Part shown: in pieces, positions 1-64,000 of the stretch
Layout: each line of letters begins with the position of its first letter
Numbering within the stretch: the stretch's first letter is position 1
Assembly (NCBI GenBank): GCA_029560585.1
Contig: JAKQKQ010000261.1
Location: 1 to 64,000 of the forward strand
Length of the DNA: 64,000 nucleotides
DNA from: Verrucomicrobiota bacterium
GTDB taxonomy: Bacteria > Verrucomicrobiota > Verrucomicrobiia > JADLBR01
Direction of reading: 5' to 3'
Program-made: the position numbers and the translations under genes
Notes under the pieces: model-generated
The model's database searches: none
Told to the model about the DNA's origin: nothing
The model's input: the letters and a program-made list of their open reading frames with translations, nothing else

Positions 1-1
1 T

Positions 2-859
2 CACTTGGCACATGTGTTTGCATGCGCGGCAGAGAACGAGATTCTTCTGCCCTACCTGGGTGTGGCGTGGGATGGCACGGGCTATGGCGAGGACGGGACG
101 GTGTGGGGTGGGGAGGCTTTTGTCGTGAGGGAGGATGGCGACGAGCATTTCGCGTCCCTGGAACCCTTTCGTTTGCCGGGGGGCGAGTCGGCGGTACGGG
201 AACCGCGGCGCTCGGCGCTCGGCGCGCTGTTCGCGTGTTTCGGCGAGGCGGCGTTCGGCATGGACGACCTCGCGCCTTTGGGCGAGTTTTCGGATACAGA
301 ATTGGGCGTGCTCGGGGACATGTTGCGGCGGGGGTTGAATGCGCCGATGGCATCGAGCGCGGGCCGGATGTTCGACGCGGTCGCTTCGATTTGCGGATTG
401 AGGCAGGTGAGTCAATTTGAGGGTCAGGCCGCGATGCTGCTGGAGTTTGCCGCGGCGGGGATCGACGGGGGGTCAGCCTATCCGATGGTGCTGCGGCCGC
501 GCAATGTGGGTGAGCTCGGGGCGCGGCATTTTCTCGACTGGGCGCCGATGATGAGGGGGATCGTGGCCAGCGTTCGGGTGGGGGAATCGCCGGGCGCGAT
601 CGCGGCCCGTTTCCATGGTGCGCTCGCGGAGGGCATCCTTGCGGTCGCGCGGGCCGCGGGCGAACCGCGGGTGATGCTCACGGGCGGGTGTTTTCAGAAT
701 CGGGTGTTGTTGGAGATGGTGGTGTTGCGGTTGAGAGAAGAGGGCTTCATGCCGGCATGGCACCAGCGGGTGCCGCCGAATGATGGGGGGATTGCGCTGG
801 GGCAGATCGCCGCGCTGTTGAGAGGACGGCGGGCGCCTCGGCGGGTTGCCCGCGTTTGA
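2..859 (+). CDS. hypF: HypF carbamoyltransferase, C-terminal part (5' truncated by window edge)
   Basis: C-terminal Kae1-like domain of HypF, which uses carbamoyl phosphate and ATP to make the carbamoyl adenylate transferred to HypE for cyanide ligand synthesis on [NiFe] hydrogenases. Seen: the family signature DGTGYGEDGTVWGGE near the start, TGGCFQNRVLLE, and the terminal PNDGGIALGQ motif, in that order. The reading frame is open from base 2 to the left edge, so the acylphosphatase, zinc-finger and YrdC-like domains lie outside the window; the internal TTG at base 5 is not a real start. The next hyp gene downstream, hypC, is 3.1 kb away with an unrelated glycosidase in between. Very sure of the family. 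Confidence 0.95.
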   Translation, partial: HLAHVFACAAENEILLPYLGVAWDGTGYGEDGTVWGGEAFVVREDGDEHFASLEPFRLPGGESAVREPRRSALGALFACFGEAAFGMDDLAPLGEFSDTELGVLGDMLRRGLNAPMASSAGRMFDAVASICGLRQVSQFEGQAAMLLEFAAAGIDGGSAYPMVLRPRNVGELGARHFLDWAPMMRGIVASVRVGESPGAIAARFHGALAEGILAVARAAGEPRVMLTGGCFQNRVLLEMVVLRLREEGFMPAWHQRVPPNDGGIALGQIAALLRGRRAPRRVARV

Positions 860-917
860 ACCTTTGCCCTGCGGGAGGGAGACCGTATCATCGATCGATG
901 AGGAGGATTCCAACTTC

Positions 918-3914
918 ATGCGCTCAGTCCTAGTGATGCGTGCGGTAATTGCGGCGTGGGCGGCATTGCCTGTTTGCGCGAGTGCCATCGAGTGGGACTT
1001 CGATAAGACGAGTGAGATCCTGGGCACGACCAATCTGGAGCCGGGGACGGTGGACGGCGGGCGACTTTCTGGCTGGTCGGCGTGGGATCCCTATTTTTCG
1101 GTCCGCGTGCCGCCGGAGGGGATTGATGCGGAAAAGATCAGATGGCTGACGGTTCGGATCTACTCCTCGGCCGAGGCAGATCTGCTCGACGTCTATTACC
1201 AGAGTCCGGACAAGTGCTGGTGCCTGGGCGGGAAGTTCCCCATCCGCAAGGGCTGGGCCACCTACAGGATGGATCTGACCAAGAACCGGTGGCGGGAGAC
1301 AACGGCTGGCGAAGGCGCGCGGCAGTGGGGAGGGCCCGGCAAGCGCGTGTCTTCCTTCCGCATCGATCCTGGCAATCAGGCGGGACGCTGGATCATGATT
1401 GACTACGTGCGATTGGAGCCCGCCATGCCGGGGTCGGATCGCGGGCCCGTCTTCGTGGAAGGGGTCACCGAAGAGCCGCGCGGCACGGCGAGGATCAAGC
1501 GCCTGGAATCTCCCGGGACCGTCGAGGCGGGCGAAACGGTGAGAGTCTCCGCGGCGTTCGAGACAACCGCTCCGGCCGATCTCGTGGCCGGCACGGCTTT
1601 CGTTCGACTGCGGCGCGGCACCACCACGATGCGGCTGATCGAGCGGCCGGTTCCCTTTTCGGGCGGGGCATTGACGCTCACCGCCGACCTTCCGACTTCT
1701 GCCTATTGGTACCCGTCGGCGCTTACGGTCGAAGCCGGCTGTTACGAACTCGACACGCCGGCGGGAGGTATGCCAACCACCGCCGGGGTGGCGCTCACCA
1801 ATCGGCGCATTGGTGCGATCAGGCCTGCGGTCTGTGAGCTTCGTCCCATCGGGGGCGATCCCGCCATTTTTCTGAACGGCGAACCGCTGCCCGGGATGAT
1901 GTTCTGCACGGCGGGCGGGTTGCACCTCGGCTATCATCGCGAGTTCGCCGGGACGGGGATCCACCTCTATAGCGATTGGTTTGGTTCCTCGCATGCGAAC
2001 GACATGGGTCACGTCGAACCAGGCAAATATGACTACGGTGAGTACGACCGCTATTTCTCGGCGATACTCGACGTCGATCCGCAGGCCTATTTCCTCCCGC
2101 ACATCGGTGTCACCGGGCCACTCTGGTGGCAGAAGGCACACCCCGAGGAGCTCTGTCGGCTCGAGGATGGCACCGCGTGGCCCCCGTCGTTTGCGTCTGA
2201 GCGGTGGAAGAAGGAGATGGGCGAGGACTTCCGGCGGCTCATCGCCTATTTGCGCCAGGCGCCCTATGCCGACCGGATCATCGGGATCCTCTTCTTCAAT
2301 GGTTACACCGCGGAGTGGCAGATGTGGGGCACATGGCAGAAGTCGCGCGATGACTACAGCGCGCCCGCCCTGCGAGCGTTTCGCGCGTTTCTTGCGCGCC
2401 GGTATCCAGATGACGAGCGGCTGCGTGCCGCGTGGGGCGACCGGGGAGTCGCGCTCGCCGCGGCCGAATTACCGAAATGGGATAAGCGCCGGCCGGGTGG
2501 GCCCCGCGTCCTTCGCGATCCCCTGACCGAGAGGCAGGCCGTGGATTTCTACGAGTTCATCAGCAACATGGATGCCGATGCGATCCTCCACTTCGCGCGG
2601 ATAGCCCGAGAGGCCACCTGCGGCAAGGCACTCGTCGGCACCTACTACGCTTACCTCACGGCGCACGGCATCAACCAGCAGGACTCCGGTCACCTCGCCG
2701 CGCAGCGCGTCTTCGATTCGCCCGATATCGACTTCCTCATGTCCCCCCCCAACTACTGGTACCGCAAACCCGGCGAGGCGTGCACCTTCATGTCCGCCAC
2801 CGATTCCCTGCGGATGCGGGGCAAGCTGTGGCTCGACGAGTCCGACCATCGCACGCACCTGTCCGACCCGAGGGCGGGGTACGGCCGGGCTGCGACCATC
2901 GAGGAAACGACCGGGGTTCTGTGGCGCGAGTTTTCGGAAGTCCTGACCAAGCGGGCGGCGGTCAGCTGGTTTGACATGGCCGGCGGCTGGTTCTCCCACC
3001 CGCGCGTCCTCGCGGATCTGGGCCGTTCGCACGAGATCATGAAGGCGAGCCTGAAGACGCGGAAAGCCTTCGCGCCAGAGGTCGGGGTGTTCGTGGATCC
3101 CGAGAGCTTCTATTGGATGCGTCCGACCGATGCCAATGCCGCCCTGGACCTCCACCAAGTCGTGACGATGCCGCAGTCCGGCGCCCCGTGGGATTTCTGT
3201 CTCTTGGGCGATGTCGGTGATCTGCGGCTCCCCGATTACAAACTCTACATTTTTCTCAATGCCTTTCGCGTTGATGCCGTCCGGCGCAGCGCGATCTGGG
3301 ACAAGCTCAGGCGCAATAACGCGACGGCACTCTTTATCTATGCGTCCGGCTATTTCGGGGGCGATGGCGGGTCCGTGGAGGACATGCGGGCGCTGACGGG
3401 CATCCGGATTGCCGCCGACGACGCGGGTGGAAAGCCGCGCGTGGTGCTGGATGCCGGCGATCCTCTCGCGCGAGGGGTCGGTGTGGCCGGCGCTCCGTCC
3501 GGTCCGTGCGGTGTCGAGAAGCTCACCGTTTCCCCCCTGTTTTATGCCGACGATCCCGATGCCCGCATCGCCGGGCGGCTCGTGGGCAGCGATCGCCCCG
3601 GGCTGGTCGTGAAGAAATTGGATGGCCCGACGTCCATTTACTCGGGCGCCATGCAGCTCCCGCCCGCCCTGGTGCGGAACATCGCCCGATCTGCAGGTGT
3701 CCACATTTGGGTCGAGTCCGACGATGCGCTGTATGCAGACAGTGGATTCGTTGGGCTCCACGCGGCAAGCGACGGGGAAAAGAGGATCCGCCTCCCCACG
3801 GACTCCAGGGTGTTCAATGCCGTCTCCGGGGAAGCGGCGGCGATGGACGGGCGAACCATCGTGGTGAAGATGAAGCGTGCCGAGACGGTGCTCTTCCGCC
3901 TGGAGTCGCCCTAG
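918..3914 (+). CDS. Secreted GH42-like beta-galactosidase family protein
   Basis: Predicted secreted glycosidase of clan GH-A, closest to beta-galactosidase GH42-type TIM barrels. ATG at 918 is chosen because AGGAGG lies just upstream (901-906) and the first 22 residues form a signal peptide ending near CASA; the open frame continues back to a TTG at 846 without support. The first ~300 residues look like beta-sandwich domains. The barrel follows, with a likely acid/base Glu in FNGYTAEWQMWG and a likely nucleophile Glu in LWLDESDHR, preceded by Trp-rich sugar-binding segments (GPLWWQKAHP, DWFGSSHAND). About 998 residues. It sits between hypF and hypC and has no obvious relation to hydrogenase maturation. 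Substrate is inferred only; GH42 versus another GH-A family is not certain. Confidence 0.75.
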   Translation: MRSVLVMRAVIAAWAALPVCASAIEWDFDKTSEILGTTNLEPGTVDGGRLSGWSAWDPYFSVRVPPEGIDAEKIRWLTVRIYSSAEADLLDVYYQSPDKCWCLGGKFPIRKGWATYRMDLTKNRWRETTAGEGARQWGGPGKRVSSFRIDPGNQAGRWIMIDYVRLEPAMPGSDRGPVFVEGVTEEPRGTARIKRLESPGTVEAGETVRVSAAFETTAPADLVAGTAFVRLRRGTTTMRLIERPVPFSGGALTLTADLPTSAYWYPSALTVEAGCYELDTPAGGMPTTAGVALTNRRIGAIRPAVCELRPIGGDPAIFLNGEPLPGMMFCTAGGLHLGYHREFAGTGIHLYSDWFGSSHANDMGHVEPGKYDYGEYDRYFSAILDVDPQAYFLPHIGVTGPLWWQKAHPEELCRLEDGTAWPPSFASERWKKEMGEDFRRLIAYLRQAPYADRIIGILFFNGYTAEWQMWGTWQKSRDDYSAPALRAFRAFLARRYPDDERLRAAWGDRGVALAAAELPKWDKRRPGGPRVLRDPLTERQAVDFYEFISNMDADAILHFARIAREATCGKALVGTYYAYLTAHGINQQDSGHLAAQRVFDSPDIDFLMSPPNYWYRKPGEACTFMSATDSLRMRGKLWLDESDHRTHLSDPRAGYGRAATIEETTGVLWREFSEVLTKRAAVSWFDMAGGWFSHPRVLADLGRSHEIMKASLKTRKAFAPEVGVFVDPESFYWMRPTDANAALDLHQVVTMPQSGAPWDFCLLGDVGDLRLPDYKLYIFLNAFRVDAVRRSAIWDKLRRNNATALFIYASGYFGGDGGSVEDMRALTGIRIAADDAGGKPRVVLDAGDPLARGVGVAGAPSGPCGVEKLTVSPLFYADDPDARIAGRLVGSDRPGLVVKKLDGPTSIYSGAMQLPPALVRNIARSAGVHIWVESDDALYADSGFVGLHAASDGEKRIRLPTDSRVFNAVSGEAAAMDGRTIVVKMKRAETVLFRLESP

Positions 3915-3973
3915 CCCGGATTCTCGCGCGAACAGCTTTGCGCCGGTGCCGCAAGACCGTATAGTTGATTGGT

Positions 3974-4243
3974 ATGTGCCTGGCGATACCTGGCAGGATA
4001 GAGAGCATTGAGGCGGCTGATGATCCCATCAACCGGATGGGGAAGGTCAGCTTCGGTGGCATCCTCAAGGATGTGAATCTGGCATATGTTCCCGAGGCGG
4101 GGGTGGGCGATTATGTGATCGTGCACGTGGGTTTCGCCCTCAACAAGATCGACGAGACGGAGGCCGAAGAGGTTTTCCGGTACTTGCAGGAGATGGAGTT
4201 GGCCGATGAGGTGAGTCCCGGATCTGCCGGTGATACGGGTTAG
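3974..4243 (+). CDS. hypC: HypC/HupF hydrogenase maturation chaperone
   Basis: Small (89 residue) HypC chaperone that binds HypD through its N-terminal Cys and carries the Fe(CN)2CO unit to the large-subunit precursor. The start at 3974 gives the canonical MCLAIPG beginning with the essential Cys2; the upstream TTG at 3965 would bury it. The internal KVSFGGILKDVNLAYVPEAGVGDYVIVHVGFAL pattern (described here by its parts: KVSFGG, VGDYVIVHVG) is the family OB-fold core, and the tail has the usual E-rich helix. Thirty bases downstream a secreted propeller gene begins, separating hypC from hypD. Confidence 0.96.
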   Translation: MCLAIPGRIESIEAADDPINRMGKVSFGGILKDVNLAYVPEAGVGDYVIVHVGFALNKIDETEAEEVFRYLQEMELADEVSPGSAGDTG

Positions 4244-4273
4244 TGACTGCGTGGTGATCGAGGCCGGACACGG

Positions 4274-5455
4274 ATGACGATGCGACTCGGTTTGGCGCTT
4301 TTGGCGGTGATGGCGCCGGCGGTCGCAATGGGGGCAAGCGGGAGCGATCCGCTTGCGCCGTGGCGTGATGGCGTGAGGGTCGCACCGATTTCTGGGGAGG
4401 CAGGGCGGCACGCGATACACGCCTATTTCAATGCCGCCCCCGAGAGTCCCGATGGTCGCGCGGTGCTATTTTACGCCTCCGTTGCGCCGGACGGTCAGAC
4501 AGGCGAGATCCGCATCCGCGAGCGCGCCACTGGGCGGGAGCGGGTCATTGCCAGCAATGTGACGACGGAAGACGCGCACCGCGTCGCGTGCCAGCAGTGG
4601 GCGTCGCGCGGACGCAAAGTGGTTTTCCACGACCTGCGCGGAGGCGAATGGCTCGTCGTGGCGGTGGATGTTGCCAGGGTTCAGGAGCGCGTGCTGGCCC
4701 GCGGCTGGCAACTTGGGTGGGGTCAGGCCAACGGTGATGTCGTGCCGATCTACGGGCCACACTGGAATCCGGGGGACCACCGCGACCTCGGACTCCTGGG
4801 CGTCGAGACCGGAGAGATCCGCGTGGCCGTGGCCGCCGATTCGGTCAAGTCGGCCTACCCGCAATGGGTGGCGGAGCGATTTGGGGAAAAGCCGCTGTCA
4901 GTCTTTTTCCCGGTCATCAGCCCGGATCTGCATCGCGTTTTCTTCAAGATGGCCACGCCGGGGGGCGGTGACTTCCGAAGTTCGAAGGCCAGCATTCGCC
5001 TCGGGCTGGTTTGCTACGACCTGGGCGAGGGCCGTTTCCGGTTCCTGCGCGAGTCGTGGGGGCATCCCGCATGGCATCCCGACTCGAGGACCATCATCGA
5101 GAAAGGTCACTTGCTGATCGACAGCGACGACGGTGCCGTGCGACGAATTCCCGAACTCCCCGGGTTCCACGGCGATCATCCCACCGTGAGTCCTGATGGA
5201 CGACTTTTCGCGACGGACACGACCCTGGAGAGTTTTGGTGGAACCGAAAAGGAATGGGGCGTCGTGGTGGGCGATCTCCGCGGCCATGGCCATGTCATCG
5301 TCCATCGGTTTGACAACGCCGGGGGCGCGAGGTCATGGCGGCGCTCTCACCCGCACCCGGTTTGGAGTGCGGATGGTCGGCGCATCTATTTCAACGTGAG
5401 CGGGGGGCCCTGGACGCAGCTCCATGTGGCCGAGGCGGCGACTGGCAGGCCATAG
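4274..5455 (+). CDS. Secreted TolB-like beta-propeller protein
   Basis: 393 residues, with a clear signal peptide (MTMRLGLALLAVMAPAVAMG) followed by repeated propeller blades: PDGRAVLFYAS, RGRKVVFHDLRGGEW, SPDLHRVFFKMA, HPAWHPDSRTIIEK, SPDGRLFATDT, HPVWSADGRRIYF. These are WD40-like/TolB or oligogalacturonate-lyase-type (PL22-like) blades. Function is not assigned; PL22 similarity would imply oligouronide cleavage but the His/metal cluster of that family is not clearly visible here. It lies between hypC and hypD on the same strand, so may be co-transcribed with them although its product is exported. Confidence 0.65.
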   Translation: MTMRLGLALLAVMAPAVAMGASGSDPLAPWRDGVRVAPISGEAGRHAIHAYFNAAPESPDGRAVLFYASVAPDGQTGEIRIRERATGRERVIASNVTTEDAHRVACQQWASRGRKVVFHDLRGGEWLVVAVDVARVQERVLARGWQLGWGQANGDVVPIYGPHWNPGDHRDLGLLGVETGEIRVAVAADSVKSAYPQWVAERFGEKPLSVFFPVISPDLHRVFFKMATPGGGDFRSSKASIRLGLVCYDLGEGRFRFLRESWGHPAWHPDSRTIIEKGHLLIDSDDGAVRRIPELPGFHGDHPTVSPDGRLFATDTTLESFGGTEKEWGVVVGDLRGHGHVIVHRFDNAGGARSWRRSHPHPVWSADGRRIYFNVSGGPWTQLHVAEAATGRP

Positions 5456-5717
5456 GGCGTCGCGCTGTGGCGGGGCGACCGCACCCGTGTCCGTCTGTCG
5501 CCTCTTGTCGGGCCTGCGCGCTCTGGTACGGTTATCGGATGGCAGCCGTTTTGCGAGTCACCGGACTGTATGCCCGCGAGGGCCGCCCCTGCCCGACGGG
5601 GGCAGGGATACACGGTGACCGAGGATCGCACGCACGAGCGCGCTTGGGCGCGGTCCGAATTGCCCGCAAGCAGGCTCCCGCGACCCCTTGGCCGGGTTTT
5701 CGAATCGGCGGTATGCG
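5456..5717. other. Intergenic region with hairpins, no gene seen
   Basis: 262 bases between the propeller gene and hypD. No ORF with plausible coding character was seen; the small frames overlap in all phases. It contains a G/C hairpin around CCCCTGCCCGACGGGGGCAG (about 5586-5605) that could terminate the propeller transcript, and a REP-like unit at 5634-5680. The hypD start has no strong purine-rich ribosome site. Confidence 0.5.
5634..5680 (+). repeat. REP-like palindromic repeat, degraded copy
   Basis: ACGAGCGCGCTTGGGCGCGG followed by a spacer and GCCCGCAAGCAGGCTCCCGC. It has the same two-arm layout as the better preserved unit at 28368-28424 (GGAGCGCGCTTGCGCGCG, then GCCTGCAAGCAGGCTCCTAC). 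Seen directly by comparing the two loci. Confidence 0.55.
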
Positions 5718-6836
5718 ATGAGATATATTGATGAGTACCGGGATCCGGACGGGGTGCGACGATTGGCCGAGGAGATCGGTCGGGCCACGGGGCGGGCGTG
5801 GACGATCATGGAGGTGTGCGGCGGGCAGACGCACGCGATCGTTCGCTTCGGCATTGATGGGCTATTGCCGGAGGGGTTGACGCTTGTGCATGGTCCGGGG
5901 TGTCCCGTGTGCGTGACGCCGATCGAGATCATCGACCGGGCCATAGGGATTGCCTCGCAACGCGGCGTCACCCTGTGCTCGTTTGGGGACATGCTGCGTG
6001 TGCCGGGTTCGGGCAAGGATCTGCTGCGGGTGAAATCCGAGGGCGGCGATGTGAGGATCGTGTACTCGCCGATGGATGCGCTGAGGATCGCGGAGGCGAA
6101 CGCCTCGCGGGAGGTTGTGTTTTTTGGGGTGGGATTTGAGACGACGGCGCCGGCGAACGGGATGGCGGTGTATCAGGCGGCGCGGCGGGGGGTGAAGAAT
6201 TTTTCAATGTTGAGCGCGCACGTGCTGGTGCCGCCGGCGATGGAGGCGATCCTGTCGTCGGAGTGCAACCGGGTGAATGGTTTTCTGGCGGCGGGGCACG
6301 TGTGCGCGGTCATGGGCTATGAGGAGTACGAGCCGATCGCGGCGAGGCACCGGGTGCCGATCGTGGTGACGGGATTCGAACCGCTGGATCTGCTGCAGGG
6401 TGTCTTGCTCTGTGTGCGGCAGTTGGAGGAGGGCCGCGCGGAGGTGGAGAATCCATACTCCCGCGTGGTGCGGCGGGAGGGCAACGCCGAGGCGCGGCGT
6501 GTCATGGGGGAGGTCTTTCGCGTCATCGACCGCAAGTGGCGGGGCATCGGGATGATTCCGCGGAGCGGCCTGGGGCTTGCGGAAGCCTATGCGGAATTCG
6601 ACGCGGAGGCGAGGTTCGGGGTGGGTGGCGTATCGGTGGAGGAGAGCGGGGAATGCATCAGCGGGCTGATCTTGCGGGGCCTGAAGAAGCCGGTGGATTG
6701 CCCGGCGTTCGGTTCGCGGTGCACGCCCGAAAGACCGCTGGGCGCGACCATGGTCTCGGGCGAGGGTGCCTGCGCGGCATATTACAAGTACCGGCGTCAC
6801 GAGGCTGGCCCGGCCGGAGGTCGAAACAATGGTTGA
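5718..6836 (+). CDS. hypD: HypD hydrogenase maturation factor
   Basis: 372-residue Fe-S scaffold that with HypC assembles the Fe(CN)2CO group. Seen: the conserved Cys34 in [11 protein letters not shown], the [11 protein letters not shown] motif with Cys62 and Cys65, [14 protein letters not shown], the ...[28 protein letters not shown] core (GYEEYEPIA seen directly), and the C-terminal Cys cluster in [17 protein letters not shown] and [12 protein letters not shown] that binds the 4Fe-4S. ATG 5718 gives [10 protein letters not shown], the normal N-terminus; a GTG/ATG further up at 5688 is not supported. Overlaps hypE by 8 bases. Confidence 0.96.
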
Positions 6837-7881
6837 GGGAGCGAATTTCTCGATGTCGTGTCCGATCCCGATCCGGGAGTACCCGACGGTGCAGATGGCA
6901 CACGGTGGAGGCGGCCGTCTGATGCACGATCTGATCGGCAAGATGTTTCGCGCCGTGTTCAAGAGCCCCTTGGACCGCGGGCACGATGGCGCGGTTATTG
7001 ACTCGGGGGGAGGTCGGCTCGCGTTCACGACGGATTCCTACGTGGTGCGACCGCTGTTTTTCCCTGGGGGAGACATAGGTAAGCTGGCGGTGTGCGGCAC
7101 CGTGAACGACCTCGCGATGTGCGGGGCGCGGCCACTGTGGCTGTCGGCAGGTTTCATTCTTGAAGAGGGATTGCCGATGGAGGACCTGTGGCGGGTGGTC
7201 CGCTCGATGGCGGTCGCGGCCGAGGGCGCAGGCGTGAGCATAGTGACTGGCGACACCAAGGTGGTGGACCGCGGTCACGGCGACGGCATTTACATCAACA
7301 CGGCGGGCATCGGCGCCGTCGCGGCGGGCATCCGGATCGAACCGTCACGGGTGAAGGCCGGCGATGCGATCATCGTGAGCGGCGATCTGGGCCGGCACGG
7401 CGTGGCGATACTCGCGCTTCGCGAGGGGCTCGAGTTCGGGTGTTCGATCGAGAGTGATTGCGCGGCGCTGGGGGGAGTCGTGGCGGACCTGCTGCGGTGC
7501 GGTGCGGGCGTGCACTGCCTGCGCGATCTGACGCGCGGCGGTTTGGTCGGCGCGCTCGTCGAGATTGCGGAGACAGCCGGGGTCGGCATCGAGGTCGAAG
7601 AGGCGGCGGTGCCGGTGAGCGAGCCGGTGCGGGGCGCGTGCGAATTGCTCGGGATGGATCCGATGCATATGGCCAACGAGGGCCGGATGGTCTCGTTCGT
7701 GTCGGCGGAGTGCGCCGATGCCGCGCTGGCCGCCCTGCGGGGCCATCCCGAGGGGGCTGGCGCTACGGTGATCGGCAAAGTGGTGGCCGGGCCAACGGGC
7801 CGGGTGACGTTGATCAGCCGCATCGGCTCGCGGCGCATCCTCGACATGCTCAGCGGGGAGCAGTTGCCGAGGATATGCTGA
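6829..7881 (+). CDS. hypE: HypE carbamoyl-dehydratase
   Basis: 350-residue AIR-synthase-like enzyme that dehydrates its S-carbamoylated C-terminal Cys to a thiocyanate, the cyanide donor for the active-site iron. The protein ends in PRIC, so the acceptor is Cys350, exactly the canonical tail. [30 protein letters not shown] and [13 protein letters not shown] are the family nucleotide-binding motifs. Start ATG 6829 lies inside the end of hypD (translational coupling); the longer frame from 6766 would overlap hypD by 70 bases. Last gene of the hyp set in the window; no hydrogenase structural gene is seen nearby. Confidence 0.96.
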
Positions 7882-7890
7882 GGGAATCGG

Positions 7891-7948
7891 GCGGGGCCGG
7901 CGTCCCCCCCATACCCAACGCGGCTGTTGTGTGGTTTTTTCGACGGGT
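7891..7948 (+). repeat. Dispersed intergenic repeat, copy A
   Basis: The segment around GCGGCTGTTGTGTGGTTTTT followed by TCGACGGGTGCC, preceded by a GCCGGCGTCCC stretch. The same string, with few changes, occurs at 31111-31165 and inverted at 16520-16580; a shorter match is at 16852-16885. Lies directly after hypE and before the stop of the minus-strand pseudogene. Confidence 0.7.
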
Positions 7949-7955
7949 GCCAGAA

Positions 7956-8616
7956 TCAAGGCACGCGGCGGATATGGAAGAACGCGGCCCTGGTGGCGGG
8001 ATCATTCGCGATGTTGGCGCTGCCGGTGGAGCCCGTGGGAGACTGCGGCACGCCGTTTCGAATCCAGTCGACTAGGTTGGTGGATCGATGGATTTCGTAG
8101 AGTTCATAGGGTCGTGTTTGCCAGGTGATGTTGGAAAGCGAAAATCCCGTGATGGCAAAGCGGCTGGTCGGATCGGTGGGGACGAAGCCGCCACGAAATT
8201 CGTCGATGTTGCGAAGGCCGTCGCCGTCGAAGTCGCCGTTCGCCGCCTGCGCCGGCGACTGTAGTCAGGCGCCTGTCGGCCTCTCTCCAGACAAGGAAAA
8301 GTCTTTCTTCCCCAATCCCAAGATCTGGCGACAGACCGCAGACCTCCCCCTCGTCAGGGAGGCGGCCTCCGCGATAATGCAGGGTGATGTCCTTGGGGAA
8401 GCGACCTTTCATCGATTTATCGACACGCACGGTTGCCCGCGTCCAGATCCCGCCGCCATCGTCGCGATAGCACCCCAGAGCCGTGACCCTGCCGCGGCAG
8501 AGCCCGATGGCGCGATCCAGGAGGGACTCGCCGGACATCGGAATCATCGATGACGCCGGTGCGCGATCCGACAGCAGCAAGCATGACAGCACGGGGAGCG
8601 CAACCCAGTATCGCAT
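7956..8616 (-). pseudogene. Frameshifted secreted protein: NTR-like N-terminus plus calcium-loop tail
   Basis: The minus-strand frame opening at 8616 encodes a signal peptide (MRYWVALPVLSCLLLSDRAPA), then a Cys-containing beta domain with RATVRVDKSMKGRFPKDITL and GIGEERLFLVW that resembles NTR/TIMP-like secreted domains. Near 8225-8265 the coding character jumps to the frame one base over: that frame reads ANGDFDGDGLRNIDEFRGG, then a beta domain containing YELYEIHRSTNLVDW and finishing FFHIRRVP with a stop at 7956. In the original frame the C-terminus becomes an Arg/His-rich nonsense run ending at 8104. The two halves together make a normal secreted protein of this phylum, so one indel (mutation or sequencing error) is the simplest reading. 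Confidence 0.75.
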
Positions 8617-8700
8617 GATTTACAGGGTATGGGCAGGGCGGGGCAGCGCAAGATCCTGGGATGTGGGCGTTCAACCGCCGCCTTGCCCGTGCGAGGGCGC

Positions 8701-8716
8701 ATTGCTAAAAAGCAAT
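8701..8716 (+). promoter_or_regulatory. Hairpin immediately before the aroQ start codon
   Basis: ATTGCT-AAAA-AGCAAT, a perfect 6-bp stem with an AAAA loop, ends one base before the ATG at 8718. It occupies the place of the ribosome binding site, and no Shine-Dalgarno-like GGAG is present. A role in translation control is inference. Confidence 0.4.
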
Positions 8717-8717
8717 A

Positions 8718-9164
8718 ATGATCAGGATCTTGATTGTACACGGCCCCAACTTGAATCTGCTCGGTAAGCGCGACCCCAAAAAATACGGGACGGTGACGCT
8801 CGAGCAGATCAATGGCACGTTGCGGCAGATGGGGGAGGAGTTGGGCGTGGGTATCGAGACCTTTCAGTCCAACCACGAGGGCGCGATCATCGATTTTCTC
8901 CAGAAGGATTCGTCGCGTGCGTCGGACGGCGTGCTCGTGAATCCGGGGGCGCTCATCCGGTACGCGTACTGTTTCCGGCAGGCGCTGGTGGATCTGAACA
9001 AGCCCGTTATGGAGATCCACATGTCGGACATATCCGCGACCGGGGTGAATCGTTCGGTGAACATTCTCGATGATGTGCGGATCGGGCAGGTGACGGGGCT
9101 GAAGGAAGCCAGTTACTACGAGGGCCTCAAACGTTTGGTGGAGCATGTCAGGGGCGCCCGCTAG
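8718..9164 (+). CDS. aroQ: Divergent type II 3-dehydroquinate dehydratase
   Basis: 148-residue AroQ-type enzyme; family reaction is 3-dehydroquinate to 3-dehydroshikimate. Recognised from HGPNLNLLGKRDPKKYG with the catalytic Arg18/Tyr23, QSNHEG, the Asn75 of NPGAL, and the catalytic His101 in EIHMSD. Oddities relative to well-known members (recalled from the M. tuberculosis enzyme, whose numbering happens to match): the His of the NxGxxTH motif is Arg81, the Arg of the RExFR lid is Thr108, while Arg112 is kept. First gene of aroQ-aroA-aroK-aroE on one strand. A perfect hairpin follows the stop by four bases. Sure of the fold, not of the exact substrate. Confidence 0.88.
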   Translation: MIRILIVHGPNLNLLGKRDPKKYGTVTLEQINGTLRQMGEELGVGIETFQSNHEGAIIDFLQKDSSRASDGVLVNPGALIRYAYCFRQALVDLNKPVMEIHMSDISATGVNRSVNILDDVRIGQVTGLKEASYYEGLKRLVEHVRGAR

Positions 9165-9168
9165 GAAT

Positions 9169-9194
9169 CTGTCGGACTTTCCAAAGTCCGACAG
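9169..9194 (+). terminator. Strong hairpin after aroQ (terminator or attenuator)
   Basis: CTGTCGGACTTT-CC-AAAGTCCGACAG: a perfect 12-base inverted repeat starting four bases after the aroQ stop. There is no following T-tract, so it could be an attenuator or RNA-stability element between aroQ and aroA rather than a full terminator. Confidence 0.6.
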
Positions 9195-9293
9195 GCTGCA
9201 ACCGGCCCGCTGGTATATTGCCGGGGGCGACTTGCATCTTGAAATAGCCCGGGAGATGCTGCTCGATCTTCCAGCGCACAGGACACCAGACAT

Positions 9294-10604
9294 ATGCTTT
9301 ACCTGAAGGTACGACGGAGCGGCCCCATCCGGGGGGAGATATCGATGCCGGCGTCCAAGACGCATTCGTTTCGGGCGCTGATACTCGCCTCGCTGGCGGA
9401 CGGGGTCTCGGTGATCCGGCGGCCCAAGATCAGCAGCGACTGGCACGAGGCCGTCAGGGCGATGCGCATGTATGGGGCGGAGATCACCGAGCCCGAGGCG
9501 GGGGTCTTTCGGGTGAGGGGTGTCGCGGGCCAACTGCAGACGCCGGAGGATGTCATCAACGTCAACAATTCCGGCACGATGCTGGTATTTGTGGCGGGGG
9601 TGGCGGCGGCGTGTCCTGGCTGGACGATCCTGACGGGGGACGAATCGCTGCGCAAGTTGCGGAAGATAACGAAGAACTTCATCGCCCCGCTGGAGGAGCT
9701 TGGGGTGACCGTGATTTCGACGAAGGGTGACGGAATGGCGCCTTTCGTGTTCAAGGGGAGGGTGAACGGGGGCGAGGCCCACATGGATGGCGTGGGGTGC
9801 CAGCCGGTATTCAGCGTGCTGATCCCGTCGGCGCTTTCTCGGAAACCGGTTGATGTGCACATCGAGAACCCGGGGGAGACCGCCTACATCGACCTGCTCC
9901 TGTACTGGTTTCAGAAGGCGGGCCTGTCATTCGAGAATGTGGGAGGGACCTATCGGCACTATCACTTTCCGGGGAATACGGCGCCGCGGCCTTTTGAGGC
10001 GAGCATCCCGTTCGAGTGGTCGGCGCCGGGCTATCCCCTCTTGGCGGCGATGATCACGACCGGCTCCGAGGTGAGCGTCAGGGGCATGGACCTGAGCGAT
10101 CCCTACGGCGACAAGCAGATGGTCTATCTTCTCCAAAGGATGGGAGCGGATATTTCAATCGGGGAGGACGTGATAACGGCGCGCACGAGCGAATTGCGGG
10201 GTATCGAGGCGGATATGAACGCGCTGCCCGACCAGGTGCCGACCATGGCCATCGCGGCATGTTTTGCCCGGGGAGAGACCATCATCAAGAATGCCCTGAC
10301 CGCCCGTTGGAAAGAATGCGACCGGATCGCGGCGGTGTGCAAGGAGCTGAAGAAAATGGGGGCCAAGTTGACCGAGAAGGAGGATGGCATGGTGATCCAC
10401 CAGGATGGGACCTGGCGGCTGAGGGGGGCCGAGATCGACGGGTACTACGACCACCGCATGGTCATGGCGTTCTCCGTGGCAGGGCTCGCCGCCGACGGCG
10501 AAACGAAGATCTCTGACGCGCAGATGGTCGAGAAGTCGTTTGGCACCTACGTCGAGGAGATGCGCCGATCGGGGGCGGATCTCGAGCTTGTGGAGGGGCC
10601 GTAA
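9294..10604 (+). CDS. aroA: Divergent EPSP synthase (AroA-family enolpyruvyltransferase)
   Basis: 436-residue enolpyruvyl transferase; canonical members join PEP to shikimate 3-phosphate. Kept residues: Lys22 and Arg27 in PASKTHSFRALIL, Arg120, Gln170, Tyr198, Asp313 in ALPDQVPTMA, Lys340/Glu341/Arg344 in ARWKECDRI, Arg388 in YYDHRMVMAF, Lys414 in VEKSFGTY. Changed: the usual NAGTAMR segment is NNSGTMLV, so the PEP-contacting Arg is missing, and the SSQ substrate motif is GCQ. The near-identical numbering with the E. coli enzyme supports this alignment, which was made from memory. Lies 130 bases after aroQ and 35 before aroK. It may be a true EPSP synthase of an odd clade or act on a modified cyclitol phosphate. 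Confidence 0.88.
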   Translation: MLYLKVRRSGPIRGEISMPASKTHSFRALILASLADGVSVIRRPKISSDWHEAVRAMRMYGAEITEPEAGVFRVRGVAGQLQTPEDVINVNNSGTMLVFVAGVAAACPGWTILTGDESLRKLRKITKNFIAPLEELGVTVISTKGDGMAPFVFKGRVNGGEAHMDGVGCQPVFSVLIPSALSRKPVDVHIENPGETAYIDLLLYWFQKAGLSFENVGGTYRHYHFPGNTAPRPFEASIPFEWSAPGYPLLAAMITTGSEVSVRGMDLSDPYGDKQMVYLLQRMGADISIGEDVITARTSELRGIEADMNALPDQVPTMAIAACFARGETIIKNALTARWKECDRIAAVCKELKKMGAKLTEKEDGMVIHQDGTWRLRGAEIDGYYDHRMVMAFSVAGLAADGETKISDAQMVEKSFGTYVEEMRRSGADLELVEGP

Positions 10605-10639
10605 GGATCTGCCGGGCTTGGGCCGCCGATCAGCTGGTC

Positions 10640-11215
10640 ATGCGGAAATCGCTTATGGGCGCGCAACAGAAGATCATCCTTATCGGGATGAAATCCAGTG
10701 GCAAGACGACGGCGGGCCGACTGCTGGCGCGCAAGCTGGGGGTGCGTTTCATTGACATGGACGCGGCGATAGAGGAACTCCATGCCAGGCAGAAGGGGGA
10801 GCGATTGCCCTTCCGGGAGATCTTCAAGACATACGGCGGGGATTATTTCCGGAAGACGGAGACGGCGGCGCTCCGGGCGCTTGCCGGCTCGACCGACGCC
10901 GGATCCTACGTCCTGTCGACGGGCGGGGGCCTGCCGCTATCGGAGGAGAACCGCGACCTCTTGCGGGGGATGGGCACGATCGTCTTCTTGGATGTCGCCG
11001 AAGACGTCCTCCTCGAGAGGATTGTTCCGCGCGGCATCCCGGCATTCTTCCCCTATCCGGACGACCCGAAGAGATCCCTCTTGGAGATCCTGGCGGCCCG
11101 CAGGCCGGTCTATTCGGCGCTGGCGGCCGTTCGGGTCGAGTGCGGGGCCGAGGCGCCGGAGGTCAATGTCGAGAAGATCATGCAACAACTGGAGAAGCGA
11201 GACCGTGAAGATTAG
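10640..11215 (+). CDS. aroK: Shikimate kinase-like P-loop kinase
   Basis: 191 residues; family reaction is ATP-dependent 3-phosphorylation of shikimate. Seen: Walker A GMKSSGKTT (16-24), FIDMD with the substrate-binding Asp41, YFRKTE with Arg71, STGGGL (93-98). The lid is lengthened: GIPAFFPYPDDPKR sits before the ARRPVY motif. ATG 10640 is used; ATG 10655 is a possible alternative. Its last 11 bases overlap aroE, which indicates translational coupling. Confidence 0.85.
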   Translation: MRKSLMGAQQKIILIGMKSSGKTTAGRLLARKLGVRFIDMDAAIEELHARQKGERLPFREIFKTYGGDYFRKTETAALRALAGSTDAGSYVLSTGGGLPLSEENRDLLRGMGTIVFLDVAEDVLLERIVPRGIPAFFPYPDDPKRSLLEILAARRPVYSALAAVRVECGAEAPEVNVEKIMQQLEKRDRED

Positions 11216-12035
11216 CGGAGAGACGAAACTGATTGGTTTTCTCGGTTCGACTTATCGGACCAGCAAGATGTACGCGATGTACAACGCGGCCATGGAGGCG
11301 CTGGGGCTCAACTACATCTACGTGCCCTTCGTCGTGGATGACCTCCAGAAGGCGGTGGACGGCATCCGGCATCTCGGCATCGCGGCCGCGGGGGTCACGA
11401 TCCCGTACAAGATGTCGATCATTCCCTATCTGGACGAATTGGATGCGGAATCGAAGCACGTGGGGGCGGTGGCGGTCATCGTGAATCAGGGGGGGCGATT
11501 GATCGGCGGCACGACCGATGGCAAGGGGGCGCTCAAGGCACTGCAGGAGAAGACGGACGTCCGGGGGAAGAACATCACGCTGGTGGGCGCGGGGGGGGCG
11601 GCGCGCGCGATGGCGTTTTCGCTGAAGGAGGCCGGTGGAAAGCTGACGATCCTCAATCGCGTCGAGGAGGTCGCGATGGCCGAGTCATTGGGAAGCAGCG
11701 TCGGATGCCCCTGGGGCGATCTGTCCCTGCTGGAGGAGAGCGTTGGCCGTTCGGAGATAGTGATCAACACCACGCCGATGGGGATGATCAACACCCCGCT
11801 GGAGGGGCGGTCCCTCGTTCCGAAGGCCCTGCTGCGGCCGGGCATGACCGTGATGGATATCGTCACGACACCACGGGAAACGCGATTGTTGCAGGATGCA
11901 GCCGGCGCCGGGTGCAATGTCGTCCACGGCGATCAGATGCTGCTGTGGCAGGCCGTGTACAAGTTCAAGATGTACACGGGCGTCGAGCCTCCCGTGGAGG
12001 TGATGCGGGAGGCCATGGAGAGCCTTAAGAAGTGA
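11205..12035 (+). CDS. aroE: Divergent shikimate dehydrogenase family protein
   Basis: 276-residue AroE-fold NADP-dependent dehydrogenase; start is GTG 11205 inside aroK, with GGAG upstream. Kept: catalytic Lys69 in VTIPYK, Asp105 in TTDGKG, the nucleotide loop GAGGAARA (128-135), NRVEE, and Gln249 in MLLWQ. Changed against the usual family: the SxS shikimate clamp (HSLSPxMHN) reads TSKMYAMYN so the second Ser and the His are lost; the Asn of NVTIPHK is Gly63; the Asn of GAVNT is Ala90; the Tyr of DxVYxP is Thr221. The enzyme therefore seems catalytically competent but with a rebuilt acid-binding pocket. Last gene of the aro cluster. Confidence 0.82.
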   Translation: MKISGETKLIGFLGSTYRTSKMYAMYNAAMEALGLNYIYVPFVVDDLQKAVDGIRHLGIAAAGVTIPYKMSIIPYLDELDAESKHVGAVAVIVNQGGRLIGGTTDGKGALKALQEKTDVRGKNITLVGAGGAARAMAFSLKEAGGKLTILNRVEEVAMAESLGSSVGCPWGDLSLLEESVGRSEIVINTTPMGMINTPLEGRSLVPKALLRPGMTVMDIVTTPRETRLLQDAAGAGCNVVHGDQMLLWQAVYKFKMYTGVEPPVEVMREAMESLKK

Positions 12036-12118
12036 GGCGTGCGGACCGCGTCGGACCGGCGCGGCCCGCGGTCGCAAAAACGGCTTTACCGGATGGTCCC
12101 GGAGCATAAGCTGGCCTG

Positions 12119-13027
12119 ATGAGACGACGCCAGTTCATCCGCGGCGGCATCGGGGCCGCCGCATTCGCAACCCCGTTGGTCGACCGCCTGTTGGGCAGCG
12201 GCGCCCAGGCATCGAAGCTCCCGTACGATCTCGTGGCGGTGAAGGACGGGGAACCGGAGGCGATGTTCGACAAGGCCATCGAGTCGCTTGGGGGGATGAA
12301 GGCTTTTGTGCAGCGCAATCAGAAGGTGGTGGTGAAGCCGAACATCGGCTGGGCGGTGACGCCCGAGCGCGGGGCGAACACGCATCCGGGGCTGGTGAAG
12401 CGGGTGGTCGAGCATTGCCTGAGGGCGGGCGCGAAGGAAGTCGTTGTGTTTGACAACACCTGCAACGAATGGCGCGAGTGCTACCAGCAGAGCGGGATCG
12501 AGAGGGCCGCCAAGGATGGCGGCGCGAAGGTGGCGCCCGGGCACGACGAGAAGTACTACCAGGCGGCGGAGGTTCCCAAGGGCAAGAAGCTGACGGCGGT
12601 GAAGGAGCACGAACTGATCCGGGGGTGCGACGTATTCATCAACGTGCCGGTGCTCAAATGCCACAAGGCCACTGCGCTGACGATCGCGATGAAGAATCTG
12701 ATGGGCATCGTGTGGGACCGGAAGTTCTGGCACGGCAACGATCTTCACCAGTGCATCGCGGATTACGCGTGCCAGCGGCAGCCGGACCTCAACATCGTGG
12801 ACGCCTACCGGGTGATGAAGGCGAACGGCCCGCGCGGGAAGTCCGAGGATGACATCGTGACGATGAAGGCGCTGCTGGTGGCGCCGAATGCGCTCGTGGT
12901 GGACGTGGCGGCGGCGAAGTTGTACGGGACCAAGCCAGAGGACGTGGGATACATCAAGATGGCCCACGAGGCCGGGCTCGGGCCGATCGCGCTGGACGGT
13001 TTGCGCATCAACCGCATTCAGTCGTAG
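12119..13027 (+). CDS. DUF362 protein with Tat signal
   Basis: 302 residues beginning MRRRQFIRGGIGAAAFATP, a twin-arginine export signal, followed by a DUF362 domain (VVVKPNIGW, THPGLVKRVVEHCLRAGAKEVVVFDN, NVPVLKCHKATALTIAMKNLMG by parts). DUF362 proteins often occur with or carry 4Fe-4S ferredoxin domains; this one has none of its own, but its stop codon overlaps the start of a large membrane polyferredoxin (TAGTG). Function of the family is not known. Lies 83 bases after aroE on the same strand, so could be in that transcript. Confidence 0.85.
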   Translation: MRRRQFIRGGIGAAAFATPLVDRLLGSGAQASKLPYDLVAVKDGEPEAMFDKAIESLGGMKAFVQRNQKVVVKPNIGWAVTPERGANTHPGLVKRVVEHCLRAGAKEVVVFDNTCNEWRECYQQSGIERAAKDGGAKVAPGHDEKYYQAAEVPKGKKLTAVKEHELIRGCDVFINVPVLKCHKATALTIAMKNLMGIVWDRKFWHGNDLHQCIADYACQRQPDLNIVDAYRVMKANGPRGKSEDDIVTMKALLVAPNALVVDVAAAKLYGTKPEDVGYIKMAHEAGLGPIALDGLRINRIQS

Positions 13028-14691
13028 TGGCGCCCTCTTTGGGGTGGCTGCGCATGGGTGTCGGCGTGGATACGGTTCGCGCGGGAGTTCCGCGGGGGTG
13101 GCTGAGGCGGGCCCGCATCGCCTTCGCGGTGGTGTTCTTTGGGGGTTTGGGTTGGGCATTCTTGGACTTGGCGAACCGGATGTCGTCCGCGCTGATCGGG
13201 GCGCTGACGTGGCCGCAGTTTGTGCCGTCGGCATTGCGGTGGGTGGCTGCGCCCGGCTTGGCGGCGGCAGGTTTTTTCGCAGTGCTGGGGATGACGCTGG
13301 TCTTTGGTAGAGTTTATTGTTCGGCCATCTGTCCACTGGGCGTCTTGCAGGACCTTTTTAGCCGCGCCTCGCGGTGGCTGGGTTGGGCGGGGCGGTATCG
13401 GTATGCGCGCCCGATGCAGCGCGCGGCGCTGCTCGTTTTCGCCATCGCGGTCGTGCTGTTGTCGCTGGGGTACTCCGGGCTGTTTGGGTTCCTGGATCCG
13501 TTCAGCGCGTTTGGTCGGCTGGTGGGTGATCTGGCGAGGCCGGTGCTCGTTGCGGCCAATAACGTGGTCGCGGGTTTTCTGGGCTCGTTCGGCATCTACC
13601 GGATCTATCGCGTGAGCATGGGCGGTGCCAGCCTTGGGGCGGCGGGTTTCTCCCTGGCGCTGCTGCTGCTGCCATTGGTTCTCTCGCTGCGCCGTGGCCG
13701 GCTGTACTGCAACCTCATATGCCCGGTGGGGACCTTGCTCGGGCTGGTGTCCCGGTGGTCACTGTTCCGGGTCCGGATCGACCGGGGCGCGTGCGTGAAG
13801 TGCGGGGATTGCATCTCCGTGTGCAAGGCGGAATGCATCGACCTGAAGAAGGGTGCGGTGGATGCCGCGAGGTGCGTGGCGTGTTTCAACTGTCTGTCGG
13901 TCTGTCCCGAGGCGGGGGTCCGTTATGGGATGGCGGGGGGCGGTCGCGTGGGCTCGGCGGAGGGTTCCATGGCACCGGACGCGCAGGGCCGGAGGGAATT
14001 CTTGGGCGTCGCAATGGCCGTGGCCGGGGGCGCGTCATTTGTGGCGACGCCTGCGAGGGCGGCGGAGAAGAAGGGCGTTTCGGGCGATGCGTTGAAAGCG
14101 GCGGCGGCAAAGCCGAGCCGCATTCCAGAGGTGAAGCACTTCCCGGTGTCGCCTCCCGGATCTGGCGGCATAGCGCGATTCAATCGGCTCTGCACGGGCT
14201 GTCGGCTGTGCGTTACCGCATGCCCGAGCCACGTCCTCAGGCCTGCGGTGCGCGAGTACGGCCTGGCGGGATTCCTGCAGCCGCACATGGATTTCGGGGT
14301 CAGTTTCTGCGAGTACGACTGCAATCGCTGCGGTGATGTTTGCCCGACCAGTGCGATCCTGGCCCTGGCCAAGGATGCGAAGCGGCTGGTGCAAGTGGGG
14401 CGGGTGGTGTTCACGAGGGACAATTGCGTCGTCCAGTCGGCGAACACCGCCTGCGGTTCCTGCGCCGAGCATTGCCCGACGCAGGCGGTGCACATGGTGC
14501 CGTTCAAGGACAACCTGACCATCCCCGAGATCGATGTCGATCGGTGCGTGGGCTGCGGCGCCTGTGAGCATGTCTGCCCAACGCGTCCCTACCGCGCCAT
14601 CTACGTCGATGGCAATCCCGAGCACAGGCGGGCGCTGCCCCCCACGAAAGAAAAAGTGGATCAGACGGTGCCGAAGGACTTTCCGTTTTGA
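13027..14691 (+). CDS. Fused NapH/NapG-like membrane polyferredoxin
   Basis: 554 residues that look like two electron-transfer proteins joined. Residues 30-250: about five membrane helices with the Cys pairs YCSAICPLG (98-104) and YCNLICPVG (228-234), as in NapH/NosR/RdxA-type proteins, followed by two 4Fe-4S motifs (CVKCGDCISVC at 256-266 and CVACFNCLSVC at 283-293). At 321-345 an internal Tat-like segment GRREFLGVAMAVAGGAS is followed by a NapG-like polyferredoxin with further Cys clusters near 389-399, 428-439, 467-483 and 507-517. Likely moves electrons from quinol to a periplasmic partner, here probably the DUF362 protein. Start GTG 13027 overlaps the upstream stop; ATG 13054 is an alternative. 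Confidence 0.8.
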   Translation: MAPSLGWLRMGVGVDTVRAGVPRGWLRRARIAFAVVFFGGLGWAFLDLANRMSSALIGALTWPQFVPSALRWVAAPGLAAAGFFAVLGMTLVFGRVYCSAICPLGVLQDLFSRASRWLGWAGRYRYARPMQRAALLVFAIAVVLLSLGYSGLFGFLDPFSAFGRLVGDLARPVLVAANNVVAGFLGSFGIYRIYRVSMGGASLGAAGFSLALLLLPLVLSLRRGRLYCNLICPVGTLLGLVSRWSLFRVRIDRGACVKCGDCISVCKAECIDLKKGAVDAARCVACFNCLSVCPEAGVRYGMAGGGRVGSAEGSMAPDAQGRREFLGVAMAVAGGASFVATPARAAEKKGVSGDALKAAAAKPSRIPEVKHFPVSPPGSGGIARFNRLCTGCRLCVTACPSHVLRPAVREYGLAGFLQPHMDFGVSFCEYDCNRCGDVCPTSAILALAKDAKRLVQVGRVVFTRDNCVVQSANTACGSCAEHCPTQAVHMVPFKDNLTIPEIDVDRCVGCGACEHVCPTRPYRAIYVDGNPEHRRALPPTKEKVDQTVPKDFPF

Positions 14692-14717
14692 GGGGTGGGC
14701 GCGGTGCCGGGGTGCGC

Positions 14718-15179
14718 CTATGCGCTCGAGCCGGTGGGGTCAAATTGGCCGACGAGACGCCAGGGTCCGGATGCGTCCCGCTCGAACACGGCGGCGCCCG
14801 CGGCGGGAAATCCGCGGATCTGGGCACCGCTGCCGAGGAGTTTCCGGACGATCCTCTCCAACGAGGGCAGGTGACCGACGAGCGCGGTATCGTCATTCCA
14901 GGTCGCGATCCGTGCGATGATGGCATCGGGTGGATCGTTGGGCTTGAGGCCCTCAATGCGCGCGAGGCCGATGGACGCGTGGAGGCATTCGTTCAGGATC
15001 GCGGCGGTCTGCGCGGCCCGGGTCTTGCCACTGTGGAGAATCTGGCGGGGATGCAGGCCGGCCGCTTGGAGTTGAGATGCGACATCCGCGACGTGGCGGC
15101 GACCCTGTTCGGTGAGCGGGCGGTCGGGGTCGACGGATTCATCGACCGCCTCGCCGTGGCGGATCAGGCAGAGGCGCAT
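14718..15179 (-). CDS. sixA: SixA-type phosphohistidine phosphatase
   Basis: 153-residue histidine phosphatase superfamily member. Catalytic LIRHGEA with the phosphoacceptor His8, PLTEQGRRH, SGKTRAAQTA and the second His in VGHLPSLE are all present; the short length is typical of SixA. In E. coli SixA removes phosphate from His of phosphorelay or PTS proteins. Converges with the polyferredoxin gene (26-base gap). Confidence 0.88.
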   Translation of the reverse strand: MRLCLIRHGEAVDESVDPDRPLTEQGRRHVADVASQLQAAGLHPRQILHSGKTRAAQTAAILNECLHASIGLARIEGLKPNDPPDAIIARIATWNDDTALVGHLPSLERIVRKLLGSGAQIRGFPAAGAAVFERDASGPWRLVGQFDPTGSSA

Positions 15180-15189
15180 GCCATAGCCT

Positions 15190-15232
15190 AGCCCGGATAT
15201 TTCACAGCCGCCAGGCCGTTAAATCCCGGGCT
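15190..15232. repeat. Imperfect palindrome of the AGCC..ATATTTCAC family
   Basis: AGCCCGGATATTTCACAGCC opposite GTTAAATCCCGGGCT. It shares the core AGCC-x-G-x-ATATTTCAC with the palindromes at 31305-31344 and 43965-44010, and like them lies at the end of a gene. Confidence 0.6.
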
Positions 15233-15386
15233 CTGTGAAAACCGCGCGATGAAAACGGATTCCGGGAGCAGGAAAGGACGGTTCAGGGCCTTTTCGCAGA
15301 TGCAAGGTGTGTCTCGCGACCCGATGGCCCTCGACACCACAACAGGGGCATTCGCCTGCGCGCGGTTTTCCTGTGAGCCCGCATAT
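15228..15386 (+). repeat. Dispersed ~160-base intergenic repeat, copy 1
   Basis: Bounded by GGGCTCTGTGAAAACCGCGC on the left and GCGCGGTTTTCCTGTGAGCC plus CGCATAT on the right. The same two ends occur 131-132 bases apart at 31158-31313, with a recognisable middle (GGTGTGTCTCGCGACCCGAT versus AGTGTGTTTCGCGGACCGGT). Lies in the 271-base gap before argB, where no other gene is seen. Confidence 0.7.
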
Positions 15387-15450
15387 GCGGCTAATGGATC
15401 GCGGGGCTTCGCCCTTGACCGCGTCGGGCCACCGGCGCAAGTCTTTCGCC

Positions 15451-16326
15451 ATGCAGGATCTCATCGCGAAGGCTGCGACCTTGCTGGAGGCGCTGCCCTA
15501 CATCCAGAGGTACAGCGGCGCGACGTTCGTCGTGAAGTACGGGGGGAGCTTCATGGATTCGGAAGACCCGTCCGTGCGCGAGGGGGTGGCGCGCGACATC
15601 GTTTTTCTGGAGGCCGTCGAGATCAACCCGGTGGTGGTGCACGGGGGAGGCAAGGCCATCACTCGAGCCATGGAGAAGGCGGGTCTGGAGGCACGATTCG
15701 TGCAGGGGCAGCGGGTGACGGACGCTGCGGCGGTTGGGGTCGTGGACCGCGTGCTCTCGAAAGAGATCAACCCGGAGATCGTGCGAATGATCAAGTCGCT
15801 CGGCGGCATGGCCCAGGGTTTTTCTGGAACGGAGATCTTCACGTGCCGCAAGCTTTGGCTGGAGGGGCCGGGCGGAGAGAGAGTGGACCCCGGATTCGTG
15901 GGGGAGGTGACCGGTGTCAACGCCGCGCCCCTGCTCGACTGCATCGCGCGAGGCGTGACGCCGGTGATCAGTCCCACCGCGCGAGGCGAGGACGGCGCCG
16001 TGTACAACTGCAATGCCGACATAGCGGCGGCGCAGGCCGCGATCGCGTTGCGGGCACGCCGCTTGGTTTTCATGAGTGACGTGCCCGGCCTCATGCGCGA
16101 CCCACAGGACCCCACGACAGTCATCCCCCATCTGCGGACCGACGATGTTGGGGAACTCAAGGAGGCGGGCATCATCGGCAAGGGGATGATCCCGAAAGTG
16201 GATAGCGCGGTGGCCGCTATCCGAACCGGGGTTGAAAAGGTCTCGTTCGTCGATGGGCGCGTGCATCACGCCGTGCTGCTCGAGATTTTCACGGACGCGG
16301 GCGTGGGGACCGAAGTGGTGTTGTAA
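15451..16326 (+). CDS. argB: Acetylglutamate kinase
   Basis: 291 residues; phosphorylates N-acetyl-L-glutamate in arginine synthesis, cytoplasmic. Seen: FVVKYGGSFMD, NPVVVHGGGKAI, RVTDAAAVGVV, GVTPVISPTARG, YNCNADIAAAQ, FMSDVPGLM, and GKGMIPKVDSAVAAI, all in the family order. ATG 15451 begins MQDLIAKAATLLEALPYIQ, the usual start; the frame runs upstream to 15307 through repeat DNA, which is rejected. Isolated from other arg genes. Confidence 0.95.
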   Translation: MQDLIAKAATLLEALPYIQRYSGATFVVKYGGSFMDSEDPSVREGVARDIVFLEAVEINPVVVHGGGKAITRAMEKAGLEARFVQGQRVTDAAAVGVVDRVLSKEINPEIVRMIKSLGGMAQGFSGTEIFTCRKLWLEGPGGERVDPGFVGEVTGVNAAPLLDCIARGVTPVISPTARGEDGAVYNCNADIAAAQAAIALRARRLVFMSDVPGLMRDPQDPTTVIPHLRTDDVGELKEAGIIGKGMIPKVDSAVAAIRTGVEKVSFVDGRVHHAVLLEIFTDAGVGTEVVL

Positions 16327-16358
16327 CTCGAGAATTCCTGGTCCTCTTGCGGTGCAAG

Positions 16359-16378
16359 GCGGTGCGAGGACGCACCGC
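16359..16378 (+). terminator. Hairpin after argB
   Basis: GCGGTGCG-AGGA-CGCACCGC, a perfect 8-bp stem 33 bases after the argB stop. No T-run, so Rho-independent activity is uncertain. Confidence 0.5.
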
Positions 16379-16519
16379 ACTCCACAGCGCTGCGCGCGAA
16401 ACGGGGCATTGTCATGGGGCTCCGACACCGTCTCGGGATGCCGCTGGATTTCAGCCGAAGGTCTTTGGTGCGGACCGTCCACGGGCCGCTTTTTGCGAGC
16501 AAACGGAATTTTCGAGGCA

Positions 16520-16580
16520 GCGGCCCGTTGAAGAACCCACCTAACAGCCGGCGTTGGGTGTGGGAGGGACGCCGGCCCCG
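16520..16580 (-). repeat. Dispersed intergenic repeat, inverted copy B
   Basis: Reverse complement contains ACCCAACGCCGGCTGTTAGG then GGGTTCTTCAACGGGC, matching the plus-strand copies at 7891-7948 and 31111-31165. Confidence 0.65.
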
Positions 16581-16661
16581 GCGTCCGCGTCCCACCGGGT
16601 AGCGAAAGGCACCCCTCATTCGCGGCCCGCGAGGCGAAAGTGTCTCAAAATCTCTGAACAG

Positions 16662-16716
16662 CGCCGCCTGACACAGGCGGCCTACAAATTTTGTAGGGCG
16701 TCTCTGCGAGACGCCG
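16662..16716. repeat. Three consecutive hairpins
   Basis: CCGCCTG-ACA-CAGGCGG (16664-16680), CCTACAA-ATT-TTGTAGG (16681-16697) and GGCGTCTC-TGC-GAGACGCC (16697-16715) follow one another without spacers. Could be a bidirectional transcription end or a composite repeat; seen only once in this form in the window, although a related GGCGTCTCGCC hairpin is at 40541-40559. Confidence 0.55.
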
Positions 16717-16921
16717 TCCTTTGTCGCACGCCGCACGCCATCGGACGTCCCCTCTACATCAGATGGGCATTGATTCTTGGATGGTCCGTGTTGGGCGTTT
16801 GAGTTTTGAGACAGCCTCAGGCCGCGGGCCCTCCCGGCGGAATCGGGCCACGCACGCCATCAGGGGGTTTTCAACGGGCTGCTCGGCGCCCGATGGTTTT
16901 CCTGGGCGTCCGCGCGTGGGT

Positions 16922-18055
16922 TTACAGATTCGAGAATCGGAACGCGGTGGTGCTCTTGAACGTCTGGCCGGGGCGCAGGACGGTGGTGGGGAAGTTGGGT
17001 TTGTTGGGGGAATCGGGGAAGTGCTGTGTTTCGAGGCAGAAGCCGCCGTGGAGCGGGTAGGCGACGCCGCCCGGGCCGATGAGTTTTCCATTGAGGCCAT
17101 TGCCGGTGTAGAGCTGCACGCCGGGTTCGGTGGTCCACGCCTCCATCGTGCGCCCGGATTTCGGATCGGTGGCGCTCGCGGCTAACGCGAGGATCCCTCC
17201 GCCAGATCGGAGGACGAAGTTCTGGTCATAGCCGCTGGTCGTGGCGCGGAGGGCCTCGATGCGCGCGCCGATGGGCGCCGGCATTCGGAAATCGAGGGGT
17301 GTGTCCGCGACTGGGGCGATTGCCCCGGTGGGTATGTTGGCATCGTCGGCGGGCGTGTAGGCGTCCGCGGCGATGGTTAGGACGTGGGCGAGGACATCGC
17401 CCGATCCATGGAGGTTGAAATAGCTGTGGTTGGTCAGGTTGATGACCGTCGGTTTGTCGGTGGTTGCGGTGTAATCGAGGCGCAGCTCGTTATCCGTGGT
17501 TAGCGTGTAGGTGACTTCGGCGCGGAGATTGCCCGGATAACCCTCGTCGCCGTCAGGGCTCAGGAGCCAGAGGCGCACGGCGGCCGAGGTGCCATTGACT
17601 GGGAGGGCCCGGGCCTCCCAGTTGCGTTTGTGGAAACCCAGTTTGCCACCGTGGATATGGTTTTTTCCGGCATTGTTTGCCAACTGGTACTCGTTGCCGT
17701 CGAGGGCAAATCTCGCGCCGGAGATGCGGTTGGCAAATCGGCCGACGACGGCGCCGAAGCAGGGGTTGGGGGCCAGGTACGGGTCGAGCCTGTCGAAGCC
17801 GAGCACGATGTTGGCGGAGGCACCCTTGCGATCGGGGACGTGCAGTTCCGAAAGGATGGCGCCGTAGGTGATGACCTTGGCGGTGATCCCGCGACCGTTG
17901 GTCAGGACGAATTGACGGACCGCGGTGCCGTCTGGCATGGCGCCAAACGATCGTTCCTCGACGGTCGGCTTCGATGCGCCGGCATGGGCCTGTGCGGTGA
18001 TCGCGGATACTAGGATGATTCCTTGGATTATCGGGAAATAGCGGCGGCGTCTCAT
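16922..18055 (-). CDS. Secreted aldose 1-epimerase (galactose mutarotase)
   Basis: 377 residues with a signal peptide (RRRYFPIIQGIILVSAITAQAHA). Interconverts alpha and beta anomers of aldoses. Family motifs: GAILSELHVPDR, GRFANRISGARF, NHIHGGKLGFHKRNW, the catalytic His in NLTNHSYFNLHG and catalytic Glu in FCLETQHFPDSPN. Export suggests it works on sugars released outside the cytoplasm, consistent with the GH27 and GH42-like genes in this window. Divergent from the sulfatase at 18149. Confidence 0.92.
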   Translation of the reverse strand: MRRRRYFPIIQGIILVSAITAQAHAGASKPTVEERSFGAMPDGTAVRQFVLTNGRGITAKVITYGAILSELHVPDRKGASANIVLGFDRLDPYLAPNPCFGAVVGRFANRISGARFALDGNEYQLANNAGKNHIHGGKLGFHKRNWEARALPVNGTSAAVRLWLLSPDGDEGYPGNLRAEVTYTLTTDNELRLDYTATTDKPTVINLTNHSYFNLHGSGDVLAHVLTIAADAYTPADDANIPTGAIAPVADTPLDFRMPAPIGARIEALRATTSGYDQNFVLRSGGGILALAASATDPKSGRTMEAWTTEPGVQLYTGNGLNGKLIGPGGVAYPLHGGFCLETQHFPDSPNKPNFPTTVLRPGQTFKSTTAFRFSNL

Positions 18056-18148
18056 GGCTGAGCCTAGGGGGTCAATCGGTCTTGCGCAAAGCGCATTGAG
18101 CGTCGTGCGCTTGCATGGGGGGCCGAACGGGGCCAGTCTGGCGGCACG

Positions 18149-19564
18149 ATGAAGGCGTTGCGGATCCTCTCATTGGCAGGCCTGTGTGCGGTGTCGTGCG
18201 CGGTGGCGGAATCGAAGCCGAATCTGGTGTTCATCCTGGCCGATGATCTCGGCTACGGGGATCTGGGCTGCTACGGGCAGAAGCTGATCAAGACGCCGCG
18301 GCTGGATCGAATGGCGGCCGAAGGCCTGCGATTCACGCAGTTCTATGCGGGCGACACCGTGTGCGCGCCGTCGCGGTCGGTGCTGATGACGGGGCAGCAC
18401 ATGGGGCACACGTGGGTGCGCGGCAACGCAGGCGCAAAGAACCTCGAGGTCCAGACGCTGCGCGCGGAGGACCGCACCGTGGCGGAAGTCCTCAAAGGCG
18501 CGGGATACCGGACGGCCCTGATCGGGAAGTGGGGGCTTGGCGAACTGGGCTCTGTCGGCCATCCACTGAAGAAGGGGTTCGACTATTTCTTTGGGTATTT
18601 GAATCAGGGCCATGCGCACAACTACTATCCCGCATTTCTCTGGCGCAACGAGGAGATGGTGCGGCTGAAGAATGCCGTGGTGCCAGTGGGGGCGGAGATT
18701 TACGGTGCGCCCGGCGCCGGCTACGCGACGAATAAGGTCGAGTACAGCCACGACCTGATCGCGGCGGAGGGACTGAAATGGCTGAGGGAAAACAAGGATG
18801 GACCCTTCTTCCTGTATCTGGCCCTGACCATGCCGCACGCGAACAACGAGGCGACCAGGGCCCTGAAGAACGGGCAGGAGGTGCCCGATTACGGCGAGTA
18901 TGCGGGAAAAGACTGGCCAGACCCCGAGAAAGGTCAGGCGGCGATGATCACGCGCATGGATCGGGACGTCGGACGCGTGCTGGATCTGCTGAAGGAAATG
19001 GGGATCGCGGAAAAGACGCTGGTGATGTTCTGTTCGGACAACGGTCCGCACAAGGAGGGGGGACAGAACCCCGAGTTTTTCGATCCGAACGGCCCGCTGC
19101 GGGGCATAAAGCGCGATCTCTACGAGGGCGGGATTCGCGTGCCGGCGCTGGCGTGGTGGCCGGGGATCGTCAAGCCGGGCACCATATCGGATCACGTCGG
19201 GTATTTTGGCGACGTGATGGCCACGGCCGCCGAGATGGCGGGGGCCGCGTGTCCGCCGGGCACGGATAGCATCAGTTTCCTCCCGCTGTTGCGCGGTGAT
19301 GCGGCGGGACAGCAAAAGCACGCATATTTGTATTGGGAGTTCTACGAGGGCAAGGGAGGCTCGCAGGCCGTTCGGATGGGCGACTGGAAGGGCGTCCGCA
19401 AGCCGGGGCTCAGTGGGCCGATCGAGCTGTATGATCTTTCGAAGGACGTCGGGGAGGAGAATGATGTGGCGGCCGGGCATCCCGAAATCGTCGCCCGGAT
19501 CGAGGCGGCCATGAAGGAGGCACACGTGCCGTCGCCCAATTGGAGGTTCGGGCCGAGGCGCTGA
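18149..19564 (+). CDS. Secreted type I sulfatase
   Basis: 471 residues with a signal peptide. The alkaline-phosphatase-superfamily sulfatase core is clear: [14 protein letters not shown] (metal Asps), the formylglycine site Cys72 in [20 protein letters not shown], and [11 protein letters not shown]. The Cys must be oxidised to formylglycine by a maturase that is not in the window. Substrate unknown; most PVC homologs act on sulfated polysaccharides. Ends eight bases from the stop of the convergent AraC gene. Confidence 0.92.
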
Positions 19565-19571
19565 TCGCCCG

Positions 19572-20468
19572 CTATCTGGTGGCGGCGCCTCTCCTTGCCA
19601 TGGAGCCGGGTGTGATACCGAGGATCCTCTTGAAGGTGCGACCAAAACTGTAGACCGATCCGAACCCACACGCCTCCGCGACCTCCGTGATGCTGCCTTG
19701 GCCCTGCTGGAGTTGCAGCGCCGCGAGCCTGCATCGGGTTTCGCGCGCATATCGCCCCAGGCTGATCCCATACCGGCCGCGGAAGATGGCCCGGAGGTGA
19801 CTTTCCGAAATGCCCAGATCGCGCGCCATGCTGCCGAGCCGGGCAGGCGCGACGAGATGGGAGGCCAGCCACGCGTTGATCCTGATGAGGAGTTCCTGTG
19901 TGGCGGCGGGTGGGGGTGATTTGTCCGCGGGCGCGGTTCGCCGGAGCGCGAGCAGCAGAAGGGATACGTGCACGGAGAGACGCGCGGAACTCGACGCCGC
20001 CGTGTCGCGCGAATCCCATATGCGCAGGGCGTCCCCGAGGATCGCCCGCGATTCGCGCGTCATGTGGCCCGTGCTCGGTTTGTCGGTCCGGGCGTCCTGC
20101 GCCGGCAACTCGAAAGTGATGAATAGCCAACAGACCCTGCCCCTCGAAACGCCCTCGTACCGGTGCAGGCGGAGCGGGGGCACCAGAAGCATGGCGCCGG
20201 GCGTCAGGGGATGGGATGCCCCATCCACGAGAACGGTGCCGCGGCCGCGCAGCGCGATGATGAGCACCCACCGGTGATGGAAATGGGGCTGCAGCGTCCC
20301 GTCCTTCAACTCGGTCGCCGAGGCGCGCCGGAACAGCAGGATATTGTCCGGGATTTCCAGCGGGGGCCGCCTCCGCCCGGAGAAGTAATCCCTTGGGATC
20401 GACAGACGCCCGGCCGCTAGCGAGAGCGAGCCCAGCGTGGGGGCCAAGAAACGATTATGTATCGTCAT
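19572..20468 (-). CDS. AraC family transcriptional regulator
   Basis: 298 residues: an N-terminal cupin-like sensor (HFHHRWVLIIALRGRGTVLVDG, then LTPGAMLLVPPLRLHRYEG, seen in parts) and a C-terminal double helix-turn-helix (LGSMARDLGISESHLRAIF, and ITEVAEACGFGSVYSFGRTF). Divergently placed from the ROK-like/amino-sugar cluster with about 60 bases between starts, so it most likely controls that cluster in response to a sugar. Confidence 0.9.
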   Translation of the reverse strand: MTIHNRFLAPTLGSLSLAAGRLSIPRDYFSGRRRPPLEIPDNILLFRRASATELKDGTLQPHFHHRWVLIIALRGRGTVLVDGASHPLTPGAMLLVPPLRLHRYEGVSRGRVCWLFITFELPAQDARTDKPSTGHMTRESRAILGDALRIWDSRDTAASSSARLSVHVSLLLLALRRTAPADKSPPPAATQELLIRINAWLASHLVAPARLGSMARDLGISESHLRAIFRGRYGISLGRYARETRCRLAALQLQQGQGSITEVAEACGFGSVYSFGRTFKRILGITPGSMARRGAATR

Positions 20469-20529
20469 CGGTTATGTTAAAAGATTCGCCGCGGTGGGGA
20501 TGGCGTGTCAAGGCCTGTCGCGGGAATAT

Positions 20530-21897
20530 ATGGGGATGAGGTTTTCCGCGCCACTGGATCCGGGGTTTCTCCCCGCGGTGCTATTCAACCGGGAGTACGC
20601 CGCCCGCGCAAAGGCATCGGGGCAAGCCGAGCAACTCGTCATTGGCATCGAGCGCGAGGGCGGACTGGTCTCGCGGCACGAGGCGCGGGTGTTGCCCGGG
20701 GGGTCGCCGGAGACGCTGCGCTATGTCGAGCGTCTCGTGAAGACGTTGATCTGGGCGCGGGGGGGATGGCGCATCCACATCGGCGGGCCAGCAGAGATAG
20801 GGACGCACATTCGCGCGGCCTACGCGCCGGGCGGGGCGAGGGCGTTCGATGCGGACCTGATGTCGAAGGTCTACGAGAGGCCGGTCGAGGTGGTGGCCTG
20901 CGCCACCGGGGACGTGCCGGCCGCGCGCGAGATGGCGCAGGACGTGGGCGGCCATCTGGACGGTTGCCGGATCGGATTTGACCTCGGCGCGAGCGACTAC
21001 AAGGTGGCGGCCGTCAGGGAAGGAGAAGTCGTCTTCAGCGAGGAGTTTCCGTGGAACCCTCGGGCCGAGGCGGACCCGGCGTACCACTATGGGCACATCA
21101 ATAAGGGGCTGAAGGCCGCGGCGGCGCACCTGCCGAGGGTCGATGCCATTGGGGGGAGTTCGGCGGGAGTGATCGTGGGCAACAAGATCATGGTGGCCTC
21201 TCTGGTGAGATCGGTCCCGCCCGAGAAATTCGAGATGGCCAAGACCATGTTCCTGCGCCTGCGCGAGGAGTGGGGCGTGCCGCTCGTGGTGGCCAACGAT
21301 GGCGACGTGACCGCGCTGGCTGGGGCGATGTCGCTGGAGGAGGACGGCGTGCTTGGGGTGGCGATGGGCTCGAGCGAGGCGGCGGGTTTCATCGATCGGC
21401 AGGGCCACATCTTGGGTTGGCTCAACGAGCTGGCATTCGCGCCGGTCGATTTCAACCCGGAGGCCCCCTCCGAAGAATGGTCGGGCGACCGCGGCGTTGG
21501 CGCGCTGTATTTCTCGCAGCAGGCGGTCAACAAGCTCCTGCCCGCCGCGGGGATCGAACTTCCGGCGACGGTAGGCTTGCCGGAGCGCCTGAAAGAAGTG
21601 CAGGCACTCATGGCCAAGGGTGATCCTAGCGCCACGAAGATTTATGAGACGATAGGCGTGTATCTGGGCTACACCGTGGCGCACTACGCCGACTTCTACG
21701 ATTTCCAGCACATGCTCATCCTCGGCCGCGTGACGACGGGCGAGGGGGGAAACATCATCCTCGGTCGGGCCCGGGAAGTGCTGGAGGGTGAATTTCCGGA
21801 TCTGGTTGCGCGGGTTGCGCTCCACCTGCCCGATGAGAAAAGTCGGCGGGTGGGTCAGGCGGTCGCTGCCGCCAGCCTGCCGGAGATCGGGAGATAG
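20530..21897 (+). CDS. ROK/BadF-like sugar kinase
   Basis: About 455 residues. The ASKHA-type phosphate loop appears late, as RIGFDLGASDYKVAAV, and is followed by GGSSAGVIVGNKIMV and a likely catalytic Asp in VVANDGDVTALAGAM, then GVAMGSSEAAGFID. It lacks the zinc-binding CxCGxxGC motif of typical ROK kinases and has an N-terminal extension of roughly 140 residues before the loop. Start is uncertain: ATG 20500, 20530 and 20536 are all possible; the open frame runs back to 20437 inside araC. First gene of the amino-sugar cluster, four bases before the deacetylase gene. Confidence 0.7.
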   Translation: MGMRFSAPLDPGFLPAVLFNREYAARAKASGQAEQLVIGIEREGGLVSRHEARVLPGGSPETLRYVERLVKTLIWARGGWRIHIGGPAEIGTHIRAAYAPGGARAFDADLMSKVYERPVEVVACATGDVPAAREMAQDVGGHLDGCRIGFDLGASDYKVAAVREGEVVFSEEFPWNPRAEADPAYHYGHINKGLKAAAAHLPRVDAIGGSSAGVIVGNKIMVASLVRSVPPEKFEMAKTMFLRLREEWGVPLVVANDGDVTALAGAMSLEEDGVLGVAMGSSEAAGFIDRQGHILGWLNELAFAPVDFNPEAPSEEWSGDRGVGALYFSQQAVNKLLPAAGIELPATVGLPERLKEVQALMAKGDPSATKIYETIGVYLGYTVAHYADFYDFQHMLILGRVTTGEGGNIILGRAREVLEGEFPDLVARVALHLPDEKSRRVGQAVAAASLPEIGR

Positions 21898-21901
21898 GCT
21901 C

Positions 21902-22765
21902 ATGAAACTGCACAACAGCACGGCGGACGTTTTCATTCCGGACGGGGTTCCGGCCAAGGAGGGCCTGTCGCGGATCACGCACCTCGGCGTCGGGGCGCAC
22001 CAGGACGATCTGGAGTTCATGGCCTTCCACGGCATCACGGAATGCTTTCACAGCAAGGAGTCTTGGTTCGGCGGCATCACGTGCACGAATGGCGCCGGCA
22101 GTGCCCGGACGGGCGCCTATGCGGCCTTCAGCGATGAGGAGATGCGCGAGGTCCGCCGGAAAGAGCAGCGGGCGGCGGCGGTCGTCGGCCGGTATGGCGC
22201 CATGGTGCAACTGGATTATCCCAGCGGGGCGGTGAAGGATCCATCGGCCAAGGAATTGAAGGAGGACCTGAAGCAGTTGCTTGGCCAGATGCGGGCGACC
22301 GTGGTCTACACCCACAATCCGGCCGACAAACACGACACCCACGTGGGGGTGACCGTGGCCCTGATCCAGGCGCTGCGCGAGATGCCCGCGAATCGTCGGC
22401 CCGCCAAGGTATTTGGTTGCGAGGTGTGGCGCGATTTGGATTGGATGCCTGACGCCGAGAAAGTGACCCACGACGTGAGCGGCCACGGGCACCTCGCGGG
22501 CGCACTGAATGGCGTATTCGATTCCCAGATCGCCGGAGGCAAGCGCTACGACCTGGCCACCCTGGGGCGGCGGCGGTCGAACGCGACGTTTTTCGAGTCG
22601 CACGCCACGGATAAGTCGGAGGAGCTTTGCTACGCGATGGATCTGGCGCCTTTGGTCAAGGACCCGTCGCTGGATATCCTCGAATATGTCTGTGGTTTCA
22701 TTGCGCGCTTCGAATCGGACGTGCGCGCCCGGCTGGGAAAACGGCTGGGGCGCGGTTCCATTTGA
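21902..22765 (+). CDS. PIG-L/LmbE-type deacetylase
   Basis: 287 residues with the zinc-binding GAHQDDLE motif (family AHPDDE), and the second metal site in YTHNPADKHDTHVGV. PIG-L enzymes remove acetyl from N-acetylglucosamine-type groups. Adjacent to a sugar kinase and followed by aminotransferase, dehydrogenase and NagB genes, which suggests that an N-acetylated amino sugar is the substrate. ATG 21902 follows the kinase stop by four bases. Confidence 0.88.
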   Translation: MKLHNSTADVFIPDGVPAKEGLSRITHLGVGAHQDDLEFMAFHGITECFHSKESWFGGITCTNGAGSARTGAYAAFSDEEMREVRRKEQRAAAVVGRYGAMVQLDYPSGAVKDPSAKELKEDLKQLLGQMRATVVYTHNPADKHDTHVGVTVALIQALREMPANRRPAKVFGCEVWRDLDWMPDAEKVTHDVSGHGHLAGALNGVFDSQIAGGKRYDLATLGRRRSNATFFESHATDKSEELCYAMDLAPLVKDPSLDILEYVCGFIARFESDVRARLGKRLGRGSI

Positions 22766-22861
22766 TCGTGGCGGGACCCGGCATCAACCACCAAGATCTT
22801 GTGAGCAAGTAACCATCCTGTTAAAATTGACAGCAACCCAAAACTCAACCGGAGACAAAAC

Positions 22862-23986
22862 ATGAAAGTCGGTTTTTACGGTCACGTGCGCCAATACCAG
22901 AATATCCAGAAGGAGATCGACGCCAACATCCAGCGGGTCCTTCTGAGCGGCGAGTATGTTCAAGGCCCGATGCTCAAGCAGTTCGAGAAGGAGCTGGCCG
23001 AGTTTCACGGGACAAAGTTCGCGGTCGGCGTCGGCAATGGCACCGACGCGATCTGGCTCTCGCTGATGGCCCTCGGCATCGGGTCGGGCGACGAGGTCAT
23101 CACGCACCCGAACACGTTCTTTGCCACGGCCGAGGCCATCTGGATCGCCGGGGCGACGGCGGTGTTCGTGGATTGCGAGCCCCAGACCAAGTGCATCGAC
23201 CCGGCCAAGATCGAGGCGGCCATAACGCCCAAGACCAAGGCCATTATCCCCGTGCACCTGTATGGGCAATGCGCCGACATGCGGGCCATCAAGAAGATCG
23301 CGGACAAGCACAAGCTGCGCGTGATCGAAGACAACGCCCAGGCGATCGACGCGAGCGGCGACGGTTTCAAGATCGGCGAACTCAGCGACGCCGCCACGAC
23401 CAGCTTCATCATCCAGAAGAACCTCGGGACCTTCGGCGACAGCGGCGCGCTAGTGACCAACAACGCCGAGATGGACGCGCGCATCCGCCAGCTGCGCAAC
23501 CACGGCTCGAACAAGCGCAACGTCCACAGCTACGGTTTCAATAGCCGCCTCGATGATCTGCACGCCGGCATCCTGAGCGCGAAGCTCAAGCACATCCACG
23601 AGTGGAACGACCTTCGGATCAAGTGGGCGAGCCGATACACGGCGGGCCTCAAGGGCGCCAAGAATTTCACCCTGCCCTATGCCCGGCCCGGCTACCGGCA
23701 CGTCTTCCACCTCTACGCCATCGAGACCCGGAAACCGGAACAGCGCGACGCGCTGCTGGATTTCCTCGTCAAGAATGAGATCGACGCCAAGACCCATTAC
23801 TCGATCGCCATCCACAAGCAGGCGGGCTACCCTTGGGGCAAGGGCGCGCGCATCGTCGGGTCGGTCGAAAACGCCGAGCGCAACGCGGCGACCTGCATCA
23901 GCCTGCCGATGTTCCCCGAGCTCAAGGCGGAGGAAGTGGACTACGTCATCGCCAAGACCCTCGAGTGGGACAAGGCTCAGAAATAG
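22862..23986 (+). CDS. DegT/DnrJ/EryC1 sugar aminotransferase
   Basis: 374-residue PLP-dependent aminotransferase of the sugar-modifying class. Lys186 in IIQKNLGTFGDSGA forms the internal aldimine and Asp157 of VIEDNAQAID contacts the PLP ring nitrogen; GVGNGTDAIWLSL and NHGSNKRNVHSYGFNSRLDDLHA (in parts) are family segments. GGAG lies at good distance from ATG 22862. Members usually act on nucleotide or phosphate keto-sugars, working with a dehydrogenase such as the next gene, four bases downstream. Confidence 0.92.
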   Translation: MKVGFYGHVRQYQNIQKEIDANIQRVLLSGEYVQGPMLKQFEKELAEFHGTKFAVGVGNGTDAIWLSLMALGIGSGDEVITHPNTFFATAEAIWIAGATAVFVDCEPQTKCIDPAKIEAAITPKTKAIIPVHLYGQCADMRAIKKIADKHKLRVIEDNAQAIDASGDGFKIGELSDAATTSFIIQKNLGTFGDSGALVTNNAEMDARIRQLRNHGSNKRNVHSYGFNSRLDDLHAGILSAKLKHIHEWNDLRIKWASRYTAGLKGAKNFTLPYARPGYRHVFHLYAIETRKPEQRDALLDFLVKNEIDAKTHYSIAIHKQAGYPWGKGARIVGSVENAERNAATCISLPMFPELKAEEVDYVIAKTLEWDKAQK

Positions 23987-23990
23987 CAAC

Positions 23991-25082
23991 ATGAGCACCA
24001 AGTTCCGGGTCGTTGTCGTCGGCATGGGCAAGCGTGGCATGCACCACGCGACCACCTTCTTCGCCAACAAACGCTTTGAGCTCGTCGGCATCTGCGATAT
24101 CGATCAGGCGCGGCTGGATGCGGCCGCGCCGAAGCTGGGAAACCCGCAGACCGCCACCGATGCGGCAGCGCTGGCCAAGGCGACCAAGCCGGACGTGTTC
24201 TGCTTTTGCACGCTTCCGAATCTGCGGCTGCCACTGGTCGAACTGGGCATCGCGAGCGGGGCGAGGCTCATCGCGTTCGAGAAGCCGGTCGCGATGTCCA
24301 GCGCCGAGGGGCAGAAGATCAAGCGGGCCATCGACAGGGCCGGGACCAAAGCCGTCGTCAGCCACCAGCACCGCTACGGCGAGCACTACAAGAAGGTGAA
24401 AGAGATCGTCGCGAGTGGCGCCCTGGGCCGCGTGCACACCGTGTATGGAACGGCAACGGGTTGGGCGGCGCACATGCTGAGCCACCTGATCGATTACACC
24501 TGCTGGTTCAACGACTACGCGCCAGCGGCGTGGGCCATGGCGCAGGCGGCCGGCCGGGGGAAACTCGCCGACCTCCACACCTCGCCCGACTATGTGGCGG
24601 GTGTCGTCCACTTCCAGAATGGCGTGCGCGGCATCTACGACTGCGGCGCGGGCGCGCCTGACGTGCCCGAGGTCGACTGCAAGACCGAGCAGAAGCTGTG
24701 GTGGCGCAAGTGCCGCATGGGCGCGCAGGGAACGGAGGGTTTCGCCGAGGTCATCACGAATGGGGGCTGGCGGGCCGTGACCCGGCGCGATGGCTATCAG
24801 AGCGGGCCTGGCGCGATGGACTATGTCGAGGACATGCCACCCTATATCCAGCAGATGGCCGATTGGCTCGACGACGATAAGCGCGTCCATCCGTGCGCGT
24901 TCGCCCATGCCTATCAGGGCTTCGAGATCATGGCGGCCCTCTATCGTTCGGCGGCCGAGGGCGGCCAGGTGTCTATCCCCCTCGAGACGGGCGTGGATGA
25001 GATCGCGCTCCTGAAAGACAAGGTGCCCCCGCGCAAGGTTTTGTTCTCGATCCCAGAAAGCGCCAAGGAATATCCGGCCTAG
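23991..25082 (+). CDS. Gfo/Idh/MocA family sugar dehydrogenase
   Basis: 363 residues, cytoplasmic (no signal). Rossmann start VVVVGMGKRGMHHA, the EKP motif in AFEKPVAMS, and the catalytic region HMLSHLIDYTCWF. Together with the preceding aminotransferase it resembles the dehydrogenase/transaminase pairs that make 3-amino sugars (for example GnnA/GnnB or NtdC/NtdA), but the direction here, synthesis or breakdown, cannot be read from sequence. Confidence 0.9.
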   Translation: MSTKFRVVVVGMGKRGMHHATTFFANKRFELVGICDIDQARLDAAAPKLGNPQTATDAAALAKATKPDVFCFCTLPNLRLPLVELGIASGARLIAFEKPVAMSSAEGQKIKRAIDRAGTKAVVSHQHRYGEHYKKVKEIVASGALGRVHTVYGTATGWAAHMLSHLIDYTCWFNDYAPAAWAMAQAAGRGKLADLHTSPDYVAGVVHFQNGVRGIYDCGAGAPDVPEVDCKTEQKLWWRKCRMGAQGTEGFAEVITNGGWRAVTRRDGYQSGPGAMDYVEDMPPYIQQMADWLDDDKRVHPCAFAHAYQGFEIMAALYRSAAEGGQVSIPLETGVDEIALLKDKVPPRKVLFSIPESAKEYPA

Positions 25083-25134
25083 GATTCTGTCCCTCCCCTC
25101 GGATCGACGGACCCTTCGCAGAATCGCTTCCCAG

Positions 25135-25941
25135 ATGGAAGTCATCATACGTCCCAACGAAGGCGCCGCCAGCGAACTGGTTGCCAAACTCATCGCGCGC
25201 AAACTGCGGGCGCGCCCGCAGCTGGTCCTGGGTCTGGCGACGGGGCGCACGATGGAGCATGTCTACGACCATCTGTCGCGCCTTCACCGAGAGGAGGGCC
25301 TAGACTTCTCGCTGTGCCGGACGTTCAACCTTGACGAGTACATCGGCCTTTCGCCCGATGACCCGCATTCGTACCGGTATTACATGAACGAGAGGCTGTT
25401 CGGGCGTGTGAATATAGATCTGCGCAACACGCATTTGCCGAGTGGTCTGGCGCCCGACCTCAGGGCCGAATGCCAACACTACGAGGACCTGATCCGCGAC
25501 TGCGGAGGGATCGACCTGCAGCTGCTCGGCATCGGACGCAGCGGCCACATCGGTTTCAACGAGCCTCTGTCCGCCCTCCGCTCGCGCACGCGGGACAAGG
25601 CGCTGACGCCCGAGACGATTGCGCAGAACGCACCGATGTTCGGTGACGATCCCGCCCGGGTGCCAAGGCGCGCCATCACGATGGGCGTTGGCACGATCCT
25701 TGAGAGCGGCCGGTGCATCGTGCTCGCCACAGGTGCGGGGAAGGCGGACATCGTCGCCCAGGCCGTGGAGGGGCCGATCACTTCCGCGATCACCGCCTCG
25801 GCCCTGCAATTGCACGCCCGCTGCACGGTCGTGGTGGACGAGGCCGCCGCGGGCGGGCTCAAGGGCACCGAGTATTACCGTTGGATATTTGAGAACGAGC
25901 CGGAATGGCAGGAGTTCCGAGGCCAGAATGGCCGTGACTGA
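25135..25941 (+). CDS. nagB: Glucosamine-6-phosphate deaminase family protein
   Basis: 268 residues; converts glucosamine 6-phosphate to fructose 6-phosphate and ammonia. Seen: LGLATGRT (phosphate loop), Asp67 in FNLDEY, GIGRSGHIGFNEP with the ring-opening His138 and Glu143, SRTRDKALT, and ITMGVGTI. The residue before the Gly-His is Ser136 where well-known enzymes have Asp or Asn. Ends the amino-sugar cluster; the hydrolase gene starts 45 bases on. Confidence 0.9.
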   Translation: MEVIIRPNEGAASELVAKLIARKLRARPQLVLGLATGRTMEHVYDHLSRLHREEGLDFSLCRTFNLDEYIGLSPDDPHSYRYYMNERLFGRVNIDLRNTHLPSGLAPDLRAECQHYEDLIRDCGGIDLQLLGIGRSGHIGFNEPLSALRSRTRDKALTPETIAQNAPMFGDDPARVPRRAITMGVGTILESGRCIVLATGAGKADIVAQAVEGPITSAITASALQLHARCTVVVDEAAAGGLKGTEYYRWIFENEPEWQEFRGQNGRD

Positions 25942-25986
25942 AAATCCGGGCTGTTCCACAGTCCGGGGCAGATCGGAGGGCGATCC

Positions 25987-28290
25987 ATGCGCCGATTCGT
26001 TTTGTTATGGCTGTTGGTTGGGATTTCGCGGGCGGGCGGGGGGCCGTTGGCGGGTACCGAGGCGCTGGAATTTGATGGCGATCTCGCGATGCAGATGGTC
26101 GAGGGGATCGGACGATTTCTTGACAGGGAGATCGAGAAATCGGTGGCTGGGCGGGGGTCTGGGTACAAGCCGGATTTTTCGTCGGGAGAGCGGTATGCGG
26201 CCTCGGTTGAGCCGTGCCGGGTCAAGCTGAGGCGCATCATTGGGGCGGCGGATTCGCGCGAGGCGGCTCGCCTGGAGGTGATCGCGGATCCGTCTGGGCC
26301 CGCGTGGCTGGCGGTGGGCAAGGGGTATCGCGCATACGCCGTGCGCTGGGCCGCGCTCAAGGGCGTGGACGGTGAGGGGCTTCTGCTGGAGCCGATCGGA
26401 ACGCCCGTGGCCAATGTGGTTGCGGTACCGGATTGCGACTGGAGTCCGGAGATGGTGGCCGGGTTGAAACCGGGGGTGCCGGCGGTGTCGCAGTTCGCCA
26501 GACGTTTGGCGGAGGCCGGCTGTCGGGTGGTGGTGCCGCTGCTGATGGATCGGCGCGACACGTATTCCGGGAATCCCGCGATCCGCATGACCAACCAGCC
26601 TCACCGGGAGCTCATCTATCGTGCCGCGTTCGAGATGGGGCGCCACATCATCGGATTTGAGGTGCAGAAGGTGCTCGGCGCCGTGGACTGGCTTGTGGCG
26701 CGGGATGCGAGCGCGCCCAGGCGTCCGGTCGGGGTGATCGGTTACGGGGAGGGCGGCCTCTTGGCGATGCACGCGGCGGCGGTCGATACGCGCATTTCGG
26801 CGACGGCCGTTTGCGGATATTTTGGGCCGCGCGAGGCGGTCTGGCGGGAACCCATATACCGGAACGTGTGGGGGCTGCTGAAAGATTTTGGGGACGCCGA
26901 GATCGCGGCGCTCATTGCGCCACGTGCGCTGGTCGTGGATGCGAGCGCGCAACCGGACGTAAGCGGGCCCCCGCCCCCTTCCGCGGGGAGGTCGGGGGCC
27001 GCGCCGGGTATCATAACCACGCCCGACCCCACCGCCGTGGAGCGGGAGTTCCGTCGGGCGGTGAAGTTGGTCGGGCAGCTGACGTCGCCACCGGCCTTCA
27101 CATTTTTGCGCGGCGAAAGCCCGGCCGATGACGCGACGATCGGTGCGTTCCTTCGGGGCATGGGAATCGAGGCCGCGGCGGGACCCGAGGCCGGACCCGG
27201 GATATCTGCGGAAGTCGGCCTCGGCGCTCATCTCGCGGGCTCCGAGTCGCGCTTCAAGCGTCAATTCGAACAGTTGGTTGAGCACACGCAGCACCTGACG
27301 CGCGAAGGAGAGTCCCGGCGGGCGGAGTTCTGGTCGAAGGCCGATGCCAAAGACCAGTCAACCTGGGCGGCGAGCTGCAGGTGGTACCGCGATTATTTTC
27401 ACGAGGAGGTCATTGGGCGACTTCCGCCGCCAACGGCACCCATGGCGGCGAGGAGTCGATTGATTTTGGACCAGCCGAGCTTCGCCGGTTACGAGTATGT
27501 CATCGGTGTTCACCCCGGTGTTTTTGCGTCGGGCATTCTCCTCATTCCGAAGGGAATATCGTCGGGCGAGCGGCGGCCGGTCGTCGTCTGCCAGCATGGG
27601 CTCGAGGGGCGGCCCCGGGACTGTGCCGATCCGGCCGTGGACCACCGCGCGTATCACCGTTTCGCCTGCGCGCTTGCAGAGAAGGGCTTCGTGGCATGCG
27701 CGCCACAGAACCCGTATATTGGCGGCGACGCGTTTCGCGTGTTACAGCGGAAGGCGAACCCCCTCGGGAAATCCCTGTTCTCCTTCATCGTGCAGCAGCA
27801 CGATCGGCTGCTCGAATGGCTGGGCCGACAGCCCTTCGTGGATCCGGCACGGATCGGATTCTATGGGCTGAGCTACGGTGGGAAGACCGCAGTGCGGGTG
27901 CCCGCGCTGGTGGAAGGGTACTGCCTCTCGATCTGCTCCGGTGACTTCAACGAATGGATCTGGAAGAACTGCTCCGCCAGCCATCGGTACAGCTACCTTT
28001 TCACCGGAGAATACGAGATGCCCGAGTTCGATCTCGGGAACACATTCAACTACGCGGAGATGTCGTGGCTGATCTTTCCGAGGCCCTTCATGGTGGAACG
28101 CGGGCGACGCGATGGGGTGGCGCCCGATGAGTGGGTCGCCTATGAGTTCGCGCGAACCTCGCGGCGCTATGATCTCCTCGGCTCCGGCGACCGGGCGCGC
28201 ATCGAGTTTTTCGATGGCCCGCACACCATCAATGGGCAGGGCACCTTCGAGTTCCTCCACCGGCATTTGAATTGGCCGCGGGGCGAGTGA
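25987..28290 (+). CDS. Secreted tandem alpha/beta-hydrolase (acetyl-xylan-esterase-like)
   Basis: 767 residues, signal peptide then two alpha/beta-hydrolase domains. The first has GVIGYGEGGLLAM, where the GxSxG elbow carries Gly in place of Ser, so it is probably inactive. The second has an intact elbow, GFYGLSYGGKTAV, preceded by VVVCQHGLEGRP, with a likely acid and His toward the end (GPHTINGQGTFEFLH). Probably a carbohydrate esterase. Follows nagB on the same strand; may be the last gene of that transcript. The reading frame is continuous, so this is a genuine tandem, not a fusion by error. Confidence 0.8.
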   Translation: MRRFVLLWLLVGISRAGGGPLAGTEALEFDGDLAMQMVEGIGRFLDREIEKSVAGRGSGYKPDFSSGERYAASVEPCRVKLRRIIGAADSREAARLEVIADPSGPAWLAVGKGYRAYAVRWAALKGVDGEGLLLEPIGTPVANVVAVPDCDWSPEMVAGLKPGVPAVSQFARRLAEAGCRVVVPLLMDRRDTYSGNPAIRMTNQPHRELIYRAAFEMGRHIIGFEVQKVLGAVDWLVARDASAPRRPVGVIGYGEGGLLAMHAAAVDTRISATAVCGYFGPREAVWREPIYRNVWGLLKDFGDAEIAALIAPRALVVDASAQPDVSGPPPPSAGRSGAAPGIITTPDPTAVEREFRRAVKLVGQLTSPPAFTFLRGESPADDATIGAFLRGMGIEAAAGPEAGPGISAEVGLGAHLAGSESRFKRQFEQLVEHTQHLTREGESRRAEFWSKADAKDQSTWAASCRWYRDYFHEEVIGRLPPPTAPMAARSRLILDQPSFAGYEYVIGVHPGVFASGILLIPKGISSGERRPVVVCQHGLEGRPRDCADPAVDHRAYHRFACALAEKGFVACAPQNPYIGGDAFRVLQRKANPLGKSLFSFIVQQHDRLLEWLGRQPFVDPARIGFYGLSYGGKTAVRVPALVEGYCLSICSGDFNEWIWKNCSASHRYSYLFTGEYEMPEFDLGNTFNYAEMSWLIFPRPFMVERGRRDGVAPDEWVAYEFARTSRRYDLLGSGDRARIEFFDGPHTINGQGTFEFLHRHLNWPRGE

Positions 28291-28315
28291 CCTCGGAAGT
28301 TTCCAGTCGGAAATG

Positions 28316-28337
28316 ATGCCCGCCCGACGGCGGGCAT
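28316..28337. terminator. Perfect hairpin between convergent genes
   Basis: ATGCCCGCC-CGAC-GGCGGGCAT, a perfect 9-bp stem 25 bases after the hydrolase stop and 110 bases from the stop of the convergent GH27 gene. Likely transcription end for the plus-strand unit. Confidence 0.6.
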
Positions 28338-28367
28338 TCGGGGCACCACCGGGGGTGAAAATGGGAC

Positions 28368-28424
28368 GTAGGAGCGCGCTTGCGCGCGATTCGCGCATGG
28401 AGTCGCCTGCAAGCAGGCTCCTAC
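28368..28424. repeat. REP-like repeat (GTAGGAGC...GCTCCTAC)
   Basis: Begins GTAGGAGCGCGCTTGCGCGC and ends GCCTGCAAGCAGGCTCCTAC, two inward-facing units as in bacterial REP doublets. A degraded copy is at 5634-5680 and a fragment GGGCTCCTAC at about 44028. No REP-associated transposase is in the window. Confidence 0.7.
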
Positions 28425-28447
28425 TGCCCGGCATCTGAATTCTCGAG

Positions 28448-29632
28448 TCAGCGACGAGTGATCCGCACCATGATCGTGGCGCGGGGGGGGACGTCGGCCT
28501 CGAATCGCGCCCGGAACTCGCCGAGATCCTGGTGTCGCCACAGGTCGCGGATAACCGCGGGCGCATCCGGGGGCAAGGCGATCTCCTCCCAGTGCAGGGC
28601 GATGCGCGTGGCAGATTCGCCGCGGTTGAGAAGCGCGACCGCGATGGAGCCGTCCCGCAGGTCGCGCGCCCAGACCTCGGCGTCGCCGTCGTCGCGCGCC
28701 CGGCGGCCCTGTTTGCCCAGAGGGTCCTGATCGATGGCGATGGCCTCCTTGTTCGTGAGCAGGGCAAGGACATCTGGCTGGATTTTGCGGACATCGCAGC
28801 CGGCGATGAGGGGGGCCGCGAGGATGCACCACAGCGAGAACTGCGCGCGATACTGTTCTATCCCCAGGGCGCCGTTGCCGGCCATGAGCATGTCCGGATC
28901 GTTCCAGTGCCCTGGGCCCGCGGCCTTTTCCAGGCCGACCTGTTGGTCCAGGATCTGCGCGATGCCGAGGCCGCGCTCGGGGGAGGGCACATCCCACGCA
29001 TCGAGGATGTCGGGCGCTGTGCGCCACAGGTGGCCGACGGAGCGGCCCCAGCGCCACGGCTCATTCTTTCCCCATTCGCAGATGTGGAAGAGAATCGATC
29101 GCCCGGTCGCCTTGAGCGCGTCGCGCATCGTCGTGTAGGCGGCCCGAGCATTCTGCCCCCCATCGTCGCACCAGTCGTACTTGAGATAGTCGATGCCCCA
29201 GCGAGCGTATTGCCGCGCGTCCTGGAATTCGTGGCCACGGCTGCCGGGCCGGCCCTGGCATGTCTTGTGGCCAGCGCACGAATAGATGCCGAATTTGAGC
29301 CCGCGTTCATGGGCGTGATCTGCCAGCGTCTTGATCCCCGAAGGGAATCTCTCGGGGTCCGGAAGGATGTCGCCCTCGGCATCGCGCGCGATCTGCCAGC
29401 AATCATCCACGATGATGTACGCGTAGCCGGCGTCCCTCATGCCGTTGGTGGCCATGGCGTCTGTGGTTTCGCGGATGATTCCCTCATTGATGTCGCAGCG
29501 GAAATGTCCCCACGAGTTCCACCCCATGGGGGGCGTCCGCGCCTGACCATCGTCGAGCGCGCGGGCCCATGGCACCGCCAGGCAAAGGGTGGACACAAGC
29601 GCGAAGACCGGGGACGAAGGCCGGCGATTCAT
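28448..29632 (-). CDS. Secreted GH27 alpha-galactosidase
   Basis: 394 residues with signal peptide. GH27 signature TPPMGWNSWGHFRCDI, IIVDDCWQ, nucleophile Asp153 in YLKYDWCDD, acid/base Asp208 in WRTAPDI, and GHWNDPDML. Releases terminal alpha-galactose from galactosides; with the secreted mutarotase at 16922 it fits extracellular or periplasmic galactose recovery. Ends with an all-beta domain (RIALHWEEIALP). Confidence 0.95.
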   Translation of the reverse strand: MNRRPSSPVFALVSTLCLAVPWARALDDGQARTPPMGWNSWGHFRCDINEGIIRETTDAMATNGMRDAGYAYIIVDDCWQIARDAEGDILPDPERFPSGIKTLADHAHERGLKFGIYSCAGHKTCQGRPGSRGHEFQDARQYARWGIDYLKYDWCDDGGQNARAAYTTMRDALKATGRSILFHICEWGKNEPWRWGRSVGHLWRTAPDILDAWDVPSPERGLGIAQILDQQVGLEKAAGPGHWNDPDMLMAGNGALGIEQYRAQFSLWCILAAPLIAGCDVRKIQPDVLALLTNKEAIAIDQDPLGKQGRRARDDGDAEVWARDLRDGSIAVALLNRGESATRIALHWEEIALPPDAPAVIRDLWRHQDLGEFRARFEADVPPRATIMVRITRR

Positions 29633-29865
29633 CGCGGGAACACTATCATCATCACCGCCCCTGAGGAAAGGTGATCAGGGGCCCCTGACGCGGGCGCTCT
29701 TGGTGGCGCGGGCAATCCCACCGGCTGCGATGGACCCGGGCGGATGGCTGCAGGCAGGATTGCCTCCCTCAGGGTTTTCTGTGATTGGCCTGGGTGGAAC
29801 GGTCTTGAATGTTGGCGGGCGAGGGTTTGGAATGATTAATCAACATCGGAACGGAGGCTTGCGGC

Positions 29866-31110
29866 ATGGAAACACGACTGACAGATCGAAGGGGATTTTT
29901 GGCGGCGGCGGGAGGCTCGGCGGCGGTCGCCGCGATCGGGGGGGGGCTTCGGGCCGAGGAGGCGAAGCCGCAGGCGGCGGCACCGTCCGGGCCCAAGGTC
30001 AAATTCGGCCTGATCGGCTGTGGTAATCGCGGGCGATTGATCGCGAAGCTGTTTGGCCAGCATGGGGGTTTCGATGTGGTTGCCGGAGCCGACTATTTTC
30101 AGGATCGGGTTGACGAGCTGGGCAAGGAGATGAACGTGCCGGCGGACCGGCTCTACACGGGGCTGAACGGCTACAAGCGGCTGCTGGAGAGTGACGTGGA
30201 TGCGGTGGCCATCGAGACCCCGCCATATTTTCACCCGCAGCAGGCGGCGGACGCCGTGGCGGCTGGCAAGCACGTGTACGTGGCGAAACCGATCGCGGTG
30301 GATGTGCCGGGCTGCCAGTCGGTGGCGGCCAGCGGACAGAAGGCGACCGAAAAGAAGCGCGTGTTCCTTATAGATTTCCAGACCCGGGCCGACGATTTCT
30401 TCATCGAAGCACTCAAGCGGGTACACGATGGCGCGCTCGGTGAGCTGGCGTTTGGGGAGGCGGTGTATCATGCGGAGTGCCCGTTCAAGCGGATGTACGA
30501 GGGCCTGCAGAAGCCGAATCCGACGGCGGAGGATCGGCTCAGGGCGTGGGGCTTGGACAAGGTGCTTTCGGGCGACATCATCACGGAGCAAAACATCCAC
30601 ACGCTGGACGTGATGAACTGGATCATGGGCAACCAACCGCCGCTCTGGGCGGACGGCACTGGCGGGCGATCGCAGCGCCCTGTCGGGGATTGCTGGGATC
30701 ACTTCGTCTGCATGTTCCAATACCCCAAGAACGTCGGGATCACGTTCAGTTCTCGCCAGATGACGGGACACGGGACCAAGCCGGACGGCATCCGGAACCG
30801 GATGTTTGGCACCAAGGGCGTGCTGGAAACCGAGTATGGCGGCGGCGTGCTGATCCGGGGCGAGAACTTCTACCGTGGCGGGGAGAATCGCCAGATCTAT
30901 CGGACGGGCATCGTTGCGAATATTGCCACCTTCTACAAGGCGATCACGGGCGGTGATTATTCGAACCAGACGGTGGTGCCGAGCGTGCGAAGCAACCTGA
31001 TCACGCTGCTGGGACGGAAGGCCGCGTACACCGGGGAGAGGGTGACATGGGAAGCCCTCATGCAGGACGAGACGCGGCTGGCATTCGATACCGAAGGGAT
31101 GAAGGCTTAG
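29866..31110 (+). CDS. Tat-exported Gfo/Idh/MocA oxidoreductase
   Basis: 414 residues; starts METRLTDRRGFLAAAGGSAA, a twin-arginine signal, with GGAGG upstream of the ATG. Rossmann fold FGLIGCGNRGRLI, the lysine motif here AKPIAVD rather than EKP, and ITEQNIHTLDVMNWIMG in the catalytic region. Exported Gfo/Idh proteins are characteristic of PVC bacteria; how they are supplied with NAD in the periplasm is not established, though the cofactor may be bound before export. Substrate unknown. Confidence 0.9.
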   Translation: METRLTDRRGFLAAAGGSAAVAAIGGGLRAEEAKPQAAAPSGPKVKFGLIGCGNRGRLIAKLFGQHGGFDVVAGADYFQDRVDELGKEMNVPADRLYTGLNGYKRLLESDVDAVAIETPPYFHPQQAADAVAAGKHVYVAKPIAVDVPGCQSVAASGQKATEKKRVFLIDFQTRADDFFIEALKRVHDGALGELAFGEAVYHAECPFKRMYEGLQKPNPTAEDRLRAWGLDKVLSGDIITEQNIHTLDVMNWIMGNQPPLWADGTGGRSQRPVGDCWDHFVCMFQYPKNVGITFSSRQMTGHGTKPDGIRNRMFGTKGVLETEYGGGVLIRGENFYRGGENRQIYRTGIVANIATFYKAITGGDYSNQTVVPSVRSNLITLLGRKAAYTGERVTWEALMQDETRLAFDTEGMKA

Positions 31111-31165
31111 CGGCGTCCCTCGCGCACCCGTCGCGGCTGTTGTGTGGGTTTTTCAACGGGCTCTG
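31111..31165 (+). repeat. Dispersed intergenic repeat, copy C
   Basis: CGCGGCTGTTGTGTGGGTTT followed by TTCAACGGGCTCTG directly after the oxidoreductase stop; matches copy A at 7891-7948 and inverted copy B at 16520-16580. It runs directly into the ~160-base repeat at 31158. Confidence 0.7.
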
Positions 31166-31313
31166 GGAAAACCGCGCCATGAAAGCCATTTATTGGGAAA
31201 GGTCAGGCAAAGACTGGGTTTTTTCGCGGTTGCGGAGTGTGTTTCGCGGACCGGTGGCCCCAGACCCTTCAAAGTCGCGTTCGTCGGAGCGCGGTTTTCC
31301 TTTGAGCCTGCAT
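31158..31313 (+). repeat. Dispersed ~160-base intergenic repeat, copy 2
   Basis: Same ends and spacing as 15228-15386 (GGGCTCTGGGAAAACCGCGC at the left, GCGCGGTTTTCCTTTGAGCC with TGCATAT at the right; 25 of 27 bases equal at the right end). Read on the minus strand, both copies encode a similar peptide pattern (GHR-x-A-x-HT and FH-x-AVF-x-EP), but the 31 kb copy has an in-frame stop. Confidence 0.7.
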
Positions 31314-31344
31314 ATTTCACGCGGAAGCGTGAAATATGCAGGCT
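31305..31344. terminator. Perfect 18-bp palindrome between convergent genes
   Basis: AGCCTGCATATTTCACGC-GGAA-GCGTGAAATATGCAGGCT: an 18-bp perfect stem closed by GGAA, a GNRA-type loop. Lies 36 bases beyond the stop of the PEP-CTERM gene and on the far side of the plus-strand oxidoreductase, so suited to a bidirectional terminator. Related palindromes are at 15190 and 43965. Confidence 0.7.
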
Positions 31345-31379
31345 AGGTGGGGCAGACCGTTGAACGACGCGGGGCGAGA

Positions 31380-32303
31380 TCAGTTCCTTCGCCGCCGCAG
31401 GTGACCGACGGCCCAGCTGGCGACGCCGAGGCCGATAAGACTGAGCGCCGATGGTTCCGGGATGACGCCATTGAGCGTGACCCCGAGGTTCTCGATGGCG
31501 AGATACTCGTCGGTGTATGCGCTGGAGAGATTGTGAATGATCTCGATCGTCAGGGTATCAGAGGTGTGGGGTATGGCGGTGAAATTACTGAAACCGTCCA
31601 TGTTGTAGAACGAGTCGCCGATCCACGATTGCGCGAATCGATCGTTGGCGTTGGTGGGGCCGGCGGTATTGTTGGCCCATTGCTCGCGGTAGTAATTGTC
31701 GAGATTGCCATTGCCGACGAGTTTGACGATCCCGGGTCCGCTGAGGTTGTTGCCGCTGGCGGAGAACTGGAATTGCCAGAGAGTGGCGCCATCGACGCGG
31801 AGCGTGATATTCGTGTAGTCCGTAGCGTCGATCGAATCGCCGGCCGCGAGCAGGAAATCGATGTCAATGCTGGTGTGGGCGGGGAGGTTCGTGAAAGAGA
31901 GCGTCGCGGTGCCCGTGCCGCTGCCCGAGGAGCGGGCGAGATTGATTAGCCACAGGCCGGAGGCCCCGTGGTTGGTGAAGCTATCCGGGGTCTTGATCGC
32001 GGGGAGCGGGAACGTGGCGCCGCCGAAAGCCGTGTCGGTGAAGTTGCCGGGGCTGGATGGCTGGACAAGGAGATTCCCTGTTCCGGTGGCCGTGACCTGG
32101 GTGGCACCGCCAGAGAAGATGCCCACGGTCTGCCAGCCGTCCAAGGTCCACTCGGCACCGAGGGCCGAGTCGAAGTTCTGACTGTACGAGTAGTTTGTCC
32201 CTGAGCCGGGGAATTGGATGGCGCCATGACCGGGTACGGACGCCCAGAAGAACGTCGCGACGACGATAAAAACATCCCTCAGAACTGATGGCAGTTTAGA
32301 CAC
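31380..32303 (-). CDS. PEP-CTERM sorted secreted protein
   Basis: 307 residues: signal peptide (LRDVFIVVATFFWASVPGHG), a beta-rich body with many Asn, Ser and Thr, and the tail VIPEPSALSLIGLGVASW followed by LRRRRN, the PEP-CTERM sorting signal cleaved by exosortase. Such proteins are usually glycosylated surface or matrix proteins in exopolysaccharide-making bacteria. No exosortase gene is in the window. The body is not recognised beyond a lectin-like beta-sandwich appearance. Confidence 0.9.
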   Translation of the reverse strand: MSKLPSVLRDVFIVVATFFWASVPGHGAIQFPGSGTNYSYSQNFDSALGAEWTLDGWQTVGIFSGGATQVTATGTGNLLVQPSSPGNFTDTAFGGATFPLPAIKTPDSFTNHGASGLWLINLARSSGSGTGTATLSFTNLPAHTSIDIDFLLAAGDSIDATDYTNITLRVDGATLWQFQFSASGNNLSGPGIVKLVGNGNLDNYYREQWANNTAGPTNANDRFAQSWIGDSFYNMDGFSNFTAIPHTSDTLTIEIIHNLSSAYTDEYLAIENLGVTLNGVIPEPSALSLIGLGVASWAVGHLRRRRN

Positions 32304-32401
32304 TATATCGAGTTCCCGTGAAAAACCATAATCTCACGCGCCGATCTTGGAGTAAAGGTCCGAAACGCCCCTTGGGGCGGATTCGAACGCCCCTCGCCGC
32401 T

Positions 32402-33607
32402 TCAGAATTGGAGGCTCGGGGGGCGATTGGGGCTAAGCTTGAGGGAACGGCGGGGAGACGCGGCGCGGAGTTTTGCGACCAAAGCCGGGAGGGTCTCTGC
32501 GGTGCGATCGATTTCGGCATCCGTGGTGTAACCGGAGAGGGAGAACCGGATCGAGGCGCGCGCGGCGGGGGAGTCGAGGCCCATGGCGGTCAGGACGTGG
32601 GAGGGTTCGAGCGAACCTGTCGTGCAGGCGGAACCGGACGAGGCGCAGATGCCGTGGCGGTCGAGTTCCAGGAGGAGCGACTCGGCCTCGATATGGGCAA
32701 AGCTGATATTCGAGGTGTTTGGGAGACGGCGCTGGCGGTCGCCGTTGACGCGGGTGCCGGGGATGCTCGCGAGGATCGCGTCCTCGAGTTTATCGCGGAG
32801 GCGGCAGACGCGGGCCCGTCGGTCGGCCAGCCCTTCCATGGCGAGTTCGGCGGCCCGACCGAGGCCCACGATGGATGCCGTATTCTCGGTGCCGCCGCGC
32901 CGACCTTTCTCCTGACCACCGCCCAGGATATGGCTGGCGAAGCGCGTCCCTTTGCGCACGAACAGGATGCCGACGCCCTTTGGGGCGTGAAACTTGTGGC
33001 CCGAAAACGACGCGAGATCCACGTTGGCGCGCGCGAGGTCGACGGGCGCCTTGCCGAGCGCCTGGACCGCGTCGGTGTGGAAAAGGACCCCCTTCGACCT
33101 GCAGATATCGGCGATTTCATCGATGGGGAAGAGCACGCCGGTCTCGTTATTGGCCCACATGGCGGAGACGATCGCGGTCGTCGGGCCGATGGCACGCTCG
33201 ACCGCCGACATATCCAGCAGGCCGCCGGGATCGACATCGAGCCAAGTGACGGGGTGGCCAGATCGTTCGAGCGCGGCGCAGTGCCTCGTGATGGCGGAGT
33301 GCTCCACGCGCGTGGTCACGATGTGTTGGCGCCCGCTGGTGCGAATGGCGGAATTGATGGCCGCGTTGTCAGACTCGGTGCCGCAGCCCGTGAAGACGAT
33401 CTCGGCCGGATCGCATCCGAGGAGCGCCGCGACGCGCTCTCGCGCGGCGTCGATGGCCCGGCCGACCTGCGCGCCGAAGGTGTACACGCTGGAGGGATTG
33501 CCGTAGAACTCGGTGAGGAAAGGCACCATGGCCTCGAACACCTCTGGGGCGACCCGCGTCGTGGCATTGTTGTCGAGATAGATGATGTCGCGGGGCCGCG
33601 TTTCCAT
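32402..33607 (-). CDS. Cysteine desulfurase (NifS/IscS family)
   Basis: 401 residues. Takes sulfur from cysteine for Fe-S clusters or other thio-cofactors. Seen: IIYLDNNATT near the start, GCGTESDNAAIN, VEHSAI, PLP Lys in SFSGHKFHAPKG, and the persulfide Cys in ASSGSACTTGSLEPSHVL. The consensus length and the SGSACTTG loop place it with NifS/IscS group I. ATG 33607 (METRPRDIIYLD) preferred; the frame extends to 33646. Divergent from the glycosyltransferase operon. Confidence 0.93.
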   Translation of the reverse strand: METRPRDIIYLDNNATTRVAPEVFEAMVPFLTEFYGNPSSVYTFGAQVGRAIDAARERVAALLGCDPAEIVFTGCGTESDNAAINSAIRTSGRQHIVTTRVEHSAITRHCAALERSGHPVTWLDVDPGGLLDMSAVERAIGPTTAIVSAMWANNETGVLFPIDEIADICRSKGVLFHTDAVQALGKAPVDLARANVDLASFSGHKFHAPKGVGILFVRKGTRFASHILGGGQEKGRRGGTENTASIVGLGRAAELAMEGLADRRARVCRLRDKLEDAILASIPGTRVNGDRQRRLPNTSNISFAHIEAESLLLELDRHGICASSGSACTTGSLEPSHVLTAMGLDSPAARASIRFSLSGYTTDAEIDRTAETLPALVAKLRAASPRRSLKLSPNRPPSLQF

Positions 33608-33702
33608 GGCGTGACAAATGATTCGCGAATCGATTTGGAGCAGCACAGGCTACGCCCGCTTGGCCGAGAAGCAAGTTTGCCGATGATGAGAGAGTCAGAC
33701 AG

Positions 33703-34866
33703 ATGAAGATCTGCGACGTGACGCAGTTCTATTCCCCGTACGGCGGTGGCGTGCGGCGGTACATCGCCGAGAAGCAGGCCTACGTGCGCGCGCGCGGGGA
33801 CCACGAGCACGTGCTGTTGATCCCGGGCCTGCGGGACGAGTGCACGATGGAGGGGCCGTGCAAGGTACACACGATCCGCTCGCCACGGCTGGACCGGACG
33901 TCGCGGTACCGGCTGCTGTTGCGGGTGGGGGCGGTGCGGGAGATCCTGCGGCGAGAGCGGCCCGATGTGATCGAGGCCGGGGATCCCTATCACGTGGCAT
34001 GGGCGGCATGGATGGAGGCTTGTTCGCTGAAGATTCCGGTGGTCGGTTTCTACCACAGCCATTTTCCCGACGCCTATCTGAGGACGGTGAAGAAGTACTG
34101 CGGCGGTTTGGTTCACGATTTCGTGCAGGATTATGCGAAGGCGTACATCGAGAGGCTCTATGGGCGTCTGAGCCGGACGCTGGTGCCGTCGCCGCACCTG
34201 CGGGAACTGCTGGCGTCGTGGGGCGTGGGGAACACCGTAGTGGTGCGGCTCGGCGTGGATACGACCGTTTTCCGACCTGGCGACCGGGATCTGGGGATGC
34301 GAGGGCGGCTGGGCGTGCCCGAGGGCAGGATCTGCCTGCTATTCGTGGGACGCTTGGCGCACGAGAAGGGGGTGGGAACGCTGCTCGATGCTTTCAGGCG
34401 GCTGCACGCTGAAGAGCGGGGCCGTTTCCACCTGCTTGTCGTGGGGCAGGGGCCGCTGAGGAGGGATGTGGAGGCGGTGGCCCGAGAGACCGGCGCGGTG
34501 GGCTGGACCGACAATTTTCAGGATTCGGGGGAACTCGCGCGCGTGTACCGGGCGGCGGACATCTTCGTGCACCCGGGCGTGCTGGAGACCTTCGGGCTGG
34601 TGACGGTGGAGGCACAGGCGTGCGGCCTGCCGGTGGTTGGGATCCGGGGCAGCTACATGGATCGGTTGGCTTTCTGCGGGATCGAGCGGTGGGCGGAGGA
34701 GAACTCCCCGGCGGCGCTTGCGGCGGCGGTGCGGGCATTGGCCGGGGGGCCGCGGGATGAGGTCGGGGCGCTCGTTGCGGAGGCTGCCGCGGCCTACGCG
34801 TGGCCAAAGGTATTTGAGGAATTGTTTGCCGTGTATCGGCAGGTGTGCGACGAAAGAGGCCAGTGA
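33703..34866 (+). CDS. GT4 glycosyltransferase
   Basis: 387 residues, GT-B fold. N-terminal acceptor loop QFYSPYGGGVRRY, then FVGRLAHEKGVGTLLDAF and the donor-binding Glu pair in HPGVLETFGLVTVEAQACG. Probably uses a nucleotide sugar to glycosylate a lipid or oligosaccharide. First of four overlapping genes; its stop overlaps the next start by four bases (GTGA). Confidence 0.9.
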   Translation: MKICDVTQFYSPYGGGVRRYIAEKQAYVRARGDHEHVLLIPGLRDECTMEGPCKVHTIRSPRLDRTSRYRLLLRVGAVREILRRERPDVIEAGDPYHVAWAAWMEACSLKIPVVGFYHSHFPDAYLRTVKKYCGGLVHDFVQDYAKAYIERLYGRLSRTLVPSPHLRELLASWGVGNTVVVRLGVDTTVFRPGDRDLGMRGRLGVPEGRICLLFVGRLAHEKGVGTLLDAFRRLHAEERGRFHLLVVGQGPLRRDVEAVARETGAVGWTDNFQDSGELARVYRAADIFVHPGVLETFGLVTVEAQACGLPVVGIRGSYMDRLAFCGIERWAEENSPAALAAAVRALAGGPRDEVGALVAEAAAAYAWPKVFEELFAVYRQVCDERGQ

Positions 34867-35609
34867 GCACGGATACGAAGGCTACGGGCGGCGCGGCGCG
34901 CTGGTGCGTGCGCCCTTACGAGGCGGGTGATCGGGAGGCGGCCCGGAGGATCTGTTGCGAGACGGGATTCCTCGGTGAACCGATCGACCCGATTTTCGAG
35001 GATCGCGAGGTGTTCGCGGACATCCTGACGGCATATTACACGGACCGGGAGCCGGAATCCTGTTTCGTGGTGGAACGGGACGGCGAGGTCCGGGGCTACC
35101 TGATGGGTTCGAGGCACCACGCCCGACGCCGGCGCTTTGGTCTGGCGCACGGGGTCCGCGTGGCGGCCCACGCCCTTTGGCGTTGTTTCACGCGGCCATA
35201 CGGGAGGGACTCGCGCCGTTTCCTCTGGTGGGTGGTGACGCGCTCGTGGCGGGAGGTGCCAGAGGCGCCGAAAGGCGTGCCGCATTTCCACATCAACCTG
35301 CTCAAAGACGTGCGCGGCGTCGGGGAGACGCGCGACCTCATAGATCGGTTCCTGGAATACTTACGGGGCTGTGGTGAGAAGCAGGTCTACGGGCAGATGG
35401 TGGTATTCGACGACCGGCGGGGGGAACGCATGTTCGCGCGGTATGGTTTCCGGGTGGTGAATCGGGGCGAGGTCACGAAGTTTCGGCGCTTTCATGCGGG
35501 CCAGGTATTCCTCTTCACCGTGATCAAGGACATCGGGGCCAACACGCGGCTCTACGGCAGGGATCTATGGCGCGAGAAAGAGAACCATGGGACGTCGCAA
35601 CGCTGCTGA
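34863..35609 (+). CDS. GNAT family N-acetyltransferase
   Basis: 248 residues; GTG start within the GTGA overlap with the glycosyltransferase. N-terminal RPYEAGDREAARRIC is the first GNAT strand and helix, with SCFVVERDGEVRGYLMG as strands 2-4. A central insert HARRRRFGLAHGVRVA is Arg/His-rich and followed by HFHINLLKDVRGVG, the acetyl-CoA loop; RMFARYGFRVV is the last motif. May N- or O-acylate the glycoconjugate made by its neighbours. Confidence 0.85.
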   Translation: MSTDTKATGGAARWCVRPYEAGDREAARRICCETGFLGEPIDPIFEDREVFADILTAYYTDREPESCFVVERDGEVRGYLMGSRHHARRRRFGLAHGVRVAAHALWRCFTRPYGRDSRRFLWWVVTRSWREVPEAPKGVPHFHINLLKDVRGVGETRDLIDRFLEYLRGCGEKQVYGQMVVFDDRRGERMFARYGFRVVNRGEVTKFRRFHAGQVFLFTVIKDIGANTRLYGRDLWREKENHGTSQRC

Positions 35610-36372
35610 GGCCCGTGAGTCCGACAGGCTGCTGGTGGTGAGCCTGCACGATGTCCACGCGGGTTCTCTTGCGGCCGTCCGGGAACAGGTGGACGCGCTG
35701 GGCGCGATCGGGGTTTCGAGGTTCAGCCTTCTGGTGGTGCCGGATTTCCACGCCGGTGGGCGGGTTGGTGCGGACCCCGCCCTGTGCGAGTGGTTGCGGG
35801 GGCGGGCGGCGCTTGGCGACGAGATCGTACTCCACGGCTATCATCACTTGAGGCTCGGGAGGCGGGACTCATGGAGGACGGCGTTCTGGACAAGGTTTTA
35901 CACTCGAAACGAGGCGGAGTTCCTGGATCTGGGCCGGGATGAGGCGCGGGAGCTGTTGTGCCGGGGGCGTGACGCGCTGGCCGAGGTGCAACTCTCGGCG
36001 CGAGGGTTCATTGCGCCTGGGTGGCTGATGGGCCGAGATGCGCTGGCGGCGATATTCGAGGAGGGGTTCGCGTACACCAACACCGTGTCTTGCCTGATAA
36101 CGGCGGATCGGCGGAGGGAACCGTCGCGCTCATGGTGCTGGTCCTCAAGGGCGGTCTGGCGGCGGGTGGCGTCAGTGCGGTGGAACCGCGCCATAGCGGC
36201 TCGGGTGCTGCGGCAGCGCGTGGCGCGCCTGAGCCTCCACCCCAACGATCTTTACTTTCCCCGTTTGCGGGAGCAGATAATTCATCTAGCCCACCGCGCG
36301 CTGGATTCTGGAAGGCGGCCGACGACCTACGCGGAGGCCTGCGCGCTGGCGGCGAGAGAAACAGAGGCCTGA
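35587..36372 (+). CDS. DUF2334 polysaccharide-deacetylase-like protein
   Basis: 261 residues; the His-Asp motif in VVSLHDVHAGS, LLVVPDFHAGG, and DEIVLHGYHH with the metal His residues identify the NodB-like DUF2334 group. RGFIAPGWLMG and the last SLHPNDLYFPRL motif complete the barrel. Starts 23 bases before the GNAT stop and its own stop shares a base with the next ATG (TGATG). Confidence 0.88.
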   Translation: MGRRNAAEARESDRLLVVSLHDVHAGSLAAVREQVDALGAIGVSRFSLLVVPDFHAGGRVGADPALCEWLRGRAALGDEIVLHGYHHLRLGRRDSWRTAFWTRFYTRNEAEFLDLGRDEARELLCRGRDALAEVQLSARGFIAPGWLMGRDALAAIFEEGFAYTNTVSCLITADRRREPSRSWCWSSRAVWRRVASVRWNRAIAARVLRQRVARLSLHPNDLYFPRLREQIIHLAHRALDSGRRPTTYAEACALAARETEA

Positions 36373-38744
36373 TGTCCCGCTGCGACCTGCACGTGCTCTC
36401 GAGGTACTCGAAGAGGCCTCCGGAGTGGATCCTGCGCAGGCTCGGCGTGCCCGAGAGCTACACATCCCCCGACGACATCTATCGGAGGGCACGCGCCTCG
36501 GGCATGGATTTCGTCACCATCACCGACCGGGATTCGATTCAGGGTGCGCTTTCGATCGCGGATAGGCCCGGCGCGTTTGTCAGCGCCAAGGTGACCACCA
36601 TGTTCCCGGATGGCGCGCGCGCGATGATCCTGGTCTGGGGTCTCGACGAGGGGCAATTCCGGGAGATCGAAGACGCGCGGCGGGATATCTTCGCGCTGCG
36701 GCAATACCTTCACGACCGGGGGCTGGCGCACGGCGTGGCACATCCGCTCCACGGCGAGGACGGGCGGTTGAGCATCGAGCATTTCGAGAAGCTGCTGCTG
36801 CTATTTGAGGTCTTTGAGGCGTGCAACGGACTGCGGAGTCCGCTGGCCGACGCGGTGCTGCGGCTGTGCGTTCGGTCGCTGACCCCCGAGGCGATGGCCC
36901 GGCTGGCCGACAGGCACGGGATCGATCCGATCGGCGAGACGCCATGGCGCAAGTCGCTATTTGGCGGGAGCGAGGATCGCGGGGGGCTCTTCATAGCCCG
37001 GGCCTATACCGAGGCGCCACCGGCCGAGGACTTTCGGGGGTTTCTTTCGCACGTCATGGCGGGTCGGGCGGCGCAGGCGGGGGAGGGTGGGGCACCGCAG
37101 GTCATGGCCTCGGGCGTGTACAGCACTTTCTATCACTACATCAAGGAGCACATCGGGACGACCTCGCCGCTCTACTCAGTGATGCTGAGCAAGGTGGCGG
37201 AGAGGTTCCTCGCGGGGCGCAATCCGGCCGAGTTTTCGTTCGGCGATCAGGTGGAGATCGTGGGCGAGGCGGTATGGTCCGGCGAACTGTTCTCCATCCT
37301 TACCCCGGGTGCCTCGATTCCCCGGAGCCTGGCCGGTTTCTTCAGCCATCCGGCGCTCAAGCGGCGCATCGACTCGGTGCTTGCGGAGGAACCGACCGTC
37401 GAGCGCAGATCTTTCCGCGTCGCCTGCGAGATCGGCAACTATCTCGGGTTCCGGTTTTTTGAGGAGATGGTGCGACAGGTCACGGCCGGCGATTTTCTCG
37501 GGAGCCTGCAGTCGGCCAGCGCGCTGGTGCCGGTGGCGGTCAGCGTGATGCCGTACTTCGCGGCATTTCTTTCGCTGAATGCGGACCGCAAGCTGCTGGA
37601 GCGGGTCTCGGAATCCCTCCTGCCAGAGGTGCCTGCCGCGCTCCAGAACCGGAAGCGGGCATGGCTCACGGACACGCTCGAAGACGTCAACGGCGTGGCC
37701 CGCACGATCCGGACGATGGTGGCGGCGGCGCGCGCCCAGGGGTTCGACCTGACGGTGGTGACATCGCGGTCCGAGGTGACCCAGGGAGATATCCCGATAC
37801 GGAATTTCGCGCCCGTGGGCGAGTTCGAGCTGCCCGAGTACAAGCTGCAGAAACTGAGTTTTCCGCCGATCCTGGAGATGCTCGACTACATCCACAGGGA
37901 GGGTTTCACCGAACTGATCATCAGCACGCCTGGGCCAGTGGGCCTCGTGGGTCTCGCGGCGGCAAAGATGTTTGGACTGCCGAGCAGCGGGATCTACCAT
38001 ACCGATTTTCCGCAGTACGTGAAGATCCTGAGCGACGACCACGGGATGGAGACGCTGACGTGGAATTACATGCACTGGTTTTACGACCAGATGGACACGA
38101 TCTACTCCAATTCCCGCTATTACCGCGACCTCTGGGTGAACCGCGGGATATCGGCGTCCAAGCTCCAGATCTTTCCGAGGGGATTGGACACAGACCTGTT
38201 CGACCGGCGCCACCGCGACACGGCGTTTTGGTCGGCGCGCGGGGCGCGCGGCAAGGTGCTCCTGTACGTGGGCCGGATATCAAAGGAAAAAGACTTGGAT
38301 ATGTTGCCCGACGTGGCGCGGGTGCTTGCCGAACGTGGGGCGGGGGTGACGTGGGCGTTCGTCGGAGAGGGGCCGTACCGCGAGGAACTGGCTCTCAGGA
38401 TGCCCGGCGCGATCTTCACGGGCGTGCTCACGGGCGCAGAGCTTGGAAAAGCCTATGCGTCCTCGGACCTGTTCGTGTTTCCCAGCACGACTGACACCTA
38501 TGGCAACGTCATCGTGGAGGCCTGCGCGGCGGGCCTGCGAGTCGTGGTCTCCGACGCCGGGGGGCCGAAGGAACTCGTCCGGTCGGGAGTGCCGGGGATC
38601 GTCTGTCCTGCGCGTTCTGTCAAGGCATTCGCCGACGCGATCCAGTCGCTGCTGGTGCAGCCGGCGGGATTCGAGCGGCCGAACCTCTCCAACCTGATGG
38701 GGTGGGATTCGGCGGCGCGGCGCTTTTGGAACAAGGAGCCGTGA
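36372..38744 (+). CDS. PHP-domain/GT4 glycosyltransferase fusion
   Basis: 790 residues. Residues 1-~260 form a PHP-type phosphoesterase domain: CDLHVLSRYSKRP, GMDFVTITDRDSIQGAL, GVAHPLHGEDGRL. Two metal ligands expected from the family (HxH and TDHD) are Leu9 and Arg53 here, so the domain may be inactive. A ~150-residue linker follows. From about 450 on is a GT4 glycosyltransferase: GIYHTDFPQY, YVGRISKEKDLDML, and PSTTDTYGNVIVEACAAG with the donor Glu. Fourth gene of the overlapping operon. Probable role in glycolipid or surface glycan assembly. Confidence 0.85.
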   Translation: MSRCDLHVLSRYSKRPPEWILRRLGVPESYTSPDDIYRRARASGMDFVTITDRDSIQGALSIADRPGAFVSAKVTTMFPDGARAMILVWGLDEGQFREIEDARRDIFALRQYLHDRGLAHGVAHPLHGEDGRLSIEHFEKLLLLFEVFEACNGLRSPLADAVLRLCVRSLTPEAMARLADRHGIDPIGETPWRKSLFGGSEDRGGLFIARAYTEAPPAEDFRGFLSHVMAGRAAQAGEGGAPQVMASGVYSTFYHYIKEHIGTTSPLYSVMLSKVAERFLAGRNPAEFSFGDQVEIVGEAVWSGELFSILTPGASIPRSLAGFFSHPALKRRIDSVLAEEPTVERRSFRVACEIGNYLGFRFFEEMVRQVTAGDFLGSLQSASALVPVAVSVMPYFAAFLSLNADRKLLERVSESLLPEVPAALQNRKRAWLTDTLEDVNGVARTIRTMVAAARAQGFDLTVVTSRSEVTQGDIPIRNFAPVGEFELPEYKLQKLSFPPILEMLDYIHREGFTELIISTPGPVGLVGLAAAKMFGLPSSGIYHTDFPQYVKILSDDHGMETLTWNYMHWFYDQMDTIYSNSRYYRDLWVNRGISASKLQIFPRGLDTDLFDRRHRDTAFWSARGARGKVLLYVGRISKEKDLDMLPDVARVLAERGAGVTWAFVGEGPYREELALRMPGAIFTGVLTGAELGKAYASSDLFVFPSTTDTYGNVIVEACAAGLRVVVSDAGGPKELVRSGVPGIVCPARSVKAFADAIQSLLVQPAGFERPNLSNLMGWDSAARRFWNKEP

Positions 38745-38854
38745 GCCGGGCCGTGGCGAAAGGGAGATGGGCGTGCCCGATATTCTCGAGGTGGCCTCGC
38801 GCGCGTATTGACTTTGGCAGGCCGTAACCTATCGTGGCTCTGGAAGAAAAGATT

Positions 38855-39349
38855 ATGCGTTTCCCACTGCCCTCCAGACCGATTTTCCGCCTTTCGGTGA
38901 CTGCCTTGGTGGCGATCTGTTTCGTGTCGCCGGACGCGTACGGCCAGGCGCGTGGCGGGGGTAGGGTTTCTGCCACCGAGGGCGGGAACCGTGCCTCGGG
39001 CGGCGGGGGTCTGCAAAGCATTGCGACGAATCAGGCGCAGGCCGGCGGTGGCTTGGCGGTGGGGGAAGGAGCAGCCGCGGGGGGAGGCGGGGCTCTGTCC
39101 GTGGGCGAGGCTTCTACCGCGGGCGGGGGAGGCGGTCTGGCGGTAAAAGGCAAAGGGGCGATGGGTGGGGCCGGCTCTGGCGGCGATCTGCTCCGCGACG
39201 AAGCCAGGTCGACGAAGGGCGGCGGGATCGCCGCGGCAGAAGAGGGAAGTTTCGTGCGCAGCATGTCCACGTGGGTGCCCATCATCGGCGCAGTTGCGCT
39301 GGCGTTGACCGCGTGGTTTCTGCGATATATGAAAGGAAAAGGCGTATGA
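38855..39349 (+). CDS. Gly-rich secreted protein with C-terminal membrane helix
   Basis: 164 residues: signal peptide (IFRLSVTALVAICFVSPDAYG), a low-complexity centre with imperfect tandem units (AGGGLAVGEGAAA, GGGGALSVGEASTA, GGGGGLAVKGKGA), and a single membrane helix (STWVPIIGAVALALTAWFL) before a short basic tail. ATG 38855 has GGAAG upstream. Its stop overlaps the pseudopilin start (ATGA). Function not recognised; the coupling suggests a part of a type II secretion or pilus-like assembly. Confidence 0.75.
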   Translation: MRFPLPSRPIFRLSVTALVAICFVSPDAYGQARGGGRVSATEGGNRASGGGGLQSIATNQAQAGGGLAVGEGAAAGGGGALSVGEASTAGGGGGLAVKGKGAMGGAGSGGDLLRDEARSTKGGGIAAAEEGSFVRSMSTWVPIIGAVALALTAWFLRYMKGKGV

Positions 39350-40020
39350 GGATAATCCAACCGTCGGGAAGCAGGGCATTCACCCTGATTGAATTGCTGG
39401 TCGTCATGAGCATCATCGCGGGGCTCGCGGCCTTGGCCCTGCCCGCGATCGGCATCGGGCAAAAGCAGCTGGCAAAGATCAAGGACGTCAACAACCTCAA
39501 GCAGATCGGCATCGGCTGCAAGGCGTACGCCACCGACTTCGACGGCGATTTTCCAAAGGGACTCGACGGCTCGGGAAACCCGCTCAAGACTGAGCCCGCG
39601 AACGCCAACATCGCCTATCGCGAGCTGTTCCAGCGGGGAATCTTCAAAGAAGAGCGCGTCTTCTTTTCTCCGGGGACCCCTGGTGCAAGTAAGCCCGATG
39701 GCGACATCGGTGAGGCCGACATGTATCCCCAGGCACTGGAGAAGGGCGAGAACAGCTACATATATGTCTGGGGTCAACGGGATTCCGCCGAGCCGAATGA
39801 TTTGCTCGCGGCCAACCCGACAGTATCGGGCTTTCAGCCGACCGAGAAGGGTTGGACGGTGAACGAGTTCCATCCCAAGATACATGGAGGGCTGGGGATC
39901 GTGGTGCTTCGCGTCGATGGTGGCGCGGAGTTCGTGACTAAGAAGCCCGGCAACGACACGATTGTCAGCACGACCAAACGGCGCAATTCCGAAGGCCGTG
40001 TTCTGGGTCCAGATCTCTGA
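39346..40020 (+). CDS. Type II secretion-like pseudopilin
   Basis: 224 residues; class III signal SGSRAFTLIELLVVMSIIAG with the prepilin peptidase site between Ala and Phe and the +5 Glu. The long hydrophobic helix is followed by a globular domain with Asp-rich loops (ATDFDGDFPKGLDGSG) and the HGGLGIVVLRVDGGAEF strand pattern seen in the large PVC pseudopilin families. ATG 39346 fuses with the previous stop. Confidence 0.9.
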   Translation: MRIIQPSGSRAFTLIELLVVMSIIAGLAALALPAIGIGQKQLAKIKDVNNLKQIGIGCKAYATDFDGDFPKGLDGSGNPLKTEPANANIAYRELFQRGIFKEERVFFSPGTPGASKPDGDIGEADMYPQALEKGENSYIYVWGQRDSAEPNDLLAANPTVSGFQPTEKGWTVNEFHPKIHGGLGIVVLRVDGGAEFVTKKPGNDTIVSTTKRRNSEGRVLGPDL

Positions 40021-40053
40021 TCTGCGCCGATAGGCGAAGGTGATTTCAGCCGA

Positions 40054-40084
40054 GGGGTTCGTCGGTCGTTGGCCGACGAGCCCC
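40054..40084 (+). terminator. Hairpin after the pseudopilin gene
   Basis: GGGGTTCGTCGG opposite CCGACGAGCCCC (one G-U pair), 33 bases after the stop. Likely terminator, though without a long T-run. Confidence 0.6.
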
Positions 40085-40142
40085 TGCGCATTTCTGGGAG
40101 ACGGTTTGATGGGAGGTTTTTCGGTGCCATCGTTCTGGCACG

Positions 40143-40508
40143 ATGGAAACGAAAGAGCGTTGCAAGGATGAGGGGGATTCGGCGCTGGCGGTCGGCGATC
40201 TGGAGGGTGCCGAGCGTCTCTATCGGAAGAGCGTGGAATTAGACTCGGGGTACGCAGAGGGGTGGCACGCCCTCGGCATGGTTTTGCTGAAACGGGGGCT
40301 GACGGAAGAGGCCGTCGGGGCGGCGGCGCGCGCGGCGGAATTGTCCCCGAATGACGAGATGGTCTGGGTTAGCCTCTCGATCGCACTTGCCCGCGCGAAC
40401 CGCGTCCAGGAGGCAGAGGCCGCGGCAGCCAAAGCCCGGATTATTTCTTGGGGTGGCAAGGTCGGCGGCGGTGCGGGCTCTCGGTCTGTGGGGGAGGCGG
40501 GGGATTAG
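40143..40508 (+). CDS. Small TPR-repeat protein
   Basis: 121 residues with three TPR units (ALAVGDLEGAERLYRKSVEL, GWHALGMVLLKRGLTEEAVG, VWVSLSIALARANRVQEAE), no signal. Probably a protein-protein adaptor. The partner cannot be told. Confidence 0.75.
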   Translation: METKERCKDEGDSALAVGDLEGAERLYRKSVELDSGYAEGWHALGMVLLKRGLTEEAVGAAARAAELSPNDEMVWVSLSIALARANRVQEAEAAAAKARIISWGGKVGGGAGSRSVGEAGD

Positions 40509-40540
40509 CCTGAATGCTGCTCATCTTGCAGGGAAAGTGT

Positions 40541-40559
40541 CATCGGCGTCTCGCCGATG
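40541..40559 (+). terminator. Hairpin after the TPR gene
   Basis: CATCGGCG-TCT-CGCCGATG, perfect 8-bp stem 32 bases after the stop. A second short palindrome (ATGGCC-GAGAT-GGCCAT) lies at about 40578-40594. Confidence 0.5.
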
Positions 40560-40671
40560 CGCCAGCAGCGTCCACATGGCCGAGATGGCCATGCCACTCA
40601 TGTGAACAGTATTGGGGCTAGCCTGGGGAGAATCCTCGCGATTCAATGGGGGGCAGGGTAGAGTTCTGGCG

Positions 40672-42195
40672 ATGGGCGACTCAGAGGGTGCCGTTTCGGC
40701 GGTCGAGGATCAGTTTGATCGTTGGCGGAGGCGGGTGGGGCTGGTCCTGGCGCCGGTGGTGTTCGGGGTGTTGTGGTTTGTACCTGTGGAGGGGATGTCG
40801 GGCGAGGCGCACCGGCTGCTTTCGGTTTTTGGTCTGGTGATCTGGCTGTGGCTAACCGAGGCGATCCCGCTTGCGGTCACGGCACTAATGGGGCCGGCGC
40901 TTTGCGTGGTGTTCGGTGTCTGTTCCGAGAAGGAGGCATTCCGGGGTTTTGGTAATCCGATCCTTTTCTTGTTCATGGGGAGTTTCATGTTGGCCCAGGC
41001 CATGATGCATCACGGTTTGAATCACCGGATTGCCATGGTCATCCTCCGTTTGCCGTGGGTGGGGCGGTCCCCCGGGCGGATCGTGGCGGCCTTCGCGCTC
41101 ATCGTCTGTGGCCTTTCGATGTGGATCTCGAACACGAGCGCGACCGCGATGATGTTTCCGGTGGCGATGGCGATCCTCTCCGAGATGGCGCGCCGGCGGT
41201 CGGAGCAACTGGGGCGGCCTGTCGCGGTGGCCGACCTGCGGTATGGGATCGGCCTGATGCTGGCGACGGCATTTGCGGCGTCGATCGGGGGAATGGCGAC
41301 ACCGGTTGGCTCCCCACCAAATCTCATAGGCCTGGGCCTCATCGAGCAGGGCGTTGGCGCGAAGATCGGGTTTTTTCAATGGATGGCGTTTGGGGTGCCG
41401 TTGTCTCTTGCGCTGGCGGGATTCCTGATTGTGTATTTGAATTGGACTTGCCCGGCAGAAGGTGGCCTCTTGGGCGGGGTGCTGCAGGGCGTGGTGACCG
41501 AAGTTAAGGAGCCACTCAGCCGGGGGGCAAAGAACGTTCTTTTGGCTTTCGGTGCGACGGTGGTGCTCTGGCTGATGCCGGGGATTATCACGGCCACCGT
41601 GGGAGCAAGTTCGCCGGCGGCTGCCTGGTTGAGTGGGCATGTGCCCGAGAGCGTGGCGGCGCTCGTCGGGGCGGCTTTGCTCTTTGTGCTGCCGGTGGAT
41701 TGGCGGCGCGGTGAATTCACCCTGAGCTGGCGCGAGGCGCGGCGGATCGAGTGGGGCACCATCCTCTTTTTCGGAGGCGGGCTTTCGATGGGTGAGATGA
41801 TGTTTTCCACGGGACTGGCCAAATGGATGGGCGAGGGGATAGCCTCGGCATTGCCCGCGCATACCGAATTGGGACTGGTGGCGGTTTTCGCGGTCGTTGG
41901 ACTCGCGCTGACCGAGGTAACGTCAAACACCGCTGCGGCAGCGATGGTGGTGCCGATCGCGATTGCCGTCGCGCAGGCGGCGGGGGTCGACCCCATGCCC
42001 TGCGCGCTGGCCGCGACACTGTCCGCGTCCCTGGCGTTCATGCTGCCGATTTCGACGCCCCCGAATGCGATTGTTTACGGCTCGGGCTGTGTTCCGATTC
42101 TCAAGATGGTTCGCCACGGGGTGGTGCTGGATGCGGTGGCGGTCGTGCTGGTGGTAGCGGTCGTTCACTGGGCGGTACCGTTGGTCCTGGGGTGA
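40672..42195 (+). CDS. DASS/SLC13-type sodium/anion symporter
   Basis: 507 residues with about 12 membrane helices. Divalent anion:Na+ symporter signatures: IAFASIGG-like segment GGMATPVGSPPNLIGLG, and the second SNT repeat EVTSNTAAAAMVVPI, plus ISTPPNAIVYGSG. Transports dicarboxylates or sulfate. Near several sulfatases, so sulfate or organic anion handling is possible; not decided by sequence. ATG 40672 (MGDSEGAVSAVEDQ) preferred over a GTG-region start at 40612. Confidence 0.88.
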   Translation: MGDSEGAVSAVEDQFDRWRRRVGLVLAPVVFGVLWFVPVEGMSGEAHRLLSVFGLVIWLWLTEAIPLAVTALMGPALCVVFGVCSEKEAFRGFGNPILFLFMGSFMLAQAMMHHGLNHRIAMVILRLPWVGRSPGRIVAAFALIVCGLSMWISNTSATAMMFPVAMAILSEMARRRSEQLGRPVAVADLRYGIGLMLATAFAASIGGMATPVGSPPNLIGLGLIEQGVGAKIGFFQWMAFGVPLSLALAGFLIVYLNWTCPAEGGLLGGVLQGVVTEVKEPLSRGAKNVLLAFGATVVLWLMPGIITATVGASSPAAAWLSGHVPESVAALVGAALLFVLPVDWRRGEFTLSWREARRIEWGTILFFGGGLSMGEMMFSTGLAKWMGEGIASALPAHTELGLVAVFAVVGLALTEVTSNTAAAAMVVPIAIAVAQAAGVDPMPCALAATLSASLAFMLPISTPPNAIVYGSGCVPILKMVRHGVVLDAVAVVLVVAVVHWAVPLVLG

Positions 42196-42341
42196 CGCCC
42201 CTGGGAAGAGTTGGGAGGGATCCTTGCTGCCGGGCACCATGGCGTCGCACGGGCGCGAGTCGCTGTGGGCCTGCCCGATGGAGGCGGCTTTACGGGGCAT
42301 GTGATCTCGCGCTAAGATAGCGACACACAAAGGAGAGAACC

Positions 42342-43943
42342 GTGCATTTCTTTGAACATCTGGCGATGGGGTTTCTGGTTGTCTGTGCCGCTGGCGGGGC
42401 GAGGGCGGATCGCCCGAATCTCGTACTTATCTTGGCCGATGATCTGGGCTATGGCGACGTGCATGCGTGCAACCCTGAGGGCAAGATCCCGACGCCCAAC
42501 ATGGATCGGCTCGCGAAGGAGGGGGTGCTGTTCACCGACGCGCATTCGGGGTCCGCTGTCTGCACGCCGACACGCTACGGCATCGTGACGGGGCGATACT
42601 GCTGGAGGTCCAGACTTCAGAACGGCGTCTTGGGGGGCCTGAGCCCGCGGCTCATCGAGCCCGGACGCACGACCGTCGCGGAATTCCTCAAGGGGCAAGG
42701 TTATCGCACGGCATGCATTGGGAAATGGCACCTGGGGATGGATTGGGTGAAAGTCGAGGGCAAGCACGTGTCCGAGTTGAGCATCGAGAAACCGGACGAG
42801 GTCTGGAGCGTCGATTTTACCAAACCGATCGCGAACGGGCCGACCACCGTGGGCTTCGAGTACTATTTTGGCATCAGCGCCTCGCTCGACATGGTGCCGT
42901 ACACCTTCATCGAAAACGATCGCGTGACGGCCGTCCCCTCGAGGGATGCGGATTTTCCTATGACGGGGGGCATCGGGGGCAAACGGACGCGTAAGGGTCC
43001 GGCCGCGGAAGGGTTTGACGCTGTGGACGTGCTGCCGACGTTGCAGAAGAAGGCGGTTGAATACATCGGTGACCGGGCGGCCGACGCCAAGGCGGGGAAG
43101 CCATTCTTCCTGTATCTTCCCCTTTCATCGCCGCACACGCCGATCGTGCCTTCGGTGGAATGGCAGGGGAAGAGCGGGTTGAGCCCCTATGCGGATTTCG
43201 TGATGCAGACAGATGCGGCCGTGGGTGCCGTGCTCGGGGCGCTGGATCGATGCGGGATCGCGCGCGACACCGTGGTGGTCATGACAAGCGATAACGGATG
43301 TTCGCCCTCGGCGAATTTTGACGAGCTGATCGCGAGGGGCCACAACCCGAGCTATGTATTCCGAGGCCACAAGGCCGATATTTTCGATGGTGGGCATCGC
43401 ATCCCGCTGATCGTGCGCTGGCCCGCGCGAGCCAGGGCGGGCGTGACATCGGGGCAGCTGGTGTGCCTCACGGATTTCATGGGGACCTGCGCGGATATCC
43501 TTGGCGCGAAGCTTCCCGAGGGTGCCGGCGAAGACAGTTTCAGTTTTTTGCGCGAGTTGACCGGTTTGGGCGATGGACCGAAGCGCGAATCAATCGTGCA
43601 CCATTCGATCAATGGCTCATTTGCGATCCGCGAGGGCAAGTGGAAGCTGGAGTTGTGCCCGGGTTCCGGCGGCTGGAGCCCGCCGCGGCCCGGCAAGGAC
43701 GACGCGAGCCAGATGCCCCTGGTGCAGTTGTATGACATGACGGCGGACGTCGGGGAGCGTAGCAATGCGCAGGCGGATCATCCGGAGATCGTTAGGCGGC
43801 TGACCCGGCAGTTGGAGAAGCTGGTGGCCGATGGGCGGAGCACCCCAGGCGCCCAGCAGAAGAACACCGTCGATGTCGACATCTGGAAAGCGGGCAAGGA
43901 CGCGCACGCGCCGATTCCCGCCAGGAAAGGGAAGAAGAAGTGA
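42342..43943 (+). CDS. Secreted type I sulfatase
   Basis: 533 residues. AAGGAG lies at 42331-42336 before the GTG start; the first 22 residues are a signal peptide. Core: [17 protein letters not shown], Cys74 in CTPTRYGIVTG (formylglycine site), GKWHLGMDW, and VMTSDNGCSPSAN. Large insert 120-220. First of three sulfatases in the 42-55 kb region. Confidence 0.93.
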   Translation: MHFFEHLAMGFLVVCAAGGARADRPNLVLILADDLGYGDVHACNPEGKIPTPNMDRLAKEGVLFTDAHSGSAVCTPTRYGIVTGRYCWRSRLQNGVLGGLSPRLIEPGRTTVAEFLKGQGYRTACIGKWHLGMDWVKVEGKHVSELSIEKPDEVWSVDFTKPIANGPTTVGFEYYFGISASLDMVPYTFIENDRVTAVPSRDADFPMTGGIGGKRTRKGPAAEGFDAVDVLPTLQKKAVEYIGDRAADAKAGKPFFLYLPLSSPHTPIVPSVEWQGKSGLSPYADFVMQTDAAVGAVLGALDRCGIARDTVVVMTSDNGCSPSANFDELIARGHNPSYVFRGHKADIFDGGHRIPLIVRWPARARAGVTSGQLVCLTDFMGTCADILGAKLPEGAGEDSFSFLRELTGLGDGPKRESIVHHSINGSFAIREGKWKLELCPGSGGWSPPRPGKDDASQMPLVQLYDMTADVGERSNAQADHPEIVRRLTRQLEKLVADGRSTPGAQQKNTVDVDIWKAGKDAHAPIPARKGKKK

Positions 43944-43964
43944 GGCGTTTGGGTGGGGGGAGGT

Positions 43965-44010
43965 TAGCCTGTATATTTCACACCCTGCCGGCTGTGAAAT
44001 ACCCGGATTA
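43965..44010. repeat. Imperfect palindrome of the AGCC..ATATTTCAC family
   Basis: TAGCCTGTATATTTCACA opposite TGTGAAATACCCGGATTA with a 10-base loop; the inner nine bases pair perfectly. Sits between the convergent sulfatase and TIM-barrel genes. A REP-like fragment GGGCTCCTAC follows near 44028. Confidence 0.6.
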
Positions 44011-44035
44011 GGCGAAGTCGTCGTCGGGCGGGCTC

Positions 44036-44929
44036 CTACGAGCCAACTCGAGCCTGAACTTGAATCGTCTCGAAAGCCTTTGGGAGCTGATCCATTTCCC
44101 ACTTGCCCTCGACGCTGAGGCGATCGGCGTAGCCGGTGCCACGCAGAGCGGCAAAGAACGGGCGGAAGTCGTCGCCATGCACGCCGGGGGCGGTCCGGCC
44201 ATCCTTCTCGGCAATGTGCATATGGCGCAGGAGTGGGGCGACCCTGCGGAGATCCTCTGGCGATTCGCCGTTGCAGAGGAGGTGGTAGAGGTCGGCGAGA
44301 AGGCGGATGTTTGGGTGATTCACCTGTTCGACGAACCATGCGCCGTCCAGGACCGTGTTGATGAAGTTGTCCTCTTCCCGGCGCAATGGTTCGACGACGA
44401 TCACGACGTCATGCTGGCCGGCGAGGGGCGCGAGTCGCCGGAGCAAGTCGACGAACTGGGCTTTGGCCTGGTCTTTCGAGAATCCATCGGGGAGTTTTCT
44501 AGAGCCGCTGCTGCCGAAGACGATGCGATCGACGCCCACTTGTTTGGCGCGGCGAAAGGCGATCTCGGCCCATTTCAATATGGCATCGTGATGTATTGTG
44601 CCGCCGGTGCTGCGGAGATTGCCGGGCAGGAAGCCATTGCACGCGGCCACGGGCAATGGCGAAGCCTTCGCCGCTGCGAGGTTTTTGTCCCAGGCGGAAT
44701 CGGGTTTGTCCGGTATCAGGAAGCCGGTGACGGAAGGCTCGATGTACTGTCCGCCGGCCGCCTTCACCGCCACCGCCTTGTCCGGGGTGGTGCAGACACC
44801 GATGGAGTGAAAAAGCGGTGCCGCGGAGTCGGCGGCATTGAGGAATTCGGAGGAGCGCCCGCCAATCCATCCGAGGGCGGTGCCCGCGGCAAGTTTTTTG
44901 AGGAAGGCGCGACGGTGAAGCATACTCAT
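44036..44929 (-). CDS. Tat-exported sugar phosphate isomerase/epimerase-like TIM barrel
   Basis: 297 residues, starting MSMLHRRAFLKKLAAGTALGW, a Tat signal. TIM-barrel (AP-endonuclease 2/xylose-isomerase-like) metal ligands in VIVVEPLRREEDNFIN, LLADLYHLLCNGES, HMHIAEKDGR, and LSVEGKWE. In PVC genomes many such proteins are exported isomerases or epimerases of unknown sugar. The upstream frame to 44965 is not required. Confidence 0.85.
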   Translation of the reverse strand: MSMLHRRAFLKKLAAGTALGWIGGRSSEFLNAADSAAPLFHSIGVCTTPDKAVAVKAAGGQYIEPSVTGFLIPDKPDSAWDKNLAAAKASPLPVAACNGFLPGNLRSTGGTIHHDAILKWAEIAFRRAKQVGVDRIVFGSSGSRKLPDGFSKDQAKAQFVDLLRRLAPLAGQHDVVIVVEPLRREEDNFINTVLDGAWFVEQVNHPNIRLLADLYHLLCNGESPEDLRRVAPLLRHMHIAEKDGRTAPGVHGDDFRPFFAALRGTGYADRLSVEGKWEMDQLPKAFETIQVQARVGS

Positions 44930-45021
44930 GGGTAATCTGGTATGCCCCAGATAACCGGAGGTCAATCTTTCCGTGGCGGGGACATTGACCGATCCGACAA
45001 AGTAAACCGCTTGCGCCCCGG

Positions 45022-46479
45022 CTACTTACCGGCGCGCGTTTTGGCCCCGAGCTTGAACGCCGACTGGCTGCGCAATCTGAAAGGCGGCGGTGAATCGGGG
45101 GGCAGCGACCGGAGGAGGGAGGTGAGTCGCTCGCGCGCGGCAATCGCATCTGGCGCGGCGCTCCCGACGAGGTTGCACTTCTCTTCGGGGTCGGTGGTGA
45201 CGTCGAAGAACTCGCCGGTGGAATAGAGTTTGAAACGCACATCACGAACGACGCGCGTGGCGGCGTACTGATTCAGTATCCAATCGCGAGGGGGCCTCGC
45301 GCCGGGTTCCCCGAGCAGCACCGGGGCGTGGGAGAGGCCATCAAGAACGAGGTTGCCCGGCCGCGGCACTCCGGCGATATCGCAGACGGTGGGATACATG
45401 TCGGTGAAGTCGGAGAGGGGGATCGTCCGCCCGCCTGGGATTATTCGGGGGCAGTTGACCAGGAGCCCGACGTCGCTCCCGGCCTCGGTGAGTTGATAGA
45501 GGGCGCCGGTCACGCTGCGGCCACTGCGGCGCGCCACCATGCTGCTCTCGGTGCCGTTGTCCGTTGCCACGAAGATGACGGTGCGCTCGCGGATGCCGAG
45601 CGAGTCGAGCGCCCGCACGAGTTGGCCGATGAGCCGGTCTGCGTACCGGACCATGTCGGCGTACATCGCCTGCCGTGGGCGATCGGCGCTCCTGTTGAGC
45701 GGCGTTGGAACGGCAGGTTCGGTGAACGTCTTGCCGTGGGTGAGGACCATCGGGTAGTAGAGCAGGAACGGCCGGTGGCCGTGGCGCCGCACGAAATCGA
45801 GTGCGGCCTCCTGCATGACGTCGGGACCAAATTTGCCCTCGTGTCGTTCGCGGCGACCATCGCGTATCAGGACGGGATCCCAGTAGCGGCTTTCGATCTG
45901 GCGGAGGAAGGGCCCGGTCTCCTCGGCGGATTCCGCGCGGACGGCGGCCAGGAATCTCTCGTACTCGGGAGGTGGCACTTTGTCGCGATCGATCTCGCCA
46001 GGCCAGACGACGTGCTCATCAAAGCCATGCTGGCGGAGAACGTCGGGCTCTTCTGAGAGCTTGTTGATCTGCCATTTGCCGACGATGCCGGTGGCGTAGC
46101 CGGCATCCCGCAGGAGCCGCGGCCAGATGATCTCCCTTTTCGGGTCCAGTCCTCCGCCGCCATAGAGCGCCGCATCGTGGTGCATTGAGAAGCCGGTTCG
46201 GAACGGATACCTTCCGGTTAACAGCATGATCCGGCTGGGACCGCAAACCGGGGCGGCGTAGCAATGCTCGAACCGGACTCCTTCGCGGGCGAGCCGGTCG
46301 ATCTCCGGCGTGCATCTCTCCTCGCTGCCGTAGCAGCCGAGCCATTCCTGCCCGCAATTGTCCAGCAGGATGAAAACGACGTTGGGCCGCTGGGTGCTGG
46401 CGGCATCGCCGGCGGGTGCCGAGAACAAGAGGGGGGCACACCCAAGCGCCCCGACCAGACCGATCAACGCAGATTTCAA
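45022..46479 (-). CDS. Secreted sulfatase with variant metal motif
   Basis: 485 residues from a TTG start (MKSALIGLVGALGCAPLLFS, signal peptide) that has AGAGGG upstream; the frame runs to 46566. Core NVVFILLDNCGQEWLGCYG differs from the usual ADD: the second Asp is Asn. Cys79 in CGPSRIMLLTG is the formylglycine site. GKWQINKL and FVATDNGTESSM are the other anchors. Divergent from the gene at 46571. May have altered metal binding or substrate. Confidence 0.85.
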   Translation of the reverse strand: MKSALIGLVGALGCAPLLFSAPAGDAASTQRPNVVFILLDNCGQEWLGCYGSEERCTPEIDRLAREGVRFEHCYAAPVCGPSRIMLLTGRYPFRTGFSMHHDAALYGGGGLDPKREIIWPRLLRDAGYATGIVGKWQINKLSEEPDVLRQHGFDEHVVWPGEIDRDKVPPPEYERFLAAVRAESAEETGPFLRQIESRYWDPVLIRDGRRERHEGKFGPDVMQEAALDFVRRHGHRPFLLYYPMVLTHGKTFTEPAVPTPLNRSADRPRQAMYADMVRYADRLIGQLVRALDSLGIRERTVIFVATDNGTESSMVARRSGRSVTGALYQLTEAGSDVGLLVNCPRIIPGGRTIPLSDFTDMYPTVCDIAGVPRPGNLVLDGLSHAPVLLGEPGARPPRDWILNQYAATRVVRDVRFKLYSTGEFFDVTTDPEEKCNLVGSAAPDAIAARERLTSLLRSLPPDSPPPFRLRSQSAFKLGAKTRAGK

Positions 46480-46570
46480 TTGCCCTCTTCCAGGTGACGT
46501 TGCGGCGCTGGCGTAGGAGAAGCAACAAAACTGTTGTTGCCATATCCCTGGGGTTTCAGATAGCAAAGGT

Positions 46571-47776
46571 ATGCGTCATATGGGCAATCCACCCGCCGAT
46601 AACGATTTGTCCGTAACGCGGCGGACGTTCATCAGAAAGTCGGCGGGGGTCGCCGTCGGGCTGGGTCCTGTGACAGCCCAAAGCGACGAGACGGAATCGG
46701 GCGGGCACCTAAAGTTCCTCGAGCCCATCGACGGGGCCGTGTTGCACGCGAGGCTGGGCAAGCGGGTGGCGGACGGCCTCGAGATCGAGGTGACCGGCAC
46801 GGCACCGATGGGCGCAAAAGTGCTGATCCAGGGTCGGCCCGCCAACAATGAGGGAGGGGCCTTTCGCGGGACTGCGATCTTGAGGGGACCCGAGACAGAG
46901 ATCGTGGCGACGATCGATGGCAATGCCCGAGAGGAGTGCCGGATCCGGGTGCTCTGGGAGCAGAACTCGCGCAGGCGGTATCGCATCGCGATCGACGACA
47001 ACAGCTTTTTTCTCCGCGACATCACGCAGAAGAAATACGCGTCGCTGTTTGACTGTTTTTATCTCGGGATGCTTCGGGATCTTCATGCCCGGCATGGGGC
47101 CCGATTTACCTTGAACATCTACTACACGACCGATGATGGCTGGGACTTGAGGCAGTTCCCCGACAGGTATCGCCGGGAGTGGGAGGAAAACGCGACTTGG
47201 CTCAGGCTCGCATTCCATGCCCGTGCGAACGAGCCAGCGTGCCCGTACGAGGATGCGCCCGTGGAGAAACTGATGGCGGACCTCGACCTGATCGCTGGCG
47301 AGATCCATCGCTTCGCCGGTCCGGCGACCTATAGCCCGCCCATCGTGATCCACTGGGGCATGACCAAACCAGAGGCATGGAGGAAGTTGCACGAGCGGGG
47401 CGCGCGCGTGCTCGGTGGGTACTTCCGACGCAACAGAGACAGGTGGGAGGTCAACTATCGGGTTGACGAGTTTCGGTCCGAGTGGCTATCGCGCCACGAC
47501 CTGCTGAAGGATTTTCCCAGCGGCATCGTCTTTTCCAAGATCGATATGGTGGTGAATTCCACGCCCCTGGGGGAGATCGTTCCCAAAATGGAGTCGCTGG
47601 CGGCGGATCCTCGGCAGGGTGAGATCATCGACCTGCTGACGCACGAGCAGTACTTTTGGCCATTCTACAAGAACTACCTGCCAGATCACGCGCTGCGCAT
47701 GGAGCGGGCGATCGAATTTTTGACGCGGCAAGGATACGAGGCGGTTTTCTTGCAGGATGAAATGGGGGCGATATGA
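46571..47776 (+). CDS. Tat-exported protein of unrecognised family, carbohydrate locus
   Basis: 401 residues. SVTRRTFIRKSAGVAVGLGP is a Tat signal. After an Ig-like segment (60-130) comes a possible polysaccharide-deacetylase-like barrel: IAIDDNSFFLRDI, ARFTLNIYYTTDDGWDL, WLRLAFHARANEPACPYED, PPIVIHWGMTK, and THEQYFWPFYKNYLPDH. The TDD, FHAR, HWG and HEQ strings could be metal ligands of such a barrel, but no standard motif is complete. Its stop overlaps the GH127 start (ATGA), so the two are translated together. Confidence 0.6.
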   Translation: MRHMGNPPADNDLSVTRRTFIRKSAGVAVGLGPVTAQSDETESGGHLKFLEPIDGAVLHARLGKRVADGLEIEVTGTAPMGAKVLIQGRPANNEGGAFRGTAILRGPETEIVATIDGNAREECRIRVLWEQNSRRRYRIAIDDNSFFLRDITQKKYASLFDCFYLGMLRDLHARHGARFTLNIYYTTDDGWDLRQFPDRYRREWEENATWLRLAFHARANEPACPYEDAPVEKLMADLDLIAGEIHRFAGPATYSPPIVIHWGMTKPEAWRKLHERGARVLGGYFRRNRDRWEVNYRVDEFRSEWLSRHDLLKDFPSGIVFSKIDMVVNSTPLGEIVPKMESLAADPRQGEIIDLLTHEQYFWPFYKNYLPDHALRMERAIEFLTRQGYEAVFLQDEMGAI

Positions 47777-50208
47777 GGCGGAGCACCGAATTGTGGATTC
47801 GCGTATCGGCATTGGCCGTGGGCCTCGGGAATGGCGGCTGGGTCTTGTGGGGCGGTGACTATCCGTTCCGCCCCGTGCCGTTCATCGACGTGCAGGTTAA
47901 GGATGCGTTTTGGACGCCGAGGATGGAGACCAACAGGGTCGTGACCACCCCGTACGATCTACTGAAGTGCGAGGAGACTGGGAGGATCGATAACTTCGCG
48001 AAGGCCGGTGGGCTGATGGACGGGGAGTTCAAAGGCATCCCGTTTGATGATTCCGATGTCTACAAGGTGATCGAGGGCGCGTGCTACGTGCTGGCCCAGC
48101 ATCCGGATCCCAAACTGGATGCCCACCTGAACGTCGTGATCAATGAGATTAACTCCGCCCAAGAGCGGGACGGATATCTGTATACGGCGCGGCGGCTCCT
48201 GCCCCCCGGCGAGATGCCAAAGATGTCGGGTCCGGCAAGGTGGTCGAACTTGGGTGCGAGCCACGAGCTGTACAACGTGGGCCATCTGTACGAGGCGGCG
48301 GTGGCGCATTTTCAGGCGACGGGGAAGCGAACGTTGCTGGACGTGGCTACGAGAAATGCGGATCTCCTGCTCGCGGTGTTTGGGCCAGGTAGATTGCAGG
48401 AACCGCCCGGCCACGAGGAGATCGAGATCGGGCTCTCGAAGCTGTATCGGGCGACTGGCAAGCGGGAGTACCTCGATCTGGCGAAATTCTTTTTGGACAT
48501 CCGTGGACGGGAAGGCACGCATAAGCTGAGGGGGCCGGGCCAGCAGGATCACGCGCCCGTGACGGAACAGTCGGAGGCGGTGGGGCACGCGGTCCGCGCG
48601 GGGTACCTCTACGCCGGGATGGCCGACGTCGCCGCGCTCACGGGCGAATCGGCCTACATCGATGCCATAGGGAAGATCTGGGAGAATGTCGTGGGGCGAA
48701 AATTGTACCTGACCGGTGGAATTGGCGCGCGCCACCAGGGGGAGGCCTTCGGCGATGATTATGAGTTGCCCAACGCGAGCGCCTACAACGAGACCTGCGC
48801 GGCGATAGCGAATGCCCTATGGAATCATCGGATGTTCATGCTGCATGGTGACGCGAAGTACATCGACGTCCTGGAGCGGATTGCCTTCAACGGTTTCCTC
48901 TCGGGCATCTCGCTAACGGGCGACAGGTTCTTTTACCCGAATCCCCTGGAGTCCGACGGGCGCAAGAGATTCAACCACGGTTCTAGCGAGCGCTCGCCCT
49001 GGTTCGGCTGCGCGTGCTGCCCGCCGAACGTGCTGCGCTTCCTCGGGTCGCTGGGGGGGCTTGCCTATGCGACGAGGGATTCCTCGCTGTACGTGAATCT
49101 CTTCATCGGTGGAGAGGCGAGCGCGGAGGTGGGAGGGCGCCGGGTGCGAATGCGGCAGGAGACGGCCTATCCCTGGAGGGGGCAGGTCAGGTTGGTGCTG
49201 GAGCCGGAGTCGGTGGGCGAATTCGCGGTGCACGTGAGGGTGCCGGGATGGTCGCGGGGCGCGCCGGTTCCCAGCGATCTCTATCGGTACGCAGATGACT
49301 GTGCGGAGGCACCGGCATTCCGCGTGAATGGGGAACCCGCGGCGCCCGTGATGGAAAAGGGATACGCGGTCTTCCGGAGAGCCTGGAAAGCTGGTGACGG
49401 GATTGAACTTGCCCTGCCGATGCCCGTGCGCCGCGTGTTGGCGCACGATGCGGTCAAGGACGATGCGGGGCGCGTTGCCGTGGAGCGGGGGCCGTTGACG
49501 TATTGTGCGGAGGGGGCGGACAACGGTGGCGGCGCGCTCGACCTGGTGTTGCCCGATGGCGCGAGGCTGGAGAGCGAGCATCGGCCGGACCTGCTCGGGG
49601 GCGTGACGGTGGTTCGGGGGCGCGGCGTCCGCGTGGGGCGGGATGAACGGGATGAGATCGCGACGAGTCCCACCGATGTGACACTGATTCCGTATTATGC
49701 GTGGTGCCATCGGGGTCCAAACGAGATGGCGGTGTGGTTGCCGAGGACCGCGGCCGCCGCCAAGGTCCCGCCCAAGCCAACGATTGCTGCGAAGAGCGGT
49801 GCCAGCGCCTCGCACTGTCATAGCGGTGACGCGGTGGATGCCATGAACGATGGGATCGAGCCCAAGAATTCCGGTGATCAGGACATCCCGCGTTTCACGT
49901 GGTGGGATCACCGCGGAACCAAAGAGTGGGCCCAATATGATTTTGCCAGATCGACGAAAGTGTCGTCAGTGTCTGTTTATTGGTTTGACGACACGGGGCG
50001 GGGACAATGCCGCGTTCCCGCCACGTGGCGATTGATGGCCCGGCGGGGGGACGGGTGGGAGCCGGTTTACGGGGCGGGGGACTATGGGGTCACCAAGGAT
50101 GCTTGGAACACCTCGAGATTTCCGGCGATCGAGACCACGGGTCTGCGCATTGAGGTGCAGTTGCGGGAGAAATGCTCCGGCGGGATACTGGAATGGAAGG
50201 TGGAGTGA
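47773..50208 (+). CDS. Secreted GH127 beta-L-arabinofuranosidase-like protein
   Basis: 811 residues, signal peptide. DUF1680/GH127: (alpha/alpha)6 barrel with QERDGYLYTARR, GHAVRAGYLYAGMADV, and the zinc-cysteine cluster Glu340/Cys342 (YNETCAAIANALWN) with Cys415/Cys416 (FGCACCPPNV), matching the Cys nucleophile arrangement known for HypBA1. A C-terminal module (560 on, WWDHRGTKEWAQYDF, VYWFDDTGRG) is a discoidin-like carbohydrate-binding fold. Acts on beta-L-arabinose linkages; exact substrate not known. Confidence 0.92.
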   Translation: MRRSTELWIRVSALAVGLGNGGWVLWGGDYPFRPVPFIDVQVKDAFWTPRMETNRVVTTPYDLLKCEETGRIDNFAKAGGLMDGEFKGIPFDDSDVYKVIEGACYVLAQHPDPKLDAHLNVVINEINSAQERDGYLYTARRLLPPGEMPKMSGPARWSNLGASHELYNVGHLYEAAVAHFQATGKRTLLDVATRNADLLLAVFGPGRLQEPPGHEEIEIGLSKLYRATGKREYLDLAKFFLDIRGREGTHKLRGPGQQDHAPVTEQSEAVGHAVRAGYLYAGMADVAALTGESAYIDAIGKIWENVVGRKLYLTGGIGARHQGEAFGDDYELPNASAYNETCAAIANALWNHRMFMLHGDAKYIDVLERIAFNGFLSGISLTGDRFFYPNPLESDGRKRFNHGSSERSPWFGCACCPPNVLRFLGSLGGLAYATRDSSLYVNLFIGGEASAEVGGRRVRMRQETAYPWRGQVRLVLEPESVGEFAVHVRVPGWSRGAPVPSDLYRYADDCAEAPAFRVNGEPAAPVMEKGYAVFRRAWKAGDGIELALPMPVRRVLAHDAVKDDAGRVAVERGPLTYCAEGADNGGGALDLVLPDGARLESEHRPDLLGGVTVVRGRGVRVGRDERDEIATSPTDVTLIPYYAWCHRGPNEMAVWLPRTAAAAKVPPKPTIAAKSGASASHCHSGDAVDAMNDGIEPKNSGDQDIPRFTWWDHRGTKEWAQYDFARSTKVSSVSVYWFDDTGRGQCRVPATWRLMARRGDGWEPVYGAGDYGVTKDAWNTSRFPAIETTGLRIEVQLREKCSGGILEWKVE

Positions 50209-50323
50209 TCCGAGCATCCCGAGTACAGCCGGGCCCGTGACGGCCTGTGACCCGGCTGTTGCCGAAGGGCCAAGCGCTCGCGCATTTGGCTGCGCCAGGG
50301 TCGAATCCGCCGAGCAGGTCGGA

Positions 50324-52006
50324 TCACGGATTGAGCGCTGGCGGTTGCCACCGGGTGGCGGCGATGTGGGTGACGTTCTCCGCATCGTTGAAATAGTAGA
50401 CGGTGAGGACGGTGCCGTTTTCGACGAGCGCACTTACCGGATACCCGAGGTCGCTGCCATTGCCGTGGGCATCGGCGCGAAGAATCATGGTGCCATTGGT
50501 GTCCCAGGTCCGTCCGCCATCGCGGCTGATCGTGGCGCGGATGCCCATGGGGGCGCGGCGATAGCCGTAGGTGGCGATGAGTCGGCCATCTGGCAGCGTG
50601 AGGATGTGCGCGGGGTAGCCCCACATGCCGGTGTTTCGTGGGGCAGACCAGGTCTGGCCACCATCCGTTGAGACCGATTGATACAGGAAGCCCCGGTCTC
50701 GCGGCGTCTCCGCCGTTCGCATGAGCGCGATGACATGGCCCGTGGCGTTGGTGCCCAGCGCGGTTTCGTTGAAGCCGAGGTCGGGCTCGCCATGGGCGAT
50801 GGCGAGGCAGGCCCATGAATCGCCGTCGTTGGTCGTGCGCAGGGCATAGGCATCGCGGCGATTATCGGGGGTATCGCCATAGATCGACACGAGGCGAACT
50901 CCATCGCCGAGGTTCAGGCACGCGGCCTGGTTGTACCCCATCATCACTTGGTGGGGAGGGACTTCGATCGGTGTCCAGGGCTTTATAGAGGATTTGCCAT
51001 CAGGCTTCGTGACGCAGAATCGGGCGCCGCTGGCGTAGGCGACCATGCCCTTCATGCTGGGCCGGACATGGATGCCCTTGGCCTCGAACTCGACCCGGCG
51101 CGATTCGGGGACGTGTCGCCAGCCGACGGCGCCCGCGAGCGCGAGGTTGCCGTCGGCACGGACCACGTCCGACGCGCTGGCGAAGAAAGGGCCCGGTGGT
51201 TCTGTCCACGTGCGCCCGCCGTCCTTCGAGATTCTGCTGGCGGAGCCGCCCGTGGGATCGATGTGGCTGCGCAGGGCCCTGGTCCCGAAACGGGCGACGA
51301 ACCAGCCCTCCGGGGTCTTCGCCAGCGATGGAAAGCAGGCATATACTCCGGGCTGGCGGTACACAACGTGGTGCTCCGCGCCTGGGTAGGGTGTCACGTC
51401 GGGATATGTGGTGACGCCCCGGACGCATCTCCACAGTGCCTCCCCCGTGGCAGCGCTGCTGATGCTCCCAAAACTGATGACGTTGCGGCCCTCGTGCGCG
51501 GGCCGATTCCACTTGCCCGCCAGATCGATGACGGTCCTGCCATCGACAAGGATGCGAAGGTCGCATCCGCGCAGCACCATCGTGATGCGGTGGAAGGCAT
51601 CGTCGAGGCGCGCGGGTGCCGAGGCCCCCAAGCTGGGCGCGTCGATGTGGTCTGGGTAGAGCGTGATGGCGGCCTCGTATTTGCCATTGGCGGCCAGCAG
51701 GACAACGCCAGCCGGGCCGCTGCAACGGAGAACCTTAACATCGGCGTCGACCCGCGCCTCGCCATCGGGATCGGCGGACCACGGGAACGAAATGGATTGC
51801 AGCTGGCCCTTTGCGGTCCCGTCGTCCACCACGCGCAGGACCCCATTGTCGACGGAAACCTTCGTGCCGGGTTGGCTATGGTAGTTCCATGGGATGGTCT
51901 GTTCACCGGGCATGTGGCCGCCGTCGAAGACGTGTTCGAGCGTTGCGGCGGACAAGACCGAGGGGACAACGGCAAGCGCCGTCAGGCAGAGAAATCGGGT
52001 GGGCAT
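50324..52006 (-). CDS. Secreted sialidase-like BNR-repeat protein
   Basis: 560 residues from ATG 52006 (MPTRFLCLTALAVVPSVLSA signal). N-terminal concanavalin-like lectin domain (25-210), then a six-bladed propeller with Asp-boxes: SKDGGRTWTEP, STDGGQTWSAP, SRDGGRTWDTN. GFNETALG and GYRRAPMGIR are near where sialidases have their Glu and Arg. Could be an exo-alpha-sialidase or another propeller hydrolase; the arginine triad is not fully evident. Confidence 0.75.
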   Translation of the reverse strand: MPTRFLCLTALAVVPSVLSAATLEHVFDGGHMPGEQTIPWNYHSQPGTKVSVDNGVLRVVDDGTAKGQLQSISFPWSADPDGEARVDADVKVLRCSGPAGVVLLAANGKYEAAITLYPDHIDAPSLGASAPARLDDAFHRITMVLRGCDLRILVDGRTVIDLAGKWNRPAHEGRNVISFGSISSAATGEALWRCVRGVTTYPDVTPYPGAEHHVVYRQPGVYACFPSLAKTPEGWFVARFGTRALRSHIDPTGGSASRISKDGGRTWTEPPGPFFASASDVVRADGNLALAGAVGWRHVPESRRVEFEAKGIHVRPSMKGMVAYASGARFCVTKPDGKSSIKPWTPIEVPPHQVMMGYNQAACLNLGDGVRLVSIYGDTPDNRRDAYALRTTNDGDSWACLAIAHGEPDLGFNETALGTNATGHVIALMRTAETPRDRGFLYQSVSTDGGQTWSAPRNTGMWGYPAHILTLPDGRLIATYGYRRAPMGIRATISRDGGRTWDTNGTMILRADAHGNGSDLGYPVSALVENGTVLTVYYFNDAENVTHIAATRWQPPALNP

Positions 52007-52110
52007 TTGAGGCAAATGCTAGACCGAAAGTGGGTTCCGACACAAACCCGCGTTGAACAGCCGAAAAGAGCTTTGCCGCGCCGATGGGAATCCGCCGCTC
52101 AATCAGGCGC

Positions 52111-52126
52111 CCGGCCGCGCGGCCGG
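52111..52126. promoter_or_regulatory. Perfect 16-base palindrome in a divergent promoter gap
   Basis: CCGGCCGCGCGGCCGG, self-complementary, in the 173-base space between the divergent sialidase-like and esterase genes. Candidate operator or hairpin; no further evidence. Confidence 0.25.
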
Positions 52127-52179
52127 ATTCAGATTGAATGGACGCTGTTCGGCCGACGCCGTAGAAGTGAACGCACATC

Positions 52180-53073
52180 ATGAAAAGGGCAGGATTGTTG
52201 GCGGCGTTCACATTCGTGTTTTCCCATGCTATGGGGGCGGAGCCTGCGACAAAGGCGCCGGGCGAAATCACCTCGGGGATTGTCGCGACGCTTGCCGCAA
52301 AACTCGAACCCACGCGGGTCATTCCGTACAAGACCGTGGGCGGCGCGGTGCTGAAGCTGCATGTCTTTGAACCTGAGGGGCACAAACCGTCGGATAAGCG
52401 ACCTTGTTTCGTGGCGATCCACGGCGGCGGATGGACGGGTGGTGAACCGCGCAGGTTCTATCCGTTTGCCGCGCATTTCGCAAAACTGGGGTTCGTGGGC
52501 ATCAGCATAGAGTATCGCCTGATGAAGAAAGGGAGCGGCGTGACCCCCTTTGAGTGCGTCAAGGATGGGCGCTCGGCGGTGCGATACGTCCGGTCACACG
52601 CGGCGGAGTTCGGGATTGATCCGGGGAAGATCGCGGTGGGCGGCGGTTCGGCGGGCGGGCACGTGGCGGCTGGAACGGCCCTTTTCGATGGGGTGGACGA
52701 AGACGGCGAGGATACCGGCGTGCGATCTGCCGCCGATGCCCTCGTGCTGTATTTTCCCGTGATCGACACCTCGGCCGAAGGATATGGCAACGCAAAGTGC
52801 GGGGAACGGTGGAAGGAGATCTCGCCGCTGCATCGCGTGAGGCCGGGATTGCCGCCGACGATCGTGTTCCATGGCACGGGGGACACGGTCACGCCGTTCA
52901 AGGGTGCCAAGGCCTTTCATGAGGCGATGGTCGCCGCTGGCAACCGGTGTGAACTTGTTGTCAATGAGGGCGGCAAACACGGCTATCTGATGAACGATCC
53001 CGAAATCTATAACGTGACCATGAAACGAACCGAGGAGTTCCTGACTTCCCTGGGTTTCATGGGAGGTCGCTGA
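52180..53073 (+). CDS. Secreted alpha/beta-hydrolase esterase
   Basis: 297 residues, signal peptide (MKRAGLLAAFTFVFSHAMGA). HSL/BD-FAE-like: oxyanion HGGGWTGG, nucleophile elbow GGGSAGGHVAAG, Asp in HGTGDTVTPF, His in GGKHGYLM. Probably removes acyl groups from polysaccharides. Nine bases from the next sulfatase start. Confidence 0.88.
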   Translation: MKRAGLLAAFTFVFSHAMGAEPATKAPGEITSGIVATLAAKLEPTRVIPYKTVGGAVLKLHVFEPEGHKPSDKRPCFVAIHGGGWTGGEPRRFYPFAAHFAKLGFVGISIEYRLMKKGSGVTPFECVKDGRSAVRYVRSHAAEFGIDPGKIAVGGGSAGGHVAAGTALFDGVDEDGEDTGVRSAADALVLYFPVIDTSAEGYGNAKCGERWKEISPLHRVRPGLPPTIVFHGTGDTVTPFKGAKAFHEAMVAAGNRCELVVNEGGKHGYLMNDPEIYNVTMKRTEEFLTSLGFMGGR

Positions 53074-53082
53074 GAGGGGTGC

Positions 53083-54543
53083 GTGCAGAGCATTTCCGTG
53101 AGACGCCGTTTGACGATCGCCGTGTTTGCGGGGATCGCGGTGTCGATGGTGATCGGTGATCAGCGGTGCGTTGCCCTGCCGTGTCAGCCGAGACCGAATG
53201 TTCTGTTGCTTCTTGCCGATGACCAGAGGCCGGACACGATCGCCGCGCTGGGCAATCCGATCATCGGAACGCCGACGCTGGATCGGCTGGTTGCGGGGGG
53301 AGTTGCATTCACGAGGGCGATCTGCGCATATCCCCTGTGCCACCCGAGCCGCGCCGAGATCCTCAGTGGAATGACGGTTTTCCGAAATGGGGTGCAGGCG
53401 CGGGGCCGATTGGATGGTGGGGTGGTGGTGCTGCCCGAATTGCTTCGGCGGGCCGGTTATCGCACCTGTCACGTGGGAAAGTGGCACACGGCGGGCACAC
53501 CCGCCGAACGGGGATACGACACCGTCGAGGGCATGTTCGCCCCGGGTAAGATTCCCGCTGAGAAGCAGTTGGACGCAATGGGCCGCGAGGCGACTGGCTA
53601 TCGCGGTTGGATGTTTCGGGACGCGGCGGGAAAACCCATGCCCGAGAAGGGGGTTGGCCTGACGCCAGGCATCAGTGCCGAATTGGCGGACGCCGCGATC
53701 CGATTTCTGAACCACGAGAAGGAGGGCAACCGGCCGTTCTTCCTGCACGTCAATTTCACGGCACCGCACGATCCTCTGCTGTCACCGCCAGGGTTCAAGG
53801 GCAGGTATGATCCCGCGCGCATGCCGGCGCCGAAGAACTTTCTGCCCGAGCATCCGTTCGATCACGGGAATCTGCGAGGGCGCGACGAATTGCTCTGGCC
53901 ATGGCCACGGACGGAACAGGATGTCCGCGAGGAACTGGCGCTGTATTACGCGGAAATCTCATATCTCGATGAGCAGATCGGGCGAATCCTCGATGCGCTG
54001 GACGCCACGGGCCAGGCGGATCGAACCGTGGTTATTTTTACCAGCGACAATGGGTTGGCGATCGGCAGCCACGGCCTTCGCGGGAAACAGAACATGTACG
54101 AGCATTCGATCGGCGTGCCCCTTGTGATACGGGGGCCCCGCATGGCCCGTGGCTTTCGGAGTTCGGCGCAGTGCTATCTGCGAGATCTCTTTCCGACGAT
54201 TTGCGATTTGGCCGGTGTGCCGGCACCGGCGGGAATCCAATCGGATAGCCTGGTGCCGATCCTTCGTGGGGAGAACCAGTCCCCCCGCCAGTTCGTTGTC
54301 GGTTATTTTGGCGATGCCCAACGCATGATCCGAACGGACCAATGGAAGCTGATCCGCTACCCGAAGATTCGCAGAGAGCAACTCTTCGACATTCTGGCGG
54401 ATCCATCGGAGATGCACGACCTCTCGGCGGACCCGGCGCAAGCCGCGTTGATCTCACGGTTGCGCGGCGACTTGGGGGCGTGGTTGGCCCGGCACGGTGA
54501 TCCTTTGAATCCGGAGGGGCGTGGCGATAACGTGGGGAGGTGA
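53083..54543 (+). CDS. Secreted sulfatase
   Basis: 486 residues, GTG start 53083, signal peptide. NVLLLLADDQRPD, Cys86 in LCHPSRAEILSGM (formylglycine site), GKWHTAGT, and VVIFTSDNGLAIGSHGLRGK. Resembles iduronate-2-sulfatase-type members. Its stop overlaps the next ATG (TGATG). Confidence 0.92.
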   Translation: MQSISVRRRLTIAVFAGIAVSMVIGDQRCVALPCQPRPNVLLLLADDQRPDTIAALGNPIIGTPTLDRLVAGGVAFTRAICAYPLCHPSRAEILSGMTVFRNGVQARGRLDGGVVVLPELLRRAGYRTCHVGKWHTAGTPAERGYDTVEGMFAPGKIPAEKQLDAMGREATGYRGWMFRDAAGKPMPEKGVGLTPGISAELADAAIRFLNHEKEGNRPFFLHVNFTAPHDPLLSPPGFKGRYDPARMPAPKNFLPEHPFDHGNLRGRDELLWPWPRTEQDVREELALYYAEISYLDEQIGRILDALDATGQADRTVVIFTSDNGLAIGSHGLRGKQNMYEHSIGVPLVIRGPRMARGFRSSAQCYLRDLFPTICDLAGVPAPAGIQSDSLVPILRGENQSPRQFVVGYFGDAQRMIRTDQWKLIRYPKIRREQLFDILADPSEMHDLSADPAQAALISRLRGDLGAWLARHGDPLNPEGRGDNVGR

Positions 54544-55739
54544 TGAAGATGCATGGACGCAGAAATTTTCTCCGCCGGGTGGGCGCGGTGGGAGCGGGGT
54601 GTCTCATGGGTGCCACCGCGGGCGGAGCGTCGGCGTCGGCTGCCGCGAGGCTCGTGGAAAAGCAGCGGCCGACCCGCCTGGCGAAACTGCCCAAGGAATT
54701 TCTCTCGCGGGTGGGCGCCACGCACGTCGGCGGCAAGTATCACCTGACGGACAAACCGTTTCTCATCGAGGGCGCAGAGAAGCTGATCGAATTGGGCACG
54801 CGGCTCGGGAAGTTCTGGTTCAATCCGGCGGGGATCGCTACGGGCTATCCCTTCAACAGCCGGTGGGGCCAGCACCGGACACTGGTGGACTTGGCGAAGT
54901 CGGAATATTTCTCGCGGGTCTTCTCGATGCCATTCGAGACTATCTTCCTGGAGTCGAGCGCGCCATCGGAGGATGGCTGGCAGAAAGAGCAGCCCGATGG
55001 GTTTTACGACGCAGTCGCGGCCGAGTATCACGACGTCACGGCCTTCTTCTACCGGCAATTCCGGGATCGCCCGCTGACGATCGTCTTGCAGCATTGGGAG
55101 GGGGATTGGCTGTTGCGCGGGAGCAACAAGAAATGGGTGCCGCCGTCACCCGATTGGCCGAATAGGGTCGAGCGTATGGTCCGGTGGTTGGAGGCCAGGC
55201 AGGCCGGAGTCAGTCGGGCGCGCATGGCTTTCGGCGTCGGTGCAAAATGTCGCGTCGGGCATGCGGCCGAAGTCAATCGTGTCATGGATATCCACAAGGG
55301 GCTGCCGACTGTAACCGACAAGGTGCTTCCGGGGGTCGAACTGGATCTCGTGTCCTACAGCGCCTACGATGGCATGCGGGATGGGATCACTCTCTACAAT
55401 TGCATCCAGACGATCAGGGAGCACGCGCGCACGGGGTCGCTCTTCGGCAAGGGAGCCGTCTGCCTCGGCGAGATTGGGATCCCCGAGAATGAGAATCAGG
55501 GGCGCTTGGCCGAACGGTGGGACGAGCTGATGGGTGCGGCCCTGGCCGCGAACGCGCTATACGTTATCCATTGGGAGTTGTACTGCAACGAACCGAACCC
55601 GAAGGCACAGCCGCCGCCGACGCCACCGATCAAGCGCATTTCCGATGCCCGAGGATTTTGGCTCGTGCGGCCAGATGGTTCGCTGAGCGAAAGCGGCAAA
55701 TATTTTCGGGACCTGTGGCAGCGGGCGGCTAGGGCATGA
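54543..55739 (+). CDS. Tat-exported TIM-barrel glycosidase-like protein
   Basis: 398 residues; MKMHGRRNFLRRVGAVGAGC is a Tat signal and GGGGAGG precedes the ATG. Barrel segments with a possible acid/base in LQHWEGDWLLRG and nucleophile in CLGEIGIPENEN, plus VSYSAYDGMR: typical of clan GH-A families such as GH5/GH39, but no family signature is complete. Last gene of the esterase-sulfatase unit. Confidence 0.7.
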   Translation: MKMHGRRNFLRRVGAVGAGCLMGATAGGASASAAARLVEKQRPTRLAKLPKEFLSRVGATHVGGKYHLTDKPFLIEGAEKLIELGTRLGKFWFNPAGIATGYPFNSRWGQHRTLVDLAKSEYFSRVFSMPFETIFLESSAPSEDGWQKEQPDGFYDAVAAEYHDVTAFFYRQFRDRPLTIVLQHWEGDWLLRGSNKKWVPPSPDWPNRVERMVRWLEARQAGVSRARMAFGVGAKCRVGHAAEVNRVMDIHKGLPTVTDKVLPGVELDLVSYSAYDGMRDGITLYNCIQTIREHARTGSLFGKGAVCLGEIGIPENENQGRLAERWDELMGAALAANALYVIHWELYCNEPNPKAQPPPTPPIKRISDARGFWLVRPDGSLSESGKYFRDLWQRAARA

Positions 55740-55801
55740 TAGCCGCGGGCCGTTTGAGTGTGGCGGAACCGATCCCAGCGGCGCTATCCCGAAGCCTCAG
55801 A

Positions 55802-56767
55802 CTACCCCCAGAGGTCGGTGCTCAAGTATTTCAATCCTGAGTCACTGAGTAGGACGACGATGGTCTTCCCCTTCAGTTCGTCCTGCAGCAGGTTCAAAGC
55901 GGCGGCGACGTTCGCGCCTGAGGAGAATCCCGCGAAGAGGCCCTCTTCTTTCGCCAGCCGACGCGCGGCCGCGCGGGCCTCCTCATCTGTGACGGTCAAA
56001 TAGCGGTCCACGAGATCGGGGCGGAGCAGCGGGAGATGGGGCATGGAGTAGCCGCCGCCCTGGATGCGATGACCGGGTTGAGTGACGGATTGGCCCGCGA
56101 GGGCGGCGGCGCCGGCGGGTTCCACGAGAAAGCAGCGTATCGACGGGTCATTCTCCTTGAATGCCGCGGCACATCCGGCGAAGGAACCGCCCGTGCCCAC
56201 GAAGTCGCAGAACGCATCGAATCTTCCGGCCGTTTGCCTGAGGATCTCCTGGGCCGTGTTCAGGTAGTGGGCACGGAAATTGCCCTCGTGACGGAATTGA
56301 TCGGCGCGGAAAGCGCCGCGCGCCGCGACGATTTTGGCGGTTTCGCGTTCGACGCGTTCCAGGTCATCGCCCGAAACCTGTCCCGGCGTCGATCCCGGGG
56401 CTTGGTCGACCAGCACGACCTCGGCGCCGAGCGCGGCCATCATGCGTGCCCGCTCCATCGAGTTGCCCTTGGACATGACCGCGACAAACGGATATCCCCT
56501 GATGCCGCAGACGATGGCGAGGCCGGTGCCGGTGTTGCCGCTGGTGAGTTCGACGACTGTCTGGCCGGGCCTGAGGGCGCCCTGTGATTCTGCATCTTTG
56601 ATAATCTGGAGGGCAATGCGGTCCTTTTTGGATAGGCCGGGATTGAGATATTCGAGTTTTGCCAGGATGCGGCCATCGATGCCACGGGTGAGGCGCGCGA
56701 GTTCGACGAGAGGCGTATCGCCGATGGCCTCGATGGCCGATGACAGGGTACGGGAGGAGCGTCTCAT
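55802..56767 (-). CDS. cysK: Cysteine synthase
   Basis: 321 residues, PLP fold type II. Lys48 in NPGLSKKDRIA (usual NPGGSIKDR), SGNTGTGLAIV, VGTGGSFAGC, and LFAGFSSGANVAA. Makes cysteine from O-acetylserine and sulfide; cystathionine-beta-synthase-like roles are also possible. Five bases after the double-GNAT gene. Confidence 0.9.
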   Translation of the reverse strand: MRRSSRTLSSAIEAIGDTPLVELARLTRGIDGRILAKLEYLNPGLSKKDRIALQIIKDAESQGALRPGQTVVELTSGNTGTGLAIVCGIRGYPFVAVMSKGNSMERARMMAALGAEVVLVDQAPGSTPGQVSGDDLERVERETAKIVAARGAFRADQFRHEGNFRAHYLNTAQEILRQTAGRFDAFCDFVGTGGSFAGCAAAFKENDPSIRCFLVEPAGAAALAGQSVTQPGHRIQGGGYSMPHLPLLRPDLVDRYLTVTDEEARAAARRLAKEEGLFAGFSSGANVAAALNLLQDELKGKTIVVLLSDSGLKYLSTDLWG

Positions 56768-56772
56768 GGGAC

Positions 56773-57615
56773 CTATCCTTTTTCCGGGCCAGAACTGGCC
56801 CAGATCTGGTCGGGCCGGTCTTTAACTGGAAGACCGAGGTGCATGCGCAAGAAGTGTCTTTGGAAATCGAGGCCTTGCGAGAGTGCCCAATCCATGGCGT
56901 TGCGATTGCCGACGGGAACGTCCACGAATATGGCGTGGCCGCCGCATTGGCCGAGTGCCCAGTCAAGCAGTGCGACACCGTCCGATGGTTCGGTGGCGAT
57001 CGCCGGACCCAGGGTCGCGGCGTGGGAACCTGGGCGCCACATGACATATCCCGTGACCCTTCGGTCCCTTTGGGTGAGGCCGGTGCGCTCAGGTGCCTCG
57101 CTCACCAGGCGCGCCAGCAATCGGTCTCTTTGGGTGCCAGTGGTTGCGGTATCCAGCCGGAGGAGGGCGGGTATGTTGGGCCCCTTGACGCGCAGGATGG
57201 CGGGATCGGCTTGCCGTGGGGCGTGGGTGGTTCCCTGCATCCGCGCCAATTCGTAGTCGGCGACAAAACCCAGGCGCTCGTACACCGGCTTTCCCAGGGG
57301 GGTGGCATCCAGACGGATCGTGCGCGCGCCCCGGGTCAAGAGATCGGTGACGGCATGTTCCACGAGACGCGTGCCAATGCCCCGGTTGCGCGCGGATTCA
57401 TCCACCAGCACCATCGCGATCCACCCGACGGTGCCGAGGAGGCATGTGGTGGTCGTTGCGACGGGACGCCCATCCCATTCGGCGATGAAGCAGCCCTTGG
57501 GTTCCAGGTCCAGGAATCGGCGCCAATCGGCCTCTGTCTGGTTCCATCGGGCCTGGTCCTTGAGGCGGAGCCCGAGTTCAACGTCTTGGGGCGCCATGGC
57601 GCGGACGCGGATCAT
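56773..57615 (-). CDS. Double-domain GNAT acetyltransferase
   Basis: 280 residues: N-terminal GNAT domain with VDESARNRGIGTRLVEHA (acetyl-CoA loop) and PVYERLGFVADYEL; the C-terminal half (RVTGYVMWRPGSHAATLGP ... RNAMDWALSQGLDFQ) is an Acetyltransf_18-like second domain. Precedes cysK on the same strand by five bases. Substrate unknown. Confidence 0.88.
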   Translation of the reverse strand: MIRVRAMAPQDVELGLRLKDQARWNQTEADWRRFLDLEPKGCFIAEWDGRPVATTTTCLLGTVGWIAMVLVDESARNRGIGTRLVEHAVTDLLTRGARTIRLDATPLGKPVYERLGFVADYELARMQGTTHAPRQADPAILRVKGPNIPALLRLDTATTGTQRDRLLARLVSEAPERTGLTQRDRRVTGYVMWRPGSHAATLGPAIATEPSDGVALLDWALGQCGGHAIFVDVPVGNRNAMDWALSQGLDFQRHFLRMHLGLPVKDRPDQIWASSGPEKG

Positions 57616-57716
57616 AGGGGGAGAATAGGAGGAGATCGCGGCGTGGTCGAGCGCGGGCGAGGGGTGGCGTGCGTGCGGCTACAGGCCGTGGCGGTTTCTT
57701 GAATTGGCCGATGCGC

Positions 57717-60700
57717 TCACGGCCCGACTTTCTGTGCCCGATAGAACCGCTTGGGGAGAAGGGCCGCGCCGGGATCGGTGAGGGTGATGGATGCGCCGAT
57801 GGCGGTCACCGGATCGCCGAGGCCATGCCACGTGAGGAGATCCTCGCTCCAGAAAACCTGGTATTGGTTTGCGGCGACCGTATCGACCTGGATTTGCAGA
57901 TCATCGCCCGCGACATACACGCGCAGGCGGAGGGCGTCCGCATGGGATTGCGGATTGGTGCCATCCTGAAATTCCTGGAGGTTCGTGCGCCCATCACCAT
58001 CCGGGTCGTCATCGGCGTCTGCCGGGGAGTTTGGATTGAGGCCATTCGACGTCTCGTAATCGTCGGGAATGCCGTCGAGGTCGGAGTCGCCATCGATGAT
58101 AGTGACCGTGCCTGACGTGGCCGATCCGAGCCGCGTATTGCCGCCGGCGTTGGATAGCGTGATCTGGATGGTTTCGGGGGATTCCAGCGCACCGTCATTC
58201 AGGATGGGCACGGCGAACGATTTTGTGATCTCGCCCGGCGAGAAGGTGAGGGTGCCGGAGGCGGCGGTGTAATCGGTGCCCGCCGTGGCCGAGCCGTTGG
58301 AGGTGGCATATTGGACCGTGCCGGTGCCCTCGCGGCCGCCAGTGCGCATCACCTGCACGGCGGCCGTGCCAGCGGATTCGCCCACGACCGCGTTGGTCGA
58401 GATGAGAAAGACATTGTCGGTGCAGTCGGCCATGGTGAAATCGAGCCGCCAGCCGGAGATGGAGCCGCTGTAACCGGCGAAGAAGTCTTTCACGTAGAGG
58501 CGCCAGGAACCGTTGGGCGGCACACCGCAGAATTCGCCAAGGCTGTAGGCGGGCTCGTCTGCCGGCAGGTTGGGGAATCCGCTGGTCGAATAATGGTTGA
58601 TGGTCCGATAGGAGCCGGACGGGGAGCTCCCCACGCTCGGGAAAAGGGCTGCGGCATCATCATCGAAGGTGTAGGTCTGGCTCGAGACCGCGGTGGCCGT
58701 CGCGTCATCGAAGAGGACGATGTGGAGTTGCCCGGCGCCATCGAGGATGACGCCAATATCGTTGGGACGCGTGTGGCTGAAGCCCGTTAGCCGCGCGGTG
58801 GTGCGATGGACTCGGCCGGTAAGCCCAGAGACGGAGATACTGGAAGGGTAGGGGCTGGCGGTGTTGTTGTCGCGGATGATCAGGGAACTGCCGGAGAATG
58901 AGTTGCTGGAGAGCTTGCCCAAGGGCAGCGCGTAGGTGGCGTATCCGACGAATTGGCCCGAGGCGTCGATGCGCAGGGTCGGCGTCGCGCTGGAACCGGA
59001 GGTGCCGCCGCAGCGAAATGCAAAGGGTCGGGTCGTGGGGCCGGCCCCGGGCGCCAGCGAGCCATACGATTGGGGGGCGCCGGCCTCGCTCACGCCGCCG
59101 AATTGGAGGAGCGTGGCCGTGAGATTGCTCACTGTGGCGTTTCCGATATTCCGCAATGGAAAATCGAAGGTGACCAATTCGCCGGGATCGGCAACGCCGT
59201 TGGTGGGGAGATTGGCTTCGGACAGGAGGGTCGGCCGTGAGGTGGCGAAGTCAGGTCCCGCTATGGTGGAGCCGTGGAGGCGCACGGTCAGGGCGTTGAG
59301 TTTGCCCGTGTCTCCATATGCGCGGTCGGCGATGTTGGCCGTCCACGTTCCGGCGGCGTTTTCGCCCCAGTGTCGGACTGACGTGAACGTCCAGCCGTTG
59401 TAGTTGGCCCCTCCATCAGAGTGCTGTGTCATGAGCTGGCTGCGCATGCCGCTGGGCGACGTCAATATGACCTCGAGATCGCCACGGAAGGGATGGGTGG
59501 CGGTGAGGGTGACCGCAACGCGCTCGACACGGAGGTTCGTCGCAGCACCGAAATCGAACGAGCGCGTGATGCCCGTGGCGCTGTCATCGGGGATGCTGAC
59601 GTTGAGCCCGGTCTGTGAGATGGCGGCGTTGGTATATGGGCCAAGATTTGCCCAGGTTTGGGCCATGGTGACGGCGGCGTATGCGTCCACGATCCCGGCC
59701 CCGTACTTGTGGTTGAAAAACAGGCCGGCGCCGTTTGTGGCCCAATCGAGGTCGCCGATGTGTGGCCGGCGGGCGGTGCGCACCAGAATCTCCTGCACAT
59801 CGCGCCATCCGAGATTCGTGTTGGCCTGGAGCATGAGCGCGCAAACGCCCGCGACGAGGGGCGAGGCGGAGGATGTGCCGCCGAAGTTGGTGCTGTAGTC
59901 GGATGAGGAGGCACCGTTGCTGCCGAGAAGGTCGGTGGTGGTGATGCCATCGTTCTGGAATCCGCCGCTGGATGGTGCGCTGACCAGGATGTTTGCCCCG
60001 GGTTCGCTGTACCAGCTCCGGAATCCGCTTTCGCCCACGGCAGACACGGCGATAACGTGGATCGAGTTTGCGTAGCCATCGGCGTTGGAGTCGTCGTGTG
60101 ACGCGAGGCCATTTCCGGCGGCGAAGACATAGATGGTGCCGCGACCACCCCTGCCGGTCGTGGTTCCGTCCAGCAATGCGGCCGAGGCGAGGGCGTCGGG
60201 GCCATCGAGGGATGCGCCGTCGTCCGGTGCGCCCCAGCTGTTGTTCTTGACCTGGATAACGTCATTCCGGTGGGTGAACGCGTCGGCCTCGTCCTGGTCC
60301 GTCTGGGAATCGCTGAGGAGGCGGAGGCCGGTCAGGGTGGCGTCGAATGCGACCCCGGCGACGCCGACGCCGTTGCTGCCTCGGGCGGCGGCCACGCCGG
60401 CAACCTGGGTGCCGTGGGTGTCCGAGGAGAGCGATCCGGGGGCGGCGTCCTCATCGTTGTCGATAAAGTCGTGATCGATCCCGGTGTCGTAATTGGGGCT
60501 CAGATCGGGATGCGTGTGCTGGACCCCATCATCCACGATGCCGATGGTGATTCCGGTTCCCCGGAAGCTGTCCCATGCGGGGGTCACGTTTGCGTCCATC
60601 CAGAGCGCGCCACCGGTCTGCGTGGTGTTTCGGAGGTGCCACTGGCTTGGGAAAAGGGGGTCGTTGGGGGCGAGCTTTTTCTGACGTGGATGAGCGAGTT

Positions 60701-61223
60701 GCACGTCGGCGGTCTTCACTCCGGGCAGTAGTCGAAGAGCTTCCATGGCCGCGAGCGCGGCCTCGGGTGAGGGGGCTTCGAAGACCGCATGTTTGGGTGC
60801 GTACGGGGGTAGGGCGATGAGCCTGAGTCCGGCCGAAGTGGCCATCTGGGTGGCCAGGGCCGGGTTATCGAGCTCGGCGGTGATCCGACGCGTAATGAAG
60901 CGGCGGGCGAGATCGGATACTTCCTTGCCCGATTCTCGGGCGATGGGTTCGACTTCGTCCGCGGTTCCGAGGCGCGTGGTCCTTTCGGTCTGGATCATGC
61001 GCGCGAGTTCGGGCGCATTGGCGGCGCGGACGGCCGCATGGGTGCGGTGGCCGCCACGGCGGATTCCGATCTCGTCCAGCGCGATCGCGAAACTGCGGCG
61101 CATGCCGCCATCCGAAATATCATACCGGGGTCTCAATTCCGGCCGAGGGCCCACTTGGCCCGTCGCCAGGCCCGGGAGGACCGCGGCGAGAGCGATTGTC
61201 GCGATGTATCGGGTGTTGCTCAT
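57717..61223 (-). CDS. Secreted furin/kexin-like subtilase with P-domains and Calx-beta
   Basis: 1168 residues from ATG 61223 (signal IATIALAAVLPGLATG). Prodomain to ~190; S8 catalytic triad Asp231 (GIVDDGVQHTHPDL), His270 (SDTHGTQVAGVAAA), Ser451 (FGGTSSASPLVAG) and oxyanion Asn371 (FAAGNGLASHDD), the last in a kexin-like setting. Then a P/Homo-B domain (HPFRGDLEVILTSPSG, NAAGTWTANIADRAYGD), a second P-like domain, a Calx-beta domain (SAGTAAVQVMRTGG...), and a tail with DDPDGDGRTNLQEFQDG and YQVFWSEDLLTWHGLG ending near FYRAQKV. The open frame continues upstream to 61613 but lacks signal character. An outer-surface protease. Confidence 0.92.
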   Translation of the reverse strand: MSNTRYIATIALAAVLPGLATGQVGPRPELRPRYDISDGGMRRSFAIALDEIGIRRGGHRTHAAVRAANAPELARMIQTERTTRLGTADEVEPIARESGKEVSDLARRFITRRITAELDNPALATQMATSAGLRLIALPPYAPKHAVFEAPSPEAALAAMEALRLLPGVKTADVQLAHPRQKKLAPNDPLFPSQWHLRNTTQTGGALWMDANVTPAWDSFRGTGITIGIVDDGVQHTHPDLSPNYDTGIDHDFIDNDEDAAPGSLSSDTHGTQVAGVAAARGSNGVGVAGVAFDATLTGLRLLSDSQTDQDEADAFTHRNDVIQVKNNSWGAPDDGASLDGPDALASAALLDGTTTGRGGRGTIYVFAAGNGLASHDDSNADGYANSIHVIAVSAVGESGFRSWYSEPGANILVSAPSSGGFQNDGITTTDLLGSNGASSSDYSTNFGGTSSASPLVAGVCALMLQANTNLGWRDVQEILVRTARRPHIGDLDWATNGAGLFFNHKYGAGIVDAYAAVTMAQTWANLGPYTNAAISQTGLNVSIPDDSATGITRSFDFGAATNLRVERVAVTLTATHPFRGDLEVILTSPSGMRSQLMTQHSDGGANYNGWTFTSVRHWGENAAGTWTANIADRAYGDTGKLNALTVRLHGSTIAGPDFATSRPTLLSEANLPTNGVADPGELVTFDFPLRNIGNATVSNLTATLLQFGGVSEAGAPQSYGSLAPGAGPTTRPFAFRCGGTSGSSATPTLRIDASGQFVGYATYALPLGKLSSNSFSGSSLIIRDNNTASPYPSSISVSGLTGRVHRTTARLTGFSHTRPNDIGVILDGAGQLHIVLFDDATATAVSSQTYTFDDDAAALFPSVGSSPSGSYRTINHYSTSGFPNLPADEPAYSLGEFCGVPPNGSWRLYVKDFFAGYSGSISGWRLDFTMADCTDNVFLISTNAVVGESAGTAAVQVMRTGGREGTGTVQYATSNGSATAGTDYTAASGTLTFSPGEITKSFAVPILNDGALESPETIQITLSNAGGNTRLGSATSGTVTIIDGDSDLDGIPDDYETSNGLNPNSPADADDDPDGDGRTNLQEFQDGTNPQSHADALRLRVYVAGDDLQIQVDTVAANQYQVFWSEDLLTWHGLGDPVTAIGASITLTDPGAALLPKRFYRAQKVGP

Positions 61224-61322
61224 CCTGTGCCGGTGCACGATACTACATTGTCTGGGGCGGCACGACCGACCCATCGGCCGGAGTTTAGCAGGGAGAAGTG
61301 TAGGGCGGCGAATTAAGATTTC

Positions 61323-62441
61323 ATGGCCATCCCGATGGGGGTTTGCCGCGGGCTGAGGAGGCTGACTGTCGCACCGCTTGCTACGATGACACGCGCAGAG
61401 GAGATACCGTTGGTCCCGGAAGGGGCGTTCGCGGAGGAGGTTCCGCCATCGGCGGAGCGGTGGGAAGATCGAAAGCGGGCCATCCGCGCGACCCTCTGGG
61501 AGCTTTTTTGGGATTTGCCGCCCCAGAGGACGCCAGCGGCGGTGGTGGATCGGAGTGAGCGGCGGGAGGGCTATCGGCTGGAGCATATCACTTTTGGCAA
61601 TGGTGTCGGCCACACCGTGTTCGGGTATGCGATGATCCCCGATGATCGTGGGCGGCGGGCTCCGGCGGTCCTATACCATCATTATCACGGTGGGCGGTAC
61701 GCGAACGGCAAGGAGGAGGCGCTCGACCGAACAGCGTTCGACAAATACGGCAACCTCGGCTTTGCCCCGGCAGAGCGGCTGGCCCAGATGGGGTATGTTG
61801 TTGTGGCGATAGACGCCTATGCCTTCGGAGAGCGGCGATGGCAGGGACCCGCGGGCAAGAAAGAGGAGGGCCGGCAGACCGAATGGGCATTGGCCAAGAC
61901 GTTCCTCTGGGCGGGCCGGAACCTGTGGGCCATGATGGTGCTCGACGACATCCTCGCGCTGAACTATCTCTGCGGTCGGCCCGAGGTGGATCCGGACCGT
62001 GTCGCGTGCATGGGGATGTCGATGGGCGCGACCCGTTCGTGGTGGCTGGCGGCGATGGACGACCGGATCAAGGCTTGCGTGAGTGTCTCTTGCCTTACGC
62101 GGTACCAGAATCTCATCGCCGCGGGCGCCGTGAACCAGCACGGCTTCTACTACTTTGTTCCGGGAATGCTGCGCCGAGGCATCGATGCGGAGGCCGTGAT
62201 AGGCTGCATCGCCCCGCGGGCACATCTCACGCTTTCTGGCGACGAAGATGCGGGATCCCCCGTCGATGGCATTCGGATGATCAACGCGTTCCAGGAACGG
62301 ATCTACGGCCTGTATGGCAGGGGCGACTGCTTCCGCGGCATCGTGTATGAGAAGACCGGCCATGTTTGGAGCCCCGCAATGTGGGATGAGACCATCGCTT
62401 GGCTGAAGAGGCACATCGGGGAGCCGGAGAAGGGACGCTGA
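61323..62441 (+). CDS. Alpha/beta-hydrolase (dienelactone-hydrolase/acetylxylan-esterase-like)
   Basis: 372 residues from ATG 61323, or 351 from ATG 61386. YHHYHGGRY, YVVVAIDAYAFGERRW, elbow GMSMGATRSWW with Ser, Asp in LSGDEDAGSP, His in KTGHVWSP. Similar in pattern to the active half of the tandem hydrolase at 25987. No obvious signal peptide; probably cytoplasmic carbohydrate esterase. Confidence 0.82.
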   Translation: MAIPMGVCRGLRRLTVAPLATMTRAEEIPLVPEGAFAEEVPPSAERWEDRKRAIRATLWELFWDLPPQRTPAAVVDRSERREGYRLEHITFGNGVGHTVFGYAMIPDDRGRRAPAVLYHHYHGGRYANGKEEALDRTAFDKYGNLGFAPAERLAQMGYVVVAIDAYAFGERRWQGPAGKKEEGRQTEWALAKTFLWAGRNLWAMMVLDDILALNYLCGRPEVDPDRVACMGMSMGATRSWWLAAMDDRIKACVSVSCLTRYQNLIAAGAVNQHGFYYFVPGMLRRGIDAEAVIGCIAPRAHLTLSGDEDAGSPVDGIRMINAFQERIYGLYGRGDCFRGIVYEKTGHVWSPAMWDETIAWLKRHIGEPEKGR

Positions 62442-62513
62442 TGCCGCGCGCCGATCGCGCGATAAGTAAATTGCGCTTTGACGATCCCGAATCATAAGGC
62501 AAAATTGATATTG

Positions 62514-63503
62514 ATGGGGTTCGGGATGTTGGATTGTCCCGGTCGGTGGCCGTTGTTTGTCGCTGGCGCGCTGGGCATGGCGACCGCGGCGGGGTGCGGT
62601 TTTGCGAGGGCGGAGCAGTCGGTCGTCACGATAGAAGCGACACAACCGATCGCGGAGGAGTACCAGCTCAAGCAGGCGGGCTTCATATTCCACCGGACCG
62701 GTGACACGGCCCGGGATCTGTTCGTTATTATTGAACTGCCCGGTTCCGGCGATCCGCCCGAGCCTGGGATCGCGTCACCGGGTGTGGACTACATGGCTGG
62801 CGGGGTCATCGTTGATCACGAGGAGGCCATTCCGGCGGCGGACGCGATTTCACCCATCGTGGGTTACCTGCAGATCCCCGCGGGGTCCGCCAGCGCCATG
62901 TTGGTCATACTGCCTTTTTTTGACGAGGAGGCGGAGGGCACCGAAAGGGCCGTCATCAGGATTGTCCCCGACCCGAGCTACGCGGTGGGCGAACATTCAA
63001 CGGCGGAATTGGTGATCATGGATCGCGACTATGATTCTTGGGCGAGCCGACGATTCGGTGGCGCCGCACCTCCCGGAATGATGGCGGCTCCTGGAAACGT
63101 GGCCACGGCATTGGGCGATGGCGGCATGACCGGTGATCCAGACAGTGATGGCATCCCAAATCTTTTGGAGTACGCGCTTGTGGGCGATCCCATGGTCAGC
63201 GCGGTATCGTTGCGCCCATCCGTGGGACTGCTGGCCACGAATGGGGTGGCGATTCCGGCGATGACAACCCGAAGGCTCAAGGGGATATCCGATGTTGCGT
63301 ACGGCTTGGAAGGCTTAGAGGAGGGGGGGCGCTGGGTTCCGTTGCCATCCATCGATGCCGTGGAGCAGGACCATGGCGATGGCACCGTGACCGTCAGGAC
63401 ATGGCAGGATATCGGGGCGAGTCCGTCGCCACATCCGATAGTGCGGATCACCGTGACCCGCCTGGATGCGCGAACGACTTCTATGGGCGGAACGTCCAGG
63501 TAG
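62514..63503 (+). CDS. Secreted Calx-beta-like protein with calcium-loop tail
   Basis: 329 residues from ATG 62514; signal WPLFVAGALGMATAAGCGFA. A Calx-beta-like domain (40-180: GFIFHRTGDT, GVDYMAGG, IPAGSASAMLVILPFFDEEAEGTE in parts, MDRDYDSW) is followed by DPDSDGIPNLLEYALVGDP and a beta tail ending in VRITVTRLDA, the same terminal layout as the protease at 57717 and the frameshifted gene at 7956. No catalytic motif. Confidence 0.75.
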   Translation: MGFGMLDCPGRWPLFVAGALGMATAAGCGFARAEQSVVTIEATQPIAEEYQLKQAGFIFHRTGDTARDLFVIIELPGSGDPPEPGIASPGVDYMAGGVIVDHEEAIPAADAISPIVGYLQIPAGSASAMLVILPFFDEEAEGTERAVIRIVPDPSYAVGEHSTAELVIMDRDYDSWASRRFGGAAPPGMMAAPGNVATALGDGGMTGDPDSDGIPNLLEYALVGDPMVSAVSLRPSVGLLATNGVAIPAMTTRRLKGISDVAYGLEGLEEGGRWVPLPSIDAVEQDHGDGTVTVRTWQDIGASPSPHPIVRITVTRLDARTTSMGGTSR

Positions 63504-63655
63504 TGCGCCGTTCGTGCGGCACTGAAGTCACATCTGAGGGGCTCGCCGCGGGATGCGTCGCGTCGATGCGCATGGGGCGTTGGGGCCCGACGGAATTGCG
63601 GCTTCCCTCGGGGCGGCGATGCGGCAAACTCTGAACTTTGGACCGAGGAGGCATT

Positions 63656-64000
63656 ATGAGCATGGTGCGATATTTTGTGGGACTGGGCTTCACCCTGTTG
63701 GTGGCGGTGGCGCCCGCGCAGGAGAAAAAGCAGGATTTCGATGCGCCGTACAAGAAACTGACGCCAGACTCCGAGGAGCACAAAGGGGTGCCCAAGGGGG
63801 AGGTCACGGAGTACGAGTGGAAAGACAGCAAGATCTATCCCGGGACGGTGCGCAAGTATTGGGTGTACGTGCCGAAACAATACCGGATCACGTCACGGGC
63901 GTGCCTTTACGTGTCTCAGGACGGGATCCTATACAACGCGCCGACGGTGTTCGACAACCTCATCCACAAGCGGGAGATGCCGGTGACGATCGGCATTTTC
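63656..64000 (+). CDS. Secreted esterase, 3' truncated by window edge
   Basis: 115 codons run to the window end. GAGGAGG precedes the ATG; signal peptide YFVGLGFTLLVAVAPAQ. DSKIYPGTVRKYWVYVPKQY, CLYVSQDGILYNAPTVFDNL and KREMPVTIGIF match the enterobactin-esterase/IroE-like alpha/beta hydrolases (esterase D group) common in PVC genomes. The catalytic Ser lies beyond the window. Confidence 0.85.
   Translation, partial: MSMVRYFVGLGFTLLVAVAPAQEKKQDFDAPYKKLTPDSEEHKGVPKGEVTEYEWKDSKIYPGTVRKYWVYVPKQYRITSRACLYVSQDGILYNAPTVFDNLIHKREMPVTIGIF

Follow-up and report, generated by a model that had tools for sequence, protein, structure and literature searches.

A four-gene operon of Verrucomicrobiota probably directs the synthesis of an aminosugar-modified membrane phospholipid

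In Pseudomonas aeruginosa the glycosyltransferase GpgS makes GlcNAc-PG, which the deacetylase GpgD converts to GlcN-PG (PMC12713373). The hexSDF genes of Clostridioides difficile, which are responsible for an aminohexosyl-hexosyl-diradylglycerol, proceed similarly: an N-acetylhexose is placed onto a lipid and then deacetylated, and a flippase is encoded as well (PMC10128005). The four-gene locus described here resembles both systems. As in gpgSDF, a GT4 glycosyltransferase and a DUF2334-type deacetylase are encoded together, and two Verrucomicrobiota relatives also have a flippase-family gene (PF03706) between them. Unlike gpgSDF, our locus adds a GNAT-fold protein and a PHP-GT4 fusion, its operon is devoid of a flippase gene and its sequences score below the equivalog cut-offs. 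The disparities with hexSDF are of another kind: HexS is annotated as an MGDG-synthase-type enzyme acting on a neutral glycolipid, and neither a GNAT nor a PHP-GT4 is reported in that operon. The third point of comparison is the group of O-GlcNAcase HAT-like GNATs, i.e. SsAT (4bmh), OgpAT (3zj0) and the human OGA pseudo-HAT. They share with the GNAT-fold protein of the locus a fold with an insertion between strands 3 and 4, and the catalytic-site His of OgpAT is conserved in its clade. However, these GNATs act alone or within an O-GlcNAcase, whereas the clade studied here is linked or fused to a lipid-type GT4 and a deacetylase, and has an eroded P-loop in most members.

The locus lies in the stretch of 64,000 nucleotides analysed here (hereafter the window), from a genome of 7.06 Mb in 336 contigs. 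The overlaps of 4, 23 and 1 bases given for the four genes in the preliminary description were confirmed from the ORFs (Table 1). The GNAT and DUF2334 frames share 23 nt, and the junction between DUF2334 and PHP-GT4 reads TGATG, a 1-nt overlap. The longest GNAT ORF begins at a GTG at 34845 and would overlap the GT4 by 22 nt; the start is most likely the GTG at 34863, which gives the 4-nt overlap. Scanning for promoters and terminators was uninformative. As for the surroundings, a NifS-type cysteine desulfurase (32402-33646, minus strand; 558 bits, above the cut-off) is divergent from the operon, with 56 bases between them. Just downstream (38834-39349) is a predicted secreted, glycine-rich protein of 171 aa that belongs to no Pfam family, and further on (40612-46566) a transporter of the Sodium:sulfate symporter family, then two sulfatases flanking a xylose-isomerase-like TIM-barrel gene.

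Table 1. Genes, domains and sites of the four-gene operon (window positions).
Feature	Position	Strand	Remarks
GT4 glycosyltransferase, GpgS-like	33703..34866	+	ORF; NCBIfam/Pfam match; E295-x7-E303 motif intact
GNAT-fold protein, O-GlcNAcase HAT-like group	34863..35609	+	GTG start; 4-nt overlap with the GT4 stop
GNAT His143 codon	35289..35291	+	Equivalent to OgpAT His135, the proposed catalytic base; invariant in 31/31
GNAT P-loop position	35313..35330	+	RGVGET in place of [QR]xxGx[GA]
DUF2334 deacetylase, GpgD-like	35587..36372	+	D22, H83 and H87 conserved, likely metal-site residues
PHP-GT4 fusion, 790 aa	36372..38744	+	
PHP domain, residues 1-240	36372..37091	+	Degenerate: DLHVL, TDRD, SAK, GSEDR
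Helical linker, residues 241-424	37092..37643	+	Lower model confidence
GT-B (GT4) domain, residues 425-790	37644..38741	+	D708-x7-E716 motif

The GT4 (Pfam match 8e-26) finds its best NCBIfam model in GlcN_PG_synth, the GpgS model (NF053787), with 284 bits, the next being MshA with 82 bits. The GpgS model is also the only one common to the 23 aligned GT4 members, all of which match it. The curated equivalog cut-off is 480 bits; the window GT4 fails it, and the best member (E = 2.1e-96) also corresponds to well below this value, so that none reaches it. A Marinobacter protein from the plasmid collection, used as positive control, obtains 598 bits and is thus a certified GpgS, with no gpgD alongside. 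In the tree this protein and the window GT4 fall in one clade (support 93/97) of 20 rows, whose inner order is unresolved and which is free of PHP-GT4 rows and of other GT4 rows. Outside this clade lie the fusion's GT domain and two further GT4s encoded in the window genome. When that genome was searched for GpgS matches the operon GT4 was the best by far, followed by the PHP-GT4 fusion (100 bits). A single clade proper to the Verrucomicrobiota GT4s was rejected (AU p 1.4e-5); the rejected group took in a row from G271, a genome without the GT4-GNAT-DUF2334 trio, which joins Skermanella, and we draw no conclusion from this rejection. A second GpgS-like copy, about 42% identical to that of the window, occurs outside the cluster in G034 and G018 (loci L098 and L099), and also in G026 and G050.

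The DUF2334 protein (Pfam match 1e-21) behaves in the same way. Its best NCBIfam model is GlcNAc_PG_deac, the GpgD model (NF053788), with 176 bits for a curated equivalog cut-off of 280, and this model is matched by all 17 DUF2334 members, the best at E 8.3e-61, below the cut-off. H21, D22, H83, H87 and H218 are invariant in the 17 sequences, which all carry the active-site D and HxxxH. Searching PDB sequences with this protein returned nothing useful. Judged by their sequences, the GT4 and the DUF2334 enzyme are therefore relatives of GpgS and GpgD, not certified members. Because both stand far below the equivalog cut-offs, the acceptor or the sugar may differ. The core of the set nevertheless matches a known pathway type, that of gpgSDF and glucosaminyl-phosphatidylglycerol (PMC12713373), contrary to the initial opinion that the product was not obvious from known pathways, and homology points to phosphatidylglycerol as acceptor instead of the diacylglycerol suggested at that stage.

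Regarding export, the preliminary description noted that no transporter gene is included. This is true of the window, whose operon contains no flippase gene of the PF03706 type, but not of all relatives: such a gene lies between GT4 and DUF2334 in G194 and G267, whose loci also include GNAT and PHP-GT4. The match to PF03706 is at 7.5e-34 for the G267 copy, with which that of G194 clusters. PF03706 is the Pfam family of the membrane region of lysyl-PG synthase (MprF). Two further PF03706 genes exist elsewhere in the window genome, unlinked to the operon. A search of 57 relatives with the G267 flippase gave no homologue at E <= 1e-5, and the PF03706 family was used instead: it is present in 21 of the 22 relatives carrying any of the four genes and in 17 of the 35 others (p 2e-4, uncorrected for shared ancestry). 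In L137 (G194) and L138 (G267) two predicted small-protein families, of about 230 and 320 aa and with no firm Pfam match, adjoin GNAT/PHP-GT4; the larger is also found in L139 and the smaller in L149.

That the four genes act together, as first proposed, is supported by their linkage, their co-occurrence and two kinds of gene fusion. Far from being separate and unlinked in all relatives, they are adjacent in six relative genomes, all of one family (G011, G018, G026, G034, G050 and G056), and in nine named loci (L024, L025, L031, L032, L040, L043, L061, L065 and L081; in L061 and L081 the contig ends inside PHP-GT4), and the order GT4-GNAT-DUF2334-PHP-GT4 of the window is kept in all of them. 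Elsewhere the set is often split into GT4+GNAT and DUF2334+PHP-GT4 pairs (e.g. G013, G014 and G044), and PHP-GT4 adjoins DUF2334 in most loci. All four genes, even if unlinked, are present in 16 of the 22 carriers among the 57 relatives; of the six exceptions, G003 lacks GNAT only and the other five have assemblies that are fragmented or incomplete. Pairwise Fisher tests give p <= 7e-10, shared ancestry being uncorrected. Sought more widely, the four-gene set recurs across the phylum, which argues against chance. Strong GNAT matches (E < 1e-40) were obtained in 16 of 289 phylum genomes; the same 16 have GT4 and DUF2334, and 15 of them PHP-GT4. At the genus level GNAT and DUF2334 overlap in 12 of 153 genera (hypergeometric p 6e-17, ancestry uncorrected). 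The protein distances of the four correlate (r 0.71-0.91), as expected if they were inherited together, a correlation to which species history alone contributes. About 19 of the 289 genomes have PHP-GT4 without the trio; given this occurrence and the frequent splitting of the modules, PHP-GT4 may serve a separate role.

The fusions associate the first three genes. In G178 (L136:8354-10465) GT4 and GNAT form a single open frame of 703 codons, followed by DUF2334; PHP-GT4 is absent. G178 is the sole genome listed in its family with strong matches to GT4, GNAT and DUF2334. The other fusion occurs in a subdivision-6-type group, where a single open frame encodes GNAT and DUF2334 at each of the 11 loci; contig ends cut two of these.

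The GNAT assignment is marginal in Pfam (17.7 bits for a cut-off of 20.7). The protein nevertheless matches the solved GNAT 4bmh both as a sequence (E 9e-14) and as a profile (E 9.5e-23), and its AlphaFold model (pLDDT 81) matches GNAT folds, again with 4bmh at the top (E 1.2e-11). The acetyl-CoA P-loop, defined as [QR]xxGx[GA] (PMC3814719), is strictly present in only 6 of the 31 GNATs of the clade, the window protein being among those that fail. OgpAT lost its binding of acetyl-CoA when residues of its P-loop were replaced by those of the human protein (PMC3814719). A relaxed form, [RQ]G...G, is found in all seven of the more distant GNAT paralogues. Conversely, Q178, R186 and K206 are invariant in the 31 clade members and not conserved in the paralogues. 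The erosion of the P-loop in most members makes acetylation doubtful; together with the invariance of His143, Q178, R186 and K206, it suggests that the acceptor side has been kept while the CoA side has been relaxed. Two readings remain: the protein may have changed its acyl donor (some GNAT-fold enzymes, e.g. FeeM and OlsB, employ acyl-ACP), or it may be a pseudo-enzyme holding the substrate for its fusion partners. Thus, from the acylated, de-N-acetylated glycolipid initially proposed we probably retain the de-N-acetylated glycolipid, and its acylation is unproven. The insertion helices of the protein are basic, but their amphipathicity is not significant and we therefore make no claim of membrane binding.

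In the fusion protein the GT4 domain is clear (Pfam match 3e-29) and forms its own clade in the tree (100/100). Pfam did not detect PHP in the window protein; in 44 members of the family it found PHP_C in 16 and PHP in 2, and the assignment comes from these matches together with the aligned PHP motifs. The PHP half also gave nothing useful in a search of PDB sequences. In the model (pLDDT 86) the N-terminal residues 1-240 form a confidently predicted domain, followed by a helical linker and then by a GT-B domain; the best solved matches of the latter are the UDP-GlcNAc enzymes BshA and MshA, such GT4 matches being generic. Eight PHP ligand positions (DxHxH, TDH, E, HxxxH, DDH) were counted: all are kept in 52 of 89 aligned relatives, and only four in the window protein and in L003. 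The latter, a metagenome-assembled Verrucomicrobiia bacterium, is the nearest named relative (PHP-GT4 87% identical); its DUF2334 runs past the contig end, so the absence of GT4 and GNAT there is uninformative. With four ligand positions lost, PHP activity is probably gone in the window genus, the GT motif being intact. The patterns of ligand loss vary by lineage (TDDD, AQC, PSF; e.g. L060, L066, L069, L070, L074 and L077). The alignment suggests a repeated decay of the PHP half across lineages, the GT half persisting. The G050 gene (C1:336587-338964) consists of two overlapping ORFs, split near residue 237 at the PHP/linker border, by fission or frameshift. A search of public genomes with PHP-GT4 returned 325 matching stretches, of which the best 80 are nearly all from Verrucomicrobiota, and a plasmid collection contained none; a Novosphingobium deacetylase and GT set from that collection does not match the four-gene set.

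These data bear on what the genes make. GT4 and DUF2334 alone could produce plain GlcN-PG, the GNAT being a non-catalytic partner and PHP-GT4 serving another product. The scarcity of strict P-loops in the clade, the effect of P-loop loss in the homologue OgpAT (PMC3814719) and the many genomes with PHP-GT4 and no trio agree with this proposal, but the four invariant GNAT residues suggest retained chemistry, and the near-constant presence of PHP-GT4 in trio genomes, usually beside DUF2334, also argues against it; we consider it unlikely. An exopolysaccharide or a polyprenyl-carried glycan, in place of a free membrane lipid, appears quite unlikely. Both glycosyltransferases are GT4s weakly matching several polysaccharide GT4 models, and DUF2334 falls in the polysaccharide-deacetylase superfamily. 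However, the best models are lipid enzymes, and no polymerase, Wzx, initiating transferase or carrier gene is seen in the window operon or conserved nearby in relatives. Finally, the product could be a soluble glucosamine compound of small size, for example a low-molecular-weight thiol akin to mycothiol or bacillithiol; this is very improbable. In its favour, mycothiol synthesis relies on the same three enzyme types (GT4, deacetylase and GNAT), the GT4 has MshA as its second-best family, a cysteine desulfurase is divergent upstream and thioredoxin reductase or thioredoxin genes lie near the set in some relatives. Against it, the window GT4 scores 200 bits higher with GpgS than with MshA, GpgS is the sole model matched by all GT4 members, the deacetylase is a DUF2334 matching the GpgD model and not of the LmbE type, the operon lacks a cysteine ligase and the redox neighbours vary between lineages.

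We therefore favour, with reasonable though limited confidence and from sequence comparison, a single operon for an aminosugar-modified membrane phospholipid, i.e. a GlcN-phospholipid pathway extended by two steps. Support is good for the operon and for the type of pathway; which lipid is made, what the GNAT does and whether a second sugar is added are inferred as follows. By homology, the GT4 would move GlcNAc, probably from UDP-GlcNAc, onto phosphatidylglycerol or a close relative, and the DUF2334 enzyme would strip the N-acetyl group to leave a cationic glucosamine head. Co-occurrence and fusions would place the GNAT-fold protein at the GT4/deacetylase step, where it may acylate the freed amine, possibly from a donor other than acetyl-CoA, or may assist both enzymes as a pseudo-acetyltransferase. 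A second sugar would then be attached by the GT4 half of the fusion; the PHP half probably remains a catalyst in relatives with the full ligand set and has probably been reduced to a structural part in the window genus. Flipping would fall to a distinct protein of the PF03706 family, whose gene lies elsewhere in this genome. Since the four genes travel together across many relatives, the two extra proteins probably belong to the pathway.

The core is thus known, and the new part is the four-gene set with GNAT and PHP-GT4, of which we found no report in the literature on PHP-GT4 fusions, DUF2334 function and Verrucomicrobia aminoglycolipids. A more specific version, which we hold as tentative and rather doubtful, is a phospholipid whose glucosaminyl amine would be acylated by a GNAT independent of acetyl-CoA (e.g. 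acyl-ACP-dependent) and which would receive a second sugar from PHP-GT4; if true, this would be a previously undescribed phospholipid. Co-occurrence and fusions tie two uncharacterised families, the GNAT clade and the PHP-GT4 fusion, to the just-described glucosaminyl-phospholipid pathway, and provide a concrete prediction on the membranes of the Verrucomicrobiota, a widespread and little-cultured phylum.
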